Shown in pieces: positions 1 through 64,000 of a stretch of DNA of 64,000 nt; the stretch's first letter is position 1, and each line of letters starts with the position of its first letter. Made by a program: the position numbers and the translations under genes. Below the pieces are notes generated by a model. That model did not search any database. It had not been told where the DNA came from and worked only from the letters and a program-made list of their open reading frames with translations. Origin of the DNA: Candidatus Bathyarchaeia archaeon (GTDB lineage: Archaea > Thermoproteota > Bathyarchaeia > 40CM-2-53-6 > CALIRQ01). The DNA is taken from assembly GCA_038843675.1 (NCBI GenBank), contig JAWBRV010000003.1, forward strand, positions 68,908 to 132,907, given 5' to 3'.

Positions 1-1
1 C

Positions 2-274
2 AGGGCCGGGCTTTACTCGGGGCTATCCAATATTTCCGGGGCCCTCATTCCCTTGCTCCCCTATTTCCTCGGCCTTCCAATCTCGATCGCGATGCCGCTC
101 TCGGTGATATTGGCGGCTGCGGCATTGGCCATCACCGGGTCCCTCGTGGCGATCTTGGCCTCCTTGCCGGTGAGGCGAAGGGCCTTGGAAATGATATTGA
201 TCGGTTTGGGGGCCGCGGGCTCCACGTTCCTGATCGGCAGGATAGCCTCCATGCTCTTGGGGATCAACGTTTGA
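2..274 (+). CDS. VIT1/CCC1-family metal transporter, C-terminal part (5' end outside window)
   Basis: This is the tail of a membrane protein of the VIT1/CCC1 family, which moves Fe2+ or Mn2+ across membranes. The frame is open from base 2, so the start is outside the window. About 90 residues remain and form three hydrophobic segments. They include the family-typical LIPLLPYFLG stretch and the closing ALEMILIGLGAAG element followed by LIGRI. Many archaeal members carry a rubrerythrin-like domain in front; that part is not visible. The 3' end overlaps the convergent ArsR gene by 11 bases. Family assignment is from remembered motif pattern and the substrate is not shown. Confidence 0.75.
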   Translation, partial: RAGLYSGLSNISGALIPLLPYFLGLPISIAMPLSVILAAAALAITGSLVAILASLPVRRRALEMILIGLGAAGSTFLIGRIASMLLGINV

Positions 275-668
275 TTGGGATTTTAGCGCTCATGCGAATT
301 TTTTCCAAGAGCCTTAGGGCATCTGGGCTCGATATTGTGTAAAAGACCCACTTGCCCCTTTTCTCATCCTTCACCAAGCCAGCGCCCCTGAGCACCCTGA
401 GGTGATAGGATGCCGTAGTCTGGGATAGGCCCAAGGCGGACATTATCTCGCATACGCAGACTTTTCTTGCGCTTAGAAGCTTCATTATCTTCAAGCGCTC
501 CGGGTTCGAAAGGGCCTTCAGTATTTTGCTTTGTTTCTTGATCTCGCCCTCGTCCACCTCCTCTTTCACCAACTTCTTGAGCTCCCTTAGGTGTTGCTCC
601 GGGCTTTCGGCCTTGGAGAGCCCCGACTTCAGGAGCCTTTGGATCCTGCTGATGTTGGATCTTGGCAT
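264..668 (-). CDS. ArsR-family winged-helix transcriptional regulator
   Basis: A 134-residue DNA-binding repressor of the ArsR/SmtB family. After a charged N-terminal helix region (about residues 1-45) comes the winged-helix domain (about 46-125) with the LKALSNPERLKIMKLL helix and the recognition helix LSQTTASYHLRVL. Cysteines 71 and 73 (CVCE) sit where ArsR proteins bind As(III) or other soft metals (ELCVCD motif), so thiol-metal sensing is likely. The ATG at 668 follows a GGAGGAG ribosome site, and an A/T palindrome lies at 706-721. The same palindrome precedes the permease at 1120, so this protein probably controls both. The inducer is inferred, not shown. Confidence 0.9.
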   Translation of the reverse strand: MPRSNISRIQRLLKSGLSKAESPEQHLRELKKLVKEEVDEGEIKKQSKILKALSNPERLKIMKLLSARKVCVCEIMSALGLSQTTASYHLRVLRGAGLVKDEKRGKWVFYTISSPDALRLLEKIRMSAKIPIKR

Positions 669-705
669 CGAACCTCTCCTCCTTTATATTATATAAGCTT
701 AAATG

Positions 706-721
706 ATATATTTAAATATAT
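706..721. promoter_or_regulatory. Perfect 16-bp A/T palindrome upstream of arsR-like gene; promoter and candidate operator
   Basis: ATATATTTAAATATAT is its own reverse complement. It lies about 40 bases before the regulator start, where a TATA element is expected. Fifteen of its bases recur exactly at 1051-1065 before the permease gene. It may be the TATA element, the ArsR operator, or both. Confidence 0.5.
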
Positions 722-723
722 TG

Positions 724-1047
724 GTGAATCTTTGATTATAAAATTTCCAATCCGGGGAAAATCGGCAGCCTCGGGCTATGAAATCCCTCTCATCGCGATT
801 CAAGATAAATCACATGCCAGAAATCGCATTAAGGATAAAATGATTGCGAAACATTTTTATGAGAACAATCCCCATTATAAGGCTCCCAAGCCATTTTTTG
901 GGACACAAAAGAAATGCTATTGCTATTGGAGGGATGGGGTGGCGCTTTTCCCCGCTAGTCATCAACCCCTCTCCCCAAAATCGTCCAGAAAATTCGCTTA
1001 CGGCTGACTCATCGAGGAGGGTGGCGGAAGCTTGTTAACAGTCATGA
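724..1047. other. Intergenic stretch between the regulator and the permease, no gene seen
   Basis: Short open frames cross this stretch but none has a ribosome site with gene-like composition, and none resembles a known family. The DNA is less GC-rich than the flanking genes. It may be a long divergent promoter region or the remains of a lost gene. I see no convincing structure in it. Confidence 0.5.
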
Positions 1048-1050
1048 TTT

Positions 1051-1080
1051 TATATTTAAATATATGGAAACGTTTAAATA
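1051..1080 (+). promoter_or_regulatory. Second copy of the palindrome plus TATA-like element before the permease
   Basis: Bases 1051-1065 repeat the regulator-side palindrome (TATATTTAAATATAT). TTTAAATA at 1073-1080 is a plausible TATA element placed about 40 bases before the permease ATG. A repressor bound to the palindrome would sit at the edge of the transcription-factor footprint. Confidence 0.5.
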
Positions 1081-1119
1081 GAGCTCTCATCCATCACCTC
1101 CCCTCGAGGGGATGGGTTC

Positions 1120-2184
1120 ATGGTGTTCGAAATCATATGGAATTTAGTAACTGCTGGATTGCTCGCCTTGGAGGACTACATCGCCGCCCACGTGCTGACC
1201 TGCCTCATCCCGGCATTCCTATTGGCTGGCGCGATGGTGGCCTTCGTCAACCGAGAGGCCATATTGGACCACTTGGGCGAAAGGGCCAATAAGGCCAAAT
1301 CCTTCCCGCTGGCGGCCGCCTCCAGCTTTTTCTTGGCCGCCTGCTCCTGTACGGTGATCCCAGTTTCGAGCGGGCTTTATTACAGCGGCGCCGGGATTGG
1401 AGTCGCCTTCATCATCCTTTGGGTCGCGCCAGCGGCGAACGTATTGGCCCTCACCTATACGGGGAGTATCCTCGGCGGCGGAATGGTCGTTTCTAGGGTG
1501 ATCGCCGCCCTTTTGATGGCCTTCATCGTTGGCGCCGTCATGACGTTGGCCTTCAGGGGCGAGAGGCTGGAGGCATTCGCCGTGGGGACGGGTGGGGGAA
1601 AGGCGAACAGGAAGCTCTTCGCCCGGCGGGATCTGGCCCTCCTCTTATTGATCCTCCTCTCCCTACTAATGCCCAATTACTTGGTGAGGAGCGGGCCCTA
1701 TATCAACAAGGTCTTGGTCTGGGCCGCCTTCACGGCCATCATGGCCATCTACGCCATGAAGGCCATACCTCGGGATAGGCTTCAGGAATGGCTTAGGGAG
1801 ACTTGGTGGTTCGTGAGGATCATAACCCCCCTGCTCTTGATCGGCGTCTTCATCGTCGGCGTGATAGGGAGGCTGCTGCCTCAGGATCTGGTCAGGGCGT
1901 GGCTCGGGGGGAACGGCCTAGCCGCATCCTTCCTCGCTACCCTAATAGGATCGATAAGCTATTTCGCCACGATGACCGAGGCGCCCTTCGTCGATACCCT
2001 CATGAGGCTGGGCATGGGTAAGGGGCCCGCCTTGGCCCTCCTTCTCACCGGGCCAGGCCTCAGCCTGCCCAATTGGTTGGCGATAGCGAGGGTATTCGGG
2101 GCCAAAAAGGCCCTCGTTTACGTGTCCACTATAATAATCCTTGGAACCTTCGTGGGATGGTTCTGGGGAAATTTTATATTTTGA
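1120..2184 (+). CDS. ArsP/UPF0718 (DUF318)-family permease
   Basis: A polytopic inner-membrane permease of 354 residues with about eight to ten hydrophobic segments in two halves, typical for the DUF318/ArsP family. The family includes exporters of trivalent organoarsenicals and related soft-metal efflux proteins. The signature FFLAACSCTVIPVSSGLYYSG is split by a cysteine pair (Cys75, Cys77) of the type thought to bind the thiophilic substrate. A related half repeats near FATMTEAPFVDTL. An ArsR regulator lies upstream and a CPKC redox protein 19 bases downstream, supporting metal or metalloid efflux. The substrate is inferred only. Confidence 0.85.
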   Translation: MVFEIIWNLVTAGLLALEDYIAAHVLTCLIPAFLLAGAMVAFVNREAILDHLGERANKAKSFPLAAASSFFLAACSCTVIPVSSGLYYSGAGIGVAFIILWVAPAANVLALTYTGSILGGGMVVSRVIAALLMAFIVGAVMTLAFRGERLEAFAVGTGGGKANRKLFARRDLALLLLILLSLLMPNYLVRSGPYINKVLVWAAFTAIMAIYAMKAIPRDRLQEWLRETWWFVRIITPLLLIGVFIVGVIGRLLPQDLVRAWLGGNGLAASFLATLIGSISYFATMTEAPFVDTLMRLGMGKGPALALLLTGPGLSLPNWLAIARVFGAKKALVYVSTIIILGTFVGWFWGNFIF

Positions 2185-2203
2185 AGGGGGTGATGGCTAG
2201 CAC

Positions 2204-2446
2204 ATGAAGATACAGGTCGTTGGGGCCGGTTGCCCAAAGTGCCAAGCGACGGAGAAGAACGTGATCAACGCTTGCCAAGAGCTTGGGCTGGCCGCCGATA
2301 TATCACACATCTACGATGTGAGGCAATTCGCGAAGCTCGGGGTCCAGATGACGCCCGCCGTGCTGGTGGATGGCAAGGTCGTGGTCTCTGGCAAGGTTCC
2401 CACGGTGGATGAGTTGAAGGAGCTCCTATCCAAGCTCAGCCGCTAA
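2204..2446 (+). CDS. Small thioredoxin-fold redox protein (TM0996/MTH895-like)
   Basis: An 80-residue thioredoxin-fold protein of the 'redox-active disulfide protein 2' type. The active-site cysteines are Cys10 and Cys13 (GAGCPKCQ). A cis-proline region MTPAVLVDG follows, and the protein ends in a KVPTVDELKELL helix. Such proteins are regularly encoded next to DUF318 permeases and probably deliver reducing power or the bound metal to them. It lies 19 bases after the permease and is surely co-transcribed with it. The ATG follows a GGGGGTGATGG region that can serve as ribosome site. Confidence 0.88.
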   Translation: MKIQVVGAGCPKCQATEKNVINACQELGLAADISHIYDVRQFAKLGVQMTPAVLVDGKVVVSGKVPTVDELKELLSKLSR

Positions 2447-3195
2447 CAAAGCGTGCTAAAAATAGCGACTATGCCCGCGCGAAATCCCTTTCTTTCTTGC
2501 TTCCCGCTCCATGCGTCTAGGGCCTAAATGATCATGCCATGATGCTCTTGACGAATGGGCAGGAAGGGCTGTTCACGAACTCCCAAACTCCCTCCTCGAG
2601 TAGCTCTCCAGCTCTACTCCCCCCTCACTCTCCTCTCGCCCTTGCTGATCGAGATCCAAAGCGACGGCCCTTCTGCGAGGTTTTTTATTGATCGGCCTCT
2701 TCGGTAAGGTCTTCGGCAATAGAGCCATGCCATCTAGAATTGGCCACCTCATAAATAGCGAGGACATCTCACCGCACAAAGGACAACTTTATACATATGT
2801 GCAAACATGAGCATGAGGCCCCTTATTGCCACGGGAGGGGCCCATCCAGCTACTGATAATGAAGATCATCTACTAGAAGCCGTCTTATGATTATCAAATA
2901 ATGAAGGATTCGAAGAGGATGACCTCGAGAAACTCCCCCGAGGCCTTGGGCCATATACACGGTGCTTAGGAGGTGGGGAAGCGAGGCCAGGGGACGATAT
3001 GTGCCTTTTCTTATCATTAACATACTTCACTGATTTGATGAGGAAGTCGATCTCCGATAAGGGCTTTTATCAAATGGCGATCGACTTCGCAATGATCTTC
3101 AGTTTTCGGCGATATTTATATTTGCGGCCATAAGATTCATGAAAGAACCTTGGCAAATAGGTTAACTTGATACATTCATTATGGGGGAGGCTAAA
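2447..3195. other. Long intergenic region, no gene recognised; holds a hairpin and a promoter
   Basis: This 749-base stretch has no open frame that looks like a gene. Two items stand out: a strong hairpin at 3043-3088 and a TATA element (TTTATATT, 3115-3122) about 75 bases before the exporter start. The rest looks like decayed or structural DNA of lower GC content. Confidence 0.6.
3043..3088. other. Nested hairpin: 10-bp outer stem and 5-bp inner stem
   Basis: GAAGTCGATC at 3043-3052 pairs perfectly with GATCGACTTC at 3079-3088. Inside it, GATAA at 3056-3060 pairs with TTATC at 3067-3071 around a six-base loop. It lies upstream of the exporter's TATA element, so it is not in that mRNA leader. 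It could be an operator, a small RNA or a transcript end. Confidence 0.5.
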
Positions 3196-4176
3196 ATGAA
3201 CGACGCGATAGAGGCGATAAACCTGACGAAGTATTATGACAATATCCTAGCGGTGGACCATATAAGCTTCGAGGTCAAAAGGGGCGAGATATTCGGGTTC
3301 TTGGGTCCGAATGGAGCTGGGAAGACCACCACAATACGCCTACTCACTGGGCAGGCGAAGCCCAATTCTGGGCGGGCCATCATCGCCGGCTTCGATATGG
3401 CGCGCGAATCCATAAAGGCCAAGGGGCTGATCGGGGTCGTCCCGGAGCTTTCCAATCTCTACGATGAATTGAGCGTTTGGGACAACATCATCTTCGCCGC
3501 CCAGCTCTATGGCGTGCCGAGGGATGTCCGGGGGACGAGGGCGAGGGAGCTCCTCGAGCTCATCGGGCTTTACGATCGGCGCGGGGATCGGGTCGGGAAT
3601 CTCTCCAAGGGGATGAGGAGGCGCCTCACTATAGCCGCTGCCCTGATCCACGAGCCAGACATACTCTTCTTGGATGAGCCCACCTCCGGCCTCGACGTCC
3701 AAAGCGCTAGGGCCATCCGCGCCCTGATAAAGGAATTGAACGAAAAGGACATGACCGTTTTCCTCACCACCCATTATATCGAGGAGGCGGATCAGCTATG
3801 CGATCGCATAGCCATAATCAATAAGGGGAGGATCGTCGCCGAGGGCAAGCCGGAGGAGCTGAAATCAAGGGCCAAGGGGCGGGTTGCGCTCGACATTTCA
3901 TTCGGCCCTAGGGGGATACCGAGGGATGGGCTCGCGACCTTGGAGCACGTCAAGGAGGTTTCCAAGTTCGGGGACGTTTTCAGGGTTTACGTCGACGATA
4001 TAACGGGATTCCTCAAAGCCCTCGCGGACCTCGCTCAGAGGAGCGGCCTCGAGATAACATCCATCAGCACGGTGAAGTCCAGCTTGGAGGATGCATTCGT
4101 GAGGATAACCGGGCTGAGCCCCGAGAGCATGAGGGTGGAGAAGGAGCCCGCGAGGGGGAGGGGGGATGTTGGCTAG
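3196..4176 (+). CDS. ABC-2 type exporter, ATP-binding subunit (DrrA/CcmA-like)
   Basis: The ATPase of a two-gene ABC exporter. Walker A GPNGAGKT is at about residues 37-44, the LSKGMRRR signature near 140, Walker B LFLDEPTSGLD near 160 and the switch His in LTTHYIEEAD. A C-terminal domain of about 100 residues follows, as in DrrA-type subunits. I place the start at ATG 3196 because GGGGGAGG at 3183-3190 is well spaced before it. An in-frame ATG at 3181 would put that site inside the gene. It overlaps the permease gene by 11 bases. The exported substrate is unknown. Confidence 0.92.
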   Translation: MNDAIEAINLTKYYDNILAVDHISFEVKRGEIFGFLGPNGAGKTTTIRLLTGQAKPNSGRAIIAGFDMARESIKAKGLIGVVPELSNLYDELSVWDNIIFAAQLYGVPRDVRGTRARELLELIGLYDRRGDRVGNLSKGMRRRLTIAAALIHEPDILFLDEPTSGLDVQSARAIRALIKELNEKDMTVFLTTHYIEEADQLCDRIAIINKGRIVAEGKPEELKSRAKGRVALDISFGPRGIPRDGLATLEHVKEVSKFGDVFRVYVDDITGFLKALADLAQRSGLEITSISTVKSSLEDAFVRITGLSPESMRVEKEPARGRGDVG

Positions 4177-4912
4177 AACCCCCATGGAGGCCCTCCTAAG
4201 GGCGCTTTACATAGCCAAGAAGGATGCGAAGGCCTACTACTTCAAGGCCCCGAACTTCACATATGCGCTCCTGATGCCAATATCGCTATTCATCGCCTTC
4301 TCTATCGCCGGGCCGATCGATCCTAGATCCATCGCCCCGGGGCTGACCTCGCTCGTTATCCTATTCGGCACTACCTCCATCGAGGCCGTCGCCGTTGTCT
4401 TGGAGAGGCAGACCGGAACTTTCGAAAGGCTATTGGTCGCGCCCGTCTCCTTGTCGACCATACTCTTGGGTAAGATCTTGGCCGGCCTCTTATTCGGATC
4501 GGCCATCGGGATCGCGATCTTCGTACCGCTGCTCATCGCCCTCGGGATCACCGTGGCCAGCCCATCAATGGCCCTCCTCGCCATCGCGCTTTCATCGCTC
4601 TCCTCCTCCGCGCTGGGCGTCTTGGCCTCAACCCATGCGAAGTGGGTCCCCGAGGCCCAGATGCTCGCCAATTTCCTCAGGTTCCCGATGGCCTTCCTCT
4701 CGGGGGCTTTCATTCCATTAGAGCTAATGCCATCCCAGCTACGGTTCATTGCTCGCCTCCTGCCGCTAACCTATTCGGTAGAGGCGTTGCGGATATCCGC
4801 GGGGGATCCGATGGCAATGCCCATCTATCTGCTGGATGTGCTAGCTTTGACCCTATACTCCCTTGCATTCTTAATCATCGCGACCTACGCGCTCAAGAAG
4901 AAGATAGAATGA
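4166..4912 (+). CDS. ABC-2 type exporter, permease subunit
   Basis: A 248-residue membrane protein with about six hydrophobic segments, the membrane half of the exporter whose ATPase lies just before. It shows the ABC-2 features: an ERQTGTFERLLVAPVS cytoplasmic loop, an SGAFIPLELMPSQLR stretch and a RLLPLTYSVEALR element near the C-terminus. DrrB-like permeases handle drugs, lipids or polysaccharides. Nothing nearby fixes the cargo. The ATG at 4166 lies inside the ATPase gene, which implies coupled translation. Confidence 0.9.
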   Translation: MLARTPMEALLRALYIAKKDAKAYYFKAPNFTYALLMPISLFIAFSIAGPIDPRSIAPGLTSLVILFGTTSIEAVAVVLERQTGTFERLLVAPVSLSTILLGKILAGLLFGSAIGIAIFVPLLIALGITVASPSMALLAIALSSLSSSALGVLASTHAKWVPEAQMLANFLRFPMAFLSGAFIPLELMPSQLRFIARLLPLTYSVEALRISAGDPMAMPIYLLDVLALTLYSLAFLIIATYALKKKIE

Positions 4913-4947
4913 CGCTCTACGGACACACCCTCCTATTGGAATCAACG

Positions 4948-4955
4948 TTATATAT
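4948..4955 (+). promoter_or_regulatory. TATA element of the phosphofructokinase gene
   Basis: TTATATAT lies about 60 bases before the ATG at 5014. A start of transcription near 4978 would give a leader of about 35 bases containing the GGTGAT ribosome site at 5003-5008. Confidence 0.55.
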
Positions 4956-5013
4956 GGGAGTTGGTTTAAGGACCTGAAGAGGAAAGGTCTAATCCAGTTT
5001 CCGGTGATTCGAT

Positions 5014-5976
5014 ATGAAATTAATCGCGGTGGCCACTACCGGGGGGGATGCCCCGGGCATGAACGCGGCATTGAGGGCCGTCGTTAAGGCGGCCACCTCG
5101 AGGGGCTTGAGGGTCATCGGGTTCGAGAGGGGTTACGCCGGGCTTTTGGCCAATGATTTCATCTTTTTGGACGATGTAATGGTCGACGGCTTGATGCACT
5201 TGGGTGGGACTTATTTGAAGAGCTCTAGGGCCGAGGCCATGAAGACGGAGGAGGGCATCTCGAGGGCTGTCGAAGTATTGGAAGGGAACGGCGTGGAAGG
5301 ATTCATAGCCATAGGCGGCAACGGCTCCTTCAGGGCCGCTTGCGAGATCCACGACGCCAGCGGGATACCGATCGTTGGGATACCGGCATCAATAGACAAC
5401 GACATAGCCGGGACCGATGCGACGATAGGATTCGATACTGCAGTGAATACTGCCCTCGAGGCCATCGATAAGATAAGGGATACGGCGACATCGCATGAGA
5501 GGATCTTCGTCGTCGAGGTGATGGGTCGGAATAGGGGCTTCATAGCGTTGGAGGTTGGATTGGCAGCCGGGGCAGAGGTCATCCTCGTGCCAGAGGTGAA
5601 ATACGACATAGGGGAGGTCTGCGAGAGGCTTAAGGAGATCGGCCGCAGGGGGAAGAGGTCCGGGGTCGTGGTCATGGCCGAGGGGGCCGGCGATTGCATG
5701 GAGGTGAAGAAGGCCTTGGAGGAGAGGGCAGGGTTTGAGGTCAGGCTCACGAGGCTCGGCCATATACAGCGGGGCGGGCGCCCGACGGCTCGGAGCCGGT
5801 TCTTGGCTTGCGAAATGGGCGCGGCCGCGATCGAGTTCCTCCTCGAGGGGAGGAAGAGGGATATGACGGCGCTCCAAGGGGGGCGCATAGTCCCGGTCGA
5901 TTTGAGATATGCTTGCACTGCGGAGAAGCCATTCGATAGGAGGCTTTATGAGCTGGCGATGGCGCTCTCGGCCTGA
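5014..5976 (+). CDS. pfkA: 6-phosphofructokinase, bacterial PfkA family
   Basis: Converts fructose 6-phosphate to fructose 1,6-bisphosphate in glycolysis. The 320 residues match the bacterial PfkA length. Visible motifs are the N-terminal TTGGDAPGMNAALR phosphate-binding loop, the catalytic SIDNDIAGTD loop, MGRNRGFIAL, and HIQRGGRP near residue 250. Residue 103, normally the Asp of GGDGS, is Asn (IGGNGS). The next Gly, and an Ala where pyrophosphate enzymes carry Lys before TIDND, argue for ATP as donor. Most archaea use ADP-dependent or PfkB-type enzymes, so this is probably a transferred gene. GGTGAT at 5003-5008 supports the ATG start. Confidence 0.9.
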   Translation: MKLIAVATTGGDAPGMNAALRAVVKAATSRGLRVIGFERGYAGLLANDFIFLDDVMVDGLMHLGGTYLKSSRAEAMKTEEGISRAVEVLEGNGVEGFIAIGGNGSFRAACEIHDASGIPIVGIPASIDNDIAGTDATIGFDTAVNTALEAIDKIRDTATSHERIFVVEVMGRNRGFIALEVGLAAGAEVILVPEVKYDIGEVCERLKEIGRRGKRSGVVVMAEGAGDCMEVKKALEERAGFEVRLTRLGHIQRGGRPTARSRFLACEMGAAAIEFLLEGRKRDMTALQGGRIVPVDLRYACTAEKPFDRRLYELAMALSA

Positions 5977-6015
5977 GCCCGTCGGGCCGCGCGGCCCGAT
6001 GGGCGCCAGCCCAGC

Positions 6016-6897
6016 TCACTTCAAGACCTTCCCGGTCATTATGTACCAAATGTATAGATCCAATTCCCCGGCGCTTATCCCCAGCTTACTGGCGATCGCC
6101 AAGAGCAACTTTTCCAATTCCAGATATCTCCCTTTGCCCAAGGATTTCGGTATTTCTCCAATTAATCCCTTCTCCCTTAGGAACTTCAGGATATGCCTAT
6201 CTATTATTGCAACGTCCTTGAACCCGACGTTCCTCAGGAAATGGCTCGCCTCCTTATATCCGAGGCCCTTGATACCCTCGACCAGCCATTCCCTAGCCGC
6301 CTTGGCATCGGGAAACCCTCTCAATCTATCCTTCAATTTGCCATAAAATCGCCTAGCCTCCACGATATACTTGGCCCTGGCCTTCGGATACCTATGACCC
6401 AGCTCCTTAAGCCTTTCGAAGAGCTCCTGCTCGCCAAGCCTCAGGAATCCATTCCCTATGGCTCTTTGGATCCCGATCCCCCTCTCTGCCGAGAAATTTG
6501 CGGTCAATATACAAAAGCATAATTCCTCGAATAGCCCTTCCTCACTCCCCCCGACCCTCTTGAACTCCTCCATTCGGCCCCTTACGAGATCGCCGACATC
6601 CTCCATGGCCCTTTTCAATTCGTCCAAGAAATCTAGCCGGACGAGCCTAGCCCTGAGGCGCGCTCTTGGACCGACGGCGCCGCGGAAATCCCAGACCGCA
6701 TAAGGTATGCCCGTTTCTGCCTCCAAATCCGAGGCCAATTTCCCCAAGAGGGCATGGGCATCGATTTTATTATGTTGATCCGACGAAAGTTCCACCTCTA
6801 AGATCCTCCCCCTTGAGGATCGCGGCCTTATGGAAGGCCCTTCGCCGTAGCGTCTTTGGAATTTCTTGATGACCTCCTCGATGGATCTATCCGTCAT
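6016..6897 (-). CDS. Ogg2-family 8-oxoguanine DNA glycosylase/lyase with N-terminal extension
   Basis: A bifunctional base-excision repair enzyme that removes 8-oxoguanine and nicks the strand. Residues from about 105 to 293 match the archaeal Ogg2 family: EELCFCILTANFSAERG, the helix-hairpin-helix IKGLGYKEASHFLRNVG with its catalytic Lys, and the catalytic Asp in AIIDRHIL. Known members are about 200-210 residues. This protein has roughly 85-100 extra N-terminal residues that I do not recognise. The ATG at 6897 follows a GGAG site, so the extension is probably translated. It faces pfkA with a 39-base gap. Confidence 0.87.
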   Translation of the reverse strand: MTDRSIEEVIKKFQRRYGEGPSIRPRSSRGRILEVELSSDQHNKIDAHALLGKLASDLEAETGIPYAVWDFRGAVGPRARLRARLVRLDFLDELKRAMEDVGDLVRGRMEEFKRVGGSEEGLFEELCFCILTANFSAERGIGIQRAIGNGFLRLGEQELFERLKELGHRYPKARAKYIVEARRFYGKLKDRLRGFPDAKAAREWLVEGIKGLGYKEASHFLRNVGFKDVAIIDRHILKFLREKGLIGEIPKSLGKGRYLELEKLLLAIASKLGISAGELDLYIWYIMTGKVLK

Positions 6898-6998
6898 TGA
6901 CGGCTACTCCATCCGCAGCTTAAATAAAACTGCCGGTCAACTCAATTTGCTAAATGGACTTCGGGAATTAATTGGAATTGACCTATTCAAAGATAAAG

Positions 6999-7006
6999 TA
7001 TAAAAA
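6999..7006 (+). promoter_or_regulatory. TATA element of the ferritin-like gene
   Basis: TATAAAAA within AAAGTATAAAAAG lies about 40 bases before the TTG start at 7040. The short leader contains GGTGGGG. Confidence 0.55.
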
Positions 7007-7039
7007 GAGCCCGCACATCACTATTGGTGGGGATATGAT

Positions 7040-7486
7040 TTGGCGAAGGAGAAAATTCTGGAGTTGCTGAACCACGCGCTGGAGTTGGAGCACGCAGCCT
7101 TTGTCCAATACTTAAGTCACGCCGAGATCGTGGACGGGATCAACGCGGAGCCCATAATAGGGAGGCTGAAGGAGATCGCCGATGACGAAAGGAAGCACCA
7201 GGAGAAGTTCAGGACCCTCATCGGCCTCCTCGGGGGGGTGCCGAGCATGGGGATTGCCGAAACGCACCCGGCGAAGAGCTTGGACGAGATCCTCAGGGTG
7301 AACCTGAAGGATGAGAAGGTGGCCGTGGACACTTATAGAAAGATCCTCGAGGAGCTATCAAAGGACAGAGGGCGGGGATATTACGACTTCTTACTCGAAC
7401 ACGAAGTGAGGCATATACTGATGGAAGAGCAGGAGCACATAACGGAGCTTGAGCTCTTGCTTGGGATACAGGGGAGTAGCTACTGA
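7040..7486 (+). CDS. Ferritin-like di-iron protein
   Basis: A 148-residue four-helix-bundle protein of the ferritin/bacterioferritin/rubrerythrin superfamily. Iron-ligand patterns are visible in helices 1-2 (LELEHAAF, then DDERKHQEKF) and in helices 3-4 (KDEKVAVDTY, then HEVRHILMEEQEHITELE). It most likely stores or oxidises iron or handles peroxide. There is no rubredoxin domain. The TTG start is chosen because the nearby ATG at 7035 is out of frame and a GGTGGGG site precedes. The neighbours downstream, on the other strand, are a flavodiiron protein and a rubredoxin, so the area looks devoted to oxidative defence. Confidence 0.82.
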   Translation: MAKEKILELLNHALELEHAAFVQYLSHAEIVDGINAEPIIGRLKEIADDERKHQEKFRTLIGLLGGVPSMGIAETHPAKSLDEILRVNLKDEKVAVDTYRKILEELSKDRGRGYYDFLLEHEVRHILMEEQEHITELELLLGIQGSSY

Positions 7487-7546
7487 AGATCCCCCGCCCT
7501 TTCCCCTTTTCTTTTAGGAATCCCGCCCCAAGGCTTAACTACCGCT

Positions 7547-8737
7547 CTATTTCCTAACTAGGGCATCCTCACTATGCCTCTTGAAGATCTCATCGGCCAA
7601 CCTATCCAAGGCCTTGAAATCCGCCTCCTTTGGATGCCCCCTTACGACGACCGGCTCGAGGATCTCCACCTTCAAATTAGTAAGCATGCCCTTCAAATAT
7701 TCAACAGCCCTCTCCCCCCAGCCATAGGATCCGATAATGGAGGCGTACCTCAGCTTCGGTCTGAGCGAGTTCGCCAAATAGGCGGCGTATATGGCGCTTG
7801 GATGTGGCCCAGCTAGGACCGTTGGGGATCCGATCACTATCGTGGCGGCATCGACCAAGGCCATCGCAAGCTCCCCAACATCTGTCCTCGTCAGGTTGAA
7901 GGGTTTCGCAGCTATGCCCCTTTTCATGAGGGCGTCGATGAAGTGAGCGATCATCTTGCCCGTGCTGCCGTGCATGGAAACGTATGGTATGACGACCTCG
8001 TTCTTCACCTCATCGGAAACCCAATCCCAATAGGCCTTCAGGATGAAATCCGGTCTATTGTAGATCGGGCCGTGGCTCGTTGCTATTATCTCGAGCCTCA
8101 AGTCCCTTATCTTCTCCAAATGCCTCCTTATCATCGCCCTGAACGGCATCATTATCTCCGCATAATAGCGCTTTGCGGCTTCGTAAACCCTAGCCTCCTC
8201 AATGGCATATAGATCCGAGGTGGCTAGGTGGGAGCCGAATAGGTCGCAAGTGAACAATATGCCCTCCTCCAACAAGTATGTCAGCATGGTTTCTGGCCAA
8301 TGGACCCATGGGGCATGGATGAACCTGAGGGTCCTATCCCCAAGCGAAACCTCTTCTCCATCCTCAACCGTTATGAATCTGTCCTCCGGTATGAGGAGGA
8401 GATGCATGAGCATATCCTTACATTTCGGATTCGTAACGACCTTCGCGCTCGGGAAGGCCCTAAGGACGTCTGGTATGGCTCCGGAGTGATCCTGCTCGGC
8501 GTGGTTAGAGATTACATAATCGATCTTCTTAACCCCAAGCCCCTCGAGATTATCGATGAGCTCGTGGACCTTCGTTGGATCGACGGCGTCTATCAACGCC
8601 GTCCTCTCGCTGCCAATCACCAAGTAAGCATTGTAGCTGGTGCCATCTGGCAAGGGTATGAGCTCATCGAAGAGCCTCCTGTCCCAATGGATCGCGCCGA
8701 CCGAGTAGATGCCCTTTCTTAATTCCCTAGCGACCAT
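7547..8737 (-). CDS. fprA: FprA-type flavodiiron protein (A-type flavoprotein)
   Basis: A cytoplasmic O2 or NO reductase. The N-terminal metallo-beta-lactamase-like domain (about 1-250) carries the di-iron site HAEQDH at residues 79-84, with further ligands in HAPWVHWPE and TCDLFGSH. The C-terminal flavodoxin domain (about 255-390) starts near VIPYVSMHGSTGKM, its FMN phosphate loop. At 396 residues it is full length. The rubredoxin gene ends one base before this start, so the two are one transcript and rubredoxin is the expected electron donor. Confidence 0.95.
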   Translation of the reverse strand: MVARELRKGIYSVGAIHWDRRLFDELIPLPDGTSYNAYLVIGSERTALIDAVDPTKVHELIDNLEGLGVKKIDYVISNHAEQDHSGAIPDVLRAFPSAKVVTNPKCKDMLMHLLLIPEDRFITVEDGEEVSLGDRTLRFIHAPWVHWPETMLTYLLEEGILFTCDLFGSHLATSDLYAIEEARVYEAAKRYYAEIMMPFRAMIRRHLEKIRDLRLEIIATSHGPIYNRPDFILKAYWDWVSDEVKNEVVIPYVSMHGSTGKMIAHFIDALMKRGIAAKPFNLTRTDVGELAMALVDAATIVIGSPTVLAGPHPSAIYAAYLANSLRPKLRYASIIGSYGWGERAVEYLKGMLTNLKVEILEPVVVRGHPKEADFKALDRLADEIFKRHSEDALVRK

Positions 8738-8738
8738 A

Positions 8739-8900
8739 TCAATCCAACCTTTCGAACGAATCCTTCCCCGCCCCGCAGAGCGGGCAAACCCAATCTTCCG
8801 GCAAATCTTCGAACGGAGTTCCGGGAATCACCCCGGATTCAGGATCTCCCTTCTCGGGATCGTAAATATATCCACAAATCGTGCACCTATATCTCTCCAC
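8739..8900 (-). CDS. Rubredoxin
   Basis: A 53-residue rubredoxin, a one-iron electron carrier. It begins [19 protein letters not shown] and has the iron ligands Cys6, Cys9, Cys39 and Cys42 (CTICG and [11 protein letters not shown]), plus the usual DLPEDWVCP turn. The start is a GTG at 8900 preceded by GGTGAGG. It lies directly before fprA with one base between the genes and should pass electrons to that enzyme. It has its own TATA element at 8935-8943. Confidence 0.95.
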
Positions 8901-8934
8901 CAGCCCTCACCGATCCCATATCCTTATTTCATAG

Positions 8935-8943
8935 TTATAAATC
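8935..8943 (-). promoter_or_regulatory. TATA element of the rubredoxin-fprA operon
   Basis: On the minus strand the sequence reads GATTTATAACTA, centred about 39 bases before the GTG start, giving a leader of roughly 12-15 bases with GGTGAGG. Confidence 0.55.
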
Positions 8944-9074
8944 TATCTGAGCTCCCACGGCGATATGGGATCACGGCTCGCCAATGAAGCGACGAGCCTT
9001 CGATCGATATCAGATCTAGGGGATTGGCCGTGACTAATGATGCCCTGTCCATTCCGTAACAATGTTGCACAAGC

Positions 9075-9082
9075 TTATTATA
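9075..9082 (+). promoter_or_regulatory. TATA element of the small membrane protein gene
   Basis: CTTATTATATG lies about 40 bases before the TTG at 9117. Transcription would start near 9104, just at the GGGAGG ribosome site. Confidence 0.5.
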
Positions 9083-9116
9083 TGGGCCCAGATTTGGAAA
9101 ACGGGAGGCGAGCGAT

Positions 9117-9248
9117 TTGGCCAGACCAATGGCCCTCTTCTGGGTGTGGAGGGGCATACTCGGTACGGCATTGATAGTGGCCGTGGTATATCTCATCTTC
9201 AAACTCTCGCAACTTGTGGATGCGTATAGGACCAAGATTAAATCTTGA
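9117..9248 (+). CDS. Small single-span membrane protein, function unknown
   Basis: A 43-residue ORF starting MARPMALFWVWRG with one clear membrane segment (about residues 8-30) and a short basic tail YRTKIKS. The TTG start at 9117 has GGGAGG at 9103-9108 eight bases before it, and a TATA element lies further upstream. Translation from the inner ATG at 9129 is also possible. I recognise no family. It is followed by a 6-bp inverted repeat (CTTACG/CGTAAG, 9262-9277) that could mark the transcript end. It could be a small accessory subunit. Confidence 0.5.
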   Translation: MARPMALFWVWRGILGTALIVAVVYLIFKLSQLVDAYRTKIKS

Positions 9249-9390
9249 GTTCGGAATAAGCCTTACGTTACCGTAAGCCCATGCATATTGGTAGGGGCAT
9301 AGGGGAGGCGCAGCCCGCAGGCGTGTGAGAATGGCCTCGAGAAAAAGATTATTATCGCCATCGGCCCTTTTCAAAAGGGGATCCATCGAT

Positions 9391-10491
9391 ATGCATGGCT
9401 CCCAGCGACCATTCCTCCAATGCGCTGGAGCAATCCTGTTGCTGGGCGCTACTGCGCTCGCCATCGGCCTTCCCCTGATGGGTGGCAAGAACCCGATGGG
9501 TCCCTTTTCGATGGCCGTACCGGCGTTGGCGTTGGCGATCGCGATCTACGGCGCCCTTGCGGGATCCTCCTCGGGCGATTACGCGATGGCCTTCGCCTCG
9601 GCGCTCGGATTGGCCTCCTTGATAGGCGGGCCGACGGGATCGGAGCTGATAGCCCTCCTCGCCGCCCTCCGCCCATCCCCGTTCCTGATGCCCCTCCTCC
9701 TATACTCCCTCGCCCTTTTGGCATCGTTGGCCGCGCTGAGGCCAGCGGCGCCGATCCTCGAGCGCCCTGAAGTCCAATCGCCCGTGAGGGTGGATCTCGC
9801 CGTCAAGGTAGTCGACCTAACCAAAGTATATAGGACGGGCTTGGTCGAGGTGTCGGCCCTCCGCGGCGTGAACTTGGAGGTCAAAAGGGGGGAATTTGTA
9901 TGCATAGTGGGGCCCTCGGGATGCGGGAAATCCACCTTGCTCAACCTGCTCGGGGCGCTCGATAAACCCTCCGGGGGGAAGATATACATAGACGGCATTG
10001 ACATTTCCCGGATGAGCGATGGGGAGCTCGCGAAATTCAGGAACGAGAAGATAGGGTTCGTCTTTCAAGCCTATAACCTCGTTTCGAGGGCCAAGGTCCT
10101 TCAGAACGTTGAGCTCCCCTCCATAGTGAAGGGGTTGCCGAGGTCGGAGAGGGCTAGGAAGGCTAAGGAGTTGCTGGAGGCGATGGGGATAGGGTCCAAG
10201 CTTCACCAGAAGCCGACGGCCCTGAGCGGTGGGGAGCAGCAGAGGGTCGCTATAGCGAGGGCCTTAATGAACGACCCAACGTTCATATTGGCCGATGAGC
10301 CGACCGGGAACTTGGATTCGAAGACTGGAAGGGAGGTGTGGGAGATGTTGAGGAAGGCGAATAGGGAGAGAAACGCCACCATAATAGTCGTCACCCACAA
10401 CTTGGAGCTTGCGAGGGAGTCTGATAGGATAGTATATTTAAGGGATGGCCTCGTCGAGAGGGAAGAGGTCTTGACCGGTGGGAGAAGATGA
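9391..10491 (+). CDS. MacB/LolD-type ABC ATPase with N-terminal membrane domain
   Basis: The C-terminal 235 residues are a LolD/MacB-type ABC ATPase: Walker A GPSGCGKS, Q-loop FVFQAYNLV, signature LSGGEQQRVAIARAL, Walker B FILADEPTGNLD and the switch VVTHNLE. About 120 hydrophobic residues precede it and form four likely membrane spans. This arrangement is unusual, because the family ATPase is normally soluble. The ATG at 9391 follows AAGGGGATCC. An in-frame GTG at 9325 would add 22 residues but has no well-placed ribosome site. The stop overlaps the next start as ATGA. It powers the FtsX-like permease two genes downstream. Confidence 0.88.
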   Translation: MHGSQRPFLQCAGAILLLGATALAIGLPLMGGKNPMGPFSMAVPALALAIAIYGALAGSSSGDYAMAFASALGLASLIGGPTGSELIALLAALRPSPFLMPLLLYSLALLASLAALRPAAPILERPEVQSPVRVDLAVKVVDLTKVYRTGLVEVSALRGVNLEVKRGEFVCIVGPSGCGKSTLLNLLGALDKPSGGKIYIDGIDISRMSDGELAKFRNEKIGFVFQAYNLVSRAKVLQNVELPSIVKGLPRSERARKAKELLEAMGIGSKLHQKPTALSGGEQQRVAIARALMNDPTFILADEPTGNLDSKTGREVWEMLRKANRERNATIIVVTHNLELARESDRIVYLRDGLVEREEVLTGGRR

Positions 10492-11372
10492 AGTCCCTCA
10501 AGCTCATACTCATGATCCTTCTCTTGGCTCCCTTAGCGACATCGCCCCCTTGCTCGGCCGCTGTGCTCAGGCTGGAGGTTTCGGCCTCGAGGAACTTCGT
10601 GGTCGCGGGTTTCAACGAATCGCTTTGGATAAAGATATCCAACAACTACGAGGATCTATACGATCTAACGATGACCTTGAGCGTTCCCTCCCCGCTCGTC
10701 GTCATCGGGCCCAGCAATTGGAGGATGGAGTCCCTCAGGAAGGGCTCTTCAGAATCCTTGCCGATCACCATATATGCGCCGTCGGGCTCGGTTGGGAGCA
10801 CTTACCCATGCTCGCTCACCATAAGCTACAAGAGGTTGGGATATGTATCCTATTACACCGAGACCTATGCTTTCAACCTCTTCGTCCGCGGCTGGATAAG
10901 GATGGTCGTATATGGCCTATCGCTCGATCCCAAGCCCGCCTTCCCGGGGGCTAGGTTAGCGCTGGCCGGCACGGTCCTTAACCAAGGCAATACGGCGGCC
11001 ATGTACGCCAACGTAAGCGTCATCGCGCGCCAGCCGTTTGAGCCCTTGGACGAGAGCGCGAGCTACTTGGGCCAAATAGATCCGAACTCGCCCGCCCCCT
11101 TCACCCTCTACGTAAGGGTCAGGGAGAGGGCCCAAAACGGCACATATCCCCTGACGATCGTATTGACCTACTTGGACGATCTATCCGAGAGGCATTCCAT
11201 ATCGATCCAAGTGGAGGTTCCCATATCCCAAGTCCCGCAGGTCCGCGGCGGGACATCGAGCGGACCCTTATCCCTACAATGGAACTTCGCGCTCGCGGTA
11301 TCGATCTTGGTGGCGGTCGCGATCACCATCCTTTATGTTAGAAGAAAGCGCGGGGCTCGGCGATCTTCATGA
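10488..11372 (+). CDS. Exported, membrane-anchored beta-sandwich protein (COG1361/CARDB-like)
   Basis: A 294-residue protein with a signal peptide (about residues 1-25, ILMILLLAPLATSPPCSA), two beta-rich repeats of about 110 residues each, and one C-terminal membrane helix (about 268-287) followed by RRKRGARRSS. The layout places the bulk outside the cell. The repeats resemble the S-layer or CARDB-type domains that accompany archaeal MacB-like transporters. It overlaps both neighbours by four bases and is probably the periplasmic-side partner of the exporter, replacing the bacterial membrane-fusion subunit. The function is inferred from the operon. Confidence 0.72.
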   Translation: MKSLKLILMILLLAPLATSPPCSAAVLRLEVSASRNFVVAGFNESLWIKISNNYEDLYDLTMTLSVPSPLVVIGPSNWRMESLRKGSSESLPITIYAPSGSVGSTYPCSLTISYKRLGYVSYYTETYAFNLFVRGWIRMVVYGLSLDPKPAFPGARLALAGTVLNQGNTAAMYANVSVIARQPFEPLDESASYLGQIDPNSPAPFTLYVRVRERAQNGTYPLTIVLTYLDDLSERHSISIQVEVPISQVPQVRGGTSSGPLSLQWNFALAVSILVAVAITILYVRRKRGARRSS

Positions 11373-12610
11373 ACGGATTCGAATTGATCAATCTGGCCTT
11401 CGAGGCGATAAAGGAGCGGAAGCTCAGGTCGGGCCTGACGATCCTGATGGTGCTCGTCGGCTCCGCCTTGATGACGACCCTCAACGGAATGAATGCGGGT
11501 ACCACCGCTTACGTCAACGAGCAGTTCAGCAAGTTCGCCGCGAACGTCCTGATCGTTAACCCCTCGCCGTTCCGGGGCCCCGGGGGAGGGGGTGGGACCG
11601 GCATAACCTTCAACGATCAAACGGTTAATACGATAAAGTCGTTATCGGGCGTCAAGGAGGTCGTCCCATTCTTCTCGGACTCGGTGGAGATAAGCGCTGG
11701 GGGGAGGAGCAGGCGCATCAACCTGATCGGCATAGATCAATCGAAGATCTCAAGCGTATATCCGGGCCTCCAGCTCGATGAGGGATCCTTCCTTAGCAAG
11801 CACGATTCGACCGGGATCGTCTTGGGCTATGAGGTCGCCCATCCGCCGGCCCTCTCGGGACCATTCGCCACCTTCGGGCAGAGCGTCGTCGTGAAACATC
11901 TTAGGGTGGAAAGCTCCGGGAACATACAAAAGACCGTGGCCGAGAGCAGGGGGTTCCAAGTGAAGGGGATATTGGCCGCTTATGGGATGCAAACGGACAG
12001 GGCGGCCTATATCTCATTATCAGCCGCCAACTCCCTATTCAAGAGATCCGGGAAGTATGATGGATTGTATGTAGTGACGGCGGATCCATCAATAAATGCG
12101 GAAGTTGAGAAAAGGATCAGGGATAAATATGGGGGCAATATAGGCGTGATATCGCCTAGGGCCATAGCGCAGAACATCCAATCGCTCCTCGCGGGCATCT
12201 CGACCTATATACAGAGCATCGCCGTGGTTTCGCTCGTGGTGGGGGCCGTGGGCATAGTGACGACCCTTTATACATCCGTGACGGAGCGGATCAAGGAGAT
12301 AGGGCTCCTGAAGGCCTTGGGCTTCAACAACCCCTCCATATTGATGCTCTTCTTGGACGAGGCCATAATAATAGGCCTGATAGGGGGCACGATCGGGATC
12401 GTGGTCGGGATCCTCCTTGCTAACCTCGGGCTCGGGGCCATGCCCATGTTCAGGTTCGGCGGGGCCGCCGCTGGCATGAAGCCCATATTCTATCCCCAAG
12501 ACTTGGCCTCCGTATGGGGCCTCTCCATACTCCTGTCCATCGCCGCTGGGCTTTATCCGGCGTGGAGGGCCTCCAAGCTGGAGCCCGTCGTGGCCCTGAG
12601 AAAGGAGTGA
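11369..12610 (+). CDS. MacB/FtsX-type ABC transporter permease
   Basis: A 413-residue permease with the MacB layout: one membrane helix near the N-terminus (about 20-40), a large extracellular domain of about 230 residues, and three C-terminal membrane helices in the FtsX domain. The junction VTERIKEIGLLKALGFNNPSI is the usual coupling element, and the protein ends GLYPAWRASKLEPVVALRKE. A glycine-rich run (PGGGGGT) lies near residue 71. Such transporters act as mechanotransmitters or move lipoproteins and peptides. It is coupled to the upstream gene by an ATGA overlap. Confidence 0.92.
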   Translation: MNGFELINLAFEAIKERKLRSGLTILMVLVGSALMTTLNGMNAGTTAYVNEQFSKFAANVLIVNPSPFRGPGGGGGTGITFNDQTVNTIKSLSGVKEVVPFFSDSVEISAGGRSRRINLIGIDQSKISSVYPGLQLDEGSFLSKHDSTGIVLGYEVAHPPALSGPFATFGQSVVVKHLRVESSGNIQKTVAESRGFQVKGILAAYGMQTDRAAYISLSAANSLFKRSGKYDGLYVVTADPSINAEVEKRIRDKYGGNIGVISPRAIAQNIQSLLAGISTYIQSIAVVSLVVGAVGIVTTLYTSVTERIKEIGLLKALGFNNPSILMLFLDEAIIIGLIGGTIGIVVGILLANLGLGAMPMFRFGGAAAGMKPIFYPQDLASVWGLSILLSIAAGLYPAWRASKLEPVVALRKE

Positions 12611-12669
12611 GCGGCTCCCGGGGGCGGGAAGCGGGGGCGCTTGAACAGCAGCCATGGAGGTGCGAGGCC

Positions 12670-15174
12670 ATGGCCCGGGGGTGGATGGCGGCGATCGCCA
12701 TGCTTCTCCTCCTATCCCCATCCGCCCCATTGGCGCTGGCCTCGGGGGAAACGGCCCATGTATCTCCCGGCCGCTACTCCCTATTCCTGGGCGATTCACC
12801 AGCCCTAGTGCGCCTCAGCTATCCAAACAGTTCGATCCTCGTAGGCGCCAATGGGGACCTCCTCTTCGAGCTGACCCTAAATGGCAATTATAGCTCCATC
12901 GATGTTTACGTCCCACCGGAGTTCAGGGGGCTGGATCAAGGCGATACCTCGAACGTTTGGACGAACGCCACTAACGACTATAATTTGATATCCATAAGGA
13001 TTATGGATTCTTGGGATGTAAGGGCGCCGGGCTGGTGGAGGGTCAGGGTGTCAAACGTCACCTCCCCAAAAAGTGAACGCGAAGAATATGGGCTGGCCCT
13101 GAGGCTCTTCAACCTGACCGCGCCATCGGTGGCTGGCAGGTACTTCTTCAAAGTCTTCTTGAACGAAACGATATCGATAGGGGCCAAGAATTTCCCGACG
13201 GTCGTCGTGGAGGCCGATATAAACCCGGCTTATATATCGGGCACGGTGCGCTATGGTGGGCCTGATCCAAAGCGCTATGGGGAGCCCTTGGACAAGCCCG
13301 GAAAGGTCCTAGCGAGAGGCTTGACCCCGGACGGGAGGAGGGTCGAGGCCGTTGCATACTTCAACGAAACAGCGAAGGGGGCTTATACGCTCTACGGCTT
13401 GGCCGAGGGCACATACAACCTTACGTTCTCCGCCAGCGGTTTCCCCCCCGTAACCTTGGATCGGCCCATATCGGTTCATAGGGGCCAATCGCTGGAGGGC
13501 ATCGATGCCTACATAGGCGAGGGCCTAATCGCGAACATAACGGTCTGGTCTAAATGCCGCGGGAGGCCAATACCTTGGGGTGATAAATTGCCGATCGCCG
13601 CGGAACTCCTTGATATGTCATTTAGGTCCGTGGCTAGCACATCATTTCCGGGGGTGCCCTCCCACCTCCATTACACGGATGATCATTCCTATACCTATAC
13701 GCTCTCGTTAAACGCTACCGAGTACACGGGCCATGTGCCCCAAGACAACGCCGCTTATGTTTCTGGAATCCCACCGGGAGATTATTACGTAAGGGCATAT
13801 GTATGGGGCTATATACAGACAAGGGATTACGTGATAAGCGCTCATAATGGGACCTCGTGCATCAACCTCGAGATGGATCTCCATAGGAGCGGTCGGTTGA
13901 ATATAATGCTGAACTTCAAGGACCTCCCAGGGGCAAGGGCCGTTTCGAAGTTAACCGAGCGCACTTGGATCAGGGTAAGGGCTTACGATTCTAGGGGCAA
14001 GCTCTCGGCATTGGAATTCTCCCGCGCCAATCCCGGGGACTCCCAAGCATTGATCGAGTTGAGGGGCCTGCGCAACTATCGGGGAGCGTTCGATTACGGC
14101 CTGCCGCCGGGCGACTATTGGATCGAGGTTGAGGCGGGGGGATTCCTCCAACTCAAACCCCTGATCGCCACGGTCGGCCCTGAATGCTCGTTGACGGAGG
14201 TGAGCCTCGAGATGGTCAAGGGAGGGCGCTTGAACATAACGATAACCTCAATGGATTGGGAAAGGCCAAGGGTTCCGAGGCCTTGGGCCCATCCGGGCTC
14301 TAGGATAAATGTTGAGGTAATAAATCGGCTCGGCGAGGTGGTCGCGATCCTGAACGCCACCCAGCCCGCCTCCGATTCCGCGATCCATCTCGAATACGGC
14401 GGCCTTTACACAGGCTTGGAGCCCGGGGATTATATGCTAATGGCGTATACGGTGGGCTATATCCAGCGAGCCCCCGTCTTCGTGTCAGTATATTTGAACT
14501 CCACGAGCCACGTGGAGATAGATTTGGAGAAGGGGGTCGACATAGACTTGACGGTGATCCTTAAGAAGGAGGGGATCCCGATCCCGAGGAAAATCTTTGG
14601 GAATCCTTCCATAAGGGTGGAGGTCTACGATCGGATGGGCAACATTATGGGCGCGAACATAAGCATGATTTACAAAGAATGGAATTTGACCACCCGCATA
14701 TCGGGGTTCAAAAACTACGCTGGCAATCCGGCCGTGAGATGGGCGAACTTCTACGACGCCACCGATGGATATCCGCAAAAGGATTGGGGATTACCGCCGG
14801 GCGAATATTCCATAAGGGTCTTGATCCCCGGCTATGAACAAACGCTCAAGGCGGAGTTCGAGGCCCGCGGCCCCGGATCCGTTTTGGTCATCGTGAGCCT
14901 TGAGAAGCTCGGGAGGGTGAGCGGGATGGTCTTCGGCTTCGACTTCCTCGGCAGGCCGAGGCCCATATCTTGGGCCGGGATTAGCGCTCATAGGACCGAG
15001 GCTTTCACATGCTCCCTCGATGGCCGCTTTGAGCTTTGGCTCCCGAAGGGCGATTACGCCATAGGGGTAGCGGCGGAGGGATACGGATCCAAGTCCATTG
15101 GGCTCCGAGTGGAGTGGGCATCGGAAACGTACTTGGAGTTCTTCCTTGGCGAGGGGCGATCCTTCCCGCGATAA
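12670..15174 (+). CDS. Large secreted repeat protein with carboxypeptidase-regulatory-like domains
   Basis: An 834-residue exported protein. The start is ATG 12670, because GGAGGTG at 12655-12661 precedes it and a signal peptide (MAAIAMLLLLSPSAPLALA) follows directly; an earlier in-frame start would overlap the permease. It contains many N-glycosylation sequons (NAT, NVT, NLT, NET). Repeated beta domains with the motif PPGDYxxxVxxxGY occur, and closing domains resemble carboxypeptidase-regulatory folds (VSGMVFGFD, then LPKGDYAIGV). No C-terminal anchor is visible. It is the last gene of the ABC exporter operon, so it may be a surface partner or an exported product. I assign no function. Confidence 0.7.
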   Translation: MARGWMAAIAMLLLLSPSAPLALASGETAHVSPGRYSLFLGDSPALVRLSYPNSSILVGANGDLLFELTLNGNYSSIDVYVPPEFRGLDQGDTSNVWTNATNDYNLISIRIMDSWDVRAPGWWRVRVSNVTSPKSEREEYGLALRLFNLTAPSVAGRYFFKVFLNETISIGAKNFPTVVVEADINPAYISGTVRYGGPDPKRYGEPLDKPGKVLARGLTPDGRRVEAVAYFNETAKGAYTLYGLAEGTYNLTFSASGFPPVTLDRPISVHRGQSLEGIDAYIGEGLIANITVWSKCRGRPIPWGDKLPIAAELLDMSFRSVASTSFPGVPSHLHYTDDHSYTYTLSLNATEYTGHVPQDNAAYVSGIPPGDYYVRAYVWGYIQTRDYVISAHNGTSCINLEMDLHRSGRLNIMLNFKDLPGARAVSKLTERTWIRVRAYDSRGKLSALEFSRANPGDSQALIELRGLRNYRGAFDYGLPPGDYWIEVEAGGFLQLKPLIATVGPECSLTEVSLEMVKGGRLNITITSMDWERPRVPRPWAHPGSRINVEVINRLGEVVAILNATQPASDSAIHLEYGGLYTGLEPGDYMLMAYTVGYIQRAPVFVSVYLNSTSHVEIDLEKGVDIDLTVILKKEGIPIPRKIFGNPSIRVEVYDRMGNIMGANISMIYKEWNLTTRISGFKNYAGNPAVRWANFYDATDGYPQKDWGLPPGEYSIRVLIPGYEQTLKAEFEARGPGSVLVIVSLEKLGRVSGMVFGFDFLGRPRPISWAGISAHRTEAFTCSLDGRFELWLPKGDYAIGVAAEGYGSKSIGLRVEWASETYLEFFLGEGRSFPR
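13560..14920 (+). repeat. Four diverged repeats within the secreted protein
   Basis: The coding sequence repeats a block of roughly 105-125 residues. Its landmark is GDY or GEY followed by a GY or GF about nine residues later, at nucleotide positions near 13780, 14110, 14425 and 14800. Each block continues into a strand that ends in INLEMDL, VSLEMVKGGRLNI, HVEIDLEKG or VIVSLEKLG. These are protein-level repeats and not exact DNA repeats. Confidence 0.6.
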
Positions 15175-15192
15175 TCCAATTTCCCCGGCCGA

Positions 15193-16218
15193 TCATCGTT
15201 TCGGAACGAATCCCCGCCCCTCGTCCCTAAGCCGATGTTGGAAGGAGCCCTCTGGCTCCCCTCTTAGGACTTCATCCACGAAGAACGGGGCCCTGAGCTC
15301 GACCGCCTTCATGAACGCCTCCCTGAGCTTCCTCGGTTCCGCGCGATCCCTTAACGCGCCGATCAGATCGATCAGGTTATCGTCCCGCATTAAGCAGGGC
15401 TTGAGCTTACCGTCCGATGTTACCCTGATGCGCTTACAATTCATGCAAAACTCCGAGTTATGCATCGGCCTAACCACCTCCACCTCCCCGCCCCCCCTCA
15501 GGAGATACCTCCGCCTATGATGAAGGGGTCTGACCTCCACCCTGCTCGATCGTTTCTCGAGCTCCTTCTCAAGGCCAAGGAGGTCCGCGTGATGCCTTTC
15601 GTATACCTTCTCGTTAAATACGCTCTCCAGTTCTATCAATTGGAGGATGGCGCCGATCCCCTTCGCGAACTCCACCATGCTCCATACCTCCTCGTCGTTT
15701 ATCCCCTTCATTACGACCATGTTCAGCTTGACAGGGCTCAACCCGGCCCCAATGGCCGCCTCCACGCCCGAGAGGACATCCCCGAGGCGATCGGATCCGG
15801 TGATGCGCTCATAAGTGCCTTTATCCAAAGTATCCAAGCTAACGTTCACTCGATCCAATCCGGAAGCCCTCAGGTCCCTCGCGAACTCAGCGAGGAGCGT
15901 TCCGTTTGTGGTCATGGAGAGGTCCTCCACTCGGGCCTCGCGCTTGATCTTGCAAACGACCTCCACTATATCGTCCCTCAGGAGCGGCTCCCCGCCGGTC
16001 AGCTTCACGGCCCTTATGCCGAAACCGCTGGCCAATTTGACGATCTCCGATATCTCCTCCGGTGCCATCTCCGCCCCCTCTCTACGCTCCCCCTCCCTAT
16101 GACAATAGATGCAGCGGAGGTTGCATCTTTGCGTCAACGCGATCCTGAGGCCCGTGACGGGCCTTCCATAACGGTCTAATAGGGTCAAGCCGGCTCCGGT
16201 TGGCTCTTTTAATCGCAA
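15193..16218 (-). CDS. moaA: GTP 3',8-cyclase MoaA (molybdenum cofactor synthesis)
   Basis: A radical SAM enzyme for the first step of molybdopterin (or tungstopterin) synthesis from GTP. The N-terminal [4Fe-4S] cysteines are Cys32, Cys36 and Cys39 (CNLRCIYC), and KLTGGEPLLR follows. The C-terminal cluster site that binds GTP is FCMNCKRIRVTSDGKLKPCL. At 341 residues it is full length. The C-terminus ends GFVPKR, so I do not see the terminal Gly-Gly described for many MoaA proteins. The first start is a TTG at 16218 with no clear ribosome site; it may be leaderless. No other moa genes are in the window. Confidence 0.93.
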   Translation of the reverse strand: MRLKEPTGAGLTLLDRYGRPVTGLRIALTQRCNLRCIYCHREGERREGAEMAPEEISEIVKLASGFGIRAVKLTGGEPLLRDDIVEVVCKIKREARVEDLSMTTNGTLLAEFARDLRASGLDRVNVSLDTLDKGTYERITGSDRLGDVLSGVEAAIGAGLSPVKLNMVVMKGINDEEVWSMVEFAKGIGAILQLIELESVFNEKVYERHHADLLGLEKELEKRSSRVEVRPLHHRRRYLLRGGGEVEVVRPMHNSEFCMNCKRIRVTSDGKLKPCLMRDDNLIDLIGALRDRAEPRKLREAFMKAVELRAPFFVDEVLRGEPEGSFQHRLRDEGRGFVPKR

Positions 16219-16285
16219 TGATAGAAATACTTTTCCATCGATGCGAGCGCCCCTGCCACGGGGCCATGTGGGCGGCGCCTCCCAA

Positions 16286-16954
16286 CTAAGGGGCCATGCA
16301 GGATGGATCCGCCCTCATTAGGAAATCCCTCAACTTTAGGATTGGCACGATGGCCACCCCGTCCTTAACCCCAATCCCGCGGTCCAGAAGCGTCAAAACC
16401 ACCGGCCATAGGATCGCGCCATTCGGCATCCCCATAGCTTGGCCCAAACCGGTCCTCTCGAGCCACTTCCCGAGCTCCTCGGTTCTCTTCCTCTGGGCCT
16501 CCGCCGCCTTCAGGATCTCGCCCTCGCTGGCGCGCCTCCAGCGCTTGCAATCGATCGAGAGCGAGAAGAGGGGGCCGATGGCCAAAAGATCCACCTCGGT
16601 CCACCTCTCCCCCTTAAACCTTAGGTGCTTAACGCACTTGAAGCCCATATCCCTCAGGATCTCCTCAGCGAAATCCTCGAACCCCCTCCAATCCAAAGCC
16701 CTCCCCACGGAATCGGGCCCCGCGCCGTTCTCGATCGCGAAGAGCGCTAGCCCCAGCCTTTGCGCAGCGCTGGCGGAAATCCGATCCCCCTCCAATCCCA
16801 ATAGGCCTCTCTCGGCCATCTCGGCCAGCCTTTCCCTCAGCACGACACCCGGGTACTTTGATTCGAGCTCAGAGATCCTGATCGGCCCCTCCCCGGGCTT
16901 GAGTTTCCTAAGGAGCTCGAGGGCCAAGAGCCTTAGCCATGGGCGTTCGCTCAT
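16286..16954 (-). CDS. Putative PD-(D/E)XK nuclease-like protein with N-terminal helix-turn-helix
   Basis: About 222 residues. The first 85 look like a winged helix (ISELESKYPGVVLRERLAEMAERGLL). Residues from about 90 contain WRGFEDFAEEILRDMGF, then WTEVDLLAIG, then SLSIDCKRWRR. This Glu...Asp...(D)CK spacing is that of Mrr-like restriction-endonuclease folds. The Asp in EVDLL and the Lys in DCKRW would be catalytic. ATG 16954 is chosen over TTG 16969 because GGATGG lies just before it. Its role, for example in DNA repair or defence, is unknown. It lies upstream of moaA on the same strand, 67 bases away. Confidence 0.55.
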   Translation of the reverse strand: MSERPWLRLLALELLRKLKPGEGPIRISELESKYPGVVLRERLAEMAERGLLGLEGDRISASAAQRLGLALFAIENGAGPDSVGRALDWRGFEDFAEEILRDMGFKCVKHLRFKGERWTEVDLLAIGPLFSLSIDCKRWRRASEGEILKAAEAQRKRTEELGKWLERTGLGQAMGMPNGAILWPVVLTLLDRGIGVKDGVAIVPILKLRDFLMRADPSCMAP

Positions 16955-17177
16955 ACCATCCGCCCCCAATAGCAGCGGTGGATTAAAGCATATCTCGGGC
17001 CCGATTCGCGGGCCCTAACTCCAGTTGGAAAGGTTTTTAGCGACCTTGGGGATGGGGCTACGGGGCGAGGGGATGGCTCCTTGGAATGGGGGATGGGGTC
17101 CAGCTCTAGGAAGGGTCGATTTTCCAAGGCTCACGGGAGGGGGACCAATAATCGTAGGGCGACATCGGTGAGGGGGG

Positions 17178-17711
17178 ATGGGTGAGAAATATGCCCTCGG
17201 AAATTATGTCCTAAGGAAGTTCTCCGAGGCCGATCTGGATAAGGTCATGAGGATAAATAAGGAATGCCTCCCCGAGAACTACACACCGTTCTTTTATTTG
17301 GATCTGCATCGGAGCTTCCCAAACTCCTTCATAGTCGCGGAGCTTAATGGGGAGATACTCGGCTATATCATGTGCCGGGTTGAATGGAGCCTATCGGAGT
17401 TCGATAGATGGAGATTAGCCAAGAAGGGACACATAATCTCAATCGCGGTCCTCCCGGAGCATCGCAGGAAGGGCATAGGGAGGGCCCTCATGATCGAGGC
17501 GATGAAGGCCTTGTGGGACTATGGGGCGAACGAGATATACCTAGAGGTCAGGGTCACGAACCATCCTGCCATCAACCTCTATAGGGATCTGAAGTTTGAG
17601 ATAGTGAACAGGATAAGGCATTATTATAGCGATGGGGAAGACGCCTATGTAATGGCAAGGAGATGGGAGCCCGGGGCCGGGGATTACAAGACCCAAGGTA
17701 AATCAATATAA
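17178..17711 (+). CDS. GNAT N-acetyltransferase (RimI/Ard1-like)
   Basis: A 177-residue GNAT protein of the kind that acetylates protein N-termini in archaea. Motif A, which binds acetyl-CoA, is visible as HIISIAVLPEHRRKGIGRAL (about residues 77-96). Motif B follows as NHPAINLYRDLKFE and then HYYSDGEDAYVMAR, as in Ard1/RimI. A GGTGAGGGG ribosome site precedes the ATG. The C-terminal 15 residues beyond MARRW look disordered. The next gene lies 44 bases downstream on the same strand but has no obvious functional link. Confidence 0.88.
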   Translation: MGEKYALGNYVLRKFSEADLDKVMRINKECLPENYTPFFYLDLHRSFPNSFIVAELNGEILGYIMCRVEWSLSEFDRWRLAKKGHIISIAVLPEHRRKGIGRALMIEAMKALWDYGANEIYLEVRVTNHPAINLYRDLKFEIVNRIRHYYSDGEDAYVMARRWEPGAGDYKTQGKSI

Positions 17712-17755
17712 AGTTCTAACAAATCTTCCGTTAGGCCATTTGGGGGACGCGCGAG

Positions 17756-19162
17756 ATGAGGATACCCGGAATAAGGGAGGAAGTTGTGGAGAAGCTAAAG
17801 TTCATGTTCGAACCGGATTCGGTCGCGGTGGTGGGGGCCTCGAGGGATCCGGAGAAGATAGGTTATCAATGCTTGAAGAACCTCGTCGAGGGCGGCTACG
17901 AGGGGAGGATCTATCCGATAAACCCGAACGCCGAGGAGATAATGGGGCTGAAATGCTTCCCATCGGTATTAGAGGTCCCGGGCGAGATCGACCTAGCGTT
18001 AATAGTGGTCCCGGCGAGGATAGCGAAGAAAGCGGTGGAGGATTGCGCGAGGAAGGGCGTTAGGACCGTGGCCATGATCACGGCAGGCTTCAGCGAGATA
18101 GGAAACAAGGAGGGGGAGGACGAGATAGTGAGGATATGCAGGGAGAATGGGATCCCGCTCCTCGGGCCTAATATAGTGGGGATCGCCAATAGCTGGAAGA
18201 AATGCAATGCCAGCTTCTGCCAATCCCTGCCCTATGCCGGTAAGACGGCCTTCATATCCCAAAGCGGGGCCTTGGCGATCGCCCTGATCGGCTGGACTTG
18301 GCTCTATAGGGTGGGACTCTCCTCGATGGCGAGCATAGGGAACAAGGCCGATGTGGACTTCTCGGAGCTGATACTCTATTTCGGGGAGAGGGACGAGCAT
18401 ACGAATTGCATAGCCATGTACATAGAGGGCTTGGACGCGGGCCCCGAGTTCATGGAGGCCTGTAGGAGGGTTAGCCCCAAGAAGCCGCTCGTGGCCCTCA
18501 AGGCCGGAAAATCGGAGAGAGGGGTAGCGGCCGCCGCCTCCCATACGGGATCCTTGGCGGGCGCCCCCTTGATCTATTCTGCGGCATTCAAGCAATGCGG
18601 GGTCATAGAGGTCAACTCGCTCATAGAGCTTTTCGATAGCGCCTTAGCCCTCTCCCTTCAGCCTCCCATGCTCGGGGACTTCCCCTTGATAATAACGAAT
18701 GGGGGAGGCGCGGGGGTTTGTGCTACCGATGCGGCGGAGCGCTATGGGATCCCGATATCCGATTCCCCGCCGGACCTTGCAAAGAGCTTAAGGAAGTACA
18801 TGCCCGAGTTCGGGAGCTCCAAGAACCCAGTGGATTTGACCGGGATGGGCACCGCTGATAAATACGAGGGGGCCATAAGGGAGGCCCTAGCGCATCCGGG
18901 GGTCGATGGCTTGGCGATATTATATTGCCACACTGCCATAACCTCCCCGATGAAGGTCGCTGAGGCCATCTATGGGCCATACTCGGAATTGAAGAACAAC
19001 AAGCCCATAGTGGCGGCCTTCATCGGTGGGAGCGAATGCGAGGAGGCGGCCCTATGGCTGAAGGAGAAAGGGGTGCCAGCGTTCCCCTCGCCGGAGCGGG
19101 CTATGAGGGCCTTGAGCGCCCTCAGGGCCTACGGGAGGATAAGGAAGCGCTTTGGTGGATGA
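17756..19162 (+). CDS. ADP-forming acetyl/acyl-CoA synthetase, alpha subunit
   Basis: The CoA-binding and ligase subunit of ADP-forming acyl-CoA synthetase, which turns acyl-CoA, ADP and phosphate into acid, CoA and ATP. The 468 residues show a CoA-binding Rossmann domain (DSVAVVGASRDPEKIGY), two flavodoxin-like CoA-ligase domains (FISQSGALAIALIGW and PLIITNGGGAGVCATDAAERYG) and the phosphorylated-histidine loop ASHTGSLAG. No ATP-grasp beta subunit is in the window, so the partner must lie elsewhere. It converges with the operon that contains indolepyruvate oxidoreductase and thiolase. That oxidoreductase makes aryl-acetyl-CoA, a natural substrate. Confidence 0.92.
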   Translation: MRIPGIREEVVEKLKFMFEPDSVAVVGASRDPEKIGYQCLKNLVEGGYEGRIYPINPNAEEIMGLKCFPSVLEVPGEIDLALIVVPARIAKKAVEDCARKGVRTVAMITAGFSEIGNKEGEDEIVRICRENGIPLLGPNIVGIANSWKKCNASFCQSLPYAGKTAFISQSGALAIALIGWTWLYRVGLSSMASIGNKADVDFSELILYFGERDEHTNCIAMYIEGLDAGPEFMEACRRVSPKKPLVALKAGKSERGVAAAASHTGSLAGAPLIYSAAFKQCGVIEVNSLIELFDSALALSLQPPMLGDFPLIITNGGGAGVCATDAAERYGIPISDSPPDLAKSLRKYMPEFGSSKNPVDLTGMGTADKYEGAIREALAHPGVDGLAILYCHTAITSPMKVAEAIYGPYSELKNNKPIVAAFIGGSECEEAALWLKEKGVPAFPSPERAMRALSALRAYGRIRKRFGG

Positions 19163-19168
19163 GGATCC

Positions 19169-19552
19169 TCAAGCGGGCCTGAATTTGTATCCATATTCGA
19201 TGAACCCTCCATCATTCTTGATCCTCCTGATCGCCACCTTCAACCTCATCCCCTCCCTGAGCTCCGTTGGATCGCAATCCACTATTTGGGACAAGATCCT
19301 GACGCCCTCCTTGAGCTGGACGATGCCGATCACATAAGGAGCCTGATCTTCGAAGCCCTTTGGGGGATGCCTTATGATCGTGTAAGCTACCAACTCCCCC
19401 TCCCCGCTCAGTCCCTCGCTCTCCAAATCCCTTCCGCCGCAGCGATCGCATATTGCCTTAGGTGGGAAATGAATCGCGCCGCAGCCCTTGCACCTCGCGC
19501 CCTCCAGCCTATATCTCCTCGGCGCCTCCCTTAGATAATTGGGAGCGCTCAA
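19169..19552 (-). CDS. DUF35 zinc-ribbon/OB-fold protein (acyl-CoA-binding partner of thiolase)
   Basis: A 127-residue DUF35 protein. A rubredoxin-like zinc ribbon (CKGCGAIHFPPKAICDRCG, four Cys at about residues 21-38) is followed by an OB-fold (GELVAYTIIRHPP to MRLKVAIRRI). In archaea these proteins bridge thiolase and HMG-CoA synthase and hold the CoA of the shared intermediate. It starts with TTG at 19552, one base after the thiolase stop. It is the last gene of the five-gene operon. Its end lies six bases from the end of the convergent acyl-CoA synthetase gene. Confidence 0.9.
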   Translation of the reverse strand: MSAPNYLREAPRRYRLEGARCKGCGAIHFPPKAICDRCGGRDLESEGLSGEGELVAYTIIRHPPKGFEDQAPYVIGIVQLKEGVRILSQIVDCDPTELREGMRLKVAIRRIKNDGGFIEYGYKFRPA

Positions 19553-19553
19553 T

Positions 19554-20711
19554 TCAATCGACCCTCCCCAGTATATGCGCAGTTATCGTCGTCCCGACCC
19601 CGCCAATGTTCTGAGCATATCCCCTCTCAGCGCCCTCCACCTGATTTTTGCCCGCCTCTCCCCTCAATTGCCTCACCAGCTCCACTATCTGGTATACTCC
19701 CGTAGCGCCCACGGGATGCCCCCTGGCTTTGAGGCCCCCGAAGGTATTCGTGGGTATCTTCCCGCCGATCTCTATACCCCCCTCCTTTACGAGCTCGGCC
19801 GCCTTGCCCCTTTCAGCGAACCCCAAGTCCTCTAGGGCGATCAAGCCCAGCACTGAGAAGGCGTCGTGGACCTCTAGGACATCGATGTCCTCGGCCCCTA
19901 ACCCAGCCTTCTTGAAGGCGGCCTCCGCCGAGGCTCTCGTCGCTTTGAAGCTCGTAAGATCATCCCTCTGATGCAGCGAGAACTTATCGATGCTCACGGT
20001 CGAGGCGAGGACCTCCACCGGCGCATCGATGATCTTGCGCGCATCTTCCAAGGGAGCCAGCAATACGGCGGCCGCCCCATCGCCTATGCCAGCGCATTCT
20101 AGCAAATGCAGCGGATCGGCGACGATCGGCGAGCTCATGACGGCCTCAACCGTTATGGGGAATCTGAATTGGGCGAACTCGTTATCGAGGGCGTGCTTAT
20201 GGCATATGACCGGGAAGCGCGCTATATCCTCATGCCCAACGCCATAAGCCCTCATATAGGCCCTAGCCACCAAGGCGTTTAGCCCAACGAAGCTCGTGCC
20301 CGTATACGCCGAGTATTCCTGATCCTCCGCCATTGCGAGCGCCTTCGTCGCCTCTTGGGTCGTTGCATCGGTCATCTTCTCCACGCCAACCACCAAGACC
20401 GAATCAGCGGCACCGGAGGCGATGAGCTGGCATCCCATGTGCACGGCCATCCCGCCCGATGCGCAAGCCGCCTCGATCTTCGCGGCCCCCGCGCCTTGGA
20501 GGCCGAGCGAATCCGCCACGAGGGCTCCCAGATGCTCTTGGTTCTGGAGATAGCCCGACATCATGTTCCCAACCAAGACGTAATCCACATCATAAAGCCC
20601 CACGTCCTCCATCGCCCTCAAGGAGGCCTCTACGGCCAAGTCCCTCAGGGCCTTATCCCAATGCTCCCCGACCTTCGTGCATCCTATGCCGATTATGGCG
20701 ATTCTCCTCAA
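19554..20711 (-). CDS. Thiolase (acetyl-CoA C-acyltransferase, archaeal type)
   Basis: A 385-residue thiolase of the archaeal/SCP-x type that makes or breaks 3-oxoacyl-CoA. The acyl-accepting Cys lies in EAACASGGMA (near residue 84). HDAFS follows near residue 290, and GGLKARGHPVGATG carries the catalytic His near 345. So the active site looks complete. It overlaps the upstream HMG-CoA synthase-like gene by four bases (TTGA) and is followed after one base by the DUF35 gene. The gene order is that of the mevalonate-pathway complex, yet it sits behind iorAB. Confidence 0.92.
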   Translation of the reverse strand: MRRIAIIGIGCTKVGEHWDKALRDLAVEASLRAMEDVGLYDVDYVLVGNMMSGYLQNQEHLGALVADSLGLQGAGAAKIEAACASGGMAVHMGCQLIASGAADSVLVVGVEKMTDATTQEATKALAMAEDQEYSAYTGTSFVGLNALVARAYMRAYGVGHEDIARFPVICHKHALDNEFAQFRFPITVEAVMSSPIVADPLHLLECAGIGDGAAAVLLAPLEDARKIIDAPVEVLASTVSIDKFSLHQRDDLTSFKATRASAEAAFKKAGLGAEDIDVLEVHDAFSVLGLIALEDLGFAERGKAAELVKEGGIEIGGKIPTNTFGGLKARGHPVGATGVYQIVELVRQLRGEAGKNQVEGAERGYAQNIGGVGTTITAHILGRVD

Positions 20712-21745
20712 GCCGATCCCCTTGAATTGCGGATGAATTTCAAGTAGGCCCTATAATCGATGCAGACCTTCCTTGAGATTTGGTTCAGGAAGTCCCCCCT
20801 CTCGCGCTCCTTTATTGCGTCCTTCACCAAGAGGCTGAAGGAATCGCTCCCGGCCCCGCTCCCGAAGGTCGCCACCAATATCCTCTCGGATGGCTTCGCC
20901 ACATCCAAGACCGCAATCAGGCCCAGCAATCCCGAAAGGGCCTCCACGTTGCCCGCCCTTGGGAGAAGGAACCCGGCCTCGATCTGCTCGGGTTTGAAGC
21001 CGAGCCTTTTGGCCAAGCCGGATGCGGACTTGGGATCATTTTGCGGCAATACTACGTGGTCGAAATCCTTAGGGCTTAGGCCGAGCCCGCTCAGGAGATC
21101 CTCCACGGAGGCCGTTACGCATTGGGCCAAGACCCTTTCGGCAAAGCGCCCGCTGTCCCTCCTCCGAGCCGACCCCCTCACCGACCAAACATCGAGCGCG
21201 TCTATCACCCAAGTCGAGCTTCCCTCAATTGAGGCTATTGAGCTATCGGTTTCGCGCCCGATCACAAAGGCGGCGGCCCCACAGGAGGAATATGCCGCAC
21301 CCTCCTCCAAAGGCTCCAGCGGGATCGAGTCAGAACCGGCGGCTATGGCGAAATCCATCATCCCGCTGCCCACGAGCCCCAAGCATAGCTGAACGGCCTC
21401 GGAGCAGGATTTGCCTGAGAAGCTTATATCGGCCGCGAGGATCGCCCCTTCCATCCCCAAGGCCTTCGATAAAATGGTCCCAATGGGCTTTTCCAAATAG
21501 GGATTGGAGGAGGTTCCGCAGAGGATCGATCCGATCTTGCTCCTTTCAACGCCAGCCATCCTCAAAGCCTTCTCGATCGCCTCCTTCGCCATTGTCACGG
21601 CGTCTTCATCCGGGCCGCAGATCGCCTTCTCGAAATCTGGTGGGGGAGATCCATGGGCCAGTGGGAGGTCCCGGATCCTTATCCTGTACTTTGGCAGATA
21701 GGCCCCGAATCCCTCGATCCCCGTTCGGGTATGGGTCCTGAACAA
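20708..21745 (-). CDS. HMG-CoA synthase-like protein lacking the catalytic triad
   Basis: A 345-residue protein with clear similarity along its whole length to archaeal HMG-CoA synthase, for example in KPIGTILSKALG and LVATFGSGAGSDSFSLLV. The three catalytic residues appear to be lost. The Glu of GSESHPYAVKP is Ser79 here (GTSSNPYLEKP). The Cys of FACKAGTEA is Gly111 (FSGKSCSEA). The His of VFHQPNGK is Pro234 (VLPQNDPK). A Cys at 114 may be a coincidence. It probably no longer condenses acetyl-CoA and may be a scaffold for the thiolase and DUF35 proteins encoded next to it. It starts with TTG three bases after iorB ends. Confidence 0.82.
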   Translation of the reverse strand: MFRTHTRTGIEGFGAYLPKYRIRIRDLPLAHGSPPPDFEKAICGPDEDAVTMAKEAIEKALRMAGVERSKIGSILCGTSSNPYLEKPIGTILSKALGMEGAILAADISFSGKSCSEAVQLCLGLVGSGMMDFAIAAGSDSIPLEPLEEGAAYSSCGAAAFVIGRETDSSIASIEGSSTWVIDALDVWSVRGSARRRDSGRFAERVLAQCVTASVEDLLSGLGLSPKDFDHVVLPQNDPKSASGLAKRLGFKPEQIEAGFLLPRAGNVEALSGLLGLIAVLDVAKPSERILVATFGSGAGSDSFSLLVKDAIKERERGDFLNQISRKVCIDYRAYLKFIRNSRGSA

Positions 21746-21746
21746 T

Positions 21747-22352
21747 CTAATAGCCCTCGATGGCCCTTATGCCCTCCTCGAAGGCCTTCAAATTGGCCTC
21801 CTCGGTCCCCTTTGGGACGTTCCTCCTTATCGATTCCTCCATCGCCCTCCTCGAGATCGGGGGCTTGGCAACCGCATAGAGGGCGCCCACCATGACGATG
21901 CTGAGCATATTTGGATTCCCAAGACTCTTAGCGATCCCAGTGCCGTCTATTATATAAACCCTCTCGGCCGAGGATCTTGCGGCCTCCATCATGGCCTCGT
22001 AATCCGGATATCTCTCCAAACCGATCCTTGAGGTGACCGGGAGGATCGGCTCACTATTGACGATTCCGAATCCCCCATCCCCCTTCAGATATTCGCAGTG
22101 TCTCAGGAACTCCATAGGCTCGAATCCGACTATCCCATCGGCCATCCCCTTGGGTATCAATGGCGAATGGATGCCTCGCCCAATCCTAATGTGGCTCACC
22201 ACGATGCCCCCCCTTTGGGCCAGCCCCCTAGATTCGGCAATCCTCACGCTCAAGCCCTCCTCAACGGCCGCCTCCCCTATGATCGTCGATGATAAGATGA
22301 CGCCTTGCCCGCCGACGCCTGCCAATATCACGTTGAGATTTTCCCTCATCAT
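21747..22352 (-). CDS. iorB: Indolepyruvate ferredoxin oxidoreductase, beta subunit
   Basis: The gamma-domain subunit of indolepyruvate:ferredoxin oxidoreductase, which oxidises aryl pyruvates to aryl-acetyl-CoA. Its hallmark is near the N-terminus: NVILAGVGGQGVILSSTIIGEAA, followed by ESRGLAQRGGIVVSHIRIG. The start is placed at ATG 22352, because it overlaps the iorA stop as ATGATGA. A longer upstream frame would run deep into iorA. At 201 residues the length is normal. It is translated directly after iorA, and the HMG-CoA synthase-like gene starts just after its stop. Confidence 0.92.
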   Translation of the reverse strand: MMRENLNVILAGVGGQGVILSSTIIGEAAVEEGLSVRIAESRGLAQRGGIVVSHIRIGRGIHSPLIPKGMADGIVGFEPMEFLRHCEYLKGDGGFGIVNSEPILPVTSRIGLERYPDYEAMMEAARSSAERVYIIDGTGIAKSLGNPNMLSIVMVGALYAVAKPPISRRAMEESIRRNVPKGTEEANLKAFEEGIRAIEGY

Positions 22353-24226
22353 ACCTCCACCTGGGCTATGGCCTTGGAGGGGCAGATCTGGGCGCATACG
22401 CCGCAACCCGTGCAGGAGTACTTATCTATGGATATCTTCCCATCCTCGATTGAGATTGCTGGGCATCCGAACTGGGATAGGCAGATCTTGCAGGCGGTGC
22501 ACCTCGTCGGATCCACCGCGTACGGCCTCGGCCGCTCGCCCCTCCGCCTCAGCCTCCCCATCTCCCTGACCGCGCACTCATGCCTCGATACCACTACGGC
22601 CGGGCCTGGGAATTTTATCGCCGATTCTATCGCCTCTATCAGCTCCCCAACCTTGAAGGAATCAACGACCTTTACGAACTCAACCCCGCATGCCTTGCAT
22701 ATTTCCTCGACGTTCAATCTCCTAGTTTCCTCTCCCATTGCGTTCATCCCCGTTGCGGGATTGGGCTGGAAGCCTGTCATGGAGGTCCAGCTATTGTCGA
22801 ATATCACGACCGTTATATTCGCATTATTATGAACGGCGTTTATCAACGGCGGGATGCCAGCATGGAAGAATGTCGATTCCCCTATAACCGCGACTATGGG
22901 TTCCTTCACCCCAGCCTTATAAAACCCGCATGCCATCCCTATGCTGGCCCCCATGCATATGCAAGTATCGTATCCATTGAGCGGCGGATATATTCCTTGG
23001 TTATAGCAACCCCTATCCCCAGCGATTATGCCCCCCTTATTGATCCTTCTCAAGGCTTGTTTAATCGAATAATAGCTGGCTCTGTGGGGGCAGCCGGCGC
23101 ATAGGAAGGGAGTCCTCCTACCGATCTCCAGCTGAACTGCTTTCGGCTTGGCGAGGAGGCCGGGTCTTGGATTGCCCAAGCCGGCGATCTTGGAGATCGC
23201 GCCGGCCACGATGTCTGGATTAAGCTCCCATTGGAGGGGGATATGCCCGGTGGACCTGCCATAAACCTTGACCGGGATCCCCTCCGCTTGCGCTATCGCC
23301 TTAACGCCCTCCTCCGTTATCGGCTCTATCTCCTCAACCACCAAGCATTCCTTAAGGCCCCTCAGGAAGTTCGCCACGAGCCTCTTGGGGATCGGGTTCG
23401 CGGAGGAGAGCTTGAGGATCGGGGCCTCTATCCCGAGGATCCCGAGGGCCTCCTTGACGTATGAATAGTTCAACCCGTTGGCTATTATGCCGAAGTCCCC
23501 CCTTGGCCCCTCGATCCAATTGAGCGGGAAGCTCTCCATTGCCTCCGCGGCCTTCGCATATTGGTTATTTAGCCATAGATGCCTCTCCCTCGCGTGCGGC
23601 GCTATGACGGCATATCTCTTCGGATCCTTCTCGAACTTGGGCTCCCTATCCTTCCTTCGCATTTCCCCGAGCTCCACATCTCCTCTAGAATGGGATATTC
23701 GGGAGGTCAGCCTGACGACTATCGGCAATTGCAAGGACTCGGAGAGATCGAAGGCCATCGGTATTATCTTCCTAGCCTCGTCGGGATCCGATGGCTCGAG
23801 GCAGGGGACCTTCCCCATCTTGGAGTAGTATCTCGTATCCTCGGCGTTTTGGGAGCTATGGGGATGGGGATCGTCGGAGACGACTACGACCAACCCGCCA
23901 TTAACTCCCGTGTAAGCTGAAACCAAGAAGGCATCGGAGATCCAATTGAAGCCCAAATGCTTGCAGGCCATCAAGGCCCTAATGCCGGAGAGCGATGCTG
24001 CGAACGCGACCTCGAAGGCGACTTTCTCATTTATGGACCATTCCGCATAAATGCCGACCTTCTTGGCAACCGCGGCTATGGAGCTGAGGATCTCAGAGGC
24101 AGGGGTCCCTGGATAAGATGTCGCGACCTTCACGCCCGCCTCTATCGCTCCGCGCGCCACCGCGCCATTCCCGGTCATCAGGACCCTCTTGCCCATGGAA
24201 TCGAGCGTAAGGTAATCGGTTTCCAT
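22349..24226 (-). CDS. iorA: Indolepyruvate ferredoxin oxidoreductase, alpha subunit
   Basis: The catalytic subunit of 625 residues. It has the pyrimidine-binding domain (MTGNGAVARGAIEAGVKVATSYPGTPASE), a transketolase-like middle domain, and the thiamine-diphosphate-binding domain with the [4Fe-4S]-type start RRTPFLCAGCPHR. GDRGCYNQGI follows. The C-terminal ferredoxin domain holds two cluster motifs, CTACKICLSQFGCP and CTGCGVCAQICP. Products are aryl-acetyl-CoA and reduced ferredoxin from aromatic amino acid breakdown. It is the first gene of the operon. ATG 24226 or, ten codons on, ATG 24196 may be the start. Confidence 0.95.
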   Translation of the reverse strand: METDYLTLDSMGKRVLMTGNGAVARGAIEAGVKVATSYPGTPASEILSSIAAVAKKVGIYAEWSINEKVAFEVAFAASLSGIRALMACKHLGFNWISDAFLVSAYTGVNGGLVVVVSDDPHPHSSQNAEDTRYYSKMGKVPCLEPSDPDEARKIIPMAFDLSESLQLPIVVRLTSRISHSRGDVELGEMRRKDREPKFEKDPKRYAVIAPHARERHLWLNNQYAKAAEAMESFPLNWIEGPRGDFGIIANGLNYSYVKEALGILGIEAPILKLSSANPIPKRLVANFLRGLKECLVVEEIEPITEEGVKAIAQAEGIPVKVYGRSTGHIPLQWELNPDIVAGAISKIAGLGNPRPGLLAKPKAVQLEIGRRTPFLCAGCPHRASYYSIKQALRRINKGGIIAGDRGCYNQGIYPPLNGYDTCICMGASIGMACGFYKAGVKEPIVAVIGESTFFHAGIPPLINAVHNNANITVVIFDNSWTSMTGFQPNPATGMNAMGEETRRLNVEEICKACGVEFVKVVDSFKVGELIEAIESAIKFPGPAVVVSRHECAVREMGRLRRRGERPRPYAVDPTRCTACKICLSQFGCPAISIEDGKISIDKYSCTGCGVCAQICPSKAIAQVEV

Positions 24227-24381
24227 TTAAGTGCCCCTTCTTTTTTCAAAGATTCGCCGCCTATTGCAGGCTATTGAAAAATAAATCTTCCGATATATGT
24301 CAAATTTATATTGAACTGAAGCTAGGCGATGATTAACTTTAAATTGCCGAAGGATATGTAAGCCGCGAGGTCGGCGATCGG
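24227..24381. promoter_or_regulatory. Divergent promoter region between iorA operon and AtuA-like gene
   Basis: On the minus strand AGATTTATTTTTC near 24274-24287 is a plausible TATA element for iorA. On the plus strand CTTTAAATT near 24337-24345 would serve the AtuA-like gene. The stretch is A/T-rich throughout. Sharing one intergenic region suggests that the two operons are regulated together. Confidence 0.45.
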
Positions 24382-25743
24382 ATGGGGCTCAAAATCCTTT
24401 CGCTGAATGGCATATTGGGATACGGTTATGCTGAAGTTTCCCTGAGAAACGGATTGGAGGAAGATCCGGACGTAATAGGCGTCGATGCCGGATCGACCGA
24501 TCCGGGGCCCTACTACCTCGGGGCCGGGGTTTCCTTCACATCCAGGGCCGGCGTAAAGAGGGATTTGGAGCTGGCCCTCCCGGAGGCTGTGGAGAGGGGG
24601 ATCCCCTTCATAATAGGTACCGCCGGCGGCTCAGGGGGTGAGCCCCACATCGAATGGAATAAGAGGATAATAGAGGAAATCGCCGAAGAAAAGGGATTGA
24701 AGTTTAGGATGGCCGTTATACACTCGGAGATAGGGAAGGATTACCTCAAGGAGAAAATCAGGAGGGGTGAGGTGAAGCCCTTGGGTCCGATAAAGGAGCT
24801 CGAGGAGAGGGACGTCGATGAGGCCGTCAGGATAGTTGGGCAGATGGGATCCACTCCCTATATCGAGGCCCTGAGGGGCGGAGCCGAGGTCATATTGGCC
24901 GGGAGGTCCTGCGATACGGCGATATTTGCCGCGTTGCCATTGATGAAGGGCTACGATCCGGGGTTGGTTTGGCATATGGCCAAAATAATAGAATGCGGCG
25001 CCATGTGCGCAACGCCCGGCTCCGCGGCCGATTCCATAATGGCTTACTTAGAGAAGGATTACTTCCTGCTGAAACCATTGAACCCCATTAGGAGATGCGT
25101 CCCGGTTTCCGTCGCCGCCCATACGCTTTATGAACAACCAGATCCATACTATATCTACGAGCCCGATGGAATGATGGATCTTTCGCAAAGCAAATTCGAG
25201 CAATACGATGAGAGGACCGTGAAGGTCAGCGGTAGCAAATTCATTCCATCGGAGGGCATATGGAGAATAAAGCTCGAGGGGGTGAAGATGTCTGGATATA
25301 GGACCATATCAATCGCCGGCGTCAGGGACCCGATAATGATATCGAGAATAGAGGAGGTCACGAGGGCGGTCGAGGATATAACTAGGGAGGACCTGAAAGG
25401 GAAGTTCCAGCCCGGGGATTATAGGTTGCACTTCCGCATATACGGAAAGAATGGGGTCATGGGCGAGATGGAGCCCTTGGATGTTAAGGCCCATGAGCTC
25501 TGCATAATAATAGAGGCGATAGCCAAGACCAAGGAGATGGCCGATGCTGTTTGCGCCGTCGCGAGGTCGACCATGCTACATTATCATTATGAGGGGAGGA
25601 AAGCCACGGCGGGGAACTTGGCGTTCCCGTATTCACCATCCGATATATCGATGGGACCGACGTATGCGTTCAACATATATCACTTGATGGAGGTCCGGGA
25701 CCCAAGCGAGCCCTTCCCGATAGAGTATGTGGATGTGGGGTGA
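24382..25743 (+). CDS. AtuA-like (DUF1446) acyclic terpene utilisation family protein
   Basis: A 453-residue protein of the DUF1446/AtuA family. Recognisable elements are the N-terminal LSLNGILGYGYA, VIGVDAGSTDPGPYYLG, FIIGTAGGSGGEPH, and VILAGRSCDTAIFAALPL. The family was named from terpene (citronellol) breakdown in Pseudomonas, but the reaction of this protein is not established. In many genomes it is followed by, or fused to, a DUF4387 protein, and the same pair occurs here. It diverges from the indolepyruvate oxidoreductase operon, which suggests a role in acyl-CoA or hydroxyacid metabolism. That link is inference. Confidence 0.82.
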   Translation: MGLKILSLNGILGYGYAEVSLRNGLEEDPDVIGVDAGSTDPGPYYLGAGVSFTSRAGVKRDLELALPEAVERGIPFIIGTAGGSGGEPHIEWNKRIIEEIAEEKGLKFRMAVIHSEIGKDYLKEKIRRGEVKPLGPIKELEERDVDEAVRIVGQMGSTPYIEALRGGAEVILAGRSCDTAIFAALPLMKGYDPGLVWHMAKIIECGAMCATPGSAADSIMAYLEKDYFLLKPLNPIRRCVPVSVAAHTLYEQPDPYYIYEPDGMMDLSQSKFEQYDERTVKVSGSKFIPSEGIWRIKLEGVKMSGYRTISIAGVRDPIMISRIEEVTRAVEDITREDLKGKFQPGDYRLHFRIYGKNGVMGEMEPLDVKAHELCIIIEAIAKTKEMADAVCAVARSTMLHYHYEGRKATAGNLAFPYSPSDISMGPTYAFNIYHLMEVRDPSEPFPIEYVDVG

Positions 25744-25750
25744 TGGAATC

Positions 25751-26059
25751 TTGGCCAAATTGATAGAGCTTGCGCGTGTGCTCAGGAGCAAGAACGCCAA
25801 GGTCCTCCAGCTTACGTTCGATATAATGTTCGATAAAAAGGAGAACTACGAAAGGGTCAAGAACTCCGGGGTACTCACGGAGAGGCTTATATCAAAGCTC
25901 TATAAGGTGAGGGAGGAGGATGTAAGGATAATAAACTACGACTTCGCGATGGCGATAAAGATAACGATACCGAGGAGGTACCCATGTGGAGATGAGATGG
26001 ATACGGATATATATGGCGCTCAGCAACATGCGCCCTTGATAGATATAGAGATCCCATGA
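25751..26059 (+). CDS. DUF4387 family protein, partner of the AtuA-like protein
   Basis: A protein of 102 residues starting MAKLIELARVLRSKNAKVLQ. It contains LTFDIMFDKKENYERVKNSG and ends in the conserved YDFAMAIKITIPRR and GDEMDTDIYGAQQHAPLIDIEIP. These are family features of DUF4387. I place the start at TTG 25751, since GGGGTGATGG lies six bases before it; an upstream start at 25727 would overlap the AtuA gene and has no such site. It is certainly translated with the AtuA-like gene, and the two probably form one enzyme. Function unknown. Confidence 0.82.
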   Translation: MAKLIELARVLRSKNAKVLQLTFDIMFDKKENYERVKNSGVLTERLISKLYKVREEDVRIINYDFAMAIKITIPRRYPCGDEMDTDIYGAQQHAPLIDIEIP

Positions 26060-26065
26060 CGCCAA

Positions 26066-26326
26066 TTACTCCCTTTTCTTCAGCAACCACTTGAGCGGTA
26101 TGTTCTGGCTGGTGCCGTCGGGCAATACCCTCCTTATGCTGATCGGGAGCACGCCTTCCTCGAGCTCCAAGAGGGCTATGTCCCTTGGGGACATCGACTC
26201 CGATGGCACATCTATCAATGGCCGCGCGCCCATTGATAACTGAAGGGCCCTAGCGCCTACGATCCTCGCTTTCTCGAAGCGGGTCAACCTCGGAGGCCCG
26301 ATGATTTGCAAACTCGTTTTGCTCAT
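26066..26326 (-). CDS. rpoK: RNA polymerase subunit K (Rpb6 homologue)
   Basis: The small assembly subunit of archaeal RNA polymerase. The 86 residues include the core [25 protein letters not shown] and the C-terminal [24 protein letters not shown] 26326 is chosen because an excellent GGGGGAGGG site precedes it. The frame stays open to a TTG at 26449, which would add 41 charged, low-complexity residues. The best TATA element (minus strand ATTTATATT, near 26480-26488) suits transcription from about 26455, so a long form or a long leader cannot be excluded. Confidence 0.92.
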
Positions 26327-26483
26327 ACCCTCCCCCTCTGCCTCTCCCTTTTGTCCCTCTTCACCCCTTCGGCCCTTCTTCTCGCCAATTTTCTGAGTTG
26401 AGCGCGATCCCCCCCTCAAATTCGGCTTTACGAAGCCATCACCAATCAATTTTTGTTAAAGAAAGGGCAAAAGAGTTAAAATA

Positions 26484-26625
26484 TAAATCTATTGGTCGTG
26501 GGGCGCGCATCTCGGGGCCCGAGTGGAGGCAATCGCTCTTAGCTGAGATCGCCCCAAAGCGAGGCATCGATTCCCAATCATGCCCCCATTCGGTGTTGGA
26601 AACCGCTTGTGATGCCCTCTAAAGC
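26484..26625. ncRNA. Candidate structured RNA or leader element, strand uncertain
   Basis: GGGGCG at 26500-26505 and ATCTC at 26509-26513 pair with GAGAT and CGCCCC at 26545-26555. CTCGGGGCCCGAG at 26511-26523 forms an alternative hairpin. GGCAT at 26562-26566 can pair with ATGCC at 26580-26584. The stretch is far more structured than its surroundings and has no gene. It lies between the zinc-ribbon gene and rpoK, so it could be a small RNA, a terminator or an rpoK upstream leader. No tRNA arms are present. Confidence 0.3.
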
Positions 26626-26634
26626 GCCAGCACT

Positions 26635-26832
26635 CTATTTCTTTGATAGCCACCATTGGAGATAATCCTTCTGCCTCCTCCTCTTCCGATCCTCGTCCTC
26701 GCCATGGAGCCTTTCCCTATGCTCAAGCAACTCCTCGTAGGTATACGTGGCGCCGCAGGATTTGCATGAGAAGTTCTTCAGGAGCGGGTCATAAGTCAGG
26801 ATGCCCCCGCATTCGAAGCAATAATGGACCAT
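26635..26832 (-). CDS. Small zinc-ribbon protein
   Basis: A 65-residue protein. The first half holds two CxxC knuckles (CFECGGILTYDPLLKNFSCKSCG, Cys5, 8, 23, 26), a zinc ribbon of the kind seen in transcription factor S and polymerase subunits. The rest is a highly charged helix (YTYEELLEHRERLHGEDEDRKRRRQKDYLQWW). It lies upstream of rpoK on the same strand, next to other expression genes. Its role is unknown; a transcription- or ribosome-related function is only a guess from neighbours. Confidence 0.7.
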   Translation of the reverse strand: MVHYCFECGGILTYDPLLKNFSCKSCGATYTYEELLEHRERLHGEDEDRKRRRQKDYLQWWLSKK

Positions 26833-26892
26833 TCGTATTACCCGGGTATTTATTCGGCCCTCAGCGATTAGTAAATCTTCCCCTCACCGCCC

Positions 26893-28683
26893 TTAGGCGT
26901 AGTAGTATTCTCCTGACTCCTTCTGGACCCTATCGAGCCTGCTGCCCGGTTTATTGACCCTTGGCCTCCCAGTATCCGGATCCCTGCGGAAGGTCACGCC
27001 CAAGTCCTTTAGGAAGGAGTTCATCCCATCCTTGAGCGTTTGGGGCTCTCCAGCGAATCCTTCCACCCCCGGCCTCCCGAGAAATATCATGAGCCGATCC
27101 GCCAAGAGGTCTTGGAGGATTATATCGTGCTCGACGACGAACCCGAAGGCCTTCGCCTCCATAACCCTCTTCCTTATGACCTTCGCAACTGAGAACCTCT
27201 CTTCTACATCCAAATAGGCGCATGGCTCATCCAAGAGGTAAATCTGCGCGTCCTTGAGCAAACAAATGGCTATCGCGAGCCTTTGGAGCTCCCCCCCGCT
27301 CAGGTTCTCGGCCCTCCTCTCCATTAGCCCATCCAAGCCCAAAGACCTCACCAGCTCCGCCGCCTCTGGGAGATCCAAAGGATCCGCGCCCAAGGCCTCC
27401 TTAATTAGATCCCCGACGATCCCCTCATAAAGCCCGGAGATATATTGCGGCTTCAGGCTGAGCTCATATCCCTCCAAGGGGCTCCCGCCGACATCGGCCC
27501 GCTCGAGGCCCGCCAATAGCTCTATGAATGTGGTCTTCCCTATGCCGTTTGGGCCCATCAGCCCGAGCACTTCGCCTTGGAATATGCGCCCGGGACTGAC
27601 CTCAAGGCGGAATTGGCCATAATCCTTCACAAGCCTTGGCCATTGAAGATATGGTATGTCCAAATCCTCGGCCCTCCTCGGAGGCTTTGGACTGAACTTT
27701 ATTGACTCATCCCTGAAACGCATGTTCTCGTCCGGCATAAAACCCTCCAAGTAAATGTTGATGCCATTCCTGACGCCTTTCGGATGCGAAACTATGCCAT
27801 AGGCGCCCGGCTCACCGTAGAGTATGCAAACTTGGTCAGAGAGGTAATCCAGCATTGCGAGATCATGCTCGGCTAGCAACACGGTCCTCCCCCCCTCCGC
27901 CAATCTCCTAATCCCTTTGGCAACCTCAAGCCTTTGGTAAACATCGAGATGGCTCGATGGCTCATCGAATATGTATACATCCGCCTCCCTTATCAACGCC
28001 GCCGCTATCGCGAGCCTTTGGAGCTCCCCCCCGCTCAGGTCCTTGACTTCCCTTTCGTATATCGGCCCCAAATGGAGCTCGTCCTTTATGCGCGATAGCC
28101 TATTCGCCTCATCAAGCCCCTCGAGCACTTCTCGGACGCGGCCCTTGACGACGGCCCTTATTCCATCCACATATTGAGGCTTCCTGATGACCTTCAGCCC
28201 CCCGCCGCTTAATTTCCTGAAGTATTCCTGAAGAATAGATCCCCTGAACCTCTTGATTATTTGATCCCAATCCGGAGGGGATTCGTAATCCCCGAGGTTG
28301 GGCTTCAGCTCCCCCGAGAGGATCCTGAGGGCCGTGCTCTTCCCCATCCCGTTCCTGCCAATCAACCCCGTGATGGCGCCTTCGCTCGGCTCGGGGAGGC
28401 GTAGGAGCTCAAAGGAATTGGGGCCATATCTATGGACACACTCGCCCTCCAGCCTCTCGGGGAGGTTGATTATCGAGATGGCTTTGAATGGGCATTTCTT
28501 TACGCATATCCCGCATCCCGAGCAAAGGGCCTCCGCTATGAGCGGTTGGGACCCCTCGCCCTCCGGGAACTTAACGGCCTCAACGCCTCCCCTGACCTCG
28601 GGGCAGAAGCGCATGCATTCGCGCCCGCAATCCTTCGGCTTGCACCGTTCCCTGTCGAGGATCGCTATCCTTGGCAAGCCCAC
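26893..28683 (-). CDS. ABCE1/Rli1 ribosome recycling ATPase
   Basis: The ribosome-splitting ATPase of archaea and eukaryotes, 596 residues. The N-terminal Fe-S domain carries two clusters: CKPKDCGRECMRFCP and CSGCGICVKKCP. Two ABC modules follow. The first has Walker A GRNGMGKS, signature LSGGELQRLAIAAAL and Walker B VYIFDEPSSHLD. The second has GPNGIGKT, LSGGELQRLAIAICL and YLLDEPCAYLD. The start is a GTG at 28683. The protein acts with aRF1 or Pelota after termination. A tiny glutamate-rich ORF lies 77 bases upstream on the same strand. Confidence 0.97.
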   Translation of the reverse strand: MGLPRIAILDRERCKPKDCGRECMRFCPEVRGGVEAVKFPEGEGSQPLIAEALCSGCGICVKKCPFKAISIINLPERLEGECVHRYGPNSFELLRLPEPSEGAITGLIGRNGMGKSTALRILSGELKPNLGDYESPPDWDQIIKRFRGSILQEYFRKLSGGGLKVIRKPQYVDGIRAVVKGRVREVLEGLDEANRLSRIKDELHLGPIYEREVKDLSGGELQRLAIAAALIREADVYIFDEPSSHLDVYQRLEVAKGIRRLAEGGRTVLLAEHDLAMLDYLSDQVCILYGEPGAYGIVSHPKGVRNGINIYLEGFMPDENMRFRDESIKFSPKPPRRAEDLDIPYLQWPRLVKDYGQFRLEVSPGRIFQGEVLGLMGPNGIGKTTFIELLAGLERADVGGSPLEGYELSLKPQYISGLYEGIVGDLIKEALGADPLDLPEAAELVRSLGLDGLMERRAENLSGGELQRLAIAICLLKDAQIYLLDEPCAYLDVEERFSVAKVIRKRVMEAKAFGFVVEHDIILQDLLADRLMIFLGRPGVEGFAGEPQTLKDGMNSFLKDLGVTFRRDPDTGRPRVNKPGSRLDRVQKESGEYYYA

Positions 28684-28760
28684 TCATCCAAGGAAATTTT
28701 CATTAAAAAAATGAAAGAGGATGCGGAAGCTAAAAGTGTGGGAATTTGGGACCTATCTCC

Positions 28761-28898
28761 TCACTCCTCTTCCTCCACCTCTTCTTCATCCCACTCCTCT
28801 TCCTCTTCTATTTCCTCCTCTTCCTCCCACTCTTCCTCCTCGTCTCCCCAGTCCTCCTCTTCCTCTTCGAAATCCTCCTCGGACCATTCCTCTTCCAT
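28761..28898 (-). CDS. Glutamate-rich acidic microprotein, function unknown
   Basis: A minus-strand ORF of 45 residues from ATG 28898, about two thirds Glu, with Trp at positions 5, 17, 24 and 36 separating the acidic runs (MEEEWSEEDFEEEEEDWGDE at the start). A GGTGG site precedes the ATG by five bases. A TATA-like GATTTAAAAAA at about 28935-28945 lies about 40 bases upstream. The frame stays open to a TTG at 28931 and beyond. It sits directly upstream of ABCE1 in the same direction. It may be a real ribosome- or polymerase-associated protein, or merely a GA-rich tract. Confidence 0.45.
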   Translation of the reverse strand: MEEEWSEEDFEEEEEDWGDEEEEWEEEEEIEEEEEWDEEEVEEEE

Positions 28899-28934
28899 GA
28901 AATCCACCAGGCGGTCTTGGATGCCAGCCAAATC

Positions 28935-28946
28935 TTTTTTTAAATC
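28935..28946 (+). promoter_or_regulatory. A/T element serving tsaC and perhaps the acidic ORF
   Basis: TTTTTTTAAATC is centred 27 bases before the ATG of tsaC, predicting a leaderless message. Read on the other strand it is a plausible TATA element for the acidic ORF before ABCE1. Confidence 0.5.
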
Positions 28947-28967
28947 TTTTGGTACCCTTGCATTACC

Positions 28968-29609
28968 ATGGCTAGGGTTCTATCCGGGCAAAGGGCCGTG
29001 GAGGAGGGGGCTCGAATATTGAGGGAGGGGGGAGTTTTGATATATCCGACGGATACTGTTTATGGATTGGGTTGCGACCCCTTCAGGCCCGAGGCCGTCG
29101 AGAGGGTCTTCAGGATTAAGGGGGAAAGGACCAAACCGGTTCCGATACTTATCGATGATCCCAAAAGGCTTCGCGGGCTGGCAGAGGTGGATGAGGCGGC
29201 CGAGGAATTGATGAGGAGGTTCTGGCCCGGCCCGTTGACCCTCGTGCTTCGCAATATTGGATTCCCGCCCCGGGTGACCTGTGGGGGGGACACGGTCGGG
29301 GTCAGGATCCCGGACAATCCGATCGCTTTATCCCTCATCTCCAAGGGCGGGGGGTTCTTGGTTGGCACGAGCGCGAACAGGAGCGGCCACCCCCCATGCC
29401 TTACGGCGGAGGAGGCCCTCGAAAGGCTCGGGGATGAGGTCGATCTAATAATCGATGGCGGTAGGGCGGCTCTCGCCGTTGGATCAACAGTTGTGGACTT
29501 ATCCTCGGGAGAGCCGAGGCTCTTGAGGCCCGGCCCAGTGGATTGGGAGGCTATAAGGGCGGCGATGAGGCCGGCGGGATCGGCCGATGATGTGGGCAAG
29601 CCAACCTAA
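28968..29609 (+). CDS. tsaC: Threonylcarbamoyl-AMP synthase (Sua5/YrdC family)
   Basis: Makes threonylcarbamoyl-AMP from Thr, bicarbonate and ATP for the t6A modification of tRNA. The 213 residues form a single YrdC domain: GGVLIYPTDTVYGLGCDP, FRIKGERTKPVPILI, the PGPLTLVL loop, VGVRIPDNP and GTSANRSGHP. The C-terminal Sua5 domain is absent. The ATG at 28968 fits a leaderless start. The next step needs KEOPS, of which Cgi121 is encoded about 2 kb downstream. The 3' end overlaps the convergent glycosyltransferase gene by 111 bases. Confidence 0.93.
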   Translation: MARVLSGQRAVEEGARILREGGVLIYPTDTVYGLGCDPFRPEAVERVFRIKGERTKPVPILIDDPKRLRGLAEVDEAAEELMRRFWPGPLTLVLRNIGFPPRVTCGGDTVGVRIPDNPIALSLISKGGGFLVGTSANRSGHPPCLTAEEALERLGDEVDLIIDGGRAALAVGSTVVDLSSGEPRLLRPGPVDWEAIRAAMRPAGSADDVGKPT

Positions 29610-30515
29610 GGAATATGCGAGCGCATTAGTTGCTTTCACGAGGGGGACAAGCGCCAAATGCGAACGCTCGCCGGAAATTCCATAGACCCGAAAGGCCAAG
29701 GGCAGAAATCGGAGGAGGTTCATGGCCGCTAGGGATAGGAAGACGAGCAGGGAGATCGGATGGATCACAGAAAGGGCTAGGGATGCCAGCATGGCGTAAT
29801 TTAGGGCGAAGCAGAACTTGATCCTATGATCGAAGAGTTCGGGATGGCGATCGATCAATTGCCCAAACCCCTTTCCCCATCTATATCGTTGCCTGAATAA
29901 ATCGAGGAGATTCTCGGGGTTCTCCGTCCTCGCTGAGACGGATTTCGCCATGATATGCCCATAACCCGCCTTCTTCATCCTTATGAAGAAATCCGCATCT
30001 TCTCCATATTCCATGTCGGGGTCGAATCCCCCGAGTTCCTCCAATACTCTCCTCCTGAACGCTACATTCGCGCCAAAGGGCCACCTCCTCCCAAATTCGT
30101 TCTGCAAAAGCTCTATGGTCTTGGCCATGGCCCTCGAGCCGTTCAAGGCCCTCACTTCTCCCCCCACGCAGCCGAGCCCCCCATCCCCGGCCCCAAAGAT
30201 CTCCATTATCTTCTCTAGGGATCCCCTCTCAAGGACGCAATCCCCATCGAGGAATAATATTATATCCCCATTCGAGGCTTTGATGCCCTCGTTTTTTGCC
30301 ACCGATATTCCATTATGGGGCAACTTGAGGAGCCGGAAACCCTCTAGGTTGGAGAACTTCGATATCCTCTCTAAGGAGTCGTCGGTGGAGCCGTCATCGA
30401 CGACCACAACCTCGAGGCCATCCACCGCCTGCTCATAAATGGAGGATACGCAAGCCTCTAGGGTTCGGGCCTTATTGAAACATGTCACGATCACCGAGAT
30501 CCTAGGAGCGCCCAA
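29499..30515 (-). CDS. Membrane-anchored family 2 glycosyltransferase
   Basis: A 338-residue glycosyltransferase of family GT2. The catalytic GT-A domain (about 1-230) begins RISVIVTCFNKARTLEACV and contains VVVVDDGSTDDSLE, the DXD-like FLDGDC, and an FRQRYRWGKGFGQ acceptor-side motif. About three membrane segments follow (about 235-310). The last 37 residues lie in the DNA of the tsaC 3' end, are basic and look non-conserved. The start is TTG 30515. The sugar and acceptor are unknown; surface glycan synthesis is likely. Confidence 0.85.
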   Translation of the reverse strand: MGAPRISVIVTCFNKARTLEACVSSIYEQAVDGLEVVVVDDGSTDDSLERISKFSNLEGFRLLKLPHNGISVAKNEGIKASNGDIILFLDGDCVLERGSLEKIMEIFGAGDGGLGCVGGEVRALNGSRAMAKTIELLQNEFGRRWPFGANVAFRRRVLEELGGFDPDMEYGEDADFFIRMKKAGYGHIMAKSVSARTENPENLLDLFRQRYRWGKGFGQLIDRHPELFDHRIKFCFALNYAMLASLALSVIHPISLLVFLSLAAMNLLRFLPLAFRVYGISGERSHLALVPLVKATNALAYSLGWLAHIIGRSRRPHRRPYSLPIHWAGPQEPRLSRG

Positions 30516-30586
30516 TCGCTCCCCTCCGTCGATCTTTTAAACCCCCGATGGCTACCTTCCCAAAGATGTGGCCCGGTGTAGGATCC

Positions 30587-31123
30587 ATGCTCCAAGATTT
30601 TAACCTATTGCTTTCGACATCGAGGGGAAACGAGGGGAACGCTCGGAGCGAGATCTGGTACTTGCTCAAGGAGGTCGGCGATGAAGATCCCAAGGCGGAC
30701 TTCACCGGGATCTCTGGCCTCTTGACGGCCAAGACCGGATTGGAGCCCAAGGAAGCCGTAAGGAGGCTTAGGGGGATCCTCGTAGATAGGCCTTGGGAGT
30801 TCAAATACATCCTCAAGATAAAGCCGATAGAGCTCGTCGTTAAGACGGATCTGGATGAGATGATAAGGGCCATAGATGGGCTAAAGGGATCCATAGGGAA
30901 TGGGGAGAAGTTCAAGATAGCCGTTGAGAAGAGGCGCTCGCCCTTGGGGTCTCGCGAAATAATAGATGCCTTGGCGTCTAGGATAGATAGAAAGGTTGAC
31001 CTCGAGAATCCCGATTGGATCGTGCTAGTGGAGGTTATAGGCACAATCACAGGCCTATCCATCCTGAGGCCTGATGAGATCCTTTCCGTGGAGAAGGAGA
31101 AGAGGGAGATGTATAAGCGCTAG
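30587..31123 (+). CDS. TAN1-like THUMP-domain tRNA-binding protein
   Basis: A 178-residue protein similar to yeast Tan1 (COG1818), a THUMP-domain factor needed for N4-acetylcytidine at position 12 of tRNA. It starts MLQDFNLLLSTSRGNEGNAR, and the THUMP part (about 75-165) contains RPWEFKYILKIKPIELVVK, FKIAVEKRRSPLGSREI and WIVLVEVIGTITGLSIL. I choose ATG 30587 because the family begins at FNLL; an in-frame ATG at 30548 adds 13 residues. The end overlaps the convergent Cgi121 gene by four bases. The acetyltransferase partner is not in the window. Confidence 0.85.
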   Translation: MLQDFNLLLSTSRGNEGNARSEIWYLLKEVGDEDPKADFTGISGLLTAKTGLEPKEAVRRLRGILVDRPWEFKYILKIKPIELVVKTDLDEMIRAIDGLKGSIGNGEKFKIAVEKRRSPLGSREIIDALASRIDRKVDLENPDWIVLVEVIGTITGLSILRPDEILSVEKEKREMYKR

Positions 31124-31686
31124 GATCGGATCGATAATATGGCCGACCTCTCGATGATCGCCTTCTTCACGGCTTCGGATGGATCTCTCCCGATGAAGCC
31201 CCTCATCTCTCCATCCGATATCCCAAAGGCCTTGACGATCCGCTCCAACTTATCCCGGCTTGATATCGATAGGACCGAATCGCTCTCGCGGCCCCCCAAG
31301 GCTTCCGCTATGGCCTTGAGCGATTCCAAGAGGCGCTCCTTCTCTTCGTCAATGGCAACGACGGCCAATTTCTTGGTCTGGGGGCCCAAGCCGACCATCC
31401 CGATGGCGGCATCGATCTGCCTTTGCCCTGAGGCATAAAGCAATAATTCGGTTTCGAGGGATTTGGATATGGGCTTTGTCCTAAACCCCCTCACGGCATT
31501 CGTGGCGGCGCAGATCAAATGCTCGGGGCCGGCTATCGAATCGGCATCAAACGCTTGGACGTGCTTCGAACGCGACGCGGACCTTATTGCGGCTAGGGTT
31601 TCATCGACGCCCCTATTATCGAACCCCTCCAAGCCCATGATCGCGGCGTAAAGCCCGACCCCCTTGAGCTTAAAGATTAGGACCAT
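31120..31686 (-). CDS. cgi121: KEOPS complex subunit Cgi121
   Basis: A 188-residue Cgi121 protein, the KEOPS subunit that binds the tRNA CCA end and stimulates Bud32. Family features are HVQAFDADSIAGPEHLICA, then FRTKPISKSLETELLLYASG and QIDAAIGMVGL. A C-terminal helical portion (LERIVKAFGI) follows. With TsaC encoded at 28968 it indicates the t6A pathway. Kae1, Bud32 and Pcc1 are not in the window. The gene is on the opposite strand to the TAN1-like gene and overlaps its end by four bases. Confidence 0.9.
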   Translation of the reverse strand: MVLIFKLKGVGLYAAIMGLEGFDNRGVDETLAAIRSASRSKHVQAFDADSIAGPEHLICAATNAVRGFRTKPISKSLETELLLYASGQRQIDAAIGMVGLGPQTKKLAVVAIDEEKERLLESLKAIAEALGGRESDSVLSISSRDKLERIVKAFGISDGEMRGFIGRDPSEAVKKAIIERSAILSIRS

Positions 31687-31823
31687 CGGTCCAACTCGTG
31701 GGCGCGGGCTATTTAAGCTTGGAGGGCCGAGGGGCCGATCGGGGCATCGCGCTTAGGGGCCGCATATTTAGGGAAAAAGAAGCTATAAACCAGCTCCAGC
31801 CTTGAATAGAAGGGCATGGCCAT

Positions 31824-32402
31824 ATGGGCTTCCTTGTATTGAGCTGGGACGAGGTTTATGACCTATGCATCCGCTTAGCGGACAAGATAAGGGGGAGCGG
31901 GTTCTCCCCGGACGTAATAGTTGGGATCGCGCGGGGCGGATGGATCCCGGCTAGGGTGCTCTCCGACCTGCTGGATAACCCAAACGTGATGAACATGCGC
32001 ATACAATTCTACATCGATATAGGGAAAACGGACAAGAAGCCAACCATAGTCCAACCCTTGGACGAATCCATAAGGGGGAAGGCGATCCTGATAGTGGACG
32101 ACGTGGCCGATACAGGAAGCAGCCTAAGGGTGGCGATTGAGCATGCTAAGGGGTTGGGGGCTAGGGAAGTGAGGGCGGCCACATTGCACTATAAGCCGAC
32201 GAGCTCGATCGTGCCGGATTATTACGTCGAGGAGACGAGCGATTGGATAGTCTATCCCCATGAAAGGCGGGAGTTCATCTCCAAGATGGCCTCGAGGTTG
32301 AGGGAGGAGGGAAGGGGGTTTGAGGAGGTTGTGGATGAAATGGCGAGGATCGGTTTCCCAAGGGAGCTCGCAAGGACCCTCCTTAAGGAGTCTTGGCGAT
32401 GA
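31824..32402 (+). CDS. Phosphoribosyltransferase (xanthine-guanine type)
   Basis: A 192-residue type I phosphoribosyltransferase. The PRPP-binding motif is AILIVDDVADTGSSL (about residues 91-105), preceded by IVGIARGGWIPARVLSDLL, and DWIVYPHERRE lies near 147-157. Archaeal members salvage guanine or xanthine, and the core matches that group. A C-terminal helical tail of about 35 residues (FEEVVDEMARIGFPRELAR) is extra. GCATATTTAGGG near 31760 can act as TATA element. The base used cannot be told from sequence alone. Confidence 0.87.
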   Translation: MGFLVLSWDEVYDLCIRLADKIRGSGFSPDVIVGIARGGWIPARVLSDLLDNPNVMNMRIQFYIDIGKTDKKPTIVQPLDESIRGKAILIVDDVADTGSSLRVAIEHAKGLGAREVRAATLHYKPTSSIVPDYYVEETSDWIVYPHERREFISKMASRLREEGRGFEEVVDEMARIGFPRELARTLLKESWR

Positions 32403-32555
32403 GCGATTTCCGCGGCCCAAAAGGCTATAAGGGGCCAACGCGATGACACCGCTTGGATGATGTGGACTGACCTGCGCGGAAGGGCCTTGGCCCAGATGTC
32501 GAGATGCAACCTCCACTGAACCAATTCGCTCAATAAAGGCTGCCTCAGCCCACCC

Positions 32556-33422
32556 CTAGATAGGCTTGATCAAATCCAACCCCTCGATATTCTCCGAAAG
32601 CCCCTCGGCTAGATCGAGCATCGTAAGGAACTCGGCTCCGGCATTCTTCCCATGGGCGATGATTCCCCTCACTTGAGCCTCCGATGCGGCCCCGCAGTTG
32701 AACTTAACATGGGCTGGGACCCGCTCCATCTTTGGCAATTCGGAAAGTTCCCAAGAATGGATATTGCAAACGACCGGTAGGCCCCTTCTCCATATGGCAT
32801 CGAAGCAGAACCCGCAGATTCGGTCACCGAAGTTCTTTCGGAACCACCACCAACCGGCCGGGATTCGGAGTATTGGCGTCACGGAGATCGGAATCTCGAT
32901 CAATCGCCCAGCCTTCCCGCAATCCCACGCGAACGGCGTTGGCCTAATCCTCAGTCTATTATATCTCCCGGGGACATAGGCCGGGAGGATCGAGCTATCG
33001 TAGGCGTAACCAAGCCGTTTCAAGGCCCCTACCATGCCCGGCCAGATCCTCAGGAGCGGCCCCCTGTATCCGAGCGGCCTCGCCCCAGCTACCCGCTTCA
33101 AGATCTCCCCGCTCTTTAAGATGTCATCCGGTTCGCCGGGCCACAATTGGGGGCCATAATGCATAAGTCCATGGTTCGCGACCTCGTTTCCCATATCCGT
33201 TATCTCCTTCACAATCCCCGGCCGCTTGGATGCAAAGAAGCCCGTGACGAAAAAGGTAGCCCTTATGCCCTCGGACTTAATGATCCTTAACAATCGATGA
33301 GCGCCTGCCTCGGAGAGGTTCAATGACTCCTCTTCGCCGAGTGGCCGCCCCCCAAACTCTTGGGGGAGGGCGCATTCCTCAATGTCTATCGTAAGGCAGA
33401 ACGCCTTCTTAGATCCAGCCAT
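32556..33422 (-). CDS. Polysaccharide deacetylase (NodB-type)
   Basis: A 288-residue carbohydrate esterase of family CE4, which removes N-acetyl groups from glycans. The metal-binding and catalytic elements are FCLTIDIEE (DxE variant), ATFFVTGFF, the zinc-binding EVANHGLMHYGPQ, GYRGPLLRIWPG and a late IHSWEL motif. No signal peptide is visible, so it acts in the cytoplasm or on lipid-linked sugars at the inner face. It overlaps the upstream dolichol-phosphate mannosyltransferase-like gene by 37 bases and probably acts on the same lipid-linked glycan. Substrate unknown. Confidence 0.85.
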   Translation of the reverse strand: MAGSKKAFCLTIDIEECALPQEFGGRPLGEEESLNLSEAGAHRLLRIIKSEGIRATFFVTGFFASKRPGIVKEITDMGNEVANHGLMHYGPQLWPGEPDDILKSGEILKRVAGARPLGYRGPLLRIWPGMVGALKRLGYAYDSSILPAYVPGRYNRLRIRPTPFAWDCGKAGRLIEIPISVTPILRIPAGWWWFRKNFGDRICGFCFDAIWRRGLPVVCNIHSWELSELPKMERVPAHVKFNCGAASEAQVRGIIAHGKNAGAEFLTMLDLAEGLSENIEGLDLIKPI

Positions 33423-34099
33423 AACTTAACCATCCTATACAGGAATAGGGGGACGACTTTAAGCGTGCGGACTTTTGATGTTCCATGAAACCTAGTCCTT
33501 AGTAAGATGGGAACTTCGCCGATCTTCAAACCAGCCCTTTTGGCCTTAACCAAGAGCTCTATATCGAAATCAAAATCATTCGCGCTTATGTTCAATTTGG
33601 AAACGGCGCACTTCTTGAAAGCCTTGAACCCTTCATTGGGCGTGGTGAGGCGTAGTCCGAAGAGGGCGTTGAAGATCCAGCTGAACGCTCTTGAAAGGAC
33701 TCTCCTATAAGGGGAGCAGCTCCCATACATCCTAGCGGCAACGACCAAGTCCAATCCATCCTCCATAATTCTCATCACAAGGCTCGGGATCCATTGTGGC
33801 GAATGTTGCAGATCCCCATCCATGGTCACCAATATATCGCCCCTCGCCTCCTTGATCCCAGCCTTTATGGCCGCGCCCTTCCCCCCTTCCCCATTTAGGC
33901 GAATGGCCTTGATTAGAGGGAATTTGGCTGAGGAGAGCTTGATCTGGCCGTAAGTATCGTCCTCGCTATTATCGTCTACGAATATTACCTCAGCGAAGGT
34001 CATCAAATTATTGCTTCGGATGAACTCGTAGATCTCATCGGCTAGGGGGCGTACGTTCTCGCCCTCATTCCTCATAGGGACTATTACTGATATGCTCAA
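33386..34099 (-). CDS. Dolichol-phosphate mannosyltransferase-like GT2 enzyme
   Basis: A GT2 enzyme of about 237 residues that loads a sugar onto dolichol phosphate. It shows ISVIVPMRNEGENV at the start, VIFVDDNSEDDTY, GKGAAIKAGIKEARGDILVTMDGDLQHSP, and the TTPNEGFKAFKK and DFDFDIELLVKAKRAG elements. I put the start at TTG 34099, directly before the GT-A core. A longer frame to 34201 would overlap the divergent methyltransferase start. The end overlaps the deacetylase start. No C-terminal membrane domain is present, so it matches the short DPM1 form. Confidence 0.88.
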   Translation of the reverse strand: MSISVIVPMRNEGENVRPLADEIYEFIRSNNLMTFAEVIFVDDNSEDDTYGQIKLSSAKFPLIKAIRLNGEGGKGAAIKAGIKEARGDILVTMDGDLQHSPQWIPSLVMRIMEDGLDLVVAARMYGSCSPYRRVLSRAFSWIFNALFGLRLTTPNEGFKAFKKCAVSKLNISANDFDFDIELLVKAKRAGLKIGEVPILLRTRFHGTSKVRTLKVVPLFLYRMVKLWLDLRRRSALR

Positions 34100-34168
34100 G
34101 ACATCGCCGAGATCGGGCGAATTGCTTAAAAACTTTAGCCTAGGAAATGCCAATCCCGAGGCACTATC

Positions 34169-34783
34169 ATGGGCTCGAGAGATCTTAAGGTCATGGAGCA
34201 TTTCGATAGAATTGCTGAGAAATATCCAAAGATGACCTCATCGCCCATATTGAGCCAAATGAGGAGGAGGGAGATGGAGAGCATATTCAAAATGCTCTCC
34301 CCAAGTCATGGAGATTTTATATTGGATGCTGGTTGCGGCTCCGGCTATTACTCGGCCCCCCTCAAGGCCCTCGGCGCGAACGTCGTAGGCATAGATATTT
34401 CGGGGAGAATGGCGGCGATGGCGAGCGCTAGCGGAGCGGATGTGATCGTCGCGGATCTCCAATCATTCAAACTTAAGGCGAGGTTTGATAAGATCCTATG
34501 CGCTGGAGTTCTGGAGTTCTCGGAGGACCCCTTGGCCATAATTAAGAATTTGCGCTTTCATTTAAAGGATGATGGTTACATGGTATTCCTCGTACCAAAG
34601 CTCTCCCCAATGGGGGCCCTATACAAGCTCTATCATTTATCGCATGGAGTGAGGGTGCGCCTATTCTCCTCGAGGGGGTTCGAACTCCTTTTAGAGGATG
34701 CGGGCTTGAGGATGACAGCGGTGGAGGAGCCTACTTGTATGAGCTTGGTTGCGAAATGCGCCAAGGAGGGCCTTGAGCGTTGA
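34169..34783 (+). CDS. Class I SAM-dependent methyltransferase
   Basis: A 204-residue methyltransferase. The SAM-binding motif I is FILDAGCGSGYYSAPL (about residues 50-65), motif II VVGIDISGRM, and the following ILCAGVLEFSEDPLAIIKNLRFHLKDDGYMVFLVP shows the usual small-molecule methyltransferase pattern (UbiE-like). The target is not clear; in this cluster a lipid or a sugar is likely. Its stop overlaps the start of the membrane glycosyltransferase (TTGA), so the two are translated together. Confidence 0.85.
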   Translation: MGSRDLKVMEHFDRIAEKYPKMTSSPILSQMRRREMESIFKMLSPSHGDFILDAGCGSGYYSAPLKALGANVVGIDISGRMAAMASASGADVIVADLQSFKLKARFDKILCAGVLEFSEDPLAIIKNLRFHLKDDGYMVFLVPKLSPMGALYKLYHLSHGVRVRLFSSRGFELLLEDAGLRMTAVEEPTCMSLVAKCAKEGLER

Positions 34784-36348
34784 GCGTTATTGCAACTGCG
34801 AAAGGCTTGCCTCGTCGCGCATCCCCCATTCGGGCCGCAATCCAGATAGTCATATTCGGCTCCGCTCTCTTGATCAGGGTTTGGCATATGATCAACAGGG
34901 GATTGGATTACTACGGCGATAGTTATCACCATTGGTTAGTCAGCTACTTGACGGCCACCAATGGTTATGCCTACACTTCTTTCAAGGAGGAGATGCGCAT
35001 CGTTTGGTTGCCATTATATCATTACATAAGTGCATTCCTCATGAACTCGATAGGCATTTATGACTTAGCCGTGCCTCATGCCGTGAACATAATCTTCGGG
35101 TCTTTAACTTGCGTGATAGCTTATTCTATCGCGAAACATTTAAGCGGCCGGGAGGTCCTCGGAATCGCCGCCGCCTCCGCCCTAGCGCTTCAACCTTGGT
35201 TCGTGAACCTCAATACTTTAGCCTTGACCGAAACGACCTCCTGCCTCCTCATAATTTTGGCCATTTACTTTTACTTACTTGGGAAACATGCATCCTTCCT
35301 CGCCTCCCTTACCTTGGCCATGTTGACCCGATACGAGGCATGGTTCTTCGCGACCATGTTGCTGGCCCTCGCGGCTATCCAGCGTAGGTTCGGAATTGGG
35401 AAGCTGTTGGCTTCTGCACTTTGCGCCGGGGCCATTGCGATGGCTTGGTGCCTTTGGAGCTACGTCAATACGAATGACCTACTGGCTTGGTACAAGATCC
35501 AAACGGTCATGACGAGATGGGACGTCAGGTATTTCTATGGGGGGACCGGGCCGAATTTTCATAGGCTTGCAAATTTCATCAACTCAATGCTCAATATGAC
35601 CTCTTGGCTCCTCCCGATCGGGATAGCGGCCGGACTCCTGAAGAGAAGGGCCGAGGTGAGGACGATCGCGATCTTGGAGTTGGCATTCTTGTTATGCCTC
35701 GGAGCCCAGATCCTATTGGGCCTCTCGCTTCCCGAGCCAAAATATTCGATATATATCTTCCCCATGACTTCGATCCTTTTAATATCGCCTTTAGGAGGCT
35801 TGAGCTTGAAGCGTTCGCGCGTAAGGAAGGCCCTATTCGCGGCCTCCCTTCTATTGATCGTGCTGCTGCCCTTGAGGGATATTTGGATATTCCCGCTTAA
35901 GACCTACGTCCTCAAGCCGGAATTGGAGGCGGGCCTTGCCTTAGCGACGATCTACAAGGGCGGCGGCGTGATCTCCGATAGCCCCACGGTCATATATTAC
36001 AGCGGGATAGACCCGAGGAGATTTCATCCAAGCTCTCAAATCCATTGGTACGCCAAAGGATGGAGCAGGGAGAAGCTCAAGGAATGGTATATGAGGAATG
36101 ACATCCGCTACATGGTTTGGCAGAACGCCTCCTACTCAAGCCTTTGGTGGCTTTACCCGGAGCTATCCGGGGGAAGGGATAAGATCGATTTGACGGATCC
36201 GAGGATTCCAATAGGATATTTCGTTGAATACAGCAAGATCCATCGGTTCGTGGATAGGTCGGTCGCGATCCACATATACAGGATCGTTTTGGAAAATCTC
36301 GACCATCCGTTGGCGGCGATAAATTCGACCACGGTATCGAAGAACTGA
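34780..36348 (+). CDS. Multi-span membrane glycosyltransferase (PMT/ArnT-like, GT-C)
   Basis: A 522-residue integral membrane protein with roughly ten hydrophobic segments. The first outer loop, after INRGLDYYGDSYHHW, holds an acidic residue typical for GT-C enzymes that use dolichol-phosphate sugars. A C-terminal outer domain of about 150 residues (YKGGGVISDSPTVIYYSG to the end) carries sequons. The DPM1-like gene, 70 bases away on the other strand, would supply the lipid-linked sugar. Donor and acceptor are unknown. Confidence 0.75.
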   Translation: MSVIATAKGLPRRASPIRAAIQIVIFGSALLIRVWHMINRGLDYYGDSYHHWLVSYLTATNGYAYTSFKEEMRIVWLPLYHYISAFLMNSIGIYDLAVPHAVNIIFGSLTCVIAYSIAKHLSGREVLGIAAASALALQPWFVNLNTLALTETTSCLLIILAIYFYLLGKHASFLASLTLAMLTRYEAWFFATMLLALAAIQRRFGIGKLLASALCAGAIAMAWCLWSYVNTNDLLAWYKIQTVMTRWDVRYFYGGTGPNFHRLANFINSMLNMTSWLLPIGIAAGLLKRRAEVRTIAILELAFLLCLGAQILLGLSLPEPKYSIYIFPMTSILLISPLGGLSLKRSRVRKALFAASLLLIVLLPLRDIWIFPLKTYVLKPELEAGLALATIYKGGGVISDSPTVIYYSGIDPRRFHPSSQIHWYAKGWSREKLKEWYMRNDIRYMVWQNASYSSLWWLYPELSGGRDKIDLTDPRIPIGYFVEYSKIHRFVDRSVAIHIYRIVLENLDHPLAAINSTTVSKN

Positions 36349-36403
36349 ATCCATTAAGACATCGAAGCCCTCCCCCTTCAATTTCATCGAATCCTTCCGA
36401 GGA

Positions 36404-36973
36404 TCAGGGTTTGAGGACCTCCTCAGCAGCCTCCTCATATACCTTCAGGTCCGCCTCGGTGAACAGGACGAGCCTCACCTCGTCCAACCCATCCTCCGCC
36501 TCTAGGAAATCCTTGATCGCCCTCAGGGCGACTCGGCTCGCCTCCCTGATGGGGTATCCATAGGCTCCCGTGCTTATGGAGGGGAAGGCTATGGTCCTTA
36601 TGCCCTTCGAGACCGCCAGCTTGAGGGAGTTCAAATAGGCCTCCCTGAGGAGTTCCGGCTCGCCCTTCCCGCCCCCGCGCCATATCGGCCCAACCGTGTG
36701 GATCACGTAGCGGGCCCTCAAATTGCCACCCGATGTGATGACGGCCTTCCCAGTTGGCAAGCCCTCGGGCCATTCGGTCGCCCTTATGCGCTTGCATTCC
36801 TCCAATATCCTCGGACCGCCCTTCCGGTGGATCGCGCCGTCAACGCCCCCGCCCCCCATGAGGCTCGGGTTCGCGGCATTGACAATCGCCTCCGTGTCCT
36901 GCTCGGTTATATCGCCCTTTGTGAGGATGAGCTTGGCCCTGCCTATACGCAGCTCCAAAGATCCCCCCCTCAC
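36404..36973 (-). CDS. Macro-domain protein (O-acetyl-ADP-ribose hydrolase type)
   Basis: A macrodomain of about 189 residues that binds ADP-ribose and probably removes it from O-acetyl-ADP-ribose or proteins. Visible elements are ILTKGDITEQDTEAIVNAANPSLMGGGGVDGAIHRKGG, the YVIHTVGPIW strand and the phosphate loop FPSISTGAYGYP, all of the MacroD type. Possible starts are GTG 36973, which overlaps the upstream nitroreductase stop (GTGA), TTG 36958 after GGGGGGG, or TTG 37000. The two genes are one transcript. It may deal with NAD-derived damage. Confidence 0.9.
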   Translation of the reverse strand: MRGGSLELRIGRAKLILTKGDITEQDTEAIVNAANPSLMGGGGVDGAIHRKGGPRILEECKRIRATEWPEGLPTGKAVITSGGNLRARYVIHTVGPIWRGGGKGEPELLREAYLNSLKLAVSKGIRTIAFPSISTGAYGYPIREASRVALRAIKDFLEAEDGLDEVRLVLFTEADLKVYEEAAEEVLKP

Positions 36974-37488
36974 TGCGATCGAGCTCCGTACCTCTCCCAA
37001 TGGACCACTTCGCTCAAGCCCTTCCTCCCAGGGGCGGAGGGGGCCTCATCCGGGTAGCCCAAGGAAATTATTGATAAAGGCCTAACCCCCCTCGGGAGGC
37101 CTATGGCCTTTGCCACGGCCGCCTCCCTGAACTCCGAGACCCAGCAGGTCCCGAGCCCCTCCTCGTAGGCCTTCAGCATAAGGTTCTGGATCGCGGCAGC
37201 CGCCTCTTGGATCGAATAAAGCTCCCTATCCCTCGCCTTGGCCCCCTTTAGGTTTGAGCAGACGACTATATCGACCGGGGCCTTCCCTACATGCTCGCTG
37301 CCCTTCGCCGCCTTGGCCAGTCCCTCCTTGGTTTTGGCATCTCTGACGACCACGAACTCCCATCGCTCCCAAGCCTTCGGGGCCCAGATCGCGGCCTCCA
37401 AAACAGACCTCAATTTATCCTCGGGAACCGGGTCCGGCTTATACCTCCGGATCGATCTCCTATTCCTTATGGCCTCCATAAGCTCCAA
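36970..37488 (-). CDS. Nitroreductase-family flavoprotein 1
   Basis: An FMN-dependent oxidoreductase of the nitroreductase family, about 172 residues. It has the family start MEAIRNRRSIRRYKPDPVPED, the AAIWAPKAWERWEFVVVRD element, IQEAAAAIQNLMLKAYEEGLGTCWV, and PLSIISLGYPDE. I place the start at TTG 37488 because GAGGTG precedes it; ATG 37479 is also possible, while the frame upstream to 37641 enters the divergent gene's promoter. Overlaps the macro-domain gene. It is one of three related genes in the window. The physiological substrate is unknown. Confidence 0.85.
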   Translation of the reverse strand: MELMEAIRNRRSIRRYKPDPVPEDKLRSVLEAAIWAPKAWERWEFVVVRDAKTKEGLAKAAKGSEHVGKAPVDIVVCSNLKGAKARDRELYSIQEAAAAIQNLMLKAYEEGLGTCWVSEFREAAVAKAIGLPRGVRPLSIISLGYPDEAPSAPGRKGLSEVVHWERYGARSQ

Positions 37489-37627
37489 AAAGGCGACACC
37501 TCGCCCAAACCTTTGGGATGCCCATCTAAAAGCTTTTCGAGCGCCCTCGCGGCTTAAGGGGAGGGAGCTCCCCGAACGTAGCTGGAGATCGAAAGACATT
37601 AATCGATAATGGTGAATTTCCTTTCCC

Positions 37628-38392
37628 ATGCAAAGATTCATCGTTAGTTTGGTGAAGAGAGCTGGAAGGGAGCTAATGAGGCACTATTGCAAGGACTACT
37701 CTTTGATAAGGTTGAGGGGTAGGTCGAAGGAGATAACGACGAAGTACGATAAAATGATCGATGAAATGCTGATATCCGCCCTCTCCAAGAAGTTCCCAGA
37801 TCATAACATATTGACCGAGGAGAGCGGCTTCATCGATAGGGGATCGGAGTTCACATGGGTCGTCGATTCGTTGGATGGCAGCAGCAACTACGCCATCGGG
37901 AACCCCTTCTTCTCAATATCGATCGCATTGCTCCACCTCGACGACCCAATATTCGGCGCCGCATATGCCCCCTTCCTCCGCGAGCTCTTCTTGGCCGAGG
38001 AGGGGGGCGGATGCACGATCAACGGGAGGCCCGCCGAGGTTACGGATATCTCGAGGCTGAAGGATTGTTACTTGGTCGCTTGCGAAGGGGGGGAGAAGAA
38101 GGCATCGAGGATAAGCAAAATCAACGCGGCCCTCCTCCTTAAGGCTAGGGATGTTAGGAAGCTTGGATCAGGGTCATTAGAATGCGCATGGGTTGCCTGC
38201 GGGAGGGCGGAGGCCTATGTTACTGAACAAATAGATCCTTGGGACGTGGCCGCCGGGGTCCTCTTCGTGAAGGAGGCGGGCGGAAGGGTGACGGACTTCA
38301 AGGGCAGGGATTGGGCCCCGAGGAGGAGCGATATGGTCTTCTCGAACGGGAAGGTCCACGACCAGATCCTGAGGCTCATCTCCAAGCTTTAG
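37628..38392 (+). CDS. Inositol-1-monophosphatase/fructose-1,6-bisphosphatase-type phosphatase
   Basis: A Mg2+-dependent phosphatase of 254 residues in the archaeal IMPase/FBPase IV family. Metal ligands are visible as LTEESGF (about 62-68), WVVDSLDGSSNYAIGNP (77-93) and IDPWDVAAGVLFVKEAGG (near 204). Archaeal members often hydrolyse both inositol phosphate and fructose 1,6-bisphosphate, so a role in inositol lipid or gluconeogenesis is possible. It diverges from the nitroreductase gene with a promoter region of about 140 bases between them. Confidence 0.92.
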   Translation: MQRFIVSLVKRAGRELMRHYCKDYSLIRLRGRSKEITTKYDKMIDEMLISALSKKFPDHNILTEESGFIDRGSEFTWVVDSLDGSSNYAIGNPFFSISIALLHLDDPIFGAAYAPFLRELFLAEEGGGCTINGRPAEVTDISRLKDCYLVACEGGEKKASRISKINAALLLKARDVRKLGSGSLECAWVACGRAEAYVTEQIDPWDVAAGVLFVKEAGGRVTDFKGRDWAPRRSDMVFSNGKVHDQILRLISKL

Positions 38393-38441
38393 GGGGCCAC
38401 GATGGGGATCTAGCGATCGATGTCAATGGGTCGGCTCGGGG

Positions 38442-39197
38442 ATGACTAGGATCGTCCACGCCTCGGATCTACATTTCGGCCCCCAATTCCAGCGCGAGGT
38501 ATTTGACTTGGCCGTTGAGGAGATAAATTCCTTGGATCCGGACCTGTTGGTGATAACGGGGGACCTTAGCGAGGACGGCCTCATATCGCAGCTTAGGGAG
38601 GCGAGGGATGGAATCAAGAGGTTCCGGGCCGGGGATATGGTGGTCCTGAGCGGGAACCATGATTACCGATCGACCGGTTATCTGCCATTCAAGCGATTCT
38701 TCGGCTTCAGGAGGATCTTTGAGGGTGATGGATTCGTCCTAATCTCCTTGAGCACTGCTAGGCCGGATCGGGATGAGGGCGAGGTCGGCTATCGGCAGGG
38801 CCTTTGGTTAGAGAGGGAGCTATCCAAGCTATCCAAACGCGATGACTTAACGAAGATAGTCGCAATGCATCACCACCTCCTCCCAATACCAGATACAGGA
38901 CCGGATAGGTTGACGATAATAGATGCCGGGGACGTCCTCCAAACCCTGATAGAGGGCAGGGTGGACCTCCTGCTCTGCGGCCATAGGCACAGGCCTTGGA
39001 AATGGAGAGTCGAGGGGATGGAGATCGCCCACGCCGGTAGCCTATCCTCCGCGAGGCTGAGGGGATTCTTCGCCAATTCATATAATGTGATCGATCTAGA
39101 GGGAGGCGAGGCGAGGATCAGGCTTAAGGTAGTGGGCGGGGAGGAGCTGGACTTTAGGGAATTGAAGAGGGCTAGGGTGGACTACTTGGGGATTTGA
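38442..39197 (+). CDS. Calcineurin-like metallophosphoesterase
   Basis: A 251-residue metallophosphoesterase. The metal-binding motifs come in the correct order: ASDLHFG (D-x-H), VITGDLSEDG (GD), VLSGNHDYRS (GNHD), AMHHHLLP (H) and LLLCGHRHRPW (GHxH). This is close to CpdA-like cyclic-nucleotide or lipid A-type pyrophosphate hydrolases, but the substrate cannot be read from the sequence. It is followed by the inosine/xanthosine triphosphatase-like gene after 42 bases, on the same strand, so housekeeping of nucleotides is a possible common theme. Confidence 0.9.
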   Translation: MTRIVHASDLHFGPQFQREVFDLAVEEINSLDPDLLVITGDLSEDGLISQLREARDGIKRFRAGDMVVLSGNHDYRSTGYLPFKRFFGFRRIFEGDGFVLISLSTARPDRDEGEVGYRQGLWLERELSKLSKRDDLTKIVAMHHHLLPIPDTGPDRLTIIDAGDVLQTLIEGRVDLLLCGHRHRPWKWRVEGMEIAHAGSLSSARLRGFFANSYNVIDLEGGEARIRLKVVGGEELDFRELKRARVDYLGI

Positions 39198-39239
39198 GCA
39201 TTGGGTGATTCCGCGGTTCCAGAACGCCGCGGCCATGCC

Positions 39240-39791
39240 ATGCGGGTCGCGGTGGGTTCAACGAATCCGGTTAAGATCAGGGCCACGGAGAAGGCCTTCT
39301 CGAGGGCCTTCCCGGGGCTTGAGGTAATCGCCTTTGGGATCGAGGTGGAATCCGGGGTGCCTCCGCAACCGCTGGGCGAGGAAACCATAAGGGGGGCGAT
39401 GAACCGCGCCGCCAAGGCATTGGAGAAGTCGGGGGCGGATTTCGGAGTGGGCATAGAGGCGGGCCTATTCCCCTTCCCAAACACCTTGACGGGCTACTTG
39501 GAGCTCCAATGGTGCGCCGTGAGGGACCGGGCGGGGAGGGCATCCCTTGGATGCGGGCCAGGGTTCGAGCAACCGCCGGCGATAATTGAGGAAGTGATTA
39601 GGGGGGGAAGGGATGTTGAGGAGGCGATCCATATCGTCTTTGGTATCAAGGGCATTGGAAGGAGGGAGGGGGCGATAGGACTGCTGTCCAAGGGGCTAAT
39701 GGATAGGGAGGAGCTCACCGAGAGTGCCGTTCTTATGGCGCTGATACCAATATTGAACGAGGGGTTATATTTCAAGCGGCGATCGCTCTGA
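39240..39791 (+). CDS. Inosine/xanthosine triphosphatase (YjjX/DUF84 family)
   Basis: A 183-residue enzyme that hydrolyses ITP and XTP to clean the nucleotide pool. Features are the N-terminal AVGSTNPVKIRATEKAF, VESGVPPQPLGEETIRGAMNRA, FGVGIEAGL and GREGAIGLLSKG-like IGRREGAIGLLSKGLMDR. I take ATG 39240 as the start because family members begin with MxVAVGSTNPVK; a TTG at 39201 would add 13 residues. It lies in a row of same-strand genes and may share a transcript with the phosphoesterase. Confidence 0.88.
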   Translation: MRVAVGSTNPVKIRATEKAFSRAFPGLEVIAFGIEVESGVPPQPLGEETIRGAMNRAAKALEKSGADFGVGIEAGLFPFPNTLTGYLELQWCAVRDRAGRASLGCGPGFEQPPAIIEEVIRGGRDVEEAIHIVFGIKGIGRREGAIGLLSKGLMDREELTESAVLMALIPILNEGLYFKRRSL

Positions 39792-39872
39792 GATGCCGAT
39801 TGAGGAACCAATCCTTCAATGGCAGGGGGATTTAAATGAGATTAAGAAGGGATCAAGGGGACGGGGATAGGT

Positions 39873-40196
39873 TTGAGGGTGCTCTTCGTTTGCACCGGGA
39901 ATATGGAGAGGAGCCCGACGGCGGAGGAGCTCTTCAGGAACGAGGATGGCTTGGAGGTCAAATCGGCCGGCATATCGCCCAGCGCGCCAAAGTTCCTGAC
40001 GGAGAGCTTGGTGGCTTGGGCGGACAAAATCTTCGTCATGGAGGAGATGCATAAGGAATATATAGCCAAGAAATGGCCTTGGGCCATCAATAAGGTCGTG
40101 GTCCTTGGGATCCCGGATATCTATTTCCGCAACGACCCAGAGCTTAAAAGGCTATTGAGGGAAAGGGTTTCCCCGCACCTTCGATCCGCCCGCTAG
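39873..40196 (+). CDS. Low-molecular-weight phosphotyrosine phosphatase-like protein, short form
   Basis: A 107-residue protein with the Cys-based phosphatase loop at its N-terminus: VLFVCTGNMERSPTAEELF (C-x5-R-S). Genuine LMW phosphatases have about 150 residues and a late DPx Asp on a loop. Here the tail IPDIYFRNDPELKRLL contains candidate Asp residues, but the protein is shorter than usual. It could also be an arsenate reductase-type relative. The start is TTG 39873; GATTTAAATG near 39830 is a possible TATA element. It overlaps the convergent cupin gene by four bases. Confidence 0.72.
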   Translation: MRVLFVCTGNMERSPTAEELFRNEDGLEVKSAGISPSAPKFLTESLVAWADKIFVMEEMHKEYIAKKWPWAINKVVVLGIPDIYFRNDPELKRLLRERVSPHLRSAR

Positions 40197-40576
40197 GGCC
40201 CAACGGGAACCCTGTCCTCCACCGGAGGGGCGCCAATCTCCAAGAACTCGAACTCCTCCTCGCCCAATACCTCCAAGATCCCATGCCTTTCCCCGGGCCT
40301 TATCACGATCACTTGATATGGCCCCACCTCGTACTCGGCGCCCTCCAAGAGGAGCCTTCCCCTCCCCCTCAGGACGAAGAGGACTGTTTCCTTCGCCTTG
40401 TGGTAATGATAGCCCGTGGGGCCCGCCCCGGGCCTCAAGCTTTCGAGGTGGATGAAGAATTTCCTCACCCCGCGCTCCTCAGAAACCAATTCCCTCTCGG
40501 AGCGCCCCCCATCCTTCGAGGTCTTCGCCTTCGCCTCTTTGGCATGGAAGACTAGGACCACGCCTCTCCCCCTCAT
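40193..40576 (-). CDS. Cupin-domain protein (second of a tandem pair)
   Basis: A single-domain cupin of 127 residues. Cupin motif 1 is visible in TGYHYHKAKETVLFVLRGRG (His-x-His...Glu) and motif 2 in VIVIRPGERHGILEV. The metal-binding residues are present. The start ATG 40576 overlaps the stop of the preceding cupin (ATGA), so the two are surely translated together. A longer frame up to 40699 lies inside that gene and is not real. It may be a dioxygenase, an isomerase or a binding protein; I cannot tell which. Confidence 0.85.
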   Translation of the reverse strand: MRGRGVVLVFHAKEAKAKTSKDGGRSERELVSEERGVRKFFIHLESLRPGAGPTGYHYHKAKETVLFVLRGRGRLLLEGAEYEVGPYQVIVIRPGERHGILEVLGEEEFEFLEIGAPPVEDRVPVGP

Positions 40577-40953
40577 CGCCTCAGATAGCCGAACCTCCTC
40601 CCCAAGAGGTCCTCCCTGAGCGGCGTGAAGACCTCCACGAAGACGAAATCGCCCCCCCCAACGTTCCTGACATAATGCGGCGCGTTCGGGGGTATCCAAT
40701 ACGAGGACCCCTCCTCGACCAGTTCGATGCCCTCCCCTATCTTGAACTCGGCCCTCCCCTTAAGGCAGAATCCGATCTGCTCATGGGGATGGCTATGCTC
40801 TGGGAAGCTGGCCCCCCTCTCCAAAACCCCATATAGCATCATGGATCTCTCGCCAACCGCGAGGACCTTCCCCCTCAGCCCGGGCTGGACCTCCCAAAAA
40901 TCGACCTCCCATTCCCTAACAACCGGCATGACCCTCACTTCCCCAACGACCAT
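40573..40953 (-). CDS. Cupin-domain protein (first of a tandem pair)
   Basis: A cupin of about 126 residues starting MVVGEVRVMPVVREW. Motif 1 is FPEHSHPHEQIGFCLKGRAEF (two His, Glu-like Gln/Glu, His) and motif 2 reads YWIPPNAPHYVRNVG. ATG 40953 is chosen because a TATA element centred near 40976 would start transcription there, giving a leaderless mRNA. ATG 40929, preceded by GTGAGG, is the alternative. The frame continues to 41013, where it overlaps the divergent gene. The pair of cupins forms a small operon. Confidence 0.82.
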   Translation of the reverse strand: MVVGEVRVMPVVREWEVDFWEVQPGLRGKVLAVGERSMMLYGVLERGASFPEHSHPHEQIGFCLKGRAEFKIGEGIELVEEGSSYWIPPNAPHYVRNVGGGDFVFVEVFTPLREDLLGRRFGYLRR

Positions 40954-40972
40954 TAAAAGCCATTCCATCGGG

Positions 40973-40980
40973 TTTTTATA
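40973..40980. promoter_or_regulatory. Single TATA element shared by divergent cupin and slipin genes
   Basis: TTTTTATA reads as TATAAAAA on the other strand. Plus-strand transcription would begin near 41003, just before the ATG at 41013. Minus-strand transcription would begin near 40953, the cupin ATG. No second TATA element is visible between the two starts. Confidence 0.5.
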
Positions 40981-41012
40981 GGGGTATGTTGAAAAATCCT
41001 CAAGGGTTCTCA

Positions 41013-41927
41013 ATGGAGAGCATCAAGAGGGAGCCCTCCGGGGCGATCTTAGGGTGGGCAATAGTCCTGTTGATATTGCTATTGATAGTCCTAGCATCCT
41101 TGATGCCCCTCCGCTTCACCCCCATCTTGGAATATCTCCCGTGGATGTCGGCACTCGCGATCGCGCTCATATTGATACTGGCCTCCGTGAAGGTCGTTAG
41201 GGAATACGAAAGGGTCGTCCTATTCAGGGTCGGGAGGCTCGTCGGGGTTAAGGGGCCCGGCCTAATATTGAAGATCCCCATAGCCGATAGGCTGGTCAAA
41301 GTCGATTTGAGGATAAAGTCGATCGATGTACCCATTCAAAGGATCGTGACGAGGGATAACGTTACCGTGGACGTCGATGCCGTTGTATATTATAGGGTCC
41401 TCGATGCCACAAAGGCCATAGTTAATGTCGAAGATTATATGCGCGCGACGAACCTACTCAGCCAGACGACCCTGAGAGACGTGTTGGGCCAATCGGAGCT
41501 GGATGAGCTGCTATCGAAGAGGGAGGAATTGAGCAAGAGGCTCACGTCAATATTGGACGTATTGACCGATCCTTGGGGCATAAAGGTCACCAACGTAACC
41601 ATAAAGGCCGTCAGCCTCCCCGAGGCGATGCTCAGGGCAATCGCCAAGCAGGCGGAGGCCGAGAGGGAGAGAAGGGCTAGGATAATAGTTGCCCAAGCCG
41701 AGGAGCAGGCCTCAAGGATCTTGGCCGAGGCAGCGAAGGCGTACGGGGATCCCAGCTTGGCCATTAGGCTGAGGGAGCTCCAAACGCTTACCGAGATAGC
41801 TAGGGAGAAGAACATGATAGTGATAGCCCCCTCCGCCTTCTCGGAGATCGCGGCCGCATTGGGCATCGCGAAGCAGGTGGCGCCGGCGCCCGCGAAGCCG
41901 AAGGAGGAAGGGGGGACCAAGCAATGA
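41013..41927 (+). CDS. Stomatin/slipin-type SPFH protein
   Basis: A membrane-anchored SPFH (band 7) protein of about 304 residues. Two N-terminal hydrophobic segments (about 10-60) precede KVVREYERVVLFRVGRLVGVKGPGL, the SPFH core with VDLRIKSIDVP and TVDVDAVVYYRV, and a coiled-coil helix rich in Ala/Glu (AEAERERRARIIVAQAEEQA). I place the start at ATG 41013, since transcription from the shared TATA begins near 41003; an ATG at 40986 would add nine residues. It overlaps the NfeD gene by four bases, and the two proteins form a membrane microdomain system. Confidence 0.93.
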   Translation: MESIKREPSGAILGWAIVLLILLLIVLASLMPLRFTPILEYLPWMSALAIALILILASVKVVREYERVVLFRVGRLVGVKGPGLILKIPIADRLVKVDLRIKSIDVPIQRIVTRDNVTVDVDAVVYYRVLDATKAIVNVEDYMRATNLLSQTTLRDVLGQSELDELLSKREELSKRLTSILDVLTDPWGIKVTNVTIKAVSLPEAMLRAIAKQAEAERERRARIIVAQAEEQASRILAEAAKAYGDPSLAIRLRELQTLTEIAREKNMIVIAPSAFSEIAAALGIAKQVAPAPAKPKEEGGTKQ

Positions 41928-43258
41928 ACCAAGGGGCCAAGCCCATAGCCATACTTTTGCTCTTGGCATCCCTTTCTGCGATGCGCGTCCCCCATCCCCT
42001 CGCCGCCCAATATGGCCCGAGGGTCCTCCTCGTGAGGCTCGAGGAGACCATAACCCCGGCGAGTTATGAGGCCGTCAAGGAGGCCATATCCCATTCATCC
42101 CGAGTGGGGGCGGGGGCCATAGTCCTTCAATTGAACACGCCCGGGGGGCTGGTGGACTCGATGATGGGAATAATGGATGCGATAGCCGCATCGAATACGC
42201 CCTTTATTGGGTACGTGTACCCAGAGGGGGCGAAGGCTTGGTCGGCCGGGACTTATATTCTATTATCGACGCATTTGGCGGCGATGGCCCCCCATACCGT
42301 GATCGGATCGGCGCAACCTGTTACTTCGACCGGCGCGCCGGTGAACGATACGAAGGTCATAAACGCCCTCGCGAAGCTTGCTATCGAGCGGGCGAGGATG
42401 CATGGGAGGAACGAAACGGCCGCCGAGCTCTTCGTTAGGAAGAACCTGAACCTTGGAGCCGAGGAGGCCCATAGGCAAGGGGTCGTAGAGATATTGGCGA
42501 GGACCCTGCCGGACCTATTGGAGGCGGCGGATGGCAGGGTCGTAAGGACCATTGGAGGGGAGGTCAAGTTGAATACGAAGGGCGCATTGGTCTTGGAGTT
42601 CTCCCCAAGCCTGAAGGTCAAGGTCCTCAGGATCGTGTCCGAGCCAATGGTGGGCTATATGCTCTTCACATTCGGATTCATGGCCATATTCTTCGGCCTC
42701 ATGGCGGCCATGTACCCGATGATCATAGTCGGGGCGGTATTGATGATATTGGGCCTCATAGGGCTTGGGATGGCCCAAGTCGACTTGGGCGCCATCCTCT
42801 TGTTCTCGCTCGGCTTCGTGTTGTTGCTGGTCGAGGCCCTAACCCCCGGCTTTGGGCTGTTCGGGACATCGGGGATCATATGCATATTGCTCGGGAGCTT
42901 CCTATTCCTCTCGCTAAGTCCGGAGAAATGGGTCGTGTCCCAAGAATGGATCTTGTCCTTCCTTATGGCCATAGTGGCAACGGCAGGGGTCTTCTTGGCC
43001 TTTGTGGTCTTCGTCGCCTTCAAGGTCCTCAAGGCTCGAAGGAAGCCCCCGGTCCACAGCGAGGGCATTGGGGAAATGGCTGAAGCCCTAGATGATGTCC
43101 AAGCCGGGGGGGAGGGTTTCCTGATGTGGAGGGGCGAGATTTGGAAGGCTAAGTTCCAAGACGCCGCTAAAAGGGGCGATAAGGTCGTTATAATTGAGAA
43201 GGAGGGGCCGATCTTCGTGGTCAAGAGGGCCGATGGGGACCGTGGAGCTGCGATTTAG
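41924..43258 (+). CDS. NfeD-family membrane serine protease
   Basis: A 444-residue NfeD protein of the stomatin-operon type. A signal peptide (about 1-28) is followed by a ClpP-like protease domain (about 32-215). The catalytic Ser lies in GAKAWSAGTYILL (Ser107) and the candidate Lys is near 144 (NDTKVINALAKLA). Four or five membrane segments (about 225-370) and an OB-fold domain (about 395-440, GEGFLMWRGEIWKAKF) complete the protein. Pyrococcus homologues cleave the C-terminal part of stomatin, encoded directly upstream. The ATG overlaps that gene. Confidence 0.93.
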   Translation: MNQGAKPIAILLLLASLSAMRVPHPLAAQYGPRVLLVRLEETITPASYEAVKEAISHSSRVGAGAIVLQLNTPGGLVDSMMGIMDAIAASNTPFIGYVYPEGAKAWSAGTYILLSTHLAAMAPHTVIGSAQPVTSTGAPVNDTKVINALAKLAIERARMHGRNETAAELFVRKNLNLGAEEAHRQGVVEILARTLPDLLEAADGRVVRTIGGEVKLNTKGALVLEFSPSLKVKVLRIVSEPMVGYMLFTFGFMAIFFGLMAAMYPMIIVGAVLMILGLIGLGMAQVDLGAILLFSLGFVLLLVEALTPGFGLFGTSGIICILLGSFLFLSLSPEKWVVSQEWILSFLMAIVATAGVFLAFVVFVAFKVLKARRKPPVHSEGIGEMAEALDDVQAGGEGFLMWRGEIWKAKFQDAAKRGDKVVIIEKEGPIFVVKRADGDRGAAI

Positions 43259-43269
43259 AGGATCCCCCC

Positions 43270-44136
43270 TCATTGGGATGAAATCCTCATCGGGGAGATC
43301 AACCCATGCGCCGGCTCCGCCCTGAATAGCAGGCCCCCCTCAACCAAATCATAGAATAGCTTATGGAGCGCCCTCTTGGCATCCCTCTCCCTTTTTGCTC
43401 CGGAACAAATCACCCTACCGCTGGAGAATACGAGCATAACGACCTTTGGATCATCGGACCTATATATCAGGGCCGGGAACTGCTCTGGCTCATAAATGGT
43501 CTTTGGCTTTGATTCTGCCATCCCCTCGAGGTCGATCTGCCCCCTCAGGTCGGCCGATGCCACTATGTTGTCTATGCGGACGACCGGGCTCCCGGCGATT
43601 ACTATCCCCCTCATCTTCAGCTCCTCCACGACCTTATTTATGGCCATCTTGGCTTGGCGCTCCGACTTGGCCCCGGCGCAGACGATCTTCCCCGACGAGA
43701 ATATCAAAGACACGGATTTAGGCTTCCTTAGCCTATAGACTAGGCCTGGGAATACCTCGGGCCTGTATTCCGCGGAGGGGGCGATCCTGCTTATGAATTG
43801 GAGGTCCAACTCATGGTCGAGCTTGCCGGATGCGACCACGTTCTCAATCCTTATCCAAATATCCGGCCTTTGGATTCGCCCATCCCCGAGGGGGTATTTG
43901 ATCCTGATCGCCCTGGCTTTGGCCAAATCGAGCGCGTAGCCGTTGGGACCCTTGAGGAGGCCCAATCCCTCAAGCTCCCTAAGACCCGCTTCCACCTCCT
44001 CCGCGGCCCTCCCCACCTCCTTGACCAATGATTCCAACGAGCGCGGCTCATTTGGGTGCTTTTGGAATATGGTGAGCAATTCCGCCCCCATTTCCGAAAG
44101 CGAGGGTTGGATAAGCGAATCCTTTATTTCGGCCAA
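43270..44136 (-). CDS. tbp: TATA-binding protein with winged-helix-like N-terminal extension
   Basis: The general transcription factor that binds TATA promoters. Residues from about 93 to 272 are a complete two-lobed TBP core: IENVVASGKLDHELDLQFI, EYRPEVFPGLVYRL and SLIFSSGKIVCAGAKSE in the first lobe, and DNIVASADLRGQIDL, YEPEQFPALIYRS and MLVFSSGRVICSGAKRE in the second. The first 92 residues are unusual. They form helices with the rhythm of a winged helix (LLTIFQKHPNEPRSLESLV, EVGRAAEEVEAGLRELEGL). Archaeal TBPs are normally 180-200 residues. The start is TTG 44136 with GGTTGAT before it. No frameshift separates the parts. Confidence 0.9.
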   Translation of the reverse strand: MAEIKDSLIQPSLSEMGAELLTIFQKHPNEPRSLESLVKEVGRAAEEVEAGLRELEGLGLLKGPNGYALDLAKARAIRIKYPLGDGRIQRPDIWIRIENVVASGKLDHELDLQFISRIAPSAEYRPEVFPGLVYRLRKPKSVSLIFSSGKIVCAGAKSERQAKMAINKVVEELKMRGIVIAGSPVVRIDNIVASADLRGQIDLEGMAESKPKTIYEPEQFPALIYRSDDPKVVMLVFSSGRVICSGAKRERDAKRALHKLFYDLVEGGLLFRAEPAHGLISPMRISSQ

Positions 44137-44495
44137 GGCGAATCAACCCGGATTAGCGTGATGGGGAAACTCCTTTGGGAGTTTTAATTTATTATTTTTT
44201 AGCAAAAATGTTTAAAATCATATAGATCTGGATATCGCTTCTACAAGAGACGCTTAAAAATAGCCGCGCCGGATGCCGAAAAAATGGGGCTCGCCTCCGA
44301 GATCCCCGCTATGGATGGAAGCCCGTTCCTATATATAGAAGGGTTCTCTGGGCCCTTATCGAAATATCCGCACTCTTTCCAATGGGAAAGTCGTTAAGCC
44401 CAAGTTCGCGTACTGCCGAATGAAAGGGAGGGGCTAAGGACTGTTCGGCCATATAGGCTTTTATTGATCAATCGCCAATCTTCAATCGATGGCCC
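44137..44495. other. Intergenic region between tbp and nitroreductase 2
   Basis: A stretch of 359 bases, A/T-rich near tbp. It holds a hairpin at 44167-44184, A/T elements for tbp (around 44186-44200, minus strand), a TATA-like CTTAAAAATAG near 44250-44260 and a second TATA (CTTTTATTG, 44458-44466) for the nitroreductase. The first TATA-like element is 29 bases before a 37-codon ORF (ATG 44284 to TAA 44397) that has no similarity I recognise; it may be spurious. Confidence 0.4.
44167..44184. promoter_or_regulatory. Hairpin/inverted repeat just upstream of tbp
   Basis: AAACTCC (44167-44173) and GGAGTTT (44178-44184) form a perfect 7-bp inverted repeat with a four-base spacer. It lies between the tbp A/T promoter element and the TTG start, near the predicted transcription start. 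It could be a repressor site or a leader hairpin. Confidence 0.4.
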
Positions 44496-45020
44496 ATGGA
44501 TTTTTACGAGGTCATAAGGACGAGGAGGAGCGTGCGCTCCTTCAAGCCCGATCCGATACCGGAGGCCGTTATAAAAAGGGTGCTCGAGGCCGCGAGGATC
44601 GCCCCATCGGGATCAAATCGCCAGCCTTGGAAGTTCATATTGATCAAGGAGGGGTCGATGAAGGAGGAGGTGGCCAAACTCTGCCACGAGCAAAGCTTCG
44701 TGGCCAAGGCCCCGCTGGTCATAGTGGCTTGCGGGAGGAGGATAGATTTCAACAGGGGCGATTACATGGGGGATATGAGCATGCTAGTGGACGTTTCAAT
44801 AGCGGTCGACCATTTGGTGCTCGCGGCTAGGGCCGAGGGGTTGGGCAGTTGCTGGATCGGCGCGTTCGACAACTCCGCCTTGAAGAGGCTCTTGGGGATA
44901 CCGGAGGATTATAACGTGGTCGCCGTAATCCCGATCGGATATCCTTCCTACGATGCCTTCAGGGAGACCTCCGATAGGAAGCCCTTGGAGGAGATAATAT
45001 GCTATGAAAGGTTCCAATGA
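44496..45020 (+). CDS. Nitroreductase-family flavoprotein 2
   Basis: A 174-residue FMN oxidoreductase. It shows MDFYEVIRTRRSVRSFKPDP at the start, RIAPSGSNRQPWKFILI, AVDHLVLAARAEGLGSCWIGAF and the late VVAVIPIGYP element, all typical for the family. It keeps the SGSNRQPW loop that contacts FMN, while copy 1 has a changed loop (APKAWERW). A TATA element lies about 30 bases before the ATG, so a leaderless message is expected. It is followed by the PfkB kinase gene after 84 bases. Substrate unknown. Confidence 0.9.
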   Translation: MDFYEVIRTRRSVRSFKPDPIPEAVIKRVLEAARIAPSGSNRQPWKFILIKEGSMKEEVAKLCHEQSFVAKAPLVIVACGRRIDFNRGDYMGDMSMLVDVSIAVDHLVLAARAEGLGSCWIGAFDNSALKRLLGIPEDYNVVAVIPIGYPSYDAFRETSDRKPLEEIICYERFQ

Positions 45021-45104
45021 ATGCGCCTTGAGAGGCGGCGCTCGGCGAGGGGGCACAATCGCGTTTCGCGCCCCTTGATGGACCGAGGGCCTTGGGAGAT
45101 GGGG

Positions 45105-46082
45105 ATGATCGAGCTGGTGGCGATTGGCGCGATAAACATGGACGTAAGCATATTCGTCGAGGAGTTCGCGGAGGTCGGCGGGGAGGTCCCGGTGAAGGGA
45201 ATATCGACGGTCCCGGGCGGAAAGGCCGCGAACGTTGCCGTGGCGGCCGCGAGGATCCTCGGGCCAGGCAAGGTGGCTTTGATAGGTTGCGTGGGGGACG
45301 ACGATATCGGCTTCGCGCACCTCGAGGAGCTTCGAAGGGAGGGGGTTGATACGTCCGGGGTGAAGGTCCTGAAGGGCGCTGGCTCGGGCAGGGCCTATTT
45401 GATCATCGATGGGCTCGGGAGGAACTCCATATACACCTTCTTCGGCGCCAACTCCATGCTCTATCCGGAGGACCTCGATCGGCCGGGGATCGCCGAGATC
45501 CTTGAGGGGAGTTCCATCGTGGTCGTCATGGATCCACCGCTCGACGCGGCCGAGAGGGCCATCGGGATATCGAAGGCGCGTGGCAAAAGGGTGTTATGGG
45601 ATCCGGGCGTTCGAAGCAAGCTCGGCCTGAGCGGGCTGAGCGGGTCGTTGAGGTTGGTTGATTACTTGGTTCTTAACGAGGTGGAGGCCATGGAACTCTC
45701 CGGCTTGGATCGCCCGATCGATGCGATCTCAAAGATCTTAGGAGTGGCGCCATCCCTGAAGGTCATCTTGAAGCTGGGCGCGAGGGGATGCCTCATGGCC
45801 AGCGCGCGGGGGATCATCGAAGTGCCAGGGGTGGACCTCGAGGGGATCGGACTGAGGCCGATCAATACCGTTGGATGCGGGGATGCCTTCTTGGGCGCGT
45901 TCTCGGCCTCATTGGCCATGGGCCTCGATGAGGCTGAAGCGCTTGAGAGGGCGAACTGCGCCGGGGCTTTCAAGGCATCGAGGCCCGAAACGAGGGGGAG
46001 CCCGAAGCTGGATGAACTCGAATCCCTCCTTAGGAAGGTCAAGGGGATGCGCGAGCCGAAGAATCCTTCCCAAAGGCCTTGA
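45105..46082 (+). CDS. PfkB-family sugar or nucleoside kinase (ribokinase-like)
   Basis: A 325-residue kinase with the PfkB signatures: the N-terminal GAINMDVSIFV, then TVPGGKAANVAVAAARIL, a small lid strand, and the C-terminal NTVGCGDAFLGAFSASLA that holds the catalytic Asp and the anion hole (usually DTxGAGD; here a Cys replaces the Ala). ATG 45105 is chosen for the GGGAG site at its correct distance. An earlier in-frame start at 45021 follows directly on nitroreductase 2. It converges with, and overlaps, the nucleoside hydrolase gene, so ribose or a nucleoside is the likely substrate. Confidence 0.88.
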   Translation: MIELVAIGAINMDVSIFVEEFAEVGGEVPVKGISTVPGGKAANVAVAAARILGPGKVALIGCVGDDDIGFAHLEELRREGVDTSGVKVLKGAGSGRAYLIIDGLGRNSIYTFFGANSMLYPEDLDRPGIAEILEGSSIVVVMDPPLDAAERAIGISKARGKRVLWDPGVRSKLGLSGLSGSLRLVDYLVLNEVEAMELSGLDRPIDAISKILGVAPSLKVILKLGARGCLMASARGIIEVPGVDLEGIGLRPINTVGCGDAFLGAFSASLAMGLDEAEALERANCAGAFKASRPETRGSPKLDELESLLRKVKGMREPKNPSQRP

Positions 46083-47097
46083 AGAAGGCTCTGAAGAACC
46101 TCTCGACATCCACCTCCCTAACGACCCTTATCCTGTTCCCCTCCAAGGCCCACGGGCCCCTATAAGCCACCGTTTGGCCGGAGGTTATCTCCCCCTTAAC
46201 CTCTACGTCCACCCTCCAGAGCTCCTCTTTGAGGACGAGGGAGCCATCGATTGCCGCGGCCATCGCCAAGGGATCGTGAAGATATCCCTCCTCCCTGCCC
46301 AAATGCCGCTCTTGAGCCTTCATGTAATATTTCAAGGCCCTCAGGGCGAACTCGGAGGCCTTCGAGCCGCCCAAAGCCCCCAAGTCCCCCGGCCTCACCA
46401 CGGCCCTCCTCGTCACTTCCAATGGCAACAATCTAATCGGGATCCCGGAACCGAAAACGACCCTCGCCGCGCATGGATCCGAATATACGTTGTACTCGGC
46501 CACGGGGCTCGCGTTCCCATCCCCCTCGAAGACCCCGCCCATTATGACCAATTCCTCAATCCTCGCGGCCGCGCTGGGATGGCGAGTTATCAGCTTGGCG
46601 ATATTAGTTAGCGGGCCCGCCGCCACTACCTTTACGGTGCCGCGCTCGCGGATCAGGATCTCAGTGAGCAGATCGACGCCATCCCTCGCCTTAGCCGAGT
46701 AAGGCCCTAGGTCCATATCCGAGAACAGGTCTTGGGTTTCCCCGAGGCCATCCGAGCCGTGGATATGTTCGGAGGTCCTTAGGGCCCCCCTCAGGGGCTT
46801 GGCCGAGCCGATCCCGAGCTCGGGCTCATGGCTGAGGCCATCCAGCTTCGATAGCTCAATCAATTTAGCGGCGTTCCAAAAGGCCTTGGTTACCGGGACG
46901 TTCCCGGCCACGCAAGTGATCGCCCTTAGGCCTCGGCCGAGGGATTTAAGCGCGAAGAGTATGGCCAAGGCGTCGTCGATGCCCGGATCCCCATCGTATA
47001 TGAACGCCTCGCCGTTCGGCGGCAATTCCCCAGCCCCTAGTTCGCCTTGAATCAGGTTGGCCGAGAAAGGTTTTTTGGAAGCTTTCGCACTCCCCAT
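46039..47097 (-). CDS. Nucleoside hydrolase (inosine-uridine preferring type)
   Basis: A 352-residue hydrolase that splits nucleosides into base and ribose. The calcium-binding signature is YDGDPGIDDALAI (about residues 34-46). Further markers are VAGNVPVTKAFWNA, GADGL-like HGSDGLGE, VVAAGPLTNIAKLI and IMGGVFEGDGN with PVAEYNVYSDP. About 30 residues precede the first strand, which may mean a later start than ATG 47097. Its 3' end overlaps that of the PfkB kinase by 44 bases. The two could act in sequence: hydrolysis, then phosphorylation of ribose. Confidence 0.9.
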   Translation of the reverse strand: MGSAKASKKPFSANLIQGELGAGELPPNGEAFIYDGDPGIDDALAILFALKSLGRGLRAITCVAGNVPVTKAFWNAAKLIELSKLDGLSHEPELGIGSAKPLRGALRTSEHIHGSDGLGETQDLFSDMDLGPYSAKARDGVDLLTEILIRERGTVKVVAAGPLTNIAKLITRHPSAAARIEELVIMGGVFEGDGNASPVAEYNVYSDPCAARVVFGSGIPIRLLPLEVTRRAVVRPGDLGALGGSKASEFALRALKYYMKAQERHLGREEGYLHDPLAMAAAIDGSLVLKEELWRVDVEVKGEITSGQTVAYRGPWALEGNRIRVVREVDVERFFRAFFKAFGKDSSARASP

Positions 47098-47130
47098 CCC
47101 AATTCTTGGGGGCGAGGGGCATTGGACGTT

Positions 47131-47646
47131 ATGGAGGTAATAAAGGCTAGGCGGAGCATAAGGAGGTTCAAGAAGGATCCGGTCCCGGAGGAGGCGCTGA
47201 ATAAGCTCATAGAAGCCTTCAAGAGCGCGCCCTCATCGAAGAATACCCAGCCTTGGAGGCTGATCATAATAAGGGACAAGGAGACCCTTAGGCGATTGGC
47301 CGACCTGACGAAATATGGCAAGTTTTTGGCAGATGCCCCGTTGGCGATAGCTGTCGTGGCATGCCCTAAGAAATCCGATTGGGCCATAGTGGATGCGACC
47401 CTCGCAACCTATAACATGGTTCTGGTGGCGGCCGAGATGGGGCTCGGGACCTGCTGGATAGGGACGATGGATAGGGAAAGGGCCAAGGAGCTGCTTGAGG
47501 TCCCGGAGGATATGTTCCTCCTGACGGTGATACCAGTTGGCTATCCGGCCGAGATCCCGCCGCCGACTCCGAGGAAGCCCGTGGAATGCATCGTATATTA
47601 CGAAAAGTATGGCCGGAAGGCCCCTCAGGCCGCGATCGCCGCCTAA
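47131..47646 (+). CDS. Nitroreductase-family flavoprotein 3
   Basis: The third nitroreductase homologue, about 171 residues. It shows MEVIKARRSIRRFKKDPVPEE, FKSAPSSKNTQPWRLIIIRD, ATYNMVLVAAEMGLGTCWIGTMD and TVIPVGYPAE. The loop SSKNTQPW conforms to the FMN-binding pattern. The start is ATG 47131; a TTG at 47122 just after GCGAGGGG would add three residues, and the frame further back to 47047 overlaps the divergent nucleoside hydrolase gene. The C-terminal tail GRKAPQAAIAA is short and variable. Confidence 0.88.
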   Translation: MEVIKARRSIRRFKKDPVPEEALNKLIEAFKSAPSSKNTQPWRLIIIRDKETLRRLADLTKYGKFLADAPLAIAVVACPKKSDWAIVDATLATYNMVLVAAEMGLGTCWIGTMDRERAKELLEVPEDMFLLTVIPVGYPAEIPPPTPRKPVECIVYYEKYGRKAPQAAIAA

Positions 47647-47664
47647 AGGCCCTTTTCGCCCTTC

Positions 47665-48729
47665 CTAGCCCGCCAAGGCCTCTAGGTCCATGCCCTTCCG
47701 GGCCGCGAGGTCCTTCAGCTGCCTCCAGGTCTCCCCATCCACCGGTATGCCCTCCCTAGCCCTCCTATCAGCGGTCCTGAACTCCGGCTCGCCCGGCATG
47801 AGGATCTCCTCAACGCCCGGGGCCCTAGGAACCCTCTTGATATCCTCTATCATCTTATCGATCTTGGCCTTGAACTCCTCCAGCGGCAGGAAGGCATCGA
47901 TCTTTATGGCCATGAAAAAGTTCCCTATGTTCGGCGGCTCGGTCATGCTATTGCCTATGGAGATGACGTCCAAGGCGCAAGCGGAGCCCGTCAGCGCGCC
48001 GGATAGGGCGTCCACGGCCACGGCCAGCCCATAGCCCTTCGGGCCCGCCGCCGGCAATATGGCGCCCTTCAGGGCCTCGGCCGGATCGGTCGTCGGCCTC
48101 CCCTCGGCATCCAGGGCCAAGCCGGGCGGTATCTTCTCGCCCTTCTTGGCCGCCAGCAGGAGCTTGTTCTTGGGGATCGCGGCCGTCGCCATATCGACGA
48201 CTATGGGCCTATGCCTCCCGGCCGGTATGGCTATCGCGATCGGGTTCGTCCCCAAGGCCGGCCTCATCCCGCCGGTCGGGGCGATGCCCGGGCTCGCGTT
48301 CGCCGTCACGATGCCTATCATCCCCCTATCAGCGGCCATCATCGCATAATAGGCGGCGATGCCGAAATGATCGACCCGCCTGACGCCGACGGCCCCTATG
48401 CCGCATCGATCGGCCTTCTCCATGGCTAACTCCATGGCCCTTTTGCCTACGACGGCCCCGAAGCCCATCCCGCCGTCTATGAGGGCCGTGGCCGGGCCAT
48501 CCCTGAGGACCTTGACCTCGGCCCCGGGCTTAACCAAGCCCCTCTCGATCCTGATCAGGTATCGGGGCAGAAGCTGAAGGCCGTGGGAATCCACGCCCCT
48601 TAGGCTACCGGCCACTAAAACCTCGGCGACCGTTTTGGCTTCCGCCTCAGGCGCCCCGTAGGCCTTCAGGAGCTCCTCGCAAAGCCTTCTGGCTTGGACC
48701 TCGGATACGATCTTCCCGGATTCGCTCAT
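47665..48729 (-). CDS. Malate/L-lactate dehydrogenase family (Ldh2/YlbC-like) oxidoreductase
   Basis: A 354-residue NAD(P)-dependent dehydrogenase of the LDH2/MDH2 type. Characteristic stretches are AGSLRGVDSHGLQLLPRYL, VRRVDHFGIAAYYAMMAADRGMIGI, NASPGIAPTGGMRPALGTNPIAIAIP, VDMATAAIPKNKLLLA and AAGPKGYGLAVAVDALSG. The family reduces or oxidises 2-hydroxyacids and other ketoacids, so the substrate cannot be fixed. It ends 18 bases from nitroreductase 3. It may belong with the iron-dependent alcohol dehydrogenase on the other side. Confidence 0.92.
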   Translation of the reverse strand: MSESGKIVSEVQARRLCEELLKAYGAPEAEAKTVAEVLVAGSLRGVDSHGLQLLPRYLIRIERGLVKPGAEVKVLRDGPATALIDGGMGFGAVVGKRAMELAMEKADRCGIGAVGVRRVDHFGIAAYYAMMAADRGMIGIVTANASPGIAPTGGMRPALGTNPIAIAIPAGRHRPIVVDMATAAIPKNKLLLAAKKGEKIPPGLALDAEGRPTTDPAEALKGAILPAAGPKGYGLAVAVDALSGALTGSACALDVISIGNSMTEPPNIGNFFMAIKIDAFLPLEEFKAKIDKMIEDIKRVPRAPGVEEILMPGEPEFRTADRRAREGIPVDGETWRQLKDLAARKGMDLEALAG

Positions 48730-48960
48730 GCCCTAATCGCCTCGGCTTATTTTATGGAATCGATTCTAATAGCTTTTCCGAAACCCTTTTCGCGAAGGGT
48801 GGTTTTGAGGCGCTTACATGAACACGGGAGACCTTTAGGCAAAAAATCTGACCGTGTGGAGAAATTATTAACGTGGGCCCGGTTTTTGGCTGCGTTGAGC
48901 GAAAAGGCCGCCCAAAAATGAGGTGAAATCTTTTATCAAAGATCGCTGCAAAACCTAAAC

Positions 48961-50175
48961 GTGATCTATATGGGGTCCCCGACGGGTATCGAGGGATATG
49001 AGCCCCTCCTCTCAATCTCCTCCTTCCAAACGGTCAGAAGGGGGCTTTTCTTCGGCCTAAATTCGGTGAATCGGGTTGAGCAGGAGGCGAAGGAACTGGC
49101 CGGCGAGGGCGCTAAACTGCTCTTGGTGACCGATAAGGGGGTCCGAGGCGCCGGCGCCGTCGATAGGGTCCTATCGGGCCTGAAGGGCTTCGAAGTGGAC
49201 GTATTCGACGAGGTTGAGGCGGAGCCCAGCATAGAATGCGCCGAGAGGGCGGCCGCGATCGCCAGGGAGGGCGGATATAAGGCCGTAGTGGGCGTAGGCG
49301 GGGGTAGCAGCCTCGATATGGCGAAGATCGCCTCCGTTATGGCGACGAACCCCGGCAAGGTGGCCGATTATCTGGGCAAGGGGAAGCTCAAGCGATATGG
49401 CCTACCGATGATCCTGATCCCGACCACGGCCGGGACCGGGAGCGAAACGAGCCCAAATATAGTTATGGTGGTCGGGAAGGCGAAGGGCTGGATAAGCGAT
49501 CCCCACGCCCTCCCCGACGTTTCCATAGTGGACCCGATGCTTACGCTCACCATGCCGCCCAAGCTGACCGCTGGGACGGGCCTCGATGCCTTGACCCATG
49601 CTGTGGAATGCATAATGTCCCTGAACTCCAGCCCGTTGGATGAGGCCATAAACCTATCGGCCGCTGAGATGATAGGGAGGCATTTGAGGACGGCCTATTC
49701 GAACGGAAGGGATCTGAGGGCCAGATACCATATGTCCCTAGCGGCCGCCATGGCCGGGATGGCGCTCGGGACCGCCGGCGTTGTATACGGGCATAGCATA
49801 GGCTATACGATATCTACTAGGTACCGCTTGCCCCACGGGATCGCTTGCGGCTTAGCGCTGCCCTATGTAATGGAGTTCAACGCGATCGCATGTCCCGAGA
49901 AGCTCGCGAGGGTCGCCAAGGCGATGGGCGTGGACATAGGGCGATTATCCTTGATCGAGGCTGCCCTGGAAGGGGCGAAGGCCGTTAAGGCGCTGATGGA
50001 GGACGTGGAGCTGCCCACCTCCTTGGCGGAGATTGGCGTCCCGAAGGGCGATCTGCCGGAGCTAGCGGCGGAGGCGCTTGAGAAATACCCGAGGCCCAAC
50101 AACCCCCGGCAACTTACGAAGGAGGGCGCCTTGAAGCTCTACGAAAGGATCTGGGAGGGGAGACTTGGGGACTGA
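48961..50175 (+). CDS. Iron-containing alcohol dehydrogenase
   Basis: A 404-residue enzyme of the group III (iron-containing) alcohol dehydrogenase family. The NAD(P)-binding part holds VVGVGGGSSLDMAK and MILIPTTAGTGSETSP. The metal site is formed by GTGLDALTHAVE and, further on, VYGHSIGYTIS and RLPHGIACGLALPYV (Asp and His ligands). The start may be GTG 48961 or ATG 48970. It diverges from the Ldh2-type gene, with about 230 bases between them. The alcohol or aldehyde used is unknown; fermentative redox balance is likely. Confidence 0.92.
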   Translation: MIYMGSPTGIEGYEPLLSISSFQTVRRGLFFGLNSVNRVEQEAKELAGEGAKLLLVTDKGVRGAGAVDRVLSGLKGFEVDVFDEVEAEPSIECAERAAAIAREGGYKAVVGVGGGSSLDMAKIASVMATNPGKVADYLGKGKLKRYGLPMILIPTTAGTGSETSPNIVMVVGKAKGWISDPHALPDVSIVDPMLTLTMPPKLTAGTGLDALTHAVECIMSLNSSPLDEAINLSAAEMIGRHLRTAYSNGRDLRARYHMSLAAAMAGMALGTAGVVYGHSIGYTISTRYRLPHGIACGLALPYVMEFNAIACPEKLARVAKAMGVDIGRLSLIEAALEGAKAVKALMEDVELPTSLAEIGVPKGDLPELAAEALEKYPRPNNPRQLTKEGALKLYERIWEGRLGD

Positions 50176-50226
50176 GGAAAAAGGAGAAAAGGGAAATAAG
50201 GGGGAAGGGGGTCGCTAGGCCCCCGA

Positions 50227-50604
50227 TCACTTCCTCCGGATCCACGACTCCTTTATCGGCTTCTCGGCGCCCGGCGGCGTGTATATGAATAGGAACTCGA
50301 GCGAGGTATCGCCCAAGCACTCGAGCATGTGCTCCTCCCCAGGCGGGAAATAGAGCAGGTCCCCGGCCGAAACCTCCACCGATTCATTCCTGGTCGCGAA
50401 CCTCCCCTTGCCGTGGAGGATGAACATGGTCTCCTCCCCATCGTGCTTATGCCATGGCGCGGCCATGCCGGGCCCATAGATTGACATTCCCACGGTGAGC
50501 CCCTTCGTCCCCAAGTCCTCCGGCGTGGCGTAGAGCTTTACCCTCCTCGTCTCTTGACCGGGCGCGTTCCAAACGGGCGTTTGATCGTATCTGACCACCT
50601 TCAT
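50227..50604 (-). CDS. Cupin-domain protein
   Basis: A single cupin of 125 residues starting MKVVRYDQTPVWNAPGQE. Motif 1 is APWHKHDGEETMFILHGKGRF (His-x-His, Glu, and a basic residue) and motif 2 is LLYFPPGEEHMLECLG. ATG 50604 is supported by GGAGGCGG just before it; the longer frame to 50715 overlaps the divergent epimerase promoter. The C-terminal tail FIYTPPGAEKPIKES is seen in many cupins bound near dehydrogenases. It is not adjacent to the tandem cupins at 40 kb and probably has another substrate. Confidence 0.85.
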   Translation of the reverse strand: MKVVRYDQTPVWNAPGQETRRVKLYATPEDLGTKGLTVGMSIYGPGMAAPWHKHDGEETMFILHGKGRFATRNESVEVSAGDLLYFPPGEEHMLECLGDTSLEFLFIYTPPGAEKPIKESWIRRK

Positions 50605-50727
50605 CCTTTTTCCGCCTCCTAGTTCTGTGACCATGCTAGGGCCATCATGATATTTACGTTTTACGGAGGCCGAAGGATCGCGGCCCCGAGGGTACATCGG
50701 ATATGATTGGCCCATTGGGCGCGTCGC

Positions 50728-50740
50728 AAATTTTTTTAAC
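50728..50740 (+). promoter_or_regulatory. TATA element for the epimerase-liv operon
   Basis: AAATTTTTTTAAC is centred about 28 bases before the ATG at 50763, which predicts a leaderless message. It is the only obvious promoter before livH, so the epimerase and the four importer genes behind it are probably one transcript. Confidence 0.55.
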
Positions 50741-50762
50741 GGGCCTCTCCCAACCCAATCCC

Positions 50763-51695
50763 ATGAAGTTCTTGGTGACCGGTGGGACCGGTTTCATAGG
50801 GTCCTACTTCGTGAGGGATATGGTGGAGAGGGGTCATGAGGTAATAGCCTACGATGTGGTCCCGAACGAGAGGGCATTGGGCGATGCCGCTGAGAAGGTC
50901 GAGATCGTAAGGGGGGACGTCTTGGATTTGGCCCTCCTGCTTGAAACGATGAAGCGCCAAGGGACCGATTATCTGGTCCACTTGGCCTATTTGCTAATCT
51001 TGGACTCGGATCAAAATCCCACGAGGGCCATAAAGGTGAACTGCGAGGGGACTAACAACGTCTTCGATGCCGCCCTCTTGGCGGGCGTCGAGAGAGTCGT
51101 TTGGGCCAGCTCCGTCTCCGTCTATGGGAAGGCGAGCTATTACGGTGGCCGGGCCGTTAACGAAGACGATCCCCCGAAGCCGTTCAACGTATACGGCGCC
51201 TGCAAGGTCTTGAACGAGTTCATGGGCCATTATTATTACGAGAGGAAGGGGTTGGATAACATAGGATTGAGGTTCACGGTGGCTTATGGCCCTGGGAGGC
51301 TCAGGGGCGGGACGGCCTTCGCGAGCGCCATGATCGAGAACCCGGCCCTCGGGAAGCCCGTAAAGGTCCCGAACGGGGACTCGTTGGTGAATTGGCATTA
51401 CGTGAAGGACATAGCCAAGGCCATAAGGCTGGCCTGCGAGGCCAAGAGCCCGCGGTATAGGGTCTATAATGTGGGCGGCGAGAGCAGGACCGTTCGAGAG
51501 GCGGCCGATTACATAAGGAGCCTCCTGCCCGATGCCAGAATAGAGCTCGAGCCGGGCGATTGGGGGTGGCAGATGAGGTTCGATTTCAGCAGGGCCGAGG
51601 AGGATTTGGGCTATAGGCCATCCTATAGCATGGAGGAGGGGATAAGGGAGCACATAAACACGGTTAGGAGGAGCGCGGGCCTCCCGGAGGTATAA
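50763..51695 (+). CDS. NAD-dependent epimerase/dehydratase (extended SDR)
   Basis: A 310-residue short-chain dehydrogenase of the extended type. The NAD-binding GGTGFIGSYFV is at residues 7-17. The active-site Ser lies in VVWASSVSVYGKA and the Tyr-x3-Lys in NVYGACKVLNEFM. It has the length of UDP-glucose-type epimerases. The frame upstream to 50703 is dismissed because the TATA at 50728 and the leaderless ATG at 50763 fit together. Its stop overlaps livH (TAATG). In this operon the enzyme may act on a sugar-acid or polyol taken up by the importer; that is inference. Confidence 0.9.
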   Translation: MKFLVTGGTGFIGSYFVRDMVERGHEVIAYDVVPNERALGDAAEKVEIVRGDVLDLALLLETMKRQGTDYLVHLAYLLILDSDQNPTRAIKVNCEGTNNVFDAALLAGVERVVWASSVSVYGKASYYGGRAVNEDDPPKPFNVYGACKVLNEFMGHYYYERKGLDNIGLRFTVAYGPGRLRGGTAFASAMIENPALGKPVKVPNGDSLVNWHYVKDIAKAIRLACEAKSPRYRVYNVGGESRTVREAADYIRSLLPDARIELEPGDWGWQMRFDFSRAEEDLGYRPSYSMEEGIREHINTVRRSAGLPEV

Positions 51696-52627
51696 TGTTT
51701 ATTAAGCTTCGGAATCCCTATAGGGGGAACCATAAGGGGAGAGGGGCTCTGATCGCGCCTGGAACCCTCGCGCAGGCGATCATAAGCGGCATTCTATTGG
51801 GCGGGATATACGCTCTCATGAGCATAGGTTTGAACTTGATATTTGGGGTCGTTAAGGTCGTTAACTTTGCCCATGGGGAGTTCCTAATGATCGGCATGTA
51901 CATCGCTTATTGGGCGTTCGCGCTCTACGGCCTCGATCCATACGTTTCGCTCCCTCTCGTGGCGCTTTCGATACTCGCGCTCGGGGCGCTGACCCAAGGA
52001 CTCATAATAAATCCCCTTTTGAAGACGAAGGACATAAATCAAGTCTTGGCGACGATTGGCCTCATGATATTCCTCGAGAACTTGGCCCTATTCCTTTGGA
52101 AATCCGATTTCCGATCGGTCTTGACGGCCTACTCCGCGGCGAGCATTTCTATGGGTGAGATCAGGCTAAGCCTTAGTAGGATATTCGCCTTCGCCGTGGC
52201 CATGAGCACGGCCATCGTACTTTACTTCCTACTGACCAAGACTGATGTCGGAAGGAGGATAAGGGCCGTCGCTCAAGACGCGGAAGCCGCGGAGCTCATG
52301 GGCATAGATCACAGGAGGATTTACATAGCCACCTTCGGCCTCGGCGGGGCCTTGGTGGGGGTGGCCGCTGCTGCCATGTCGCCCATCTACTACGCCTTCC
52401 CAACGGTCGGGGCCCTCTTCGGGCCGACGGCCTTCATAGTGGTTGTATTGGGCGGGTTGGGCAGCTTCATCGGCGCCATGATCGGGGGATTGATAATAGG
52501 CATAGTGGAGTCGATAGCCGGCGTTTTGACGAATGCCGAGCTCGCGAAGGCCTTCGCCTTCGCCATATTCCTCCTAGTCCTATTCCGCAAGCCGACAGGC
52601 CTATTCGGGGAGAGGGCCCGTGTCTAA
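51695..52627 (+). CDS. livH: Liv-type ABC importer, permease LivH
   Basis: A 310-residue permease of the branched-chain amino acid (or amide) importer family with about eight membrane segments. Family markers are SGILLGGIYALMSIGLNLIFGVVKVVNFAHGEFLMIGMY and the EAA-type loop AVAQDAEAAELMGIDHRRIY, followed by GLGSFIGAMIGGLIIG. It sits in the order H-M-G-F-K and shares a 1-base overlap with the epimerase gene. Substrates of archaeal members range from branched-chain amino acids to amides and aromatic acids; the sequence does not settle this. Confidence 0.95.
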   Translation: MFIKLRNPYRGNHKGRGALIAPGTLAQAIISGILLGGIYALMSIGLNLIFGVVKVVNFAHGEFLMIGMYIAYWAFALYGLDPYVSLPLVALSILALGALTQGLIINPLLKTKDINQVLATIGLMIFLENLALFLWKSDFRSVLTAYSAASISMGEIRLSLSRIFAFAVAMSTAIVLYFLLTKTDVGRRIRAVAQDAEAAELMGIDHRRIYIATFGLGGALVGVAAAAMSPIYYAFPTVGALFGPTAFIVVVLGGLGSFIGAMIGGLIIGIVESIAGVLTNAELAKAFAFAIFLLVLFRKPTGLFGERARV

Positions 52628-53597
52628 GAAAAGGAAGTTTGGAAGGGGCTGGGCGACCTTCCTCGGGATCATAGTTGCCTTGGCGCTCGTCCCGCTCCTA
52701 AGGCCGCCGCCATACGTGACCCACGTCTTGGTCCTCACGCTCCTCTTCGCCTACCTAGGGACGGCTTGGAATCTGATAGGCGGGTATGGGGGACAATTGT
52801 CCCTAGGGCATGGGGCCTTCTTCGGGCTTGGGGCTTATACATCAACGCTGTTATTCATGAATTATGGCTTATCGCCTTGGATAGGCATGGCGATAGCGGC
52901 GGGGGTTGGGGCGGGATCGGCCGCTTTGATAGGATACCCCTGCTTCAGGTTCGGCTTGAGGGGCCCATTCTTCGCGTTGGCGACTTTGGCGTTCGGGCTG
53001 ATAGTCGTAGAACTGTTGACGGCCTTCAGGGAAGTTACCGGGGGCTCCTTAGGGATCTTCCCGCCGTATTTGGGGAACGCGCCCCATCTCTTCCAATTCG
53101 CCTCCAAGGAGGCATATTACCTGATAATATTGGCCCTATGGGCCTTTATCATATTGCTCGTTAGGGGGATGAGGAGGACTAGGTATTACCTAGTCGCCAT
53201 AAGGGAGGATGAGGAAGCGGCGGCGGCCCTCGGGGTCCCGGTTAGGAAGTATAAGCTCCTTGCCGCGGTGATAAGCGGCGCCCTTTCGGGCATCGGTGGA
53301 ACCTTTTATGCACAATACTTCTCCTATCTAAACCCTGAATCAGCGGCCGGGCTGGCGCTTTCGGTCGAGATACTCACCGTCGCCATATTCGGCGGAATGT
53401 ACGGCCTCATGGGGCCGACCTTGGGCTCGGCCATATTGACCCCCATATCGGAGCTCCTCAGGATATGGCTGGGTGGCACCTACTTGGGAGTCCACCTAAT
53501 GTTCTATGGCTTATTGCTCATATTGGTGATAATCTTCATGCCTAGGGGGGTATTGGGCAAACTGGAGGAGGCTCTTAAGAGGGGGTTGGAGTTTTGA
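52620..53597 (+). CDS. livM: Liv-type ABC importer, permease LivM
   Basis: The second permease, 325 residues. Visible elements are AYLGTAWNLIGGYGGQLSLGHGAFFGLGAYTSTLLF, FRFGLRGPFFALATLAFGLIVVEL, the EAA-like AIREDEEAAAALGVPVRKYKLLAAVISGALSGIGG and MYGLMGPTLGSAIL. It starts with GTG at 52620 inside livH (8-base overlap). Together with LivH it forms the membrane channel. Its end overlaps livG by four bases (TTGA). Confidence 0.95.
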   Translation: MSKKRKFGRGWATFLGIIVALALVPLLRPPPYVTHVLVLTLLFAYLGTAWNLIGGYGGQLSLGHGAFFGLGAYTSTLLFMNYGLSPWIGMAIAAGVGAGSAALIGYPCFRFGLRGPFFALATLAFGLIVVELLTAFREVTGGSLGIFPPYLGNAPHLFQFASKEAYYLIILALWAFIILLVRGMRRTRYYLVAIREDEEAAAALGVPVRKYKLLAAVISGALSGIGGTFYAQYFSYLNPESAAGLALSVEILTVAIFGGMYGLMGPTLGSAILTPISELLRIWLGGTYLGVHLMFYGLLLILVIIFMPRGVLGKLEEALKRGLEF

Positions 53598-54322
53598 CGA
53601 TAGTCCTCGAGGGGAGGGGCCTCTCGAAGAGGTTCGGGGGGCTTTGGGCCCTTAAAGGGGTGGATTTCCAGCTAGAGGAGGGGGAGATACTCGGCCTGAT
53701 AGGGCCAAACGGATCCGGAAAAACGACGCTTTTTAACGTAGTGACGGGCTTCCTCAAGCCCACGGAGGGGCGCGTCATTGCATTCGGGGAGGATATAACG
53801 GCGCTCCCTCCTTACAAGGTCTGTGAGAAGGGCATCGCCCGAACCTTCCAAATAGCCAAGCCGTTCGGCGACCTGACCGTTTTGGATAACGTGGTCATAG
53901 GATCCCTCCTGAGGACGAAGGATGCCGAGGAGGCCGTGGAGAAGGCCAAGAATATATTGGATTTCGTAGGCCTCTCCAAGAAGGCCGGGGACTTGGGGAA
54001 GAACCTGACTACGATTGAAAGGAAACATTTGGAGCTGGCCAAGGCCCTATCCACGGAGCCGAAGATCCTATTATTGGACGAGGTCATGGCGGGCCTGAAG
54101 CCCGCGGAGATGGACGCCATCCTGAAGACCTTGGTCAGGATAAGGGATGAAGGCGTTTCAGAGATAGTTGTGGAGCATGTGATGAGGGCCATAGGGGCGA
54201 TATGCGATAGGGTATTCGTCTTGGATTATGGCGAGAAGATAGCGGAGGGCAAGCCGAAGGAGGTAATGGCGAACGGGAAGGTTATAGAGGCTTACTTGGG
54301 GAGGGAATACGGCGTTGCTTAG
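53594..54322 (+). CDS. livG: Liv-type ABC importer, ATPase LivG
   Basis: The first ATPase subunit, 242 residues. Walker A is IGPNGSGKTTLFNV, the Q-loop reads IARTFQIAKPFGDLTVLDNV, and Walker B is ILLLDEVMAGLKPAEMD. The LSGG signature is replaced by KNLTTIERKHLELAKAL, so the canonical LSGGQ is not visible, as in some LivG proteins that still keep the position. The C-terminal LDYGEKIAEGKPKEVM element is typical. Start TTG 53594. It overlaps livF by eight bases. Confidence 0.95.
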   Translation: MTIVLEGRGLSKRFGGLWALKGVDFQLEEGEILGLIGPNGSGKTTLFNVVTGFLKPTEGRVIAFGEDITALPPYKVCEKGIARTFQIAKPFGDLTVLDNVVIGSLLRTKDAEEAVEKAKNILDFVGLSKKAGDLGKNLTTIERKHLELAKALSTEPKILLLDEVMAGLKPAEMDAILKTLVRIRDEGVSEIVVEHVMRAIGAICDRVFVLDYGEKIAEGKPKEVMANGKVIEAYLGREYGVA

Positions 54323-55019
54323 CGTCAGGGACTTGAACGTGGCTTATGGGGAAATACAGGTGGTTTGGGACCTGAATCTGGAGGTCGGGAAGGGGGAGAA
54401 GGTGGCCATAGTGGGCCCGAACGGCGCGGGCAAGAGCACCACCCTCAAATCCATAGTCGGATTGATCCCCCCGAAGTCCGGGAGGGTGGAGCTCTTGGGC
54501 GAGGATATAACGGGGAAACATGCGCACGACATAGTCAGGAAGGGCATAACATTGGTCCCGGAGGGGAGGCGCCTGTTCCCGAAGATGACCGTCATTGAGA
54601 ACTTGGAGCTCGGAGCCTTCACGCCCGAGGCCAAGGCGAAGAAGGGCGATACTTTGGAATGGATATTCCAGATCTTCCCGGTGCTCAAGGAGCGCAGAAA
54701 TCAAACGGCCGAGACCCTGAGCGGCGGGGAGGGCCAGATGCTCGCTATAGCTAGGGGCCTGATGTCCCGGCCGAAGCTCCTCATGCTCGATGAGCCCTCC
54801 CTCGGGCTGGCGCCGAAGCTCGTGGCCCAGCTTTTCGCCTCATTTGAAAGGCTGCATGAGGAGGGCGTGACGATCCTATTGGTGGAGCAGTTCGTCGCGA
54901 AGGCCCTCTCCTTCGCGGAGAGGGGGTATCTACTCGAGAGGGGTAGGATCGTTAAGGAGGGCGCGGGGGAGGAGCTCCTCAAGGACGAATATATAAGGAG
55001 AGTCTATGTGGGTGGCTGA
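54315..55019 (+). CDS. livF: Liv-type ABC importer, ATPase LivF
   Basis: The second ATPase, 234 residues. Walker A is VGPNGAGKSTTLKSIVG, the loop GITLVPEGRRLFPKMTVIENL is the LivF hallmark, the signature is LSGGEGQMLAIARGLM and Walker B is LLMLDEPSLGLAPKLVAQL. It carries the complete signature, so together with LivG it provides at least one canonical ATP site. TTG 54315 lies within livG. A TATA element for the binding-protein gene follows directly on the stop. Confidence 0.95.
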   Translation: MLSVRDLNVAYGEIQVVWDLNLEVGKGEKVAIVGPNGAGKSTTLKSIVGLIPPKSGRVELLGEDITGKHAHDIVRKGITLVPEGRRLFPKMTVIENLELGAFTPEAKAKKGDTLEWIFQIFPVLKERRNQTAETLSGGEGQMLAIARGLMSRPKLLMLDEPSLGLAPKLVAQLFASFERLHEEGVTILLVEQFVAKALSFAERGYLLERGRIVKEGAGEELLKDEYIRRVYVGG

Positions 55020-55023
55020 AAGA

Positions 55024-55031
55024 TTTATATA
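55024..55031 (+). promoter_or_regulatory. TATA element of the substrate-binding protein gene
   Basis: TTTATATA, just behind the livF stop, lies about 40 bases before the ATG at 55067. This would give the binding protein an extra promoter, as expected for a protein needed in excess over the membrane subunits. Confidence 0.55.
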
Positions 55032-55066
55032 GGTTTATTTGAGAATCCCCCCCTCGGGAAAAGGCT

Positions 55067-56443
55067 ATGTTGTCGCGAAGGGCCATAACGAAGATCCAGG
55101 CCGCGATAGCGATAATAGTCGTTTTGGCCATCATCGTCGCAGGGGCCGCGTATTATTATTACGCTGCCGCCCCGCCGGCGCCCGCCGTGAAGGAGATCAG
55201 GATCGGCCTCCTGTATCCGATATCCGGCGCTATGGCTCCCTTGGGTAATGAGCAATGCGAAGGCACCAAGATGGCCATAGATATGATAAATGAGAGGGGA
55301 GGCGTGGAGGGATATAAGATAAAGTATGTGGTGGCCGATGCCAAAAGCGATCCTAAAGTGGCCGTGTCCGAAGCCGAGAGGCTCTGCACAATAGAGAAGG
55401 TGCCGATAATCATAGGTACCTATGCCAGCCCGCTCCTGCTGGCGGCGAGCGAGGTCGCCGAGAAATATAAGACGGTTTATTGGGAGGTTGGCGCCATAAC
55501 GGACGCGGCCACGAAGAGGGGCTATAAGTATCTGCTGAGGATACAGGTCATAGGCGGGGACTTCGGCATAGTATCGGGTAGATTCATAGCGGAAGTCGTG
55601 GCCCCCAAGCTCGGCGTTGACGTGAAGAGCCTTAGGACGGCAATAATCTTCGAGGATGGCCCATACGGGAGTAGCGTCGCCGACTATAACAAGAAGACAT
55701 GTGAAAGGTTCGGGATCCCGATCGTACTCTTCGAAGGATATAAGGCCGCGGCCACCGATCTATCCTACTTGATAACGAAGCTGAAGGACGCGAAGCCCGA
55801 TGTCATATTGGCGACCAGCTATTACACCGATACGGTCCTATCCTTTAGACAAGCCAAGGAGCTGGGCCTCAAGTTCAAGGTCTTCATAGGCCACGGGGCT
55901 GGCCATGGCCTACCGGATACCTATAAGACCTTGGGCGAGGACATAACTTATATATTCAACACGGATCCGCCGCCTCCGGCCGGCATCAACCCGGAGGCCA
56001 TAAAGCCAGAGCTCCGCCCGATCCTGAAGGAGTATATTGATAGGTGGAAGGCTAAGTTTGGGAGGCTCCCGCTGACCCATTCCCACATGGGCTTCAGCCA
56101 CACTTGGGTCCTTTTGACCGAGGTCCTTCCAAAGGTCATAAAGGAGTACAAGGAGGTCACGCCGGATAACATAGTGAAGGCCGCGTATGCGATCGATATA
56201 CCCGAGGGCGGGACGACAATGGGATATGGCGTCAAGTTCTCCACTCCAGACAAACCGGCCGATACGATAATGGGCGATTGGTTCGGCAGGGGCGACAAGC
56301 ACGTTGGGCAGAACATAAGGGCCATGCCGATGGTGATGCAATGGGTCCCCGGCGGGGAGCTCTACAATGCCTACCCGACCAAGTACGCGCTCAAGCCTCC
56401 GGTAATACCATTGCCCCCGACGAGCCCCTATGCGGCTACTTGA
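55067..56443 (+). CDS. Liv-type ABC importer, substrate-binding protein
   Basis: A 458-residue lipid- or membrane-anchored binding protein of the periplasmic type I (LivK/amide) family. An N-terminal hydrophobic anchor (about residues 9-32, AAIAIIVVLAIIVAGAAYYYYAA) precedes a linker and the domain start EIRIGLLYPISGAMAPLGNEQ. Then come GGVEGYKIKYVVADAKSDPKVA and the second lobe DGPYGSSVADY and ILATSYYTDTVLSFRQAKELG. No lipobox cysteine is visible, so a membrane helix probably anchors it, as in other archaea. It is the last gene of the importer and has its own TATA element. Confidence 0.92.
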   Translation: MLSRRAITKIQAAIAIIVVLAIIVAGAAYYYYAAAPPAPAVKEIRIGLLYPISGAMAPLGNEQCEGTKMAIDMINERGGVEGYKIKYVVADAKSDPKVAVSEAERLCTIEKVPIIIGTYASPLLLAASEVAEKYKTVYWEVGAITDAATKRGYKYLLRIQVIGGDFGIVSGRFIAEVVAPKLGVDVKSLRTAIIFEDGPYGSSVADYNKKTCERFGIPIVLFEGYKAAATDLSYLITKLKDAKPDVILATSYYTDTVLSFRQAKELGLKFKVFIGHGAGHGLPDTYKTLGEDITYIFNTDPPPPAGINPEAIKPELRPILKEYIDRWKAKFGRLPLTHSHMGFSHTWVLLTEVLPKVIKEYKEVTPDNIVKAAYAIDIPEGGTTMGYGVKFSTPDKPADTIMGDWFGRGDKHVGQNIRAMPMVMQWVPGGELYNAYPTKYALKPPVIPLPPTSPYAAT

Positions 56444-56475
56444 GGGAGCTTAAATCCAAAACCTTTTTTTCATTT

Positions 56476-57459
56476 ATGAGCCAATTGCGATCCATGATCA
56501 TCGATGTCCCAGAAGGCGTAATGCTTGACCTTTATGAGAAAATGGTGGCGACGAGGCTATTCGATCTTAAGGTCAAGGAACTAATCGAGAAGGGGCATCG
56601 GATCCTATATCATTCGGGCGTGGGCCAAGAGGCAATCCCGGCTGGGGTTTGCGCTCAGCTTCGGCGGGAGGACTACGTCGTCCCATACCACAGGGGCTGG
56701 GGCTATATGATCGCCAAAGGGATGGATATGGGCCGGATCCTGGCCGAGCTCTTGGGGAAAGCGAGTGGATATTGCAAGGGCAAGGCGGGGACCCATATGG
56801 CCTGCCTCGAGCTAGGGGTGTTGGGCAAAACGGGAATAGTGGGCGCTGGCCTGCCGGTGGCGGTCGGGGCGGCCCTATCGGCGAAGATGAGGAATAGCGG
56901 TCAAGTCGTGGCCTGCTTCTTCGGCGAGGGCGCCTCGAATACGGGGGCGTTCCACGAGGCGTTGAATATGGCGGCCGTTTGGAGGCTACCCGTCATATTC
57001 GTTTGCGAGAATAATTTATACGATATGTATACGCCCTACTTGGAGGTTACGTCCGTCGCAAACATAGCCGATAGGGCATCGGCCTATGGGATGCCGGGCG
57101 AGGTCGTGGATGGCCAGGACGTTTTGGCCGTATACGAGGCCGCGAAAAGGGCCGTTTCAAGGGCCAGGAGGGGCGATGGGCCGAGCCTATTGGAATGCAA
57201 GACCTATCGCTGGTATGGCCATTTCATGGCCGATGAGCATCATTATGGGGGTTACCGAAGCATTGAGGAGGTCGAGGCGTGGAGGGCGAGATGCCCGATA
57301 AGGAAGCTCAGGGATCGCGCTATCTCCAAGGGGATACCGGCCCAAGAGCTGGATCGGATAGAGGAGCGGGTGAGGGCGAAGGTGGAGGAGGCGGAGAGGT
57401 TCGCGCTCGGGAGCCCGGAGCCGGATCCAAGGATAGCTTTCGAGGACGTATACGCCTGA
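56476..57459 (+). CDS. 2-oxoacid/acetoin dehydrogenase E1 component, alpha subunit
   Basis: The thiamine-diphosphate-binding alpha subunit of an E1 component, 327 residues. The start MSQLRSMIIDVPE at ATG 56476 fits a leaderless message after a T-rich element. It has GQEAIPAGVCAQL, DYVVPYHRGWGYMIAKG, and the TPP motif ACFFGEGASNTGAFHEALNMAAVWRLPVIFVCENN. KAGTHM and YRWYGHFMADEHHYG resemble acetoin dehydrogenase and related TPP enzymes more than classic pyruvate dehydrogenase. The beta subunit follows after 15 bases. The natural 2-oxoacid or acetoin is not resolved. Confidence 0.92.
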   Translation: MSQLRSMIIDVPEGVMLDLYEKMVATRLFDLKVKELIEKGHRILYHSGVGQEAIPAGVCAQLRREDYVVPYHRGWGYMIAKGMDMGRILAELLGKASGYCKGKAGTHMACLELGVLGKTGIVGAGLPVAVGAALSAKMRNSGQVVACFFGEGASNTGAFHEALNMAAVWRLPVIFVCENNLYDMYTPYLEVTSVANIADRASAYGMPGEVVDGQDVLAVYEAAKRAVSRARRGDGPSLLECKTYRWYGHFMADEHHYGGYRSIEEVEAWRARCPIRKLRDRAISKGIPAQELDRIEERVRAKVEEAERFALGSPEPDPRIAFEDVYA

Positions 57460-57474
57460 TGGGGGTTTGGGGAG

Positions 57475-58440
57475 TTGAGGGAGATAACCTACGCCGAGGC
57501 GATCCGCGAGGCCCTTAGGGAGGAGATGGCGAGGGACGAGCGCGTCTTCATAATGGGCGAGAGCATTAATTATGGGCTCTTTGGCGTAACCGCTGGGCTC
57601 AGAGATGAGTTCGGAGCTGAGAGGGTGAGGAACGCGCCGATATCGGAGGCATCGATCGTGGGAGCGGCCTTGGGCGCCGCCCTGACGGGCATGAGGCCGG
57701 TCGTTGAGATAATGTTCGCGGATTTCCTATTCTGCGCAATGGATTCCATAGCCAATGAGGCGGCGAAATGGAGGTATATGATCGCGGGGCAGGCAAGCGC
57801 CTCCCTAGTGATAAGGACCCCGCAGGGCTCGGGCCTCGGGATGGGCTGCCATCACTCCCAAAGCCCGGAATGGGTCTTCGCACATTTCCCAGGCCTCAAG
57901 GTCGTCGCCCCATCGACGCCCTACGATGCCAAGGGCCTTTTGAAGGCCTCGATAAGGGACGATAACCCAGTCATATTCTTCGAGCATAAGATGCTATATC
58001 GCATGAAGGGCCCCGTCCCGGATGGCGAATACATAATCCCATTGGGCAAGGCGGATGTGAAGCGCGAGGGCTCCGATGCCACCATAGTGGCCACATCCCT
58101 GATGGTCCATAGGGCCCTCGAGGCCGCCGAGGAATTGGCGAAGGAGGGGATATCCGCCGAGGTCATAGATCCGAGGACGCTCTCGCCATTGGATAAGGAT
58201 GCCATATTGGAATCGGTCAGGAAGACCGGGAGGCTCATAATAGCCGAGGAGGCATGTAAAACGGGCGGGTTCGGGGCCGAGGTGGCCGCCATGGTGGCGG
58301 AGGAGGCGATAGATGCGCTCGATGCGCCCATAAGGCGCGTGGCGGCCTTCGATGTCCCTATACCCTTCAGCCCACCGCTGGAGGATTATGTAATACCGAA
58401 CAAGGATAGGATCGCGGAGGCCGTGAGGAGCGTCGTATGA
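57475..58440 (+). CDS. 2-oxoacid/acetoin dehydrogenase E1 component, beta subunit
   Basis: The beta subunit, 321 residues. Family elements are [80 protein letters not shown] and [38 protein letters not shown]. The C-terminal region holds the phosphate-binding end [21 protein letters not shown] 57475 is the start. With the alpha subunit it forms the heterotetramer that hands the acyl group to the lipoyl arm of E2. Confidence 0.95.
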
Positions 58441-58483
58441 TCAAATCGGAAGTCGATCGGGAATCCTTCAGGGTGGAACTGGC

Positions 58484-59719
58484 TTGGTGACGAAGATCAC
58501 AATGCCGAAGTTCGGCTGGACCATGACCGAGGGCAAAATAATTAGATGGCTCAAGAAGGAGGGGGATATGGTCAAGAAGGGGGAGCCTCTCTTCGAGATC
58601 GAGACCGAGAAAATGGAAACTGAGGTCGAGGCCGTGGCATCCGGAATCCTCAAGAAGATATTGGCGCCGGAGGGATCGGTGGTGGAAGTCGCGAAGCCCG
58701 TCGCCATACTTTGCGATCCCGGGGAGGAGCTCCCTCCGCTTGAGGAGTTGCTGGAGGAAGCTCCGGCGCCTGAGGCGGCTCCTAAGGCCGAAGCGGCCGC
58801 GGCTCCGGCTGAGAGGCCCGCCAAGCCCGTTAGGGCATCGCCCTTGGCCAAGAAGATCGCCTCGGAGCACGGCATAGACCTATCGCAATTGGAGGGGACG
58901 GGCCCGGGCGGGCTGATAGTGAAGGAGGACGTCTTGAAGGCCATCGAAGCCAAGAAGGCCGCGGCCAAGCCCATCGTCGTGGAAAAGCCGGTTGAGGCGA
59001 AGCCCCCGGAGGTCCCGGAGTTCCCAAAGGTGGGCAAGGTAATACCATTGGAGGGCATGAGGAAGGCCATAGCCGATAGATTATCCCTCTCCGCTAGGAC
59101 GGCCGTTAGGGTGACCCTAACGGCCGAGGTCGATATGACGGAAGCCATGAGGTTCAGGGATCAACTCATGGAGGAGGTGGAGCGCCGATCCAAGGTAAGG
59201 CTCTCTCTCACGCATATGGCCATAAAGGCCGCGGCGAAGGCCTTGGAGAGGCATCCGATCATAAATTCCCTCCTGATCGGGGATGAGATACGCATCATGG
59301 AGGATATAAACGTGGGCTTCGCCGTTGCCCTCGAGGATGGGTTGATAGTCCCGGTGGTTCGGAACGCCAACAAGAAGTCTTTGTTCGAGATCGCATCGGA
59401 GGTGAACGGGCTCGCGGAGAGGGCGAGGAGGCGCGAGCTATCCCCATCTGACGTCGCCGACGGGACCTTCACCATAACCAACTTGGGCATGTATGGCGTA
59501 GATAGCTTCACTCCGGTTATCAACCCCCCCCAAACCGCGATACTCGGGATAGGGAGGGTCGCCCAGAGGCCCTCCGTGGTGGATGGGAGAATTGAGCCGC
59601 GTTGGATGGCCCTCCTCAGCTTGGCCTTCGATCATAGGGCTTACGATGGCGTTCCGGCCGCGCAATTCCTCCAAACGCTAAAGGGGATCCTCGAGAGGCC
59701 CTATGAGCTCCTCCTTTGA
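58484..59719 (+). CDS. 2-oxoacid dehydrogenase E2 component (dihydrolipoyl acyltransferase)
   Basis: A 411-residue E2 protein. The lipoyl domain (about 1-78) carries the modified Lys43 in ETEKMETEVEA. An Ala/Pro-rich linker leads to the peripheral subunit-binding domain (about 115-150, ASPLAKKIASEHGIDLSQLEGTGPGGLIVKEDVL). After a second linker the catalytic domain (about 185-411) follows, with SDVADGTFTITNLGMYGVDSF and the active-site FDHRAYDGVPAAQFL. Only one lipoyl domain is present. The start is TTG 58484 or GTG 58487 after GGGTGG. A lipoate ligase gene lies about 600 bases downstream; no E3 is seen. Confidence 0.95.
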   Translation: MVTKITMPKFGWTMTEGKIIRWLKKEGDMVKKGEPLFEIETEKMETEVEAVASGILKKILAPEGSVVEVAKPVAILCDPGEELPPLEELLEEAPAPEAAPKAEAAAAPAERPAKPVRASPLAKKIASEHGIDLSQLEGTGPGGLIVKEDVLKAIEAKKAAAKPIVVEKPVEAKPPEVPEFPKVGKVIPLEGMRKAIADRLSLSARTAVRVTLTAEVDMTEAMRFRDQLMEEVERRSKVRLSLTHMAIKAAAKALERHPIINSLLIGDEIRIMEDINVGFAVALEDGLIVPVVRNANKKSLFEIASEVNGLAERARRRELSPSDVADGTFTITNLGMYGVDSFTPVINPPQTAILGIGRVAQRPSVVDGRIEPRWMALLSLAFDHRAYDGVPAAQFLQTLKGILERPYELLL

Positions 59720-60306
59720 GGGGTCCCTTGGGCCATTTCCTTGGAGGCCCGGAACCTGAGGATTACGTCGGCGGCTATCCTTGCGGCCGAGGCGCATATG
59801 AGCGGACATTTCTCCCTCCCCCCGGCCCTCCTCCAAGCCTCCGCCTCCTCGGGCTTCTTGAGGTCGAAATGCCTCCCGAAGAGCCTCTCCTGAATCCCGT
59901 AGCAAAGGGTCGTCCCATGCTCTTCCTTGAACCTTTCGTAGATCTCTCGGCCGAGCGCCATGCACTCGTCATAAGCCTTGCGGTCATCGAGCCTATCGCT
60001 GCCAGCGGCTAACCCAGCGGCCATCAGCGCCCCAACCAAGGCGCCGCACGTCTCCCCCATGCGGGCGATTCCGCCCGATAGGGGGAAGCTGGCCCTTAGG
60101 GCTCCGCCATCCCCCAAGCCGAGGGTTTCTTGGAGCGCCGCCAGCGTGCATCGGCAACAGCCCATATAGGCCTTATCGTAATCGTGGGCCGCCTTGGCAG
60201 CCTTTTCGATCAATTCTCCATCGGAGGCCCCAGCGCAATCCATTCCGATCCCCAACCTCATTTGGATGGAGTCCTTTTTTATCAAATTTTCCAAAATCGA
60301 AATCAT
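59701..60306 (-). CDS. C_GCAxxG_C_C-family redox protein
   Basis: A 201-residue helical protein of the C_GCAxxG_C_C family, whose conserved cysteines suggest a redox or iron-sulfur role. Cysteines occur in the expected positions: YMGCCRCTLAALQ (about 48-60), ARMGETCGALVGALMAAG (about 82-99), TTLCYGIQERLFGR and CPLICASAARIAADVI. It converges with the E2 gene and overlaps it by 19 bases. No function is established for the family; genomic context here gives no clear reaction. Confidence 0.82.
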   Translation of the reverse strand: MISILENLIKKDSIQMRLGIGMDCAGASDGELIEKAAKAAHDYDKAYMGCCRCTLAALQETLGLGDGGALRASFPLSGGIARMGETCGALVGALMAAGLAAGSDRLDDRKAYDECMALGREIYERFKEEHGTTLCYGIQERLFGRHFDLKKPEEAEAWRRAGGREKCPLICASAARIAADVILRFRASKEMAQGTPQRRSS

Positions 60307-60329
60307 GGGGGGAGAGAACGCTGGAAGGG

Positions 60330-61115
60330 ATGGGATCCCTCAACGGCCCCAGAATACCATTCGGCATCTGGCGCTGGCGCCTGCTGGATTTGGAATCCGA
60401 GGATCCGGCAATGAACATGGCCTTGGAGGAGGCAATAGCGAGGGCCGTGGGGAGAGGGGTCTCGGTGAGCACTGTGAGGTTCTGGAGGAACGAAGGCGCG
60501 GTGGTCATAGGAAGGTTCCAGAGCGCGAGGCTTGAGGTCGACCTAGACGCTTGTAAGCGCTACGGCATAGAGGTGATCCGGAGGTTCACGGGCGGCGGCG
60601 CCGTATATCAGGACTTGGGCAACCTTAACTTCGCCATTTCCATACCATCCCATAACCTGCCCAAGGCCGGTTGGCTCCCCGCGCTCCCGCTCCTATCCTC
60701 GCCCGTGGTTTCGGCCTTGAGGTCCTTGGGCCTAGATGCGGAGCTATGCGGGATGAGGATAAGGATCGGCGGTAGGGCGAAGGTCTCCGGGTTGGCAGGA
60801 TGCCTCAGATGGGGGTGCGGTTTCCTCCATGGGACCCTTCTGGTCGATTGCGACCTCTCTAGGATGAGGGAATTGCTGATCGCGCCACAGGGGGCCTCAA
60901 ATTATGTCAGGAGCATTCCGGATGAGGTCGCGAACCTGAGCGATTTCCGGGATGGGATCGATATGGGGATTTTGAAAAGGGCCCTGCTGAGGTCCTTCGA
61001 GGAAGCCTTCGGCGGCCCCCCCACCTCAAGCGAACTTGATGGGTTTGAAGCCGAATTGGCGGATTCGCTATATGAGGGAAAATATTCAAATGATGAGTGG
61101 AACTTGAACCCTTAG
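60330..61115 (+). CDS. lplA: Lipoate-protein ligase A-like protein
   Basis: A 261-residue enzyme of the LplA family, which activates lipoate with ATP and attaches it to a Lys of E2. It shows PAMNMALEEAIARA, WRNEGAVVIGRFQSARLEVDLDACK, the lipoyl-AMP-binding VIRRFTGGGAVYQDLGNLNFAISIP, and the Lys region RIGGRAKVSGLAGCLRWG with FLHGTLLVDCDL. The separate LplB-type accessory domain is not seen. The gene starts at ATG 60330, divergent from the redox protein. Its place beside the E2 gene points to lipoylation of that protein. Confidence 0.92.
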   Translation: MGSLNGPRIPFGIWRWRLLDLESEDPAMNMALEEAIARAVGRGVSVSTVRFWRNEGAVVIGRFQSARLEVDLDACKRYGIEVIRRFTGGGAVYQDLGNLNFAISIPSHNLPKAGWLPALPLLSSPVVSALRSLGLDAELCGMRIRIGGRAKVSGLAGCLRWGCGFLHGTLLVDCDLSRMRELLIAPQGASNYVRSIPDEVANLSDFRDGIDMGILKRALLRSFEEAFGGPPTSSELDGFEAELADSLYEGKYSNDEWNLNP

Positions 61116-61188
61116 TGGCTTTTTAAAAACTCGATGCGGTTAAATTCAATCGCTTCGAAAAGCCGTCCGGGTCGAATGGGGGGAGGGG

Positions 61189-61824
61189 ATGGGCGTGGGC
61201 CGAATGCCGAACATCGCTTATCGTTGGCTAATCCCCAAGGTAGAGTCGGTCATGAAGAGCCCGCCGCGGACGATTGAGGGCAGCTCCAGCGTTCTGGAGG
61301 CCGTTAGGATTATGACGGATCTCGGCATAGGGAGCTTGATTGTAACGCGGCAGGGAAGGCCGATCGGCATATTCACCAGGCGCGATCTGATGAGGAGGGT
61401 CATAGAAAGGAGGCTGGATATAGAGCGCACGATGGTCGAAGAGGTGGCCTCCTCGCCTTTGATATCGATTGGCCCCGAGACAGATTTGGCCAGCGCCGTG
61501 GAGCTGATGAAGTCGAAGGGGATCTCGAGGCTGGCGGTGATGCGCGATGGGACCCTGCTCGGGATCTTGACTATGACCGACATAAGGTTGATGTTCCCCA
61601 AGGGCTATCTATCGCCTTGGATAATATTGAAGCGGTTCCTAGTGGATACGATCGCATATATCACCTTCTGGTCGGGCATATGGACCTTCGTGCAGATCTA
61701 CGTCCTCAAGCTAACGCTAGCCCAATACGTTGCCAACGCCGCCATAGGATCGATCCTAACGATGGCCTTCGGGGGCATATACGGCAGATATCTGGACGCC
61801 CTCAGGAGGAGGGCCGATGTTTGA
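61189..61824 (+). CDS. Tandem CBS-domain protein with AlaE-like membrane tail
   Basis: A 211-residue protein. The first 130 residues are two CBS domains (VMKSPPRTIEGSSSVLEAVRIM and EVASSPLISIGPETDLASAVEL), which sense adenine nucleotides or similar ligands. The C-terminal 70 residues contain two membrane helices, AYITFWSGIWTFVQIYVL and NAAIGSILTMAFGGIYGRYLD. Their pattern (VDT, FxxxxxLxxAQ, PYG-like IYGRY) recalls one half of AlaE-type L-alanine exporters. CBS-regulated membrane proteins of this kind are not common. The link with AlaE is by eye only. ATG 61189 follows GGGGAGGGG. Confidence 0.62.
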   Translation: MGVGRMPNIAYRWLIPKVESVMKSPPRTIEGSSSVLEAVRIMTDLGIGSLIVTRQGRPIGIFTRRDLMRRVIERRLDIERTMVEEVASSPLISIGPETDLASAVELMKSKGISRLAVMRDGTLLGILTMTDIRLMFPKGYLSPWIILKRFLVDTIAYITFWSGIWTFVQIYVLKLTLAQYVANAAIGSILTMAFGGIYGRYLDALRRRADV

Positions 61825-61923
61825 GCTGAGCTAGACGCCCCTTTATTCCATGCGCGAGGAGGCCAGCTTTTTATTCGGCTTCTGGGTTGATTTGATGGAT
61901 TTGAGGTTTAAGGCCCCGCCTTA

Positions 61924-62350
61924 ATGGGGCATAGAACCGGTGGATCCCTCCCATCGGATATTGGGCCTTTTGGATTATTTTCGTGCTTTGGTCAGCCTCG
62001 GGGTTGGCTTATTGGTCCTTATGGCCGGATCCCAATTGGGATATCGTTGATAATCCCAATCGAGCAAGGGTGGTTCCTGCTCTGGATAGGATCGGTATTC
62101 ATACCGCTGTTCGGGGTCGTCATCGCGGACAACATCATCCAAGGGGGCAAGTACGATATGGCGGAGCTCTATAAGGTCGGTGGGAAGCATTGGTACTTCA
62201 AAGGGGCGAACCCGATGGCGATAGCCAGCTGGGGGCCGAGCGTCGCCATTATTACTTAATGATCAGCCAGCTCCCGAGCCTAAGGGCCTCGATCCCGAGC
62301 CTCCTCGCGAATAGCGCTATATATTTGTCCCTCGCGAAATTATTTGGGGG
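61924..62350 (+). pseudogene. Decayed NCS1-type (cytosine/purine/HMP) permease, C-terminal remnant
   Basis: Frame 1 reads the end of an NCS1 permease: GWFLLWIGSVFIPLFGVVIAD, NIIQGGKYDMAELY and HWYFKGANPMAIASWGPSVA, then a stop at 62257. A second frame continues with [25 protein letters not shown], the usual family ending. The gene thus has a frameshift here, and the first part (about 300 residues) is missing. NCS1 members carry hydroxymethylpyrimidine or cytosine. The position just before thiDN suggests a lost thiamine-precursor uptake system. It contains the TATA element (62318-62325) for thiDN. Confidence 0.7.
62318..62325 (+). promoter_or_regulatory. TATA element of thiDN, inside the permease relic
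   Basis: TATATATT within GCTATATATTTG lies about 40 bases before the ATG at 62360. The leader includes GGGGGG at 62345-62350 as ribosome site. Confidence 0.55.
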
Positions 62351-62359
62351 GCATAAATT

Positions 62360-63706
62360 ATGGTCGGCTCAATACCAAGGGCGTTGACCATCGCGGGCTC
62401 CGATTCCGGGGGCGGGGCCGGAATACAGGCCGATCTGAAGACCTTCGCGGCCTTGGGGGTCCATGGGATGAGCGCCATAACGGCCGTGACGGCCCAGAAC
62501 ACCGTGGGCGTGGCGGCGATCCAAGATATAGACCCGGAGGTCGTAAGGGCCCAGATAAGGGCCGTGGTGGAGGACATAGGGATAGATGCCGCGAAGACCG
62601 GGATGCTGCACACGCGCGAGGTCATAGCGCTGGTCGCCCAAGAGCTCTCGCGCGCAAATGTCCCGATCGTCGTCGATCCGGTCATGGTGGCGAAGAGCGG
62701 GGCTAGGCTCCTGAGGCCCGATGCGGTCGATGCCTTGGTGAGGGACCTATTGCCAATAAGCACCGTCGTGACCCCGAACGCGATGGAGGCCGGGGCGATA
62801 TCTGGGATCGAGGTAAGGGATTTGGAGGGCGCCAAAAGGGCCGCTGAGGCGATCGCCCGCCTCGGGCCCAAGGTCGTCGTCGTTAAGGGCGGGCATCTGG
62901 GCGGTGATAGGGCCATAGACGTGGTCTACGATGGGGATTTCCACCTCCTCGATGGGGAGATGATCGCCTCCAAGGCCACCCATGGGACCGGGTGCAGCTT
63001 CGCCTCGGCCATAGCGGCCGGATTGGCGAAGGGAAAGGAGCCCTTGGACGCCATCAAGGAGGCGAAGGAGTTCGTGGCCTACGCCATAAGGTTCGGCTTG
63101 GAGCTTGGGAAGGGTCATGGGCCCGTTAATCCAATGGCGATGCTCTTCAACGAGGCGGAGCGCTATTGGGTGATAAGGAGGTTGAGGGAGGCCATCGGCC
63201 TACTGGAGCGGAGCCCCATCGCCTCCAAGCTCGTCCCGGAGGTCCAAATGAACTTGGCCTTCGCGCTGCCGAACGCGGCCAGCCGAGGGGATGTGGCGGC
63301 GATACCGGGCAGGATAGTGAAGGTCGATGGGGGGGTCAAGGCATCATGCCCGCCCGAGTTCGGGGCATCGGGCCACGTCGCCAACACGGTTTTGGCCGCG
63401 ATGAAGTTCGATAGGGGCGTTAGGAGCGCGTTGAACATCAGATACTCGGAGAAGATCATAGAGGCGTGCCGCGAGCTCGGCTATGCCGTATCCCATTACG
63501 ATAGGGCCCTCGAGCCGCCCGAGGTTAAGATGAGGGAGGGTGGGACGACCGCTTGGGGGGCCGAATACGCGATAAGGAGCTTGGGGAGGGTGCCGGACGT
63601 CATATATCACAAGGGGGATTGGGGGAAGGAGCCGATGGTCACGTTGCTCGGGAGGGATCCGCTCGAAGTCGTGGAGAAGGCCTTGAGGCTGGCCCGGAGC
63701 CTATAG
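62360..63706 (+). CDS. Bifunctional HMP(-P) kinase / thiamine-phosphate synthase (ThiD-ThiN)
   Basis: A 448-residue fusion protein. Residues 1-260 are ThiD, the hydroxymethylpyrimidine phosphate kinase: [31 protein letters not shown] and the anion hole [18 protein letters not shown]. Residues from about 265 to 448 are Thi[56 protein letters not shown] and [14 protein letters not shown]. ThiN joins HMP diphosphate to the thiazole phosphate and replaces ThiE in many archaea. The ATG at 62360 has a GGGGGG site nine bases before it. The convergent thiC lies downstream. Confidence 0.95.
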
Positions 63707-63730
63707 CCCTCCGAGGCCCACCTTTTCCTT

Positions 63731-64000
63731 TCAATGCTCCGCGCGCACGTAGTCCTTGAGGATCTTTATGGCGCAATATTCCCCGCACATGGAGCAGGTC
63801 CCCTGCTCCCCCCGGGTCCTCGAGCTCCTCATCCTCTTGGCCCTCTCGGGATCGATGGCCAACTCTATCTGCTTGGCCCAATCCAAGTCCCGCCTAGCCT
63901 CCGAGATCCTTCGATCCCACTCGGCGAACTTCCCCATCCTAGCCAAATCAGCCGCATGCGCGGCGATCCTCGCCACCATGACGCCCTCCCTAACGTCCTC
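63731..64000 (-). CDS. thiC: Phosphomethylpyrimidine synthase ThiC, C-terminal part (5' end outside window)
   Basis: The last 89 codons or so of ThiC, which turns aminoimidazole ribotide into HMP phosphate through a radical SAM reaction. Visible are EDVREGVMVARIAAHAADLAR, which binds substrate, and the C-terminal cluster motif CSMCGEYCA (CxxCx4C type) followed by IKILKDYV. The gene runs off the window at base 64000. It converges with thiDN, so the pyrimidine and coupling steps are encoded back to back. I saw no TPP riboswitch in the window part. Confidence 0.95.
   Translation of the reverse strand, partial: EDVREGVMVARIAAHAADLARMGKFAEWDRRISEARRDLDWAKQIELAIDPERAKRMRSSRTRGEQGTCSMCGEYCAIKILKDYVRAEH

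Follow-up and report, generated by a model that had tools for sequence, protein, structure and literature searches.

The archaeal thiolase/HMG-CoA synthase (HMGCS) complex is a known example of an enzyme assembly in which an intermediate is passed through a common CoA site. What becomes of such a complex when its synthase half has lost the catalytic residues, and why would the gene be kept? This question is raised by an operon in a window of 64,000 nt (the whole stretch of DNA analyzed, to which coordinates refer unless another contig or locus is named) from Candidatus Bathyarchaeia archaeon, assembly GCA_038843675.1, contig JAWBRV010000003.1. The features of the locus are:

17756..19162, + strand: ADP-forming acyl-CoA synthetase alpha subunit, convergent with the operon
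19169..19552, - strand: DUF35 protein with zinc ribbon and OB fold, nearest to 6ESQ chain E
19554..20711, - strand: thiolase of the PRK06064/SCP2 type, Cys83 and His332 intact
20708..21745, - strand: HMGCS paralogue without catalytic Glu, Cys and His (345 aa, TTG start)
21044..21046, - strand: Pro234 codon, catalytic His position (6ESQ alignment and congeners)
21413..21415, - strand: Gly111 codon, catalytic Cys position (6ESQ alignment and congeners)
21509..21511, - strand: Ser79 codon, catalytic Glu position, Thr in genome G001 (6ESQ alignment and congeners)
21747..22406, - strand: iorB, indolepyruvate:ferredoxin oxidoreductase beta subunit
22349..24226, - strand: iorA, alpha subunit of the same enzyme
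24382..26059, + strand: AtuA-like gene (24382-25743) and DUF4387 gene (25727-26059), divergent from iorA

The order iorA-iorB-HMGCS-thiolase-DUF35 is tightly packed, with a 4-base overlap between HMGCS and the thiolase start and single-base gaps between HMGCS and iorB and between the thiolase and DUF35. The first-pass annotation was right in describing a tight operon with a DUF35 protein and a catalytically intact thiolase. Genes for all three subunits are adjacent, as in the thiolase/HMGCS/DUF35 complex. The listed start of iorB overlaps iorA, and the real start may lie further in. Besides the genus-specific window iorA, the genome of the window (G000) has another copy at G000:C1:6080-7882. 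The acyl-CoA synthetase alpha gene adjoins the operon in all three species of the genus. The AtuA-like/DUF4387 pair also adjoins iorA in G002.

In an alignment with 6ESQ, a solved archaeal HMGCS, Ser79, Gly111 and Pro234 of the window protein occupy the positions of the catalytic Glu, Cys and His, exactly as numbered in the first-pass annotation. In this alignment the three positions are matched by no other Cys, His or Glu, and a realignment that would bring one into place was rejected, since there are no gaps near any of them; Cys114, three residues after Gly111, is invariant. Orthologs from two other species of the genus (87% and 76% identity) carry S/G/P and T/G/P, respectively. An error of sequencing or assembly in these codons was also rejected, since the same pattern is present in three assemblies, and its repetition in two further species makes such an error very unlikely. 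The Glu/Cys/His triad is intact in 71 of 76 aligned locus sequences; this genus accounts for three of the five exceptions and a single further genome, G039, for two.

The loss extends well beyond the triad. Among 58 columns that are near-invariant in active archaeal HMGCS (defined on the 71 intact sequences), 23 are changed in the window protein, 20 of them outside the triad, and 35 are kept. Lost columns include E79, E108, C111, R188, R189, P195, H197, H234, P236, Y268 and S296, while N266, D139 and most glycines are retained. By comparison, the partner thiolase keeps 36 of 37 near-invariant columns and DUF35 keeps 18 of 21. An AlphaFold model of the window HMGCS (pLDDT 87.5, pTM 0.90) finds the HMGCS of 6ET9/6ESQ as its best Foldseek match (TM 0.89), with PhlA at 0.83-0.86 and MucABC at 0.82; among PDB sequences, 6ESQ is likewise best (213.7 bits), followed by PhlA of the PhlACB acyltransferase (159.7 bits). 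The active site is gutted and the fold is kept, so that the earlier statement on good preservation outside the catalytic residues holds for the fold and fails for the active site. The protein passes the NCBIfam HMG-CoA synthase model PRK04262 (290.7 bits, cut-off 244), which would label it as an HMG-CoA synthase, and falls short of TIGR00748 (240 bits, cut-off 353).

Between congeners, the window HMGCS gene has a dN/dS of ~0.19 (NG86) and is thus maintained under purifying selection, and its product is among the fastest-evolving proteins of the operon. Its stem branch carries 1.8-2.5 changes per site versus ~0.4 for its thiolase, which groups with the operon thiolases of relatives in the class. 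A scan of named genomes recovered just two relatives, on CALIRQ010000009.1 (uncultured archaeon) and JAPWUR010000044.1 (Candidatus Bathyarchaeota, RSWS8). Of the paralogues with the Ser/Gly/Pro pattern next to iorAB that the first-pass annotation had proposed to look for, only those of the two congeners came to light (one of them with Thr in place of Ser), and none of the iorA loci examined in other genera is linked to such a trio. As far as searched, the iorAB-linked dead HMGCS is confined to one genus of Bathyarchaeota, with three known species.

Statements on gene content rest on searches of the window's own genome (1.36 Mb, 97.7% complete, 20 contigs). These recovered one other HMGCS (match at C1:239467-240411), answering the earlier suggestion that an intact second copy be sought: it is a 534-aa HMGCS-DUF35 fusion (L040:8993-10597) of the same family, 28-31% identical to the window HMGCS; its catalytic motifs are intact, and its C-terminal region matches the window DUF35 protein at 33%. 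No thiolase adjoins the fusion gene. Long HMGCS reading frames, of about 500-560 aa, occur commonly in the class. An HMG-CoA reductase is also encoded. A search with the thiolase as query and with Pfam Thiolase_N found the window thiolase as the only thiolase in the 20-contig assembly, the remaining Thiolase_N matches being the two HMGCS; the sister species have one thiolase match each. Since HMGCS and HMG-CoA reductase are both encoded and no second thiolase was found, the window thiolase probably serves the mevalonate pathway. Other families of the order have fusion-type HMGCS together with thiolase-DUF35 pairs, whose thiolases are ~40-45% identical to that of the window. HMGCS was not seen beside these DUF35-adjacent thiolases, and such a thiolase therefore need not have an HMGCS partner. 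Judging by gene content, the loss is reciprocal: the genus lacks the order's own type of thiolase, and the window complex lacks synthase chemistry.

Several characterized systems bear on how such a trio might work. The 6ESQ complex consists of the same three proteins and is the best match of the window HMGCS in sequence and structure, the best sequence match of DUF35 and a close match of the thiolase; HMGCS of the 6ESQ type has Glu82 and Cys114 (PMC6392133), whereas the window protein is without Glu, Cys and His. A close precedent, absent from the first-pass annotation, is PhlA of PhlACB (the DAPG acyltransferase of Pseudomonas protegens, 5M3K/5MG5; also CsATase of Chromobacterium, 9SKH), an HMGCS-fold subunit with thiolase and DUF35 partners, encoded in the same gene order, in which the A subunit is dead and the thiolase Cys and His are intact. 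In PhlA the Cys is replaced by Gly115 and the Glu by Cys83, and catalysis is carried out by PhlC residues only (PMC6392133); in our alignment the catalytic His position is Gln. PhlA and the window HMGCS differ in sequence (32% identity) and in setting: PhlACB is without CoA-binding residues, acylates phenols and has PhlD in its cluster, whereas the window protein is archaeal and lies in an iorAB operon. The long N-terminal tail of PhlB is absent from the window DUF35 protein, in which residue 8 aligns with residue 21 of PhlB and residue 7 of 6ESQ chain E. The MucABC acyltransferase of Streptococcus macacae (9VBO/9VBT) likewise combines thiolase-like, KAS III/HMGCS-like and PhlB-like subunits and is more distant from the window HMGCS (Foldseek ranks 8-10, about 19% identity). 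The benzoylsuccinyl-CoA thiolase BbsAB (7PXP) pairs a thiolase with DUF35, as in the window; however, it has no HMGCS subunit among the matched chains, and the window thiolase and DUF35 score far under the cut-offs of the BbsB and BbsA models. With PhlA as precedent, a trio of this sort with a dead HMGCS is not novel in kind; what is new is the archaeal case and the reciprocal pattern.

Quick trees join the window HMGCS to PhlA (support 90 and 98), through long branches. Trees that place it with bathyarchaeal HMGCS have a slightly better likelihood and are not rejected (p-AU 0.60-0.63). The long-branch nature of the join and the acceptable bathyarchaeal placement suggest that catalytic loss in this genus probably arose separately from that in PhlA.

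We consider it reasonably probable that the window HMGCS is a dead synthase retained as a structural subunit that shares the CoA site, leaving the thiolase as the only working active site of the complex. Solved structures of homologous complexes show DUF35 as the link between thiolase and HMGCS (or PhlA), and a CoA site common to the thiolase and HMGCS (PMC12329534; PMC6392133); a dead half may therefore still be needed. The mirror cases described below, among which no pair has both halves dead, also speak for this reading. We infer that the three window proteins assemble, that the thiolase depends on the HMGCS to assemble or to bind CoA, and that acetyl-CoA/acetoacetyl-CoA is the substrate. 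The thiolase would most likely make acetoacetyl-CoA, which would be released to the separate HMGCS-DUF35 fusion rather than handed to its own partner, and the fusion would make HMG-CoA; the HMGCS half of the complex may have been retired once the fusion took over mevalonate synthesis. The simplest account of the gene content of this genome is a division of labor, with acetoacetyl-CoA coming from the trio and HMG-CoA from the fusion. Three points count against this explanation: the order's other DUF35-adjacent thiolases have no HMGCS seen beside them, the iorAB linkage is not accounted for by a role in the mevalonate pathway, and acetoacetyl-CoA may come from another route or from a thiolase that the assembly lacks.

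The iorAB linkage is the starting point of a different reading, in which the three proteins form either an acyltransferase like PhlACB or a dedicated ketoacyl-CoA thiolase, acting on iorAB-made (aryl or branched) acyl-CoAs, and the HMGCS serves as a dead conduit giving the substrate channel its shape. We regard this as rather unlikely. It would fit the operon's second, genus-specific iorAB, the acyl-CoA synthetase gene alongside in every species of the genus and the existence of PhlACB itself, with the same families, gene order and dead A subunit; a dead-HMGCS trio of G039 also lies amid beta-oxidation and methylmalonyl-CoA mutase genes. However, the thiolase is an ordinary operon thiolase by its conserved columns and short stem and, as the only one found beside HMGCS and HMG-CoA reductase, probably must serve the mevalonate pathway; the DUF35 protein is without the PhlB tail, and the trio occurs in no other iorA neighborhood examined. 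In its most specific form, the operon would encode a new archaeal enzyme, C-acylating or forming or cleaving ketoacyl-CoA, fed by iorAB-derived acyl-CoAs and with a dead HMGCS conduit, as an independent parallel to PhlACB; this we hold to be improbable. The first-pass annotation had offered two alternatives, a pseudoenzyme kept as scaffold or CoA channel and an enzyme with new chemistry. The former is well supported by the loss of the triad and 20 further columns, the retained fold, thiolase and DUF35, and the intact second HMGCS; the latter has no positive support past the iorAB linkage, given the normal signature of the operon thiolase and its status as the sole thiolase found, and new iorAB-linked chemistry is the less likely.

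It is very unlikely that the window HMGCS is an enzyme working through its own novel, non-canonical active site. Purifying selection and six cysteines invariant in the three species (Cys 43, 76, 114, 121, 155 and 209) would agree with it; yet the losses center on the catalytic motifs, where no new conserved Cys-His-Glu set is present, and the protein has evolved much faster than its partners since its split from active HMGCS. That lost active site and rapid divergence between congeners could also mark a decaying relic without a role, carried along by the operon. We give this little credence, however, as the gene is full length and free of stops in three species at 76-87% identity, and its dN/dS is low.

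The retention of one dead half is not peculiar to this genus. We read 63 adjacent HMGCS-thiolase pairs, a phylogenetically clustered sample drawn by similarity to the window HMGCS, so that the proportions are biased: both active sites are intact in 20 pairs, an intact HMGCS stands beside a thiolase whose Cys is substituted or absent (and whose His is often substituted as well) in 38, a dead HMGCS beside an intact thiolase in 5, and both are dead in none. Parsimony requires at least five changes of thiolase Cys state on the tree. The presence of such an operon thus proves neither HMG-CoA synthase nor thiolase activity, and annotating either enzyme from its operon position or from family models can be misleading. 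Complexes with a dead synthase and their relatives with a dead thiolase constitute matched natural knock-outs for the need for a scaffold and the fate of channeling. An incomplete search of the literature yielded no account of archaeal complexes in which the HMGCS or the thiolase half is dead.

The mirror-image cases, next to intact HMGCS, occur in many Bathyarchaeia and in other members of the phylum (loci L005, L008, L010, L011, L014, L048, L053, L063-L067, L070, L071, L075, L079 and others); the catalytic Cys of these thiolases is replaced by Ser, Gln, Asp, Ala or Gly, and the His often by Asn or Ala. Both arrangements are found within G039, which has three trios, one with a live HMGCS and a dead thiolase and two with a dead HMGCS (T/S/Y and T/M/P) and a live thiolase. 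The T/S/Y trio (L042:3815-12168) is found with genes for enoyl-CoA hydratase, 3-hydroxyacyl-CoA dehydrogenase, methylmalonyl-CoA mutase subunits and a B12-binding protein; these beta-oxidation and mutase neighbors suggest that its thiolase is likely degradative, with a dead HMGCS as partner. In the T/M/P trio (L043:7401-10169), the dead HMGCS is fused to DUF35 and adjoins an intact thiolase.
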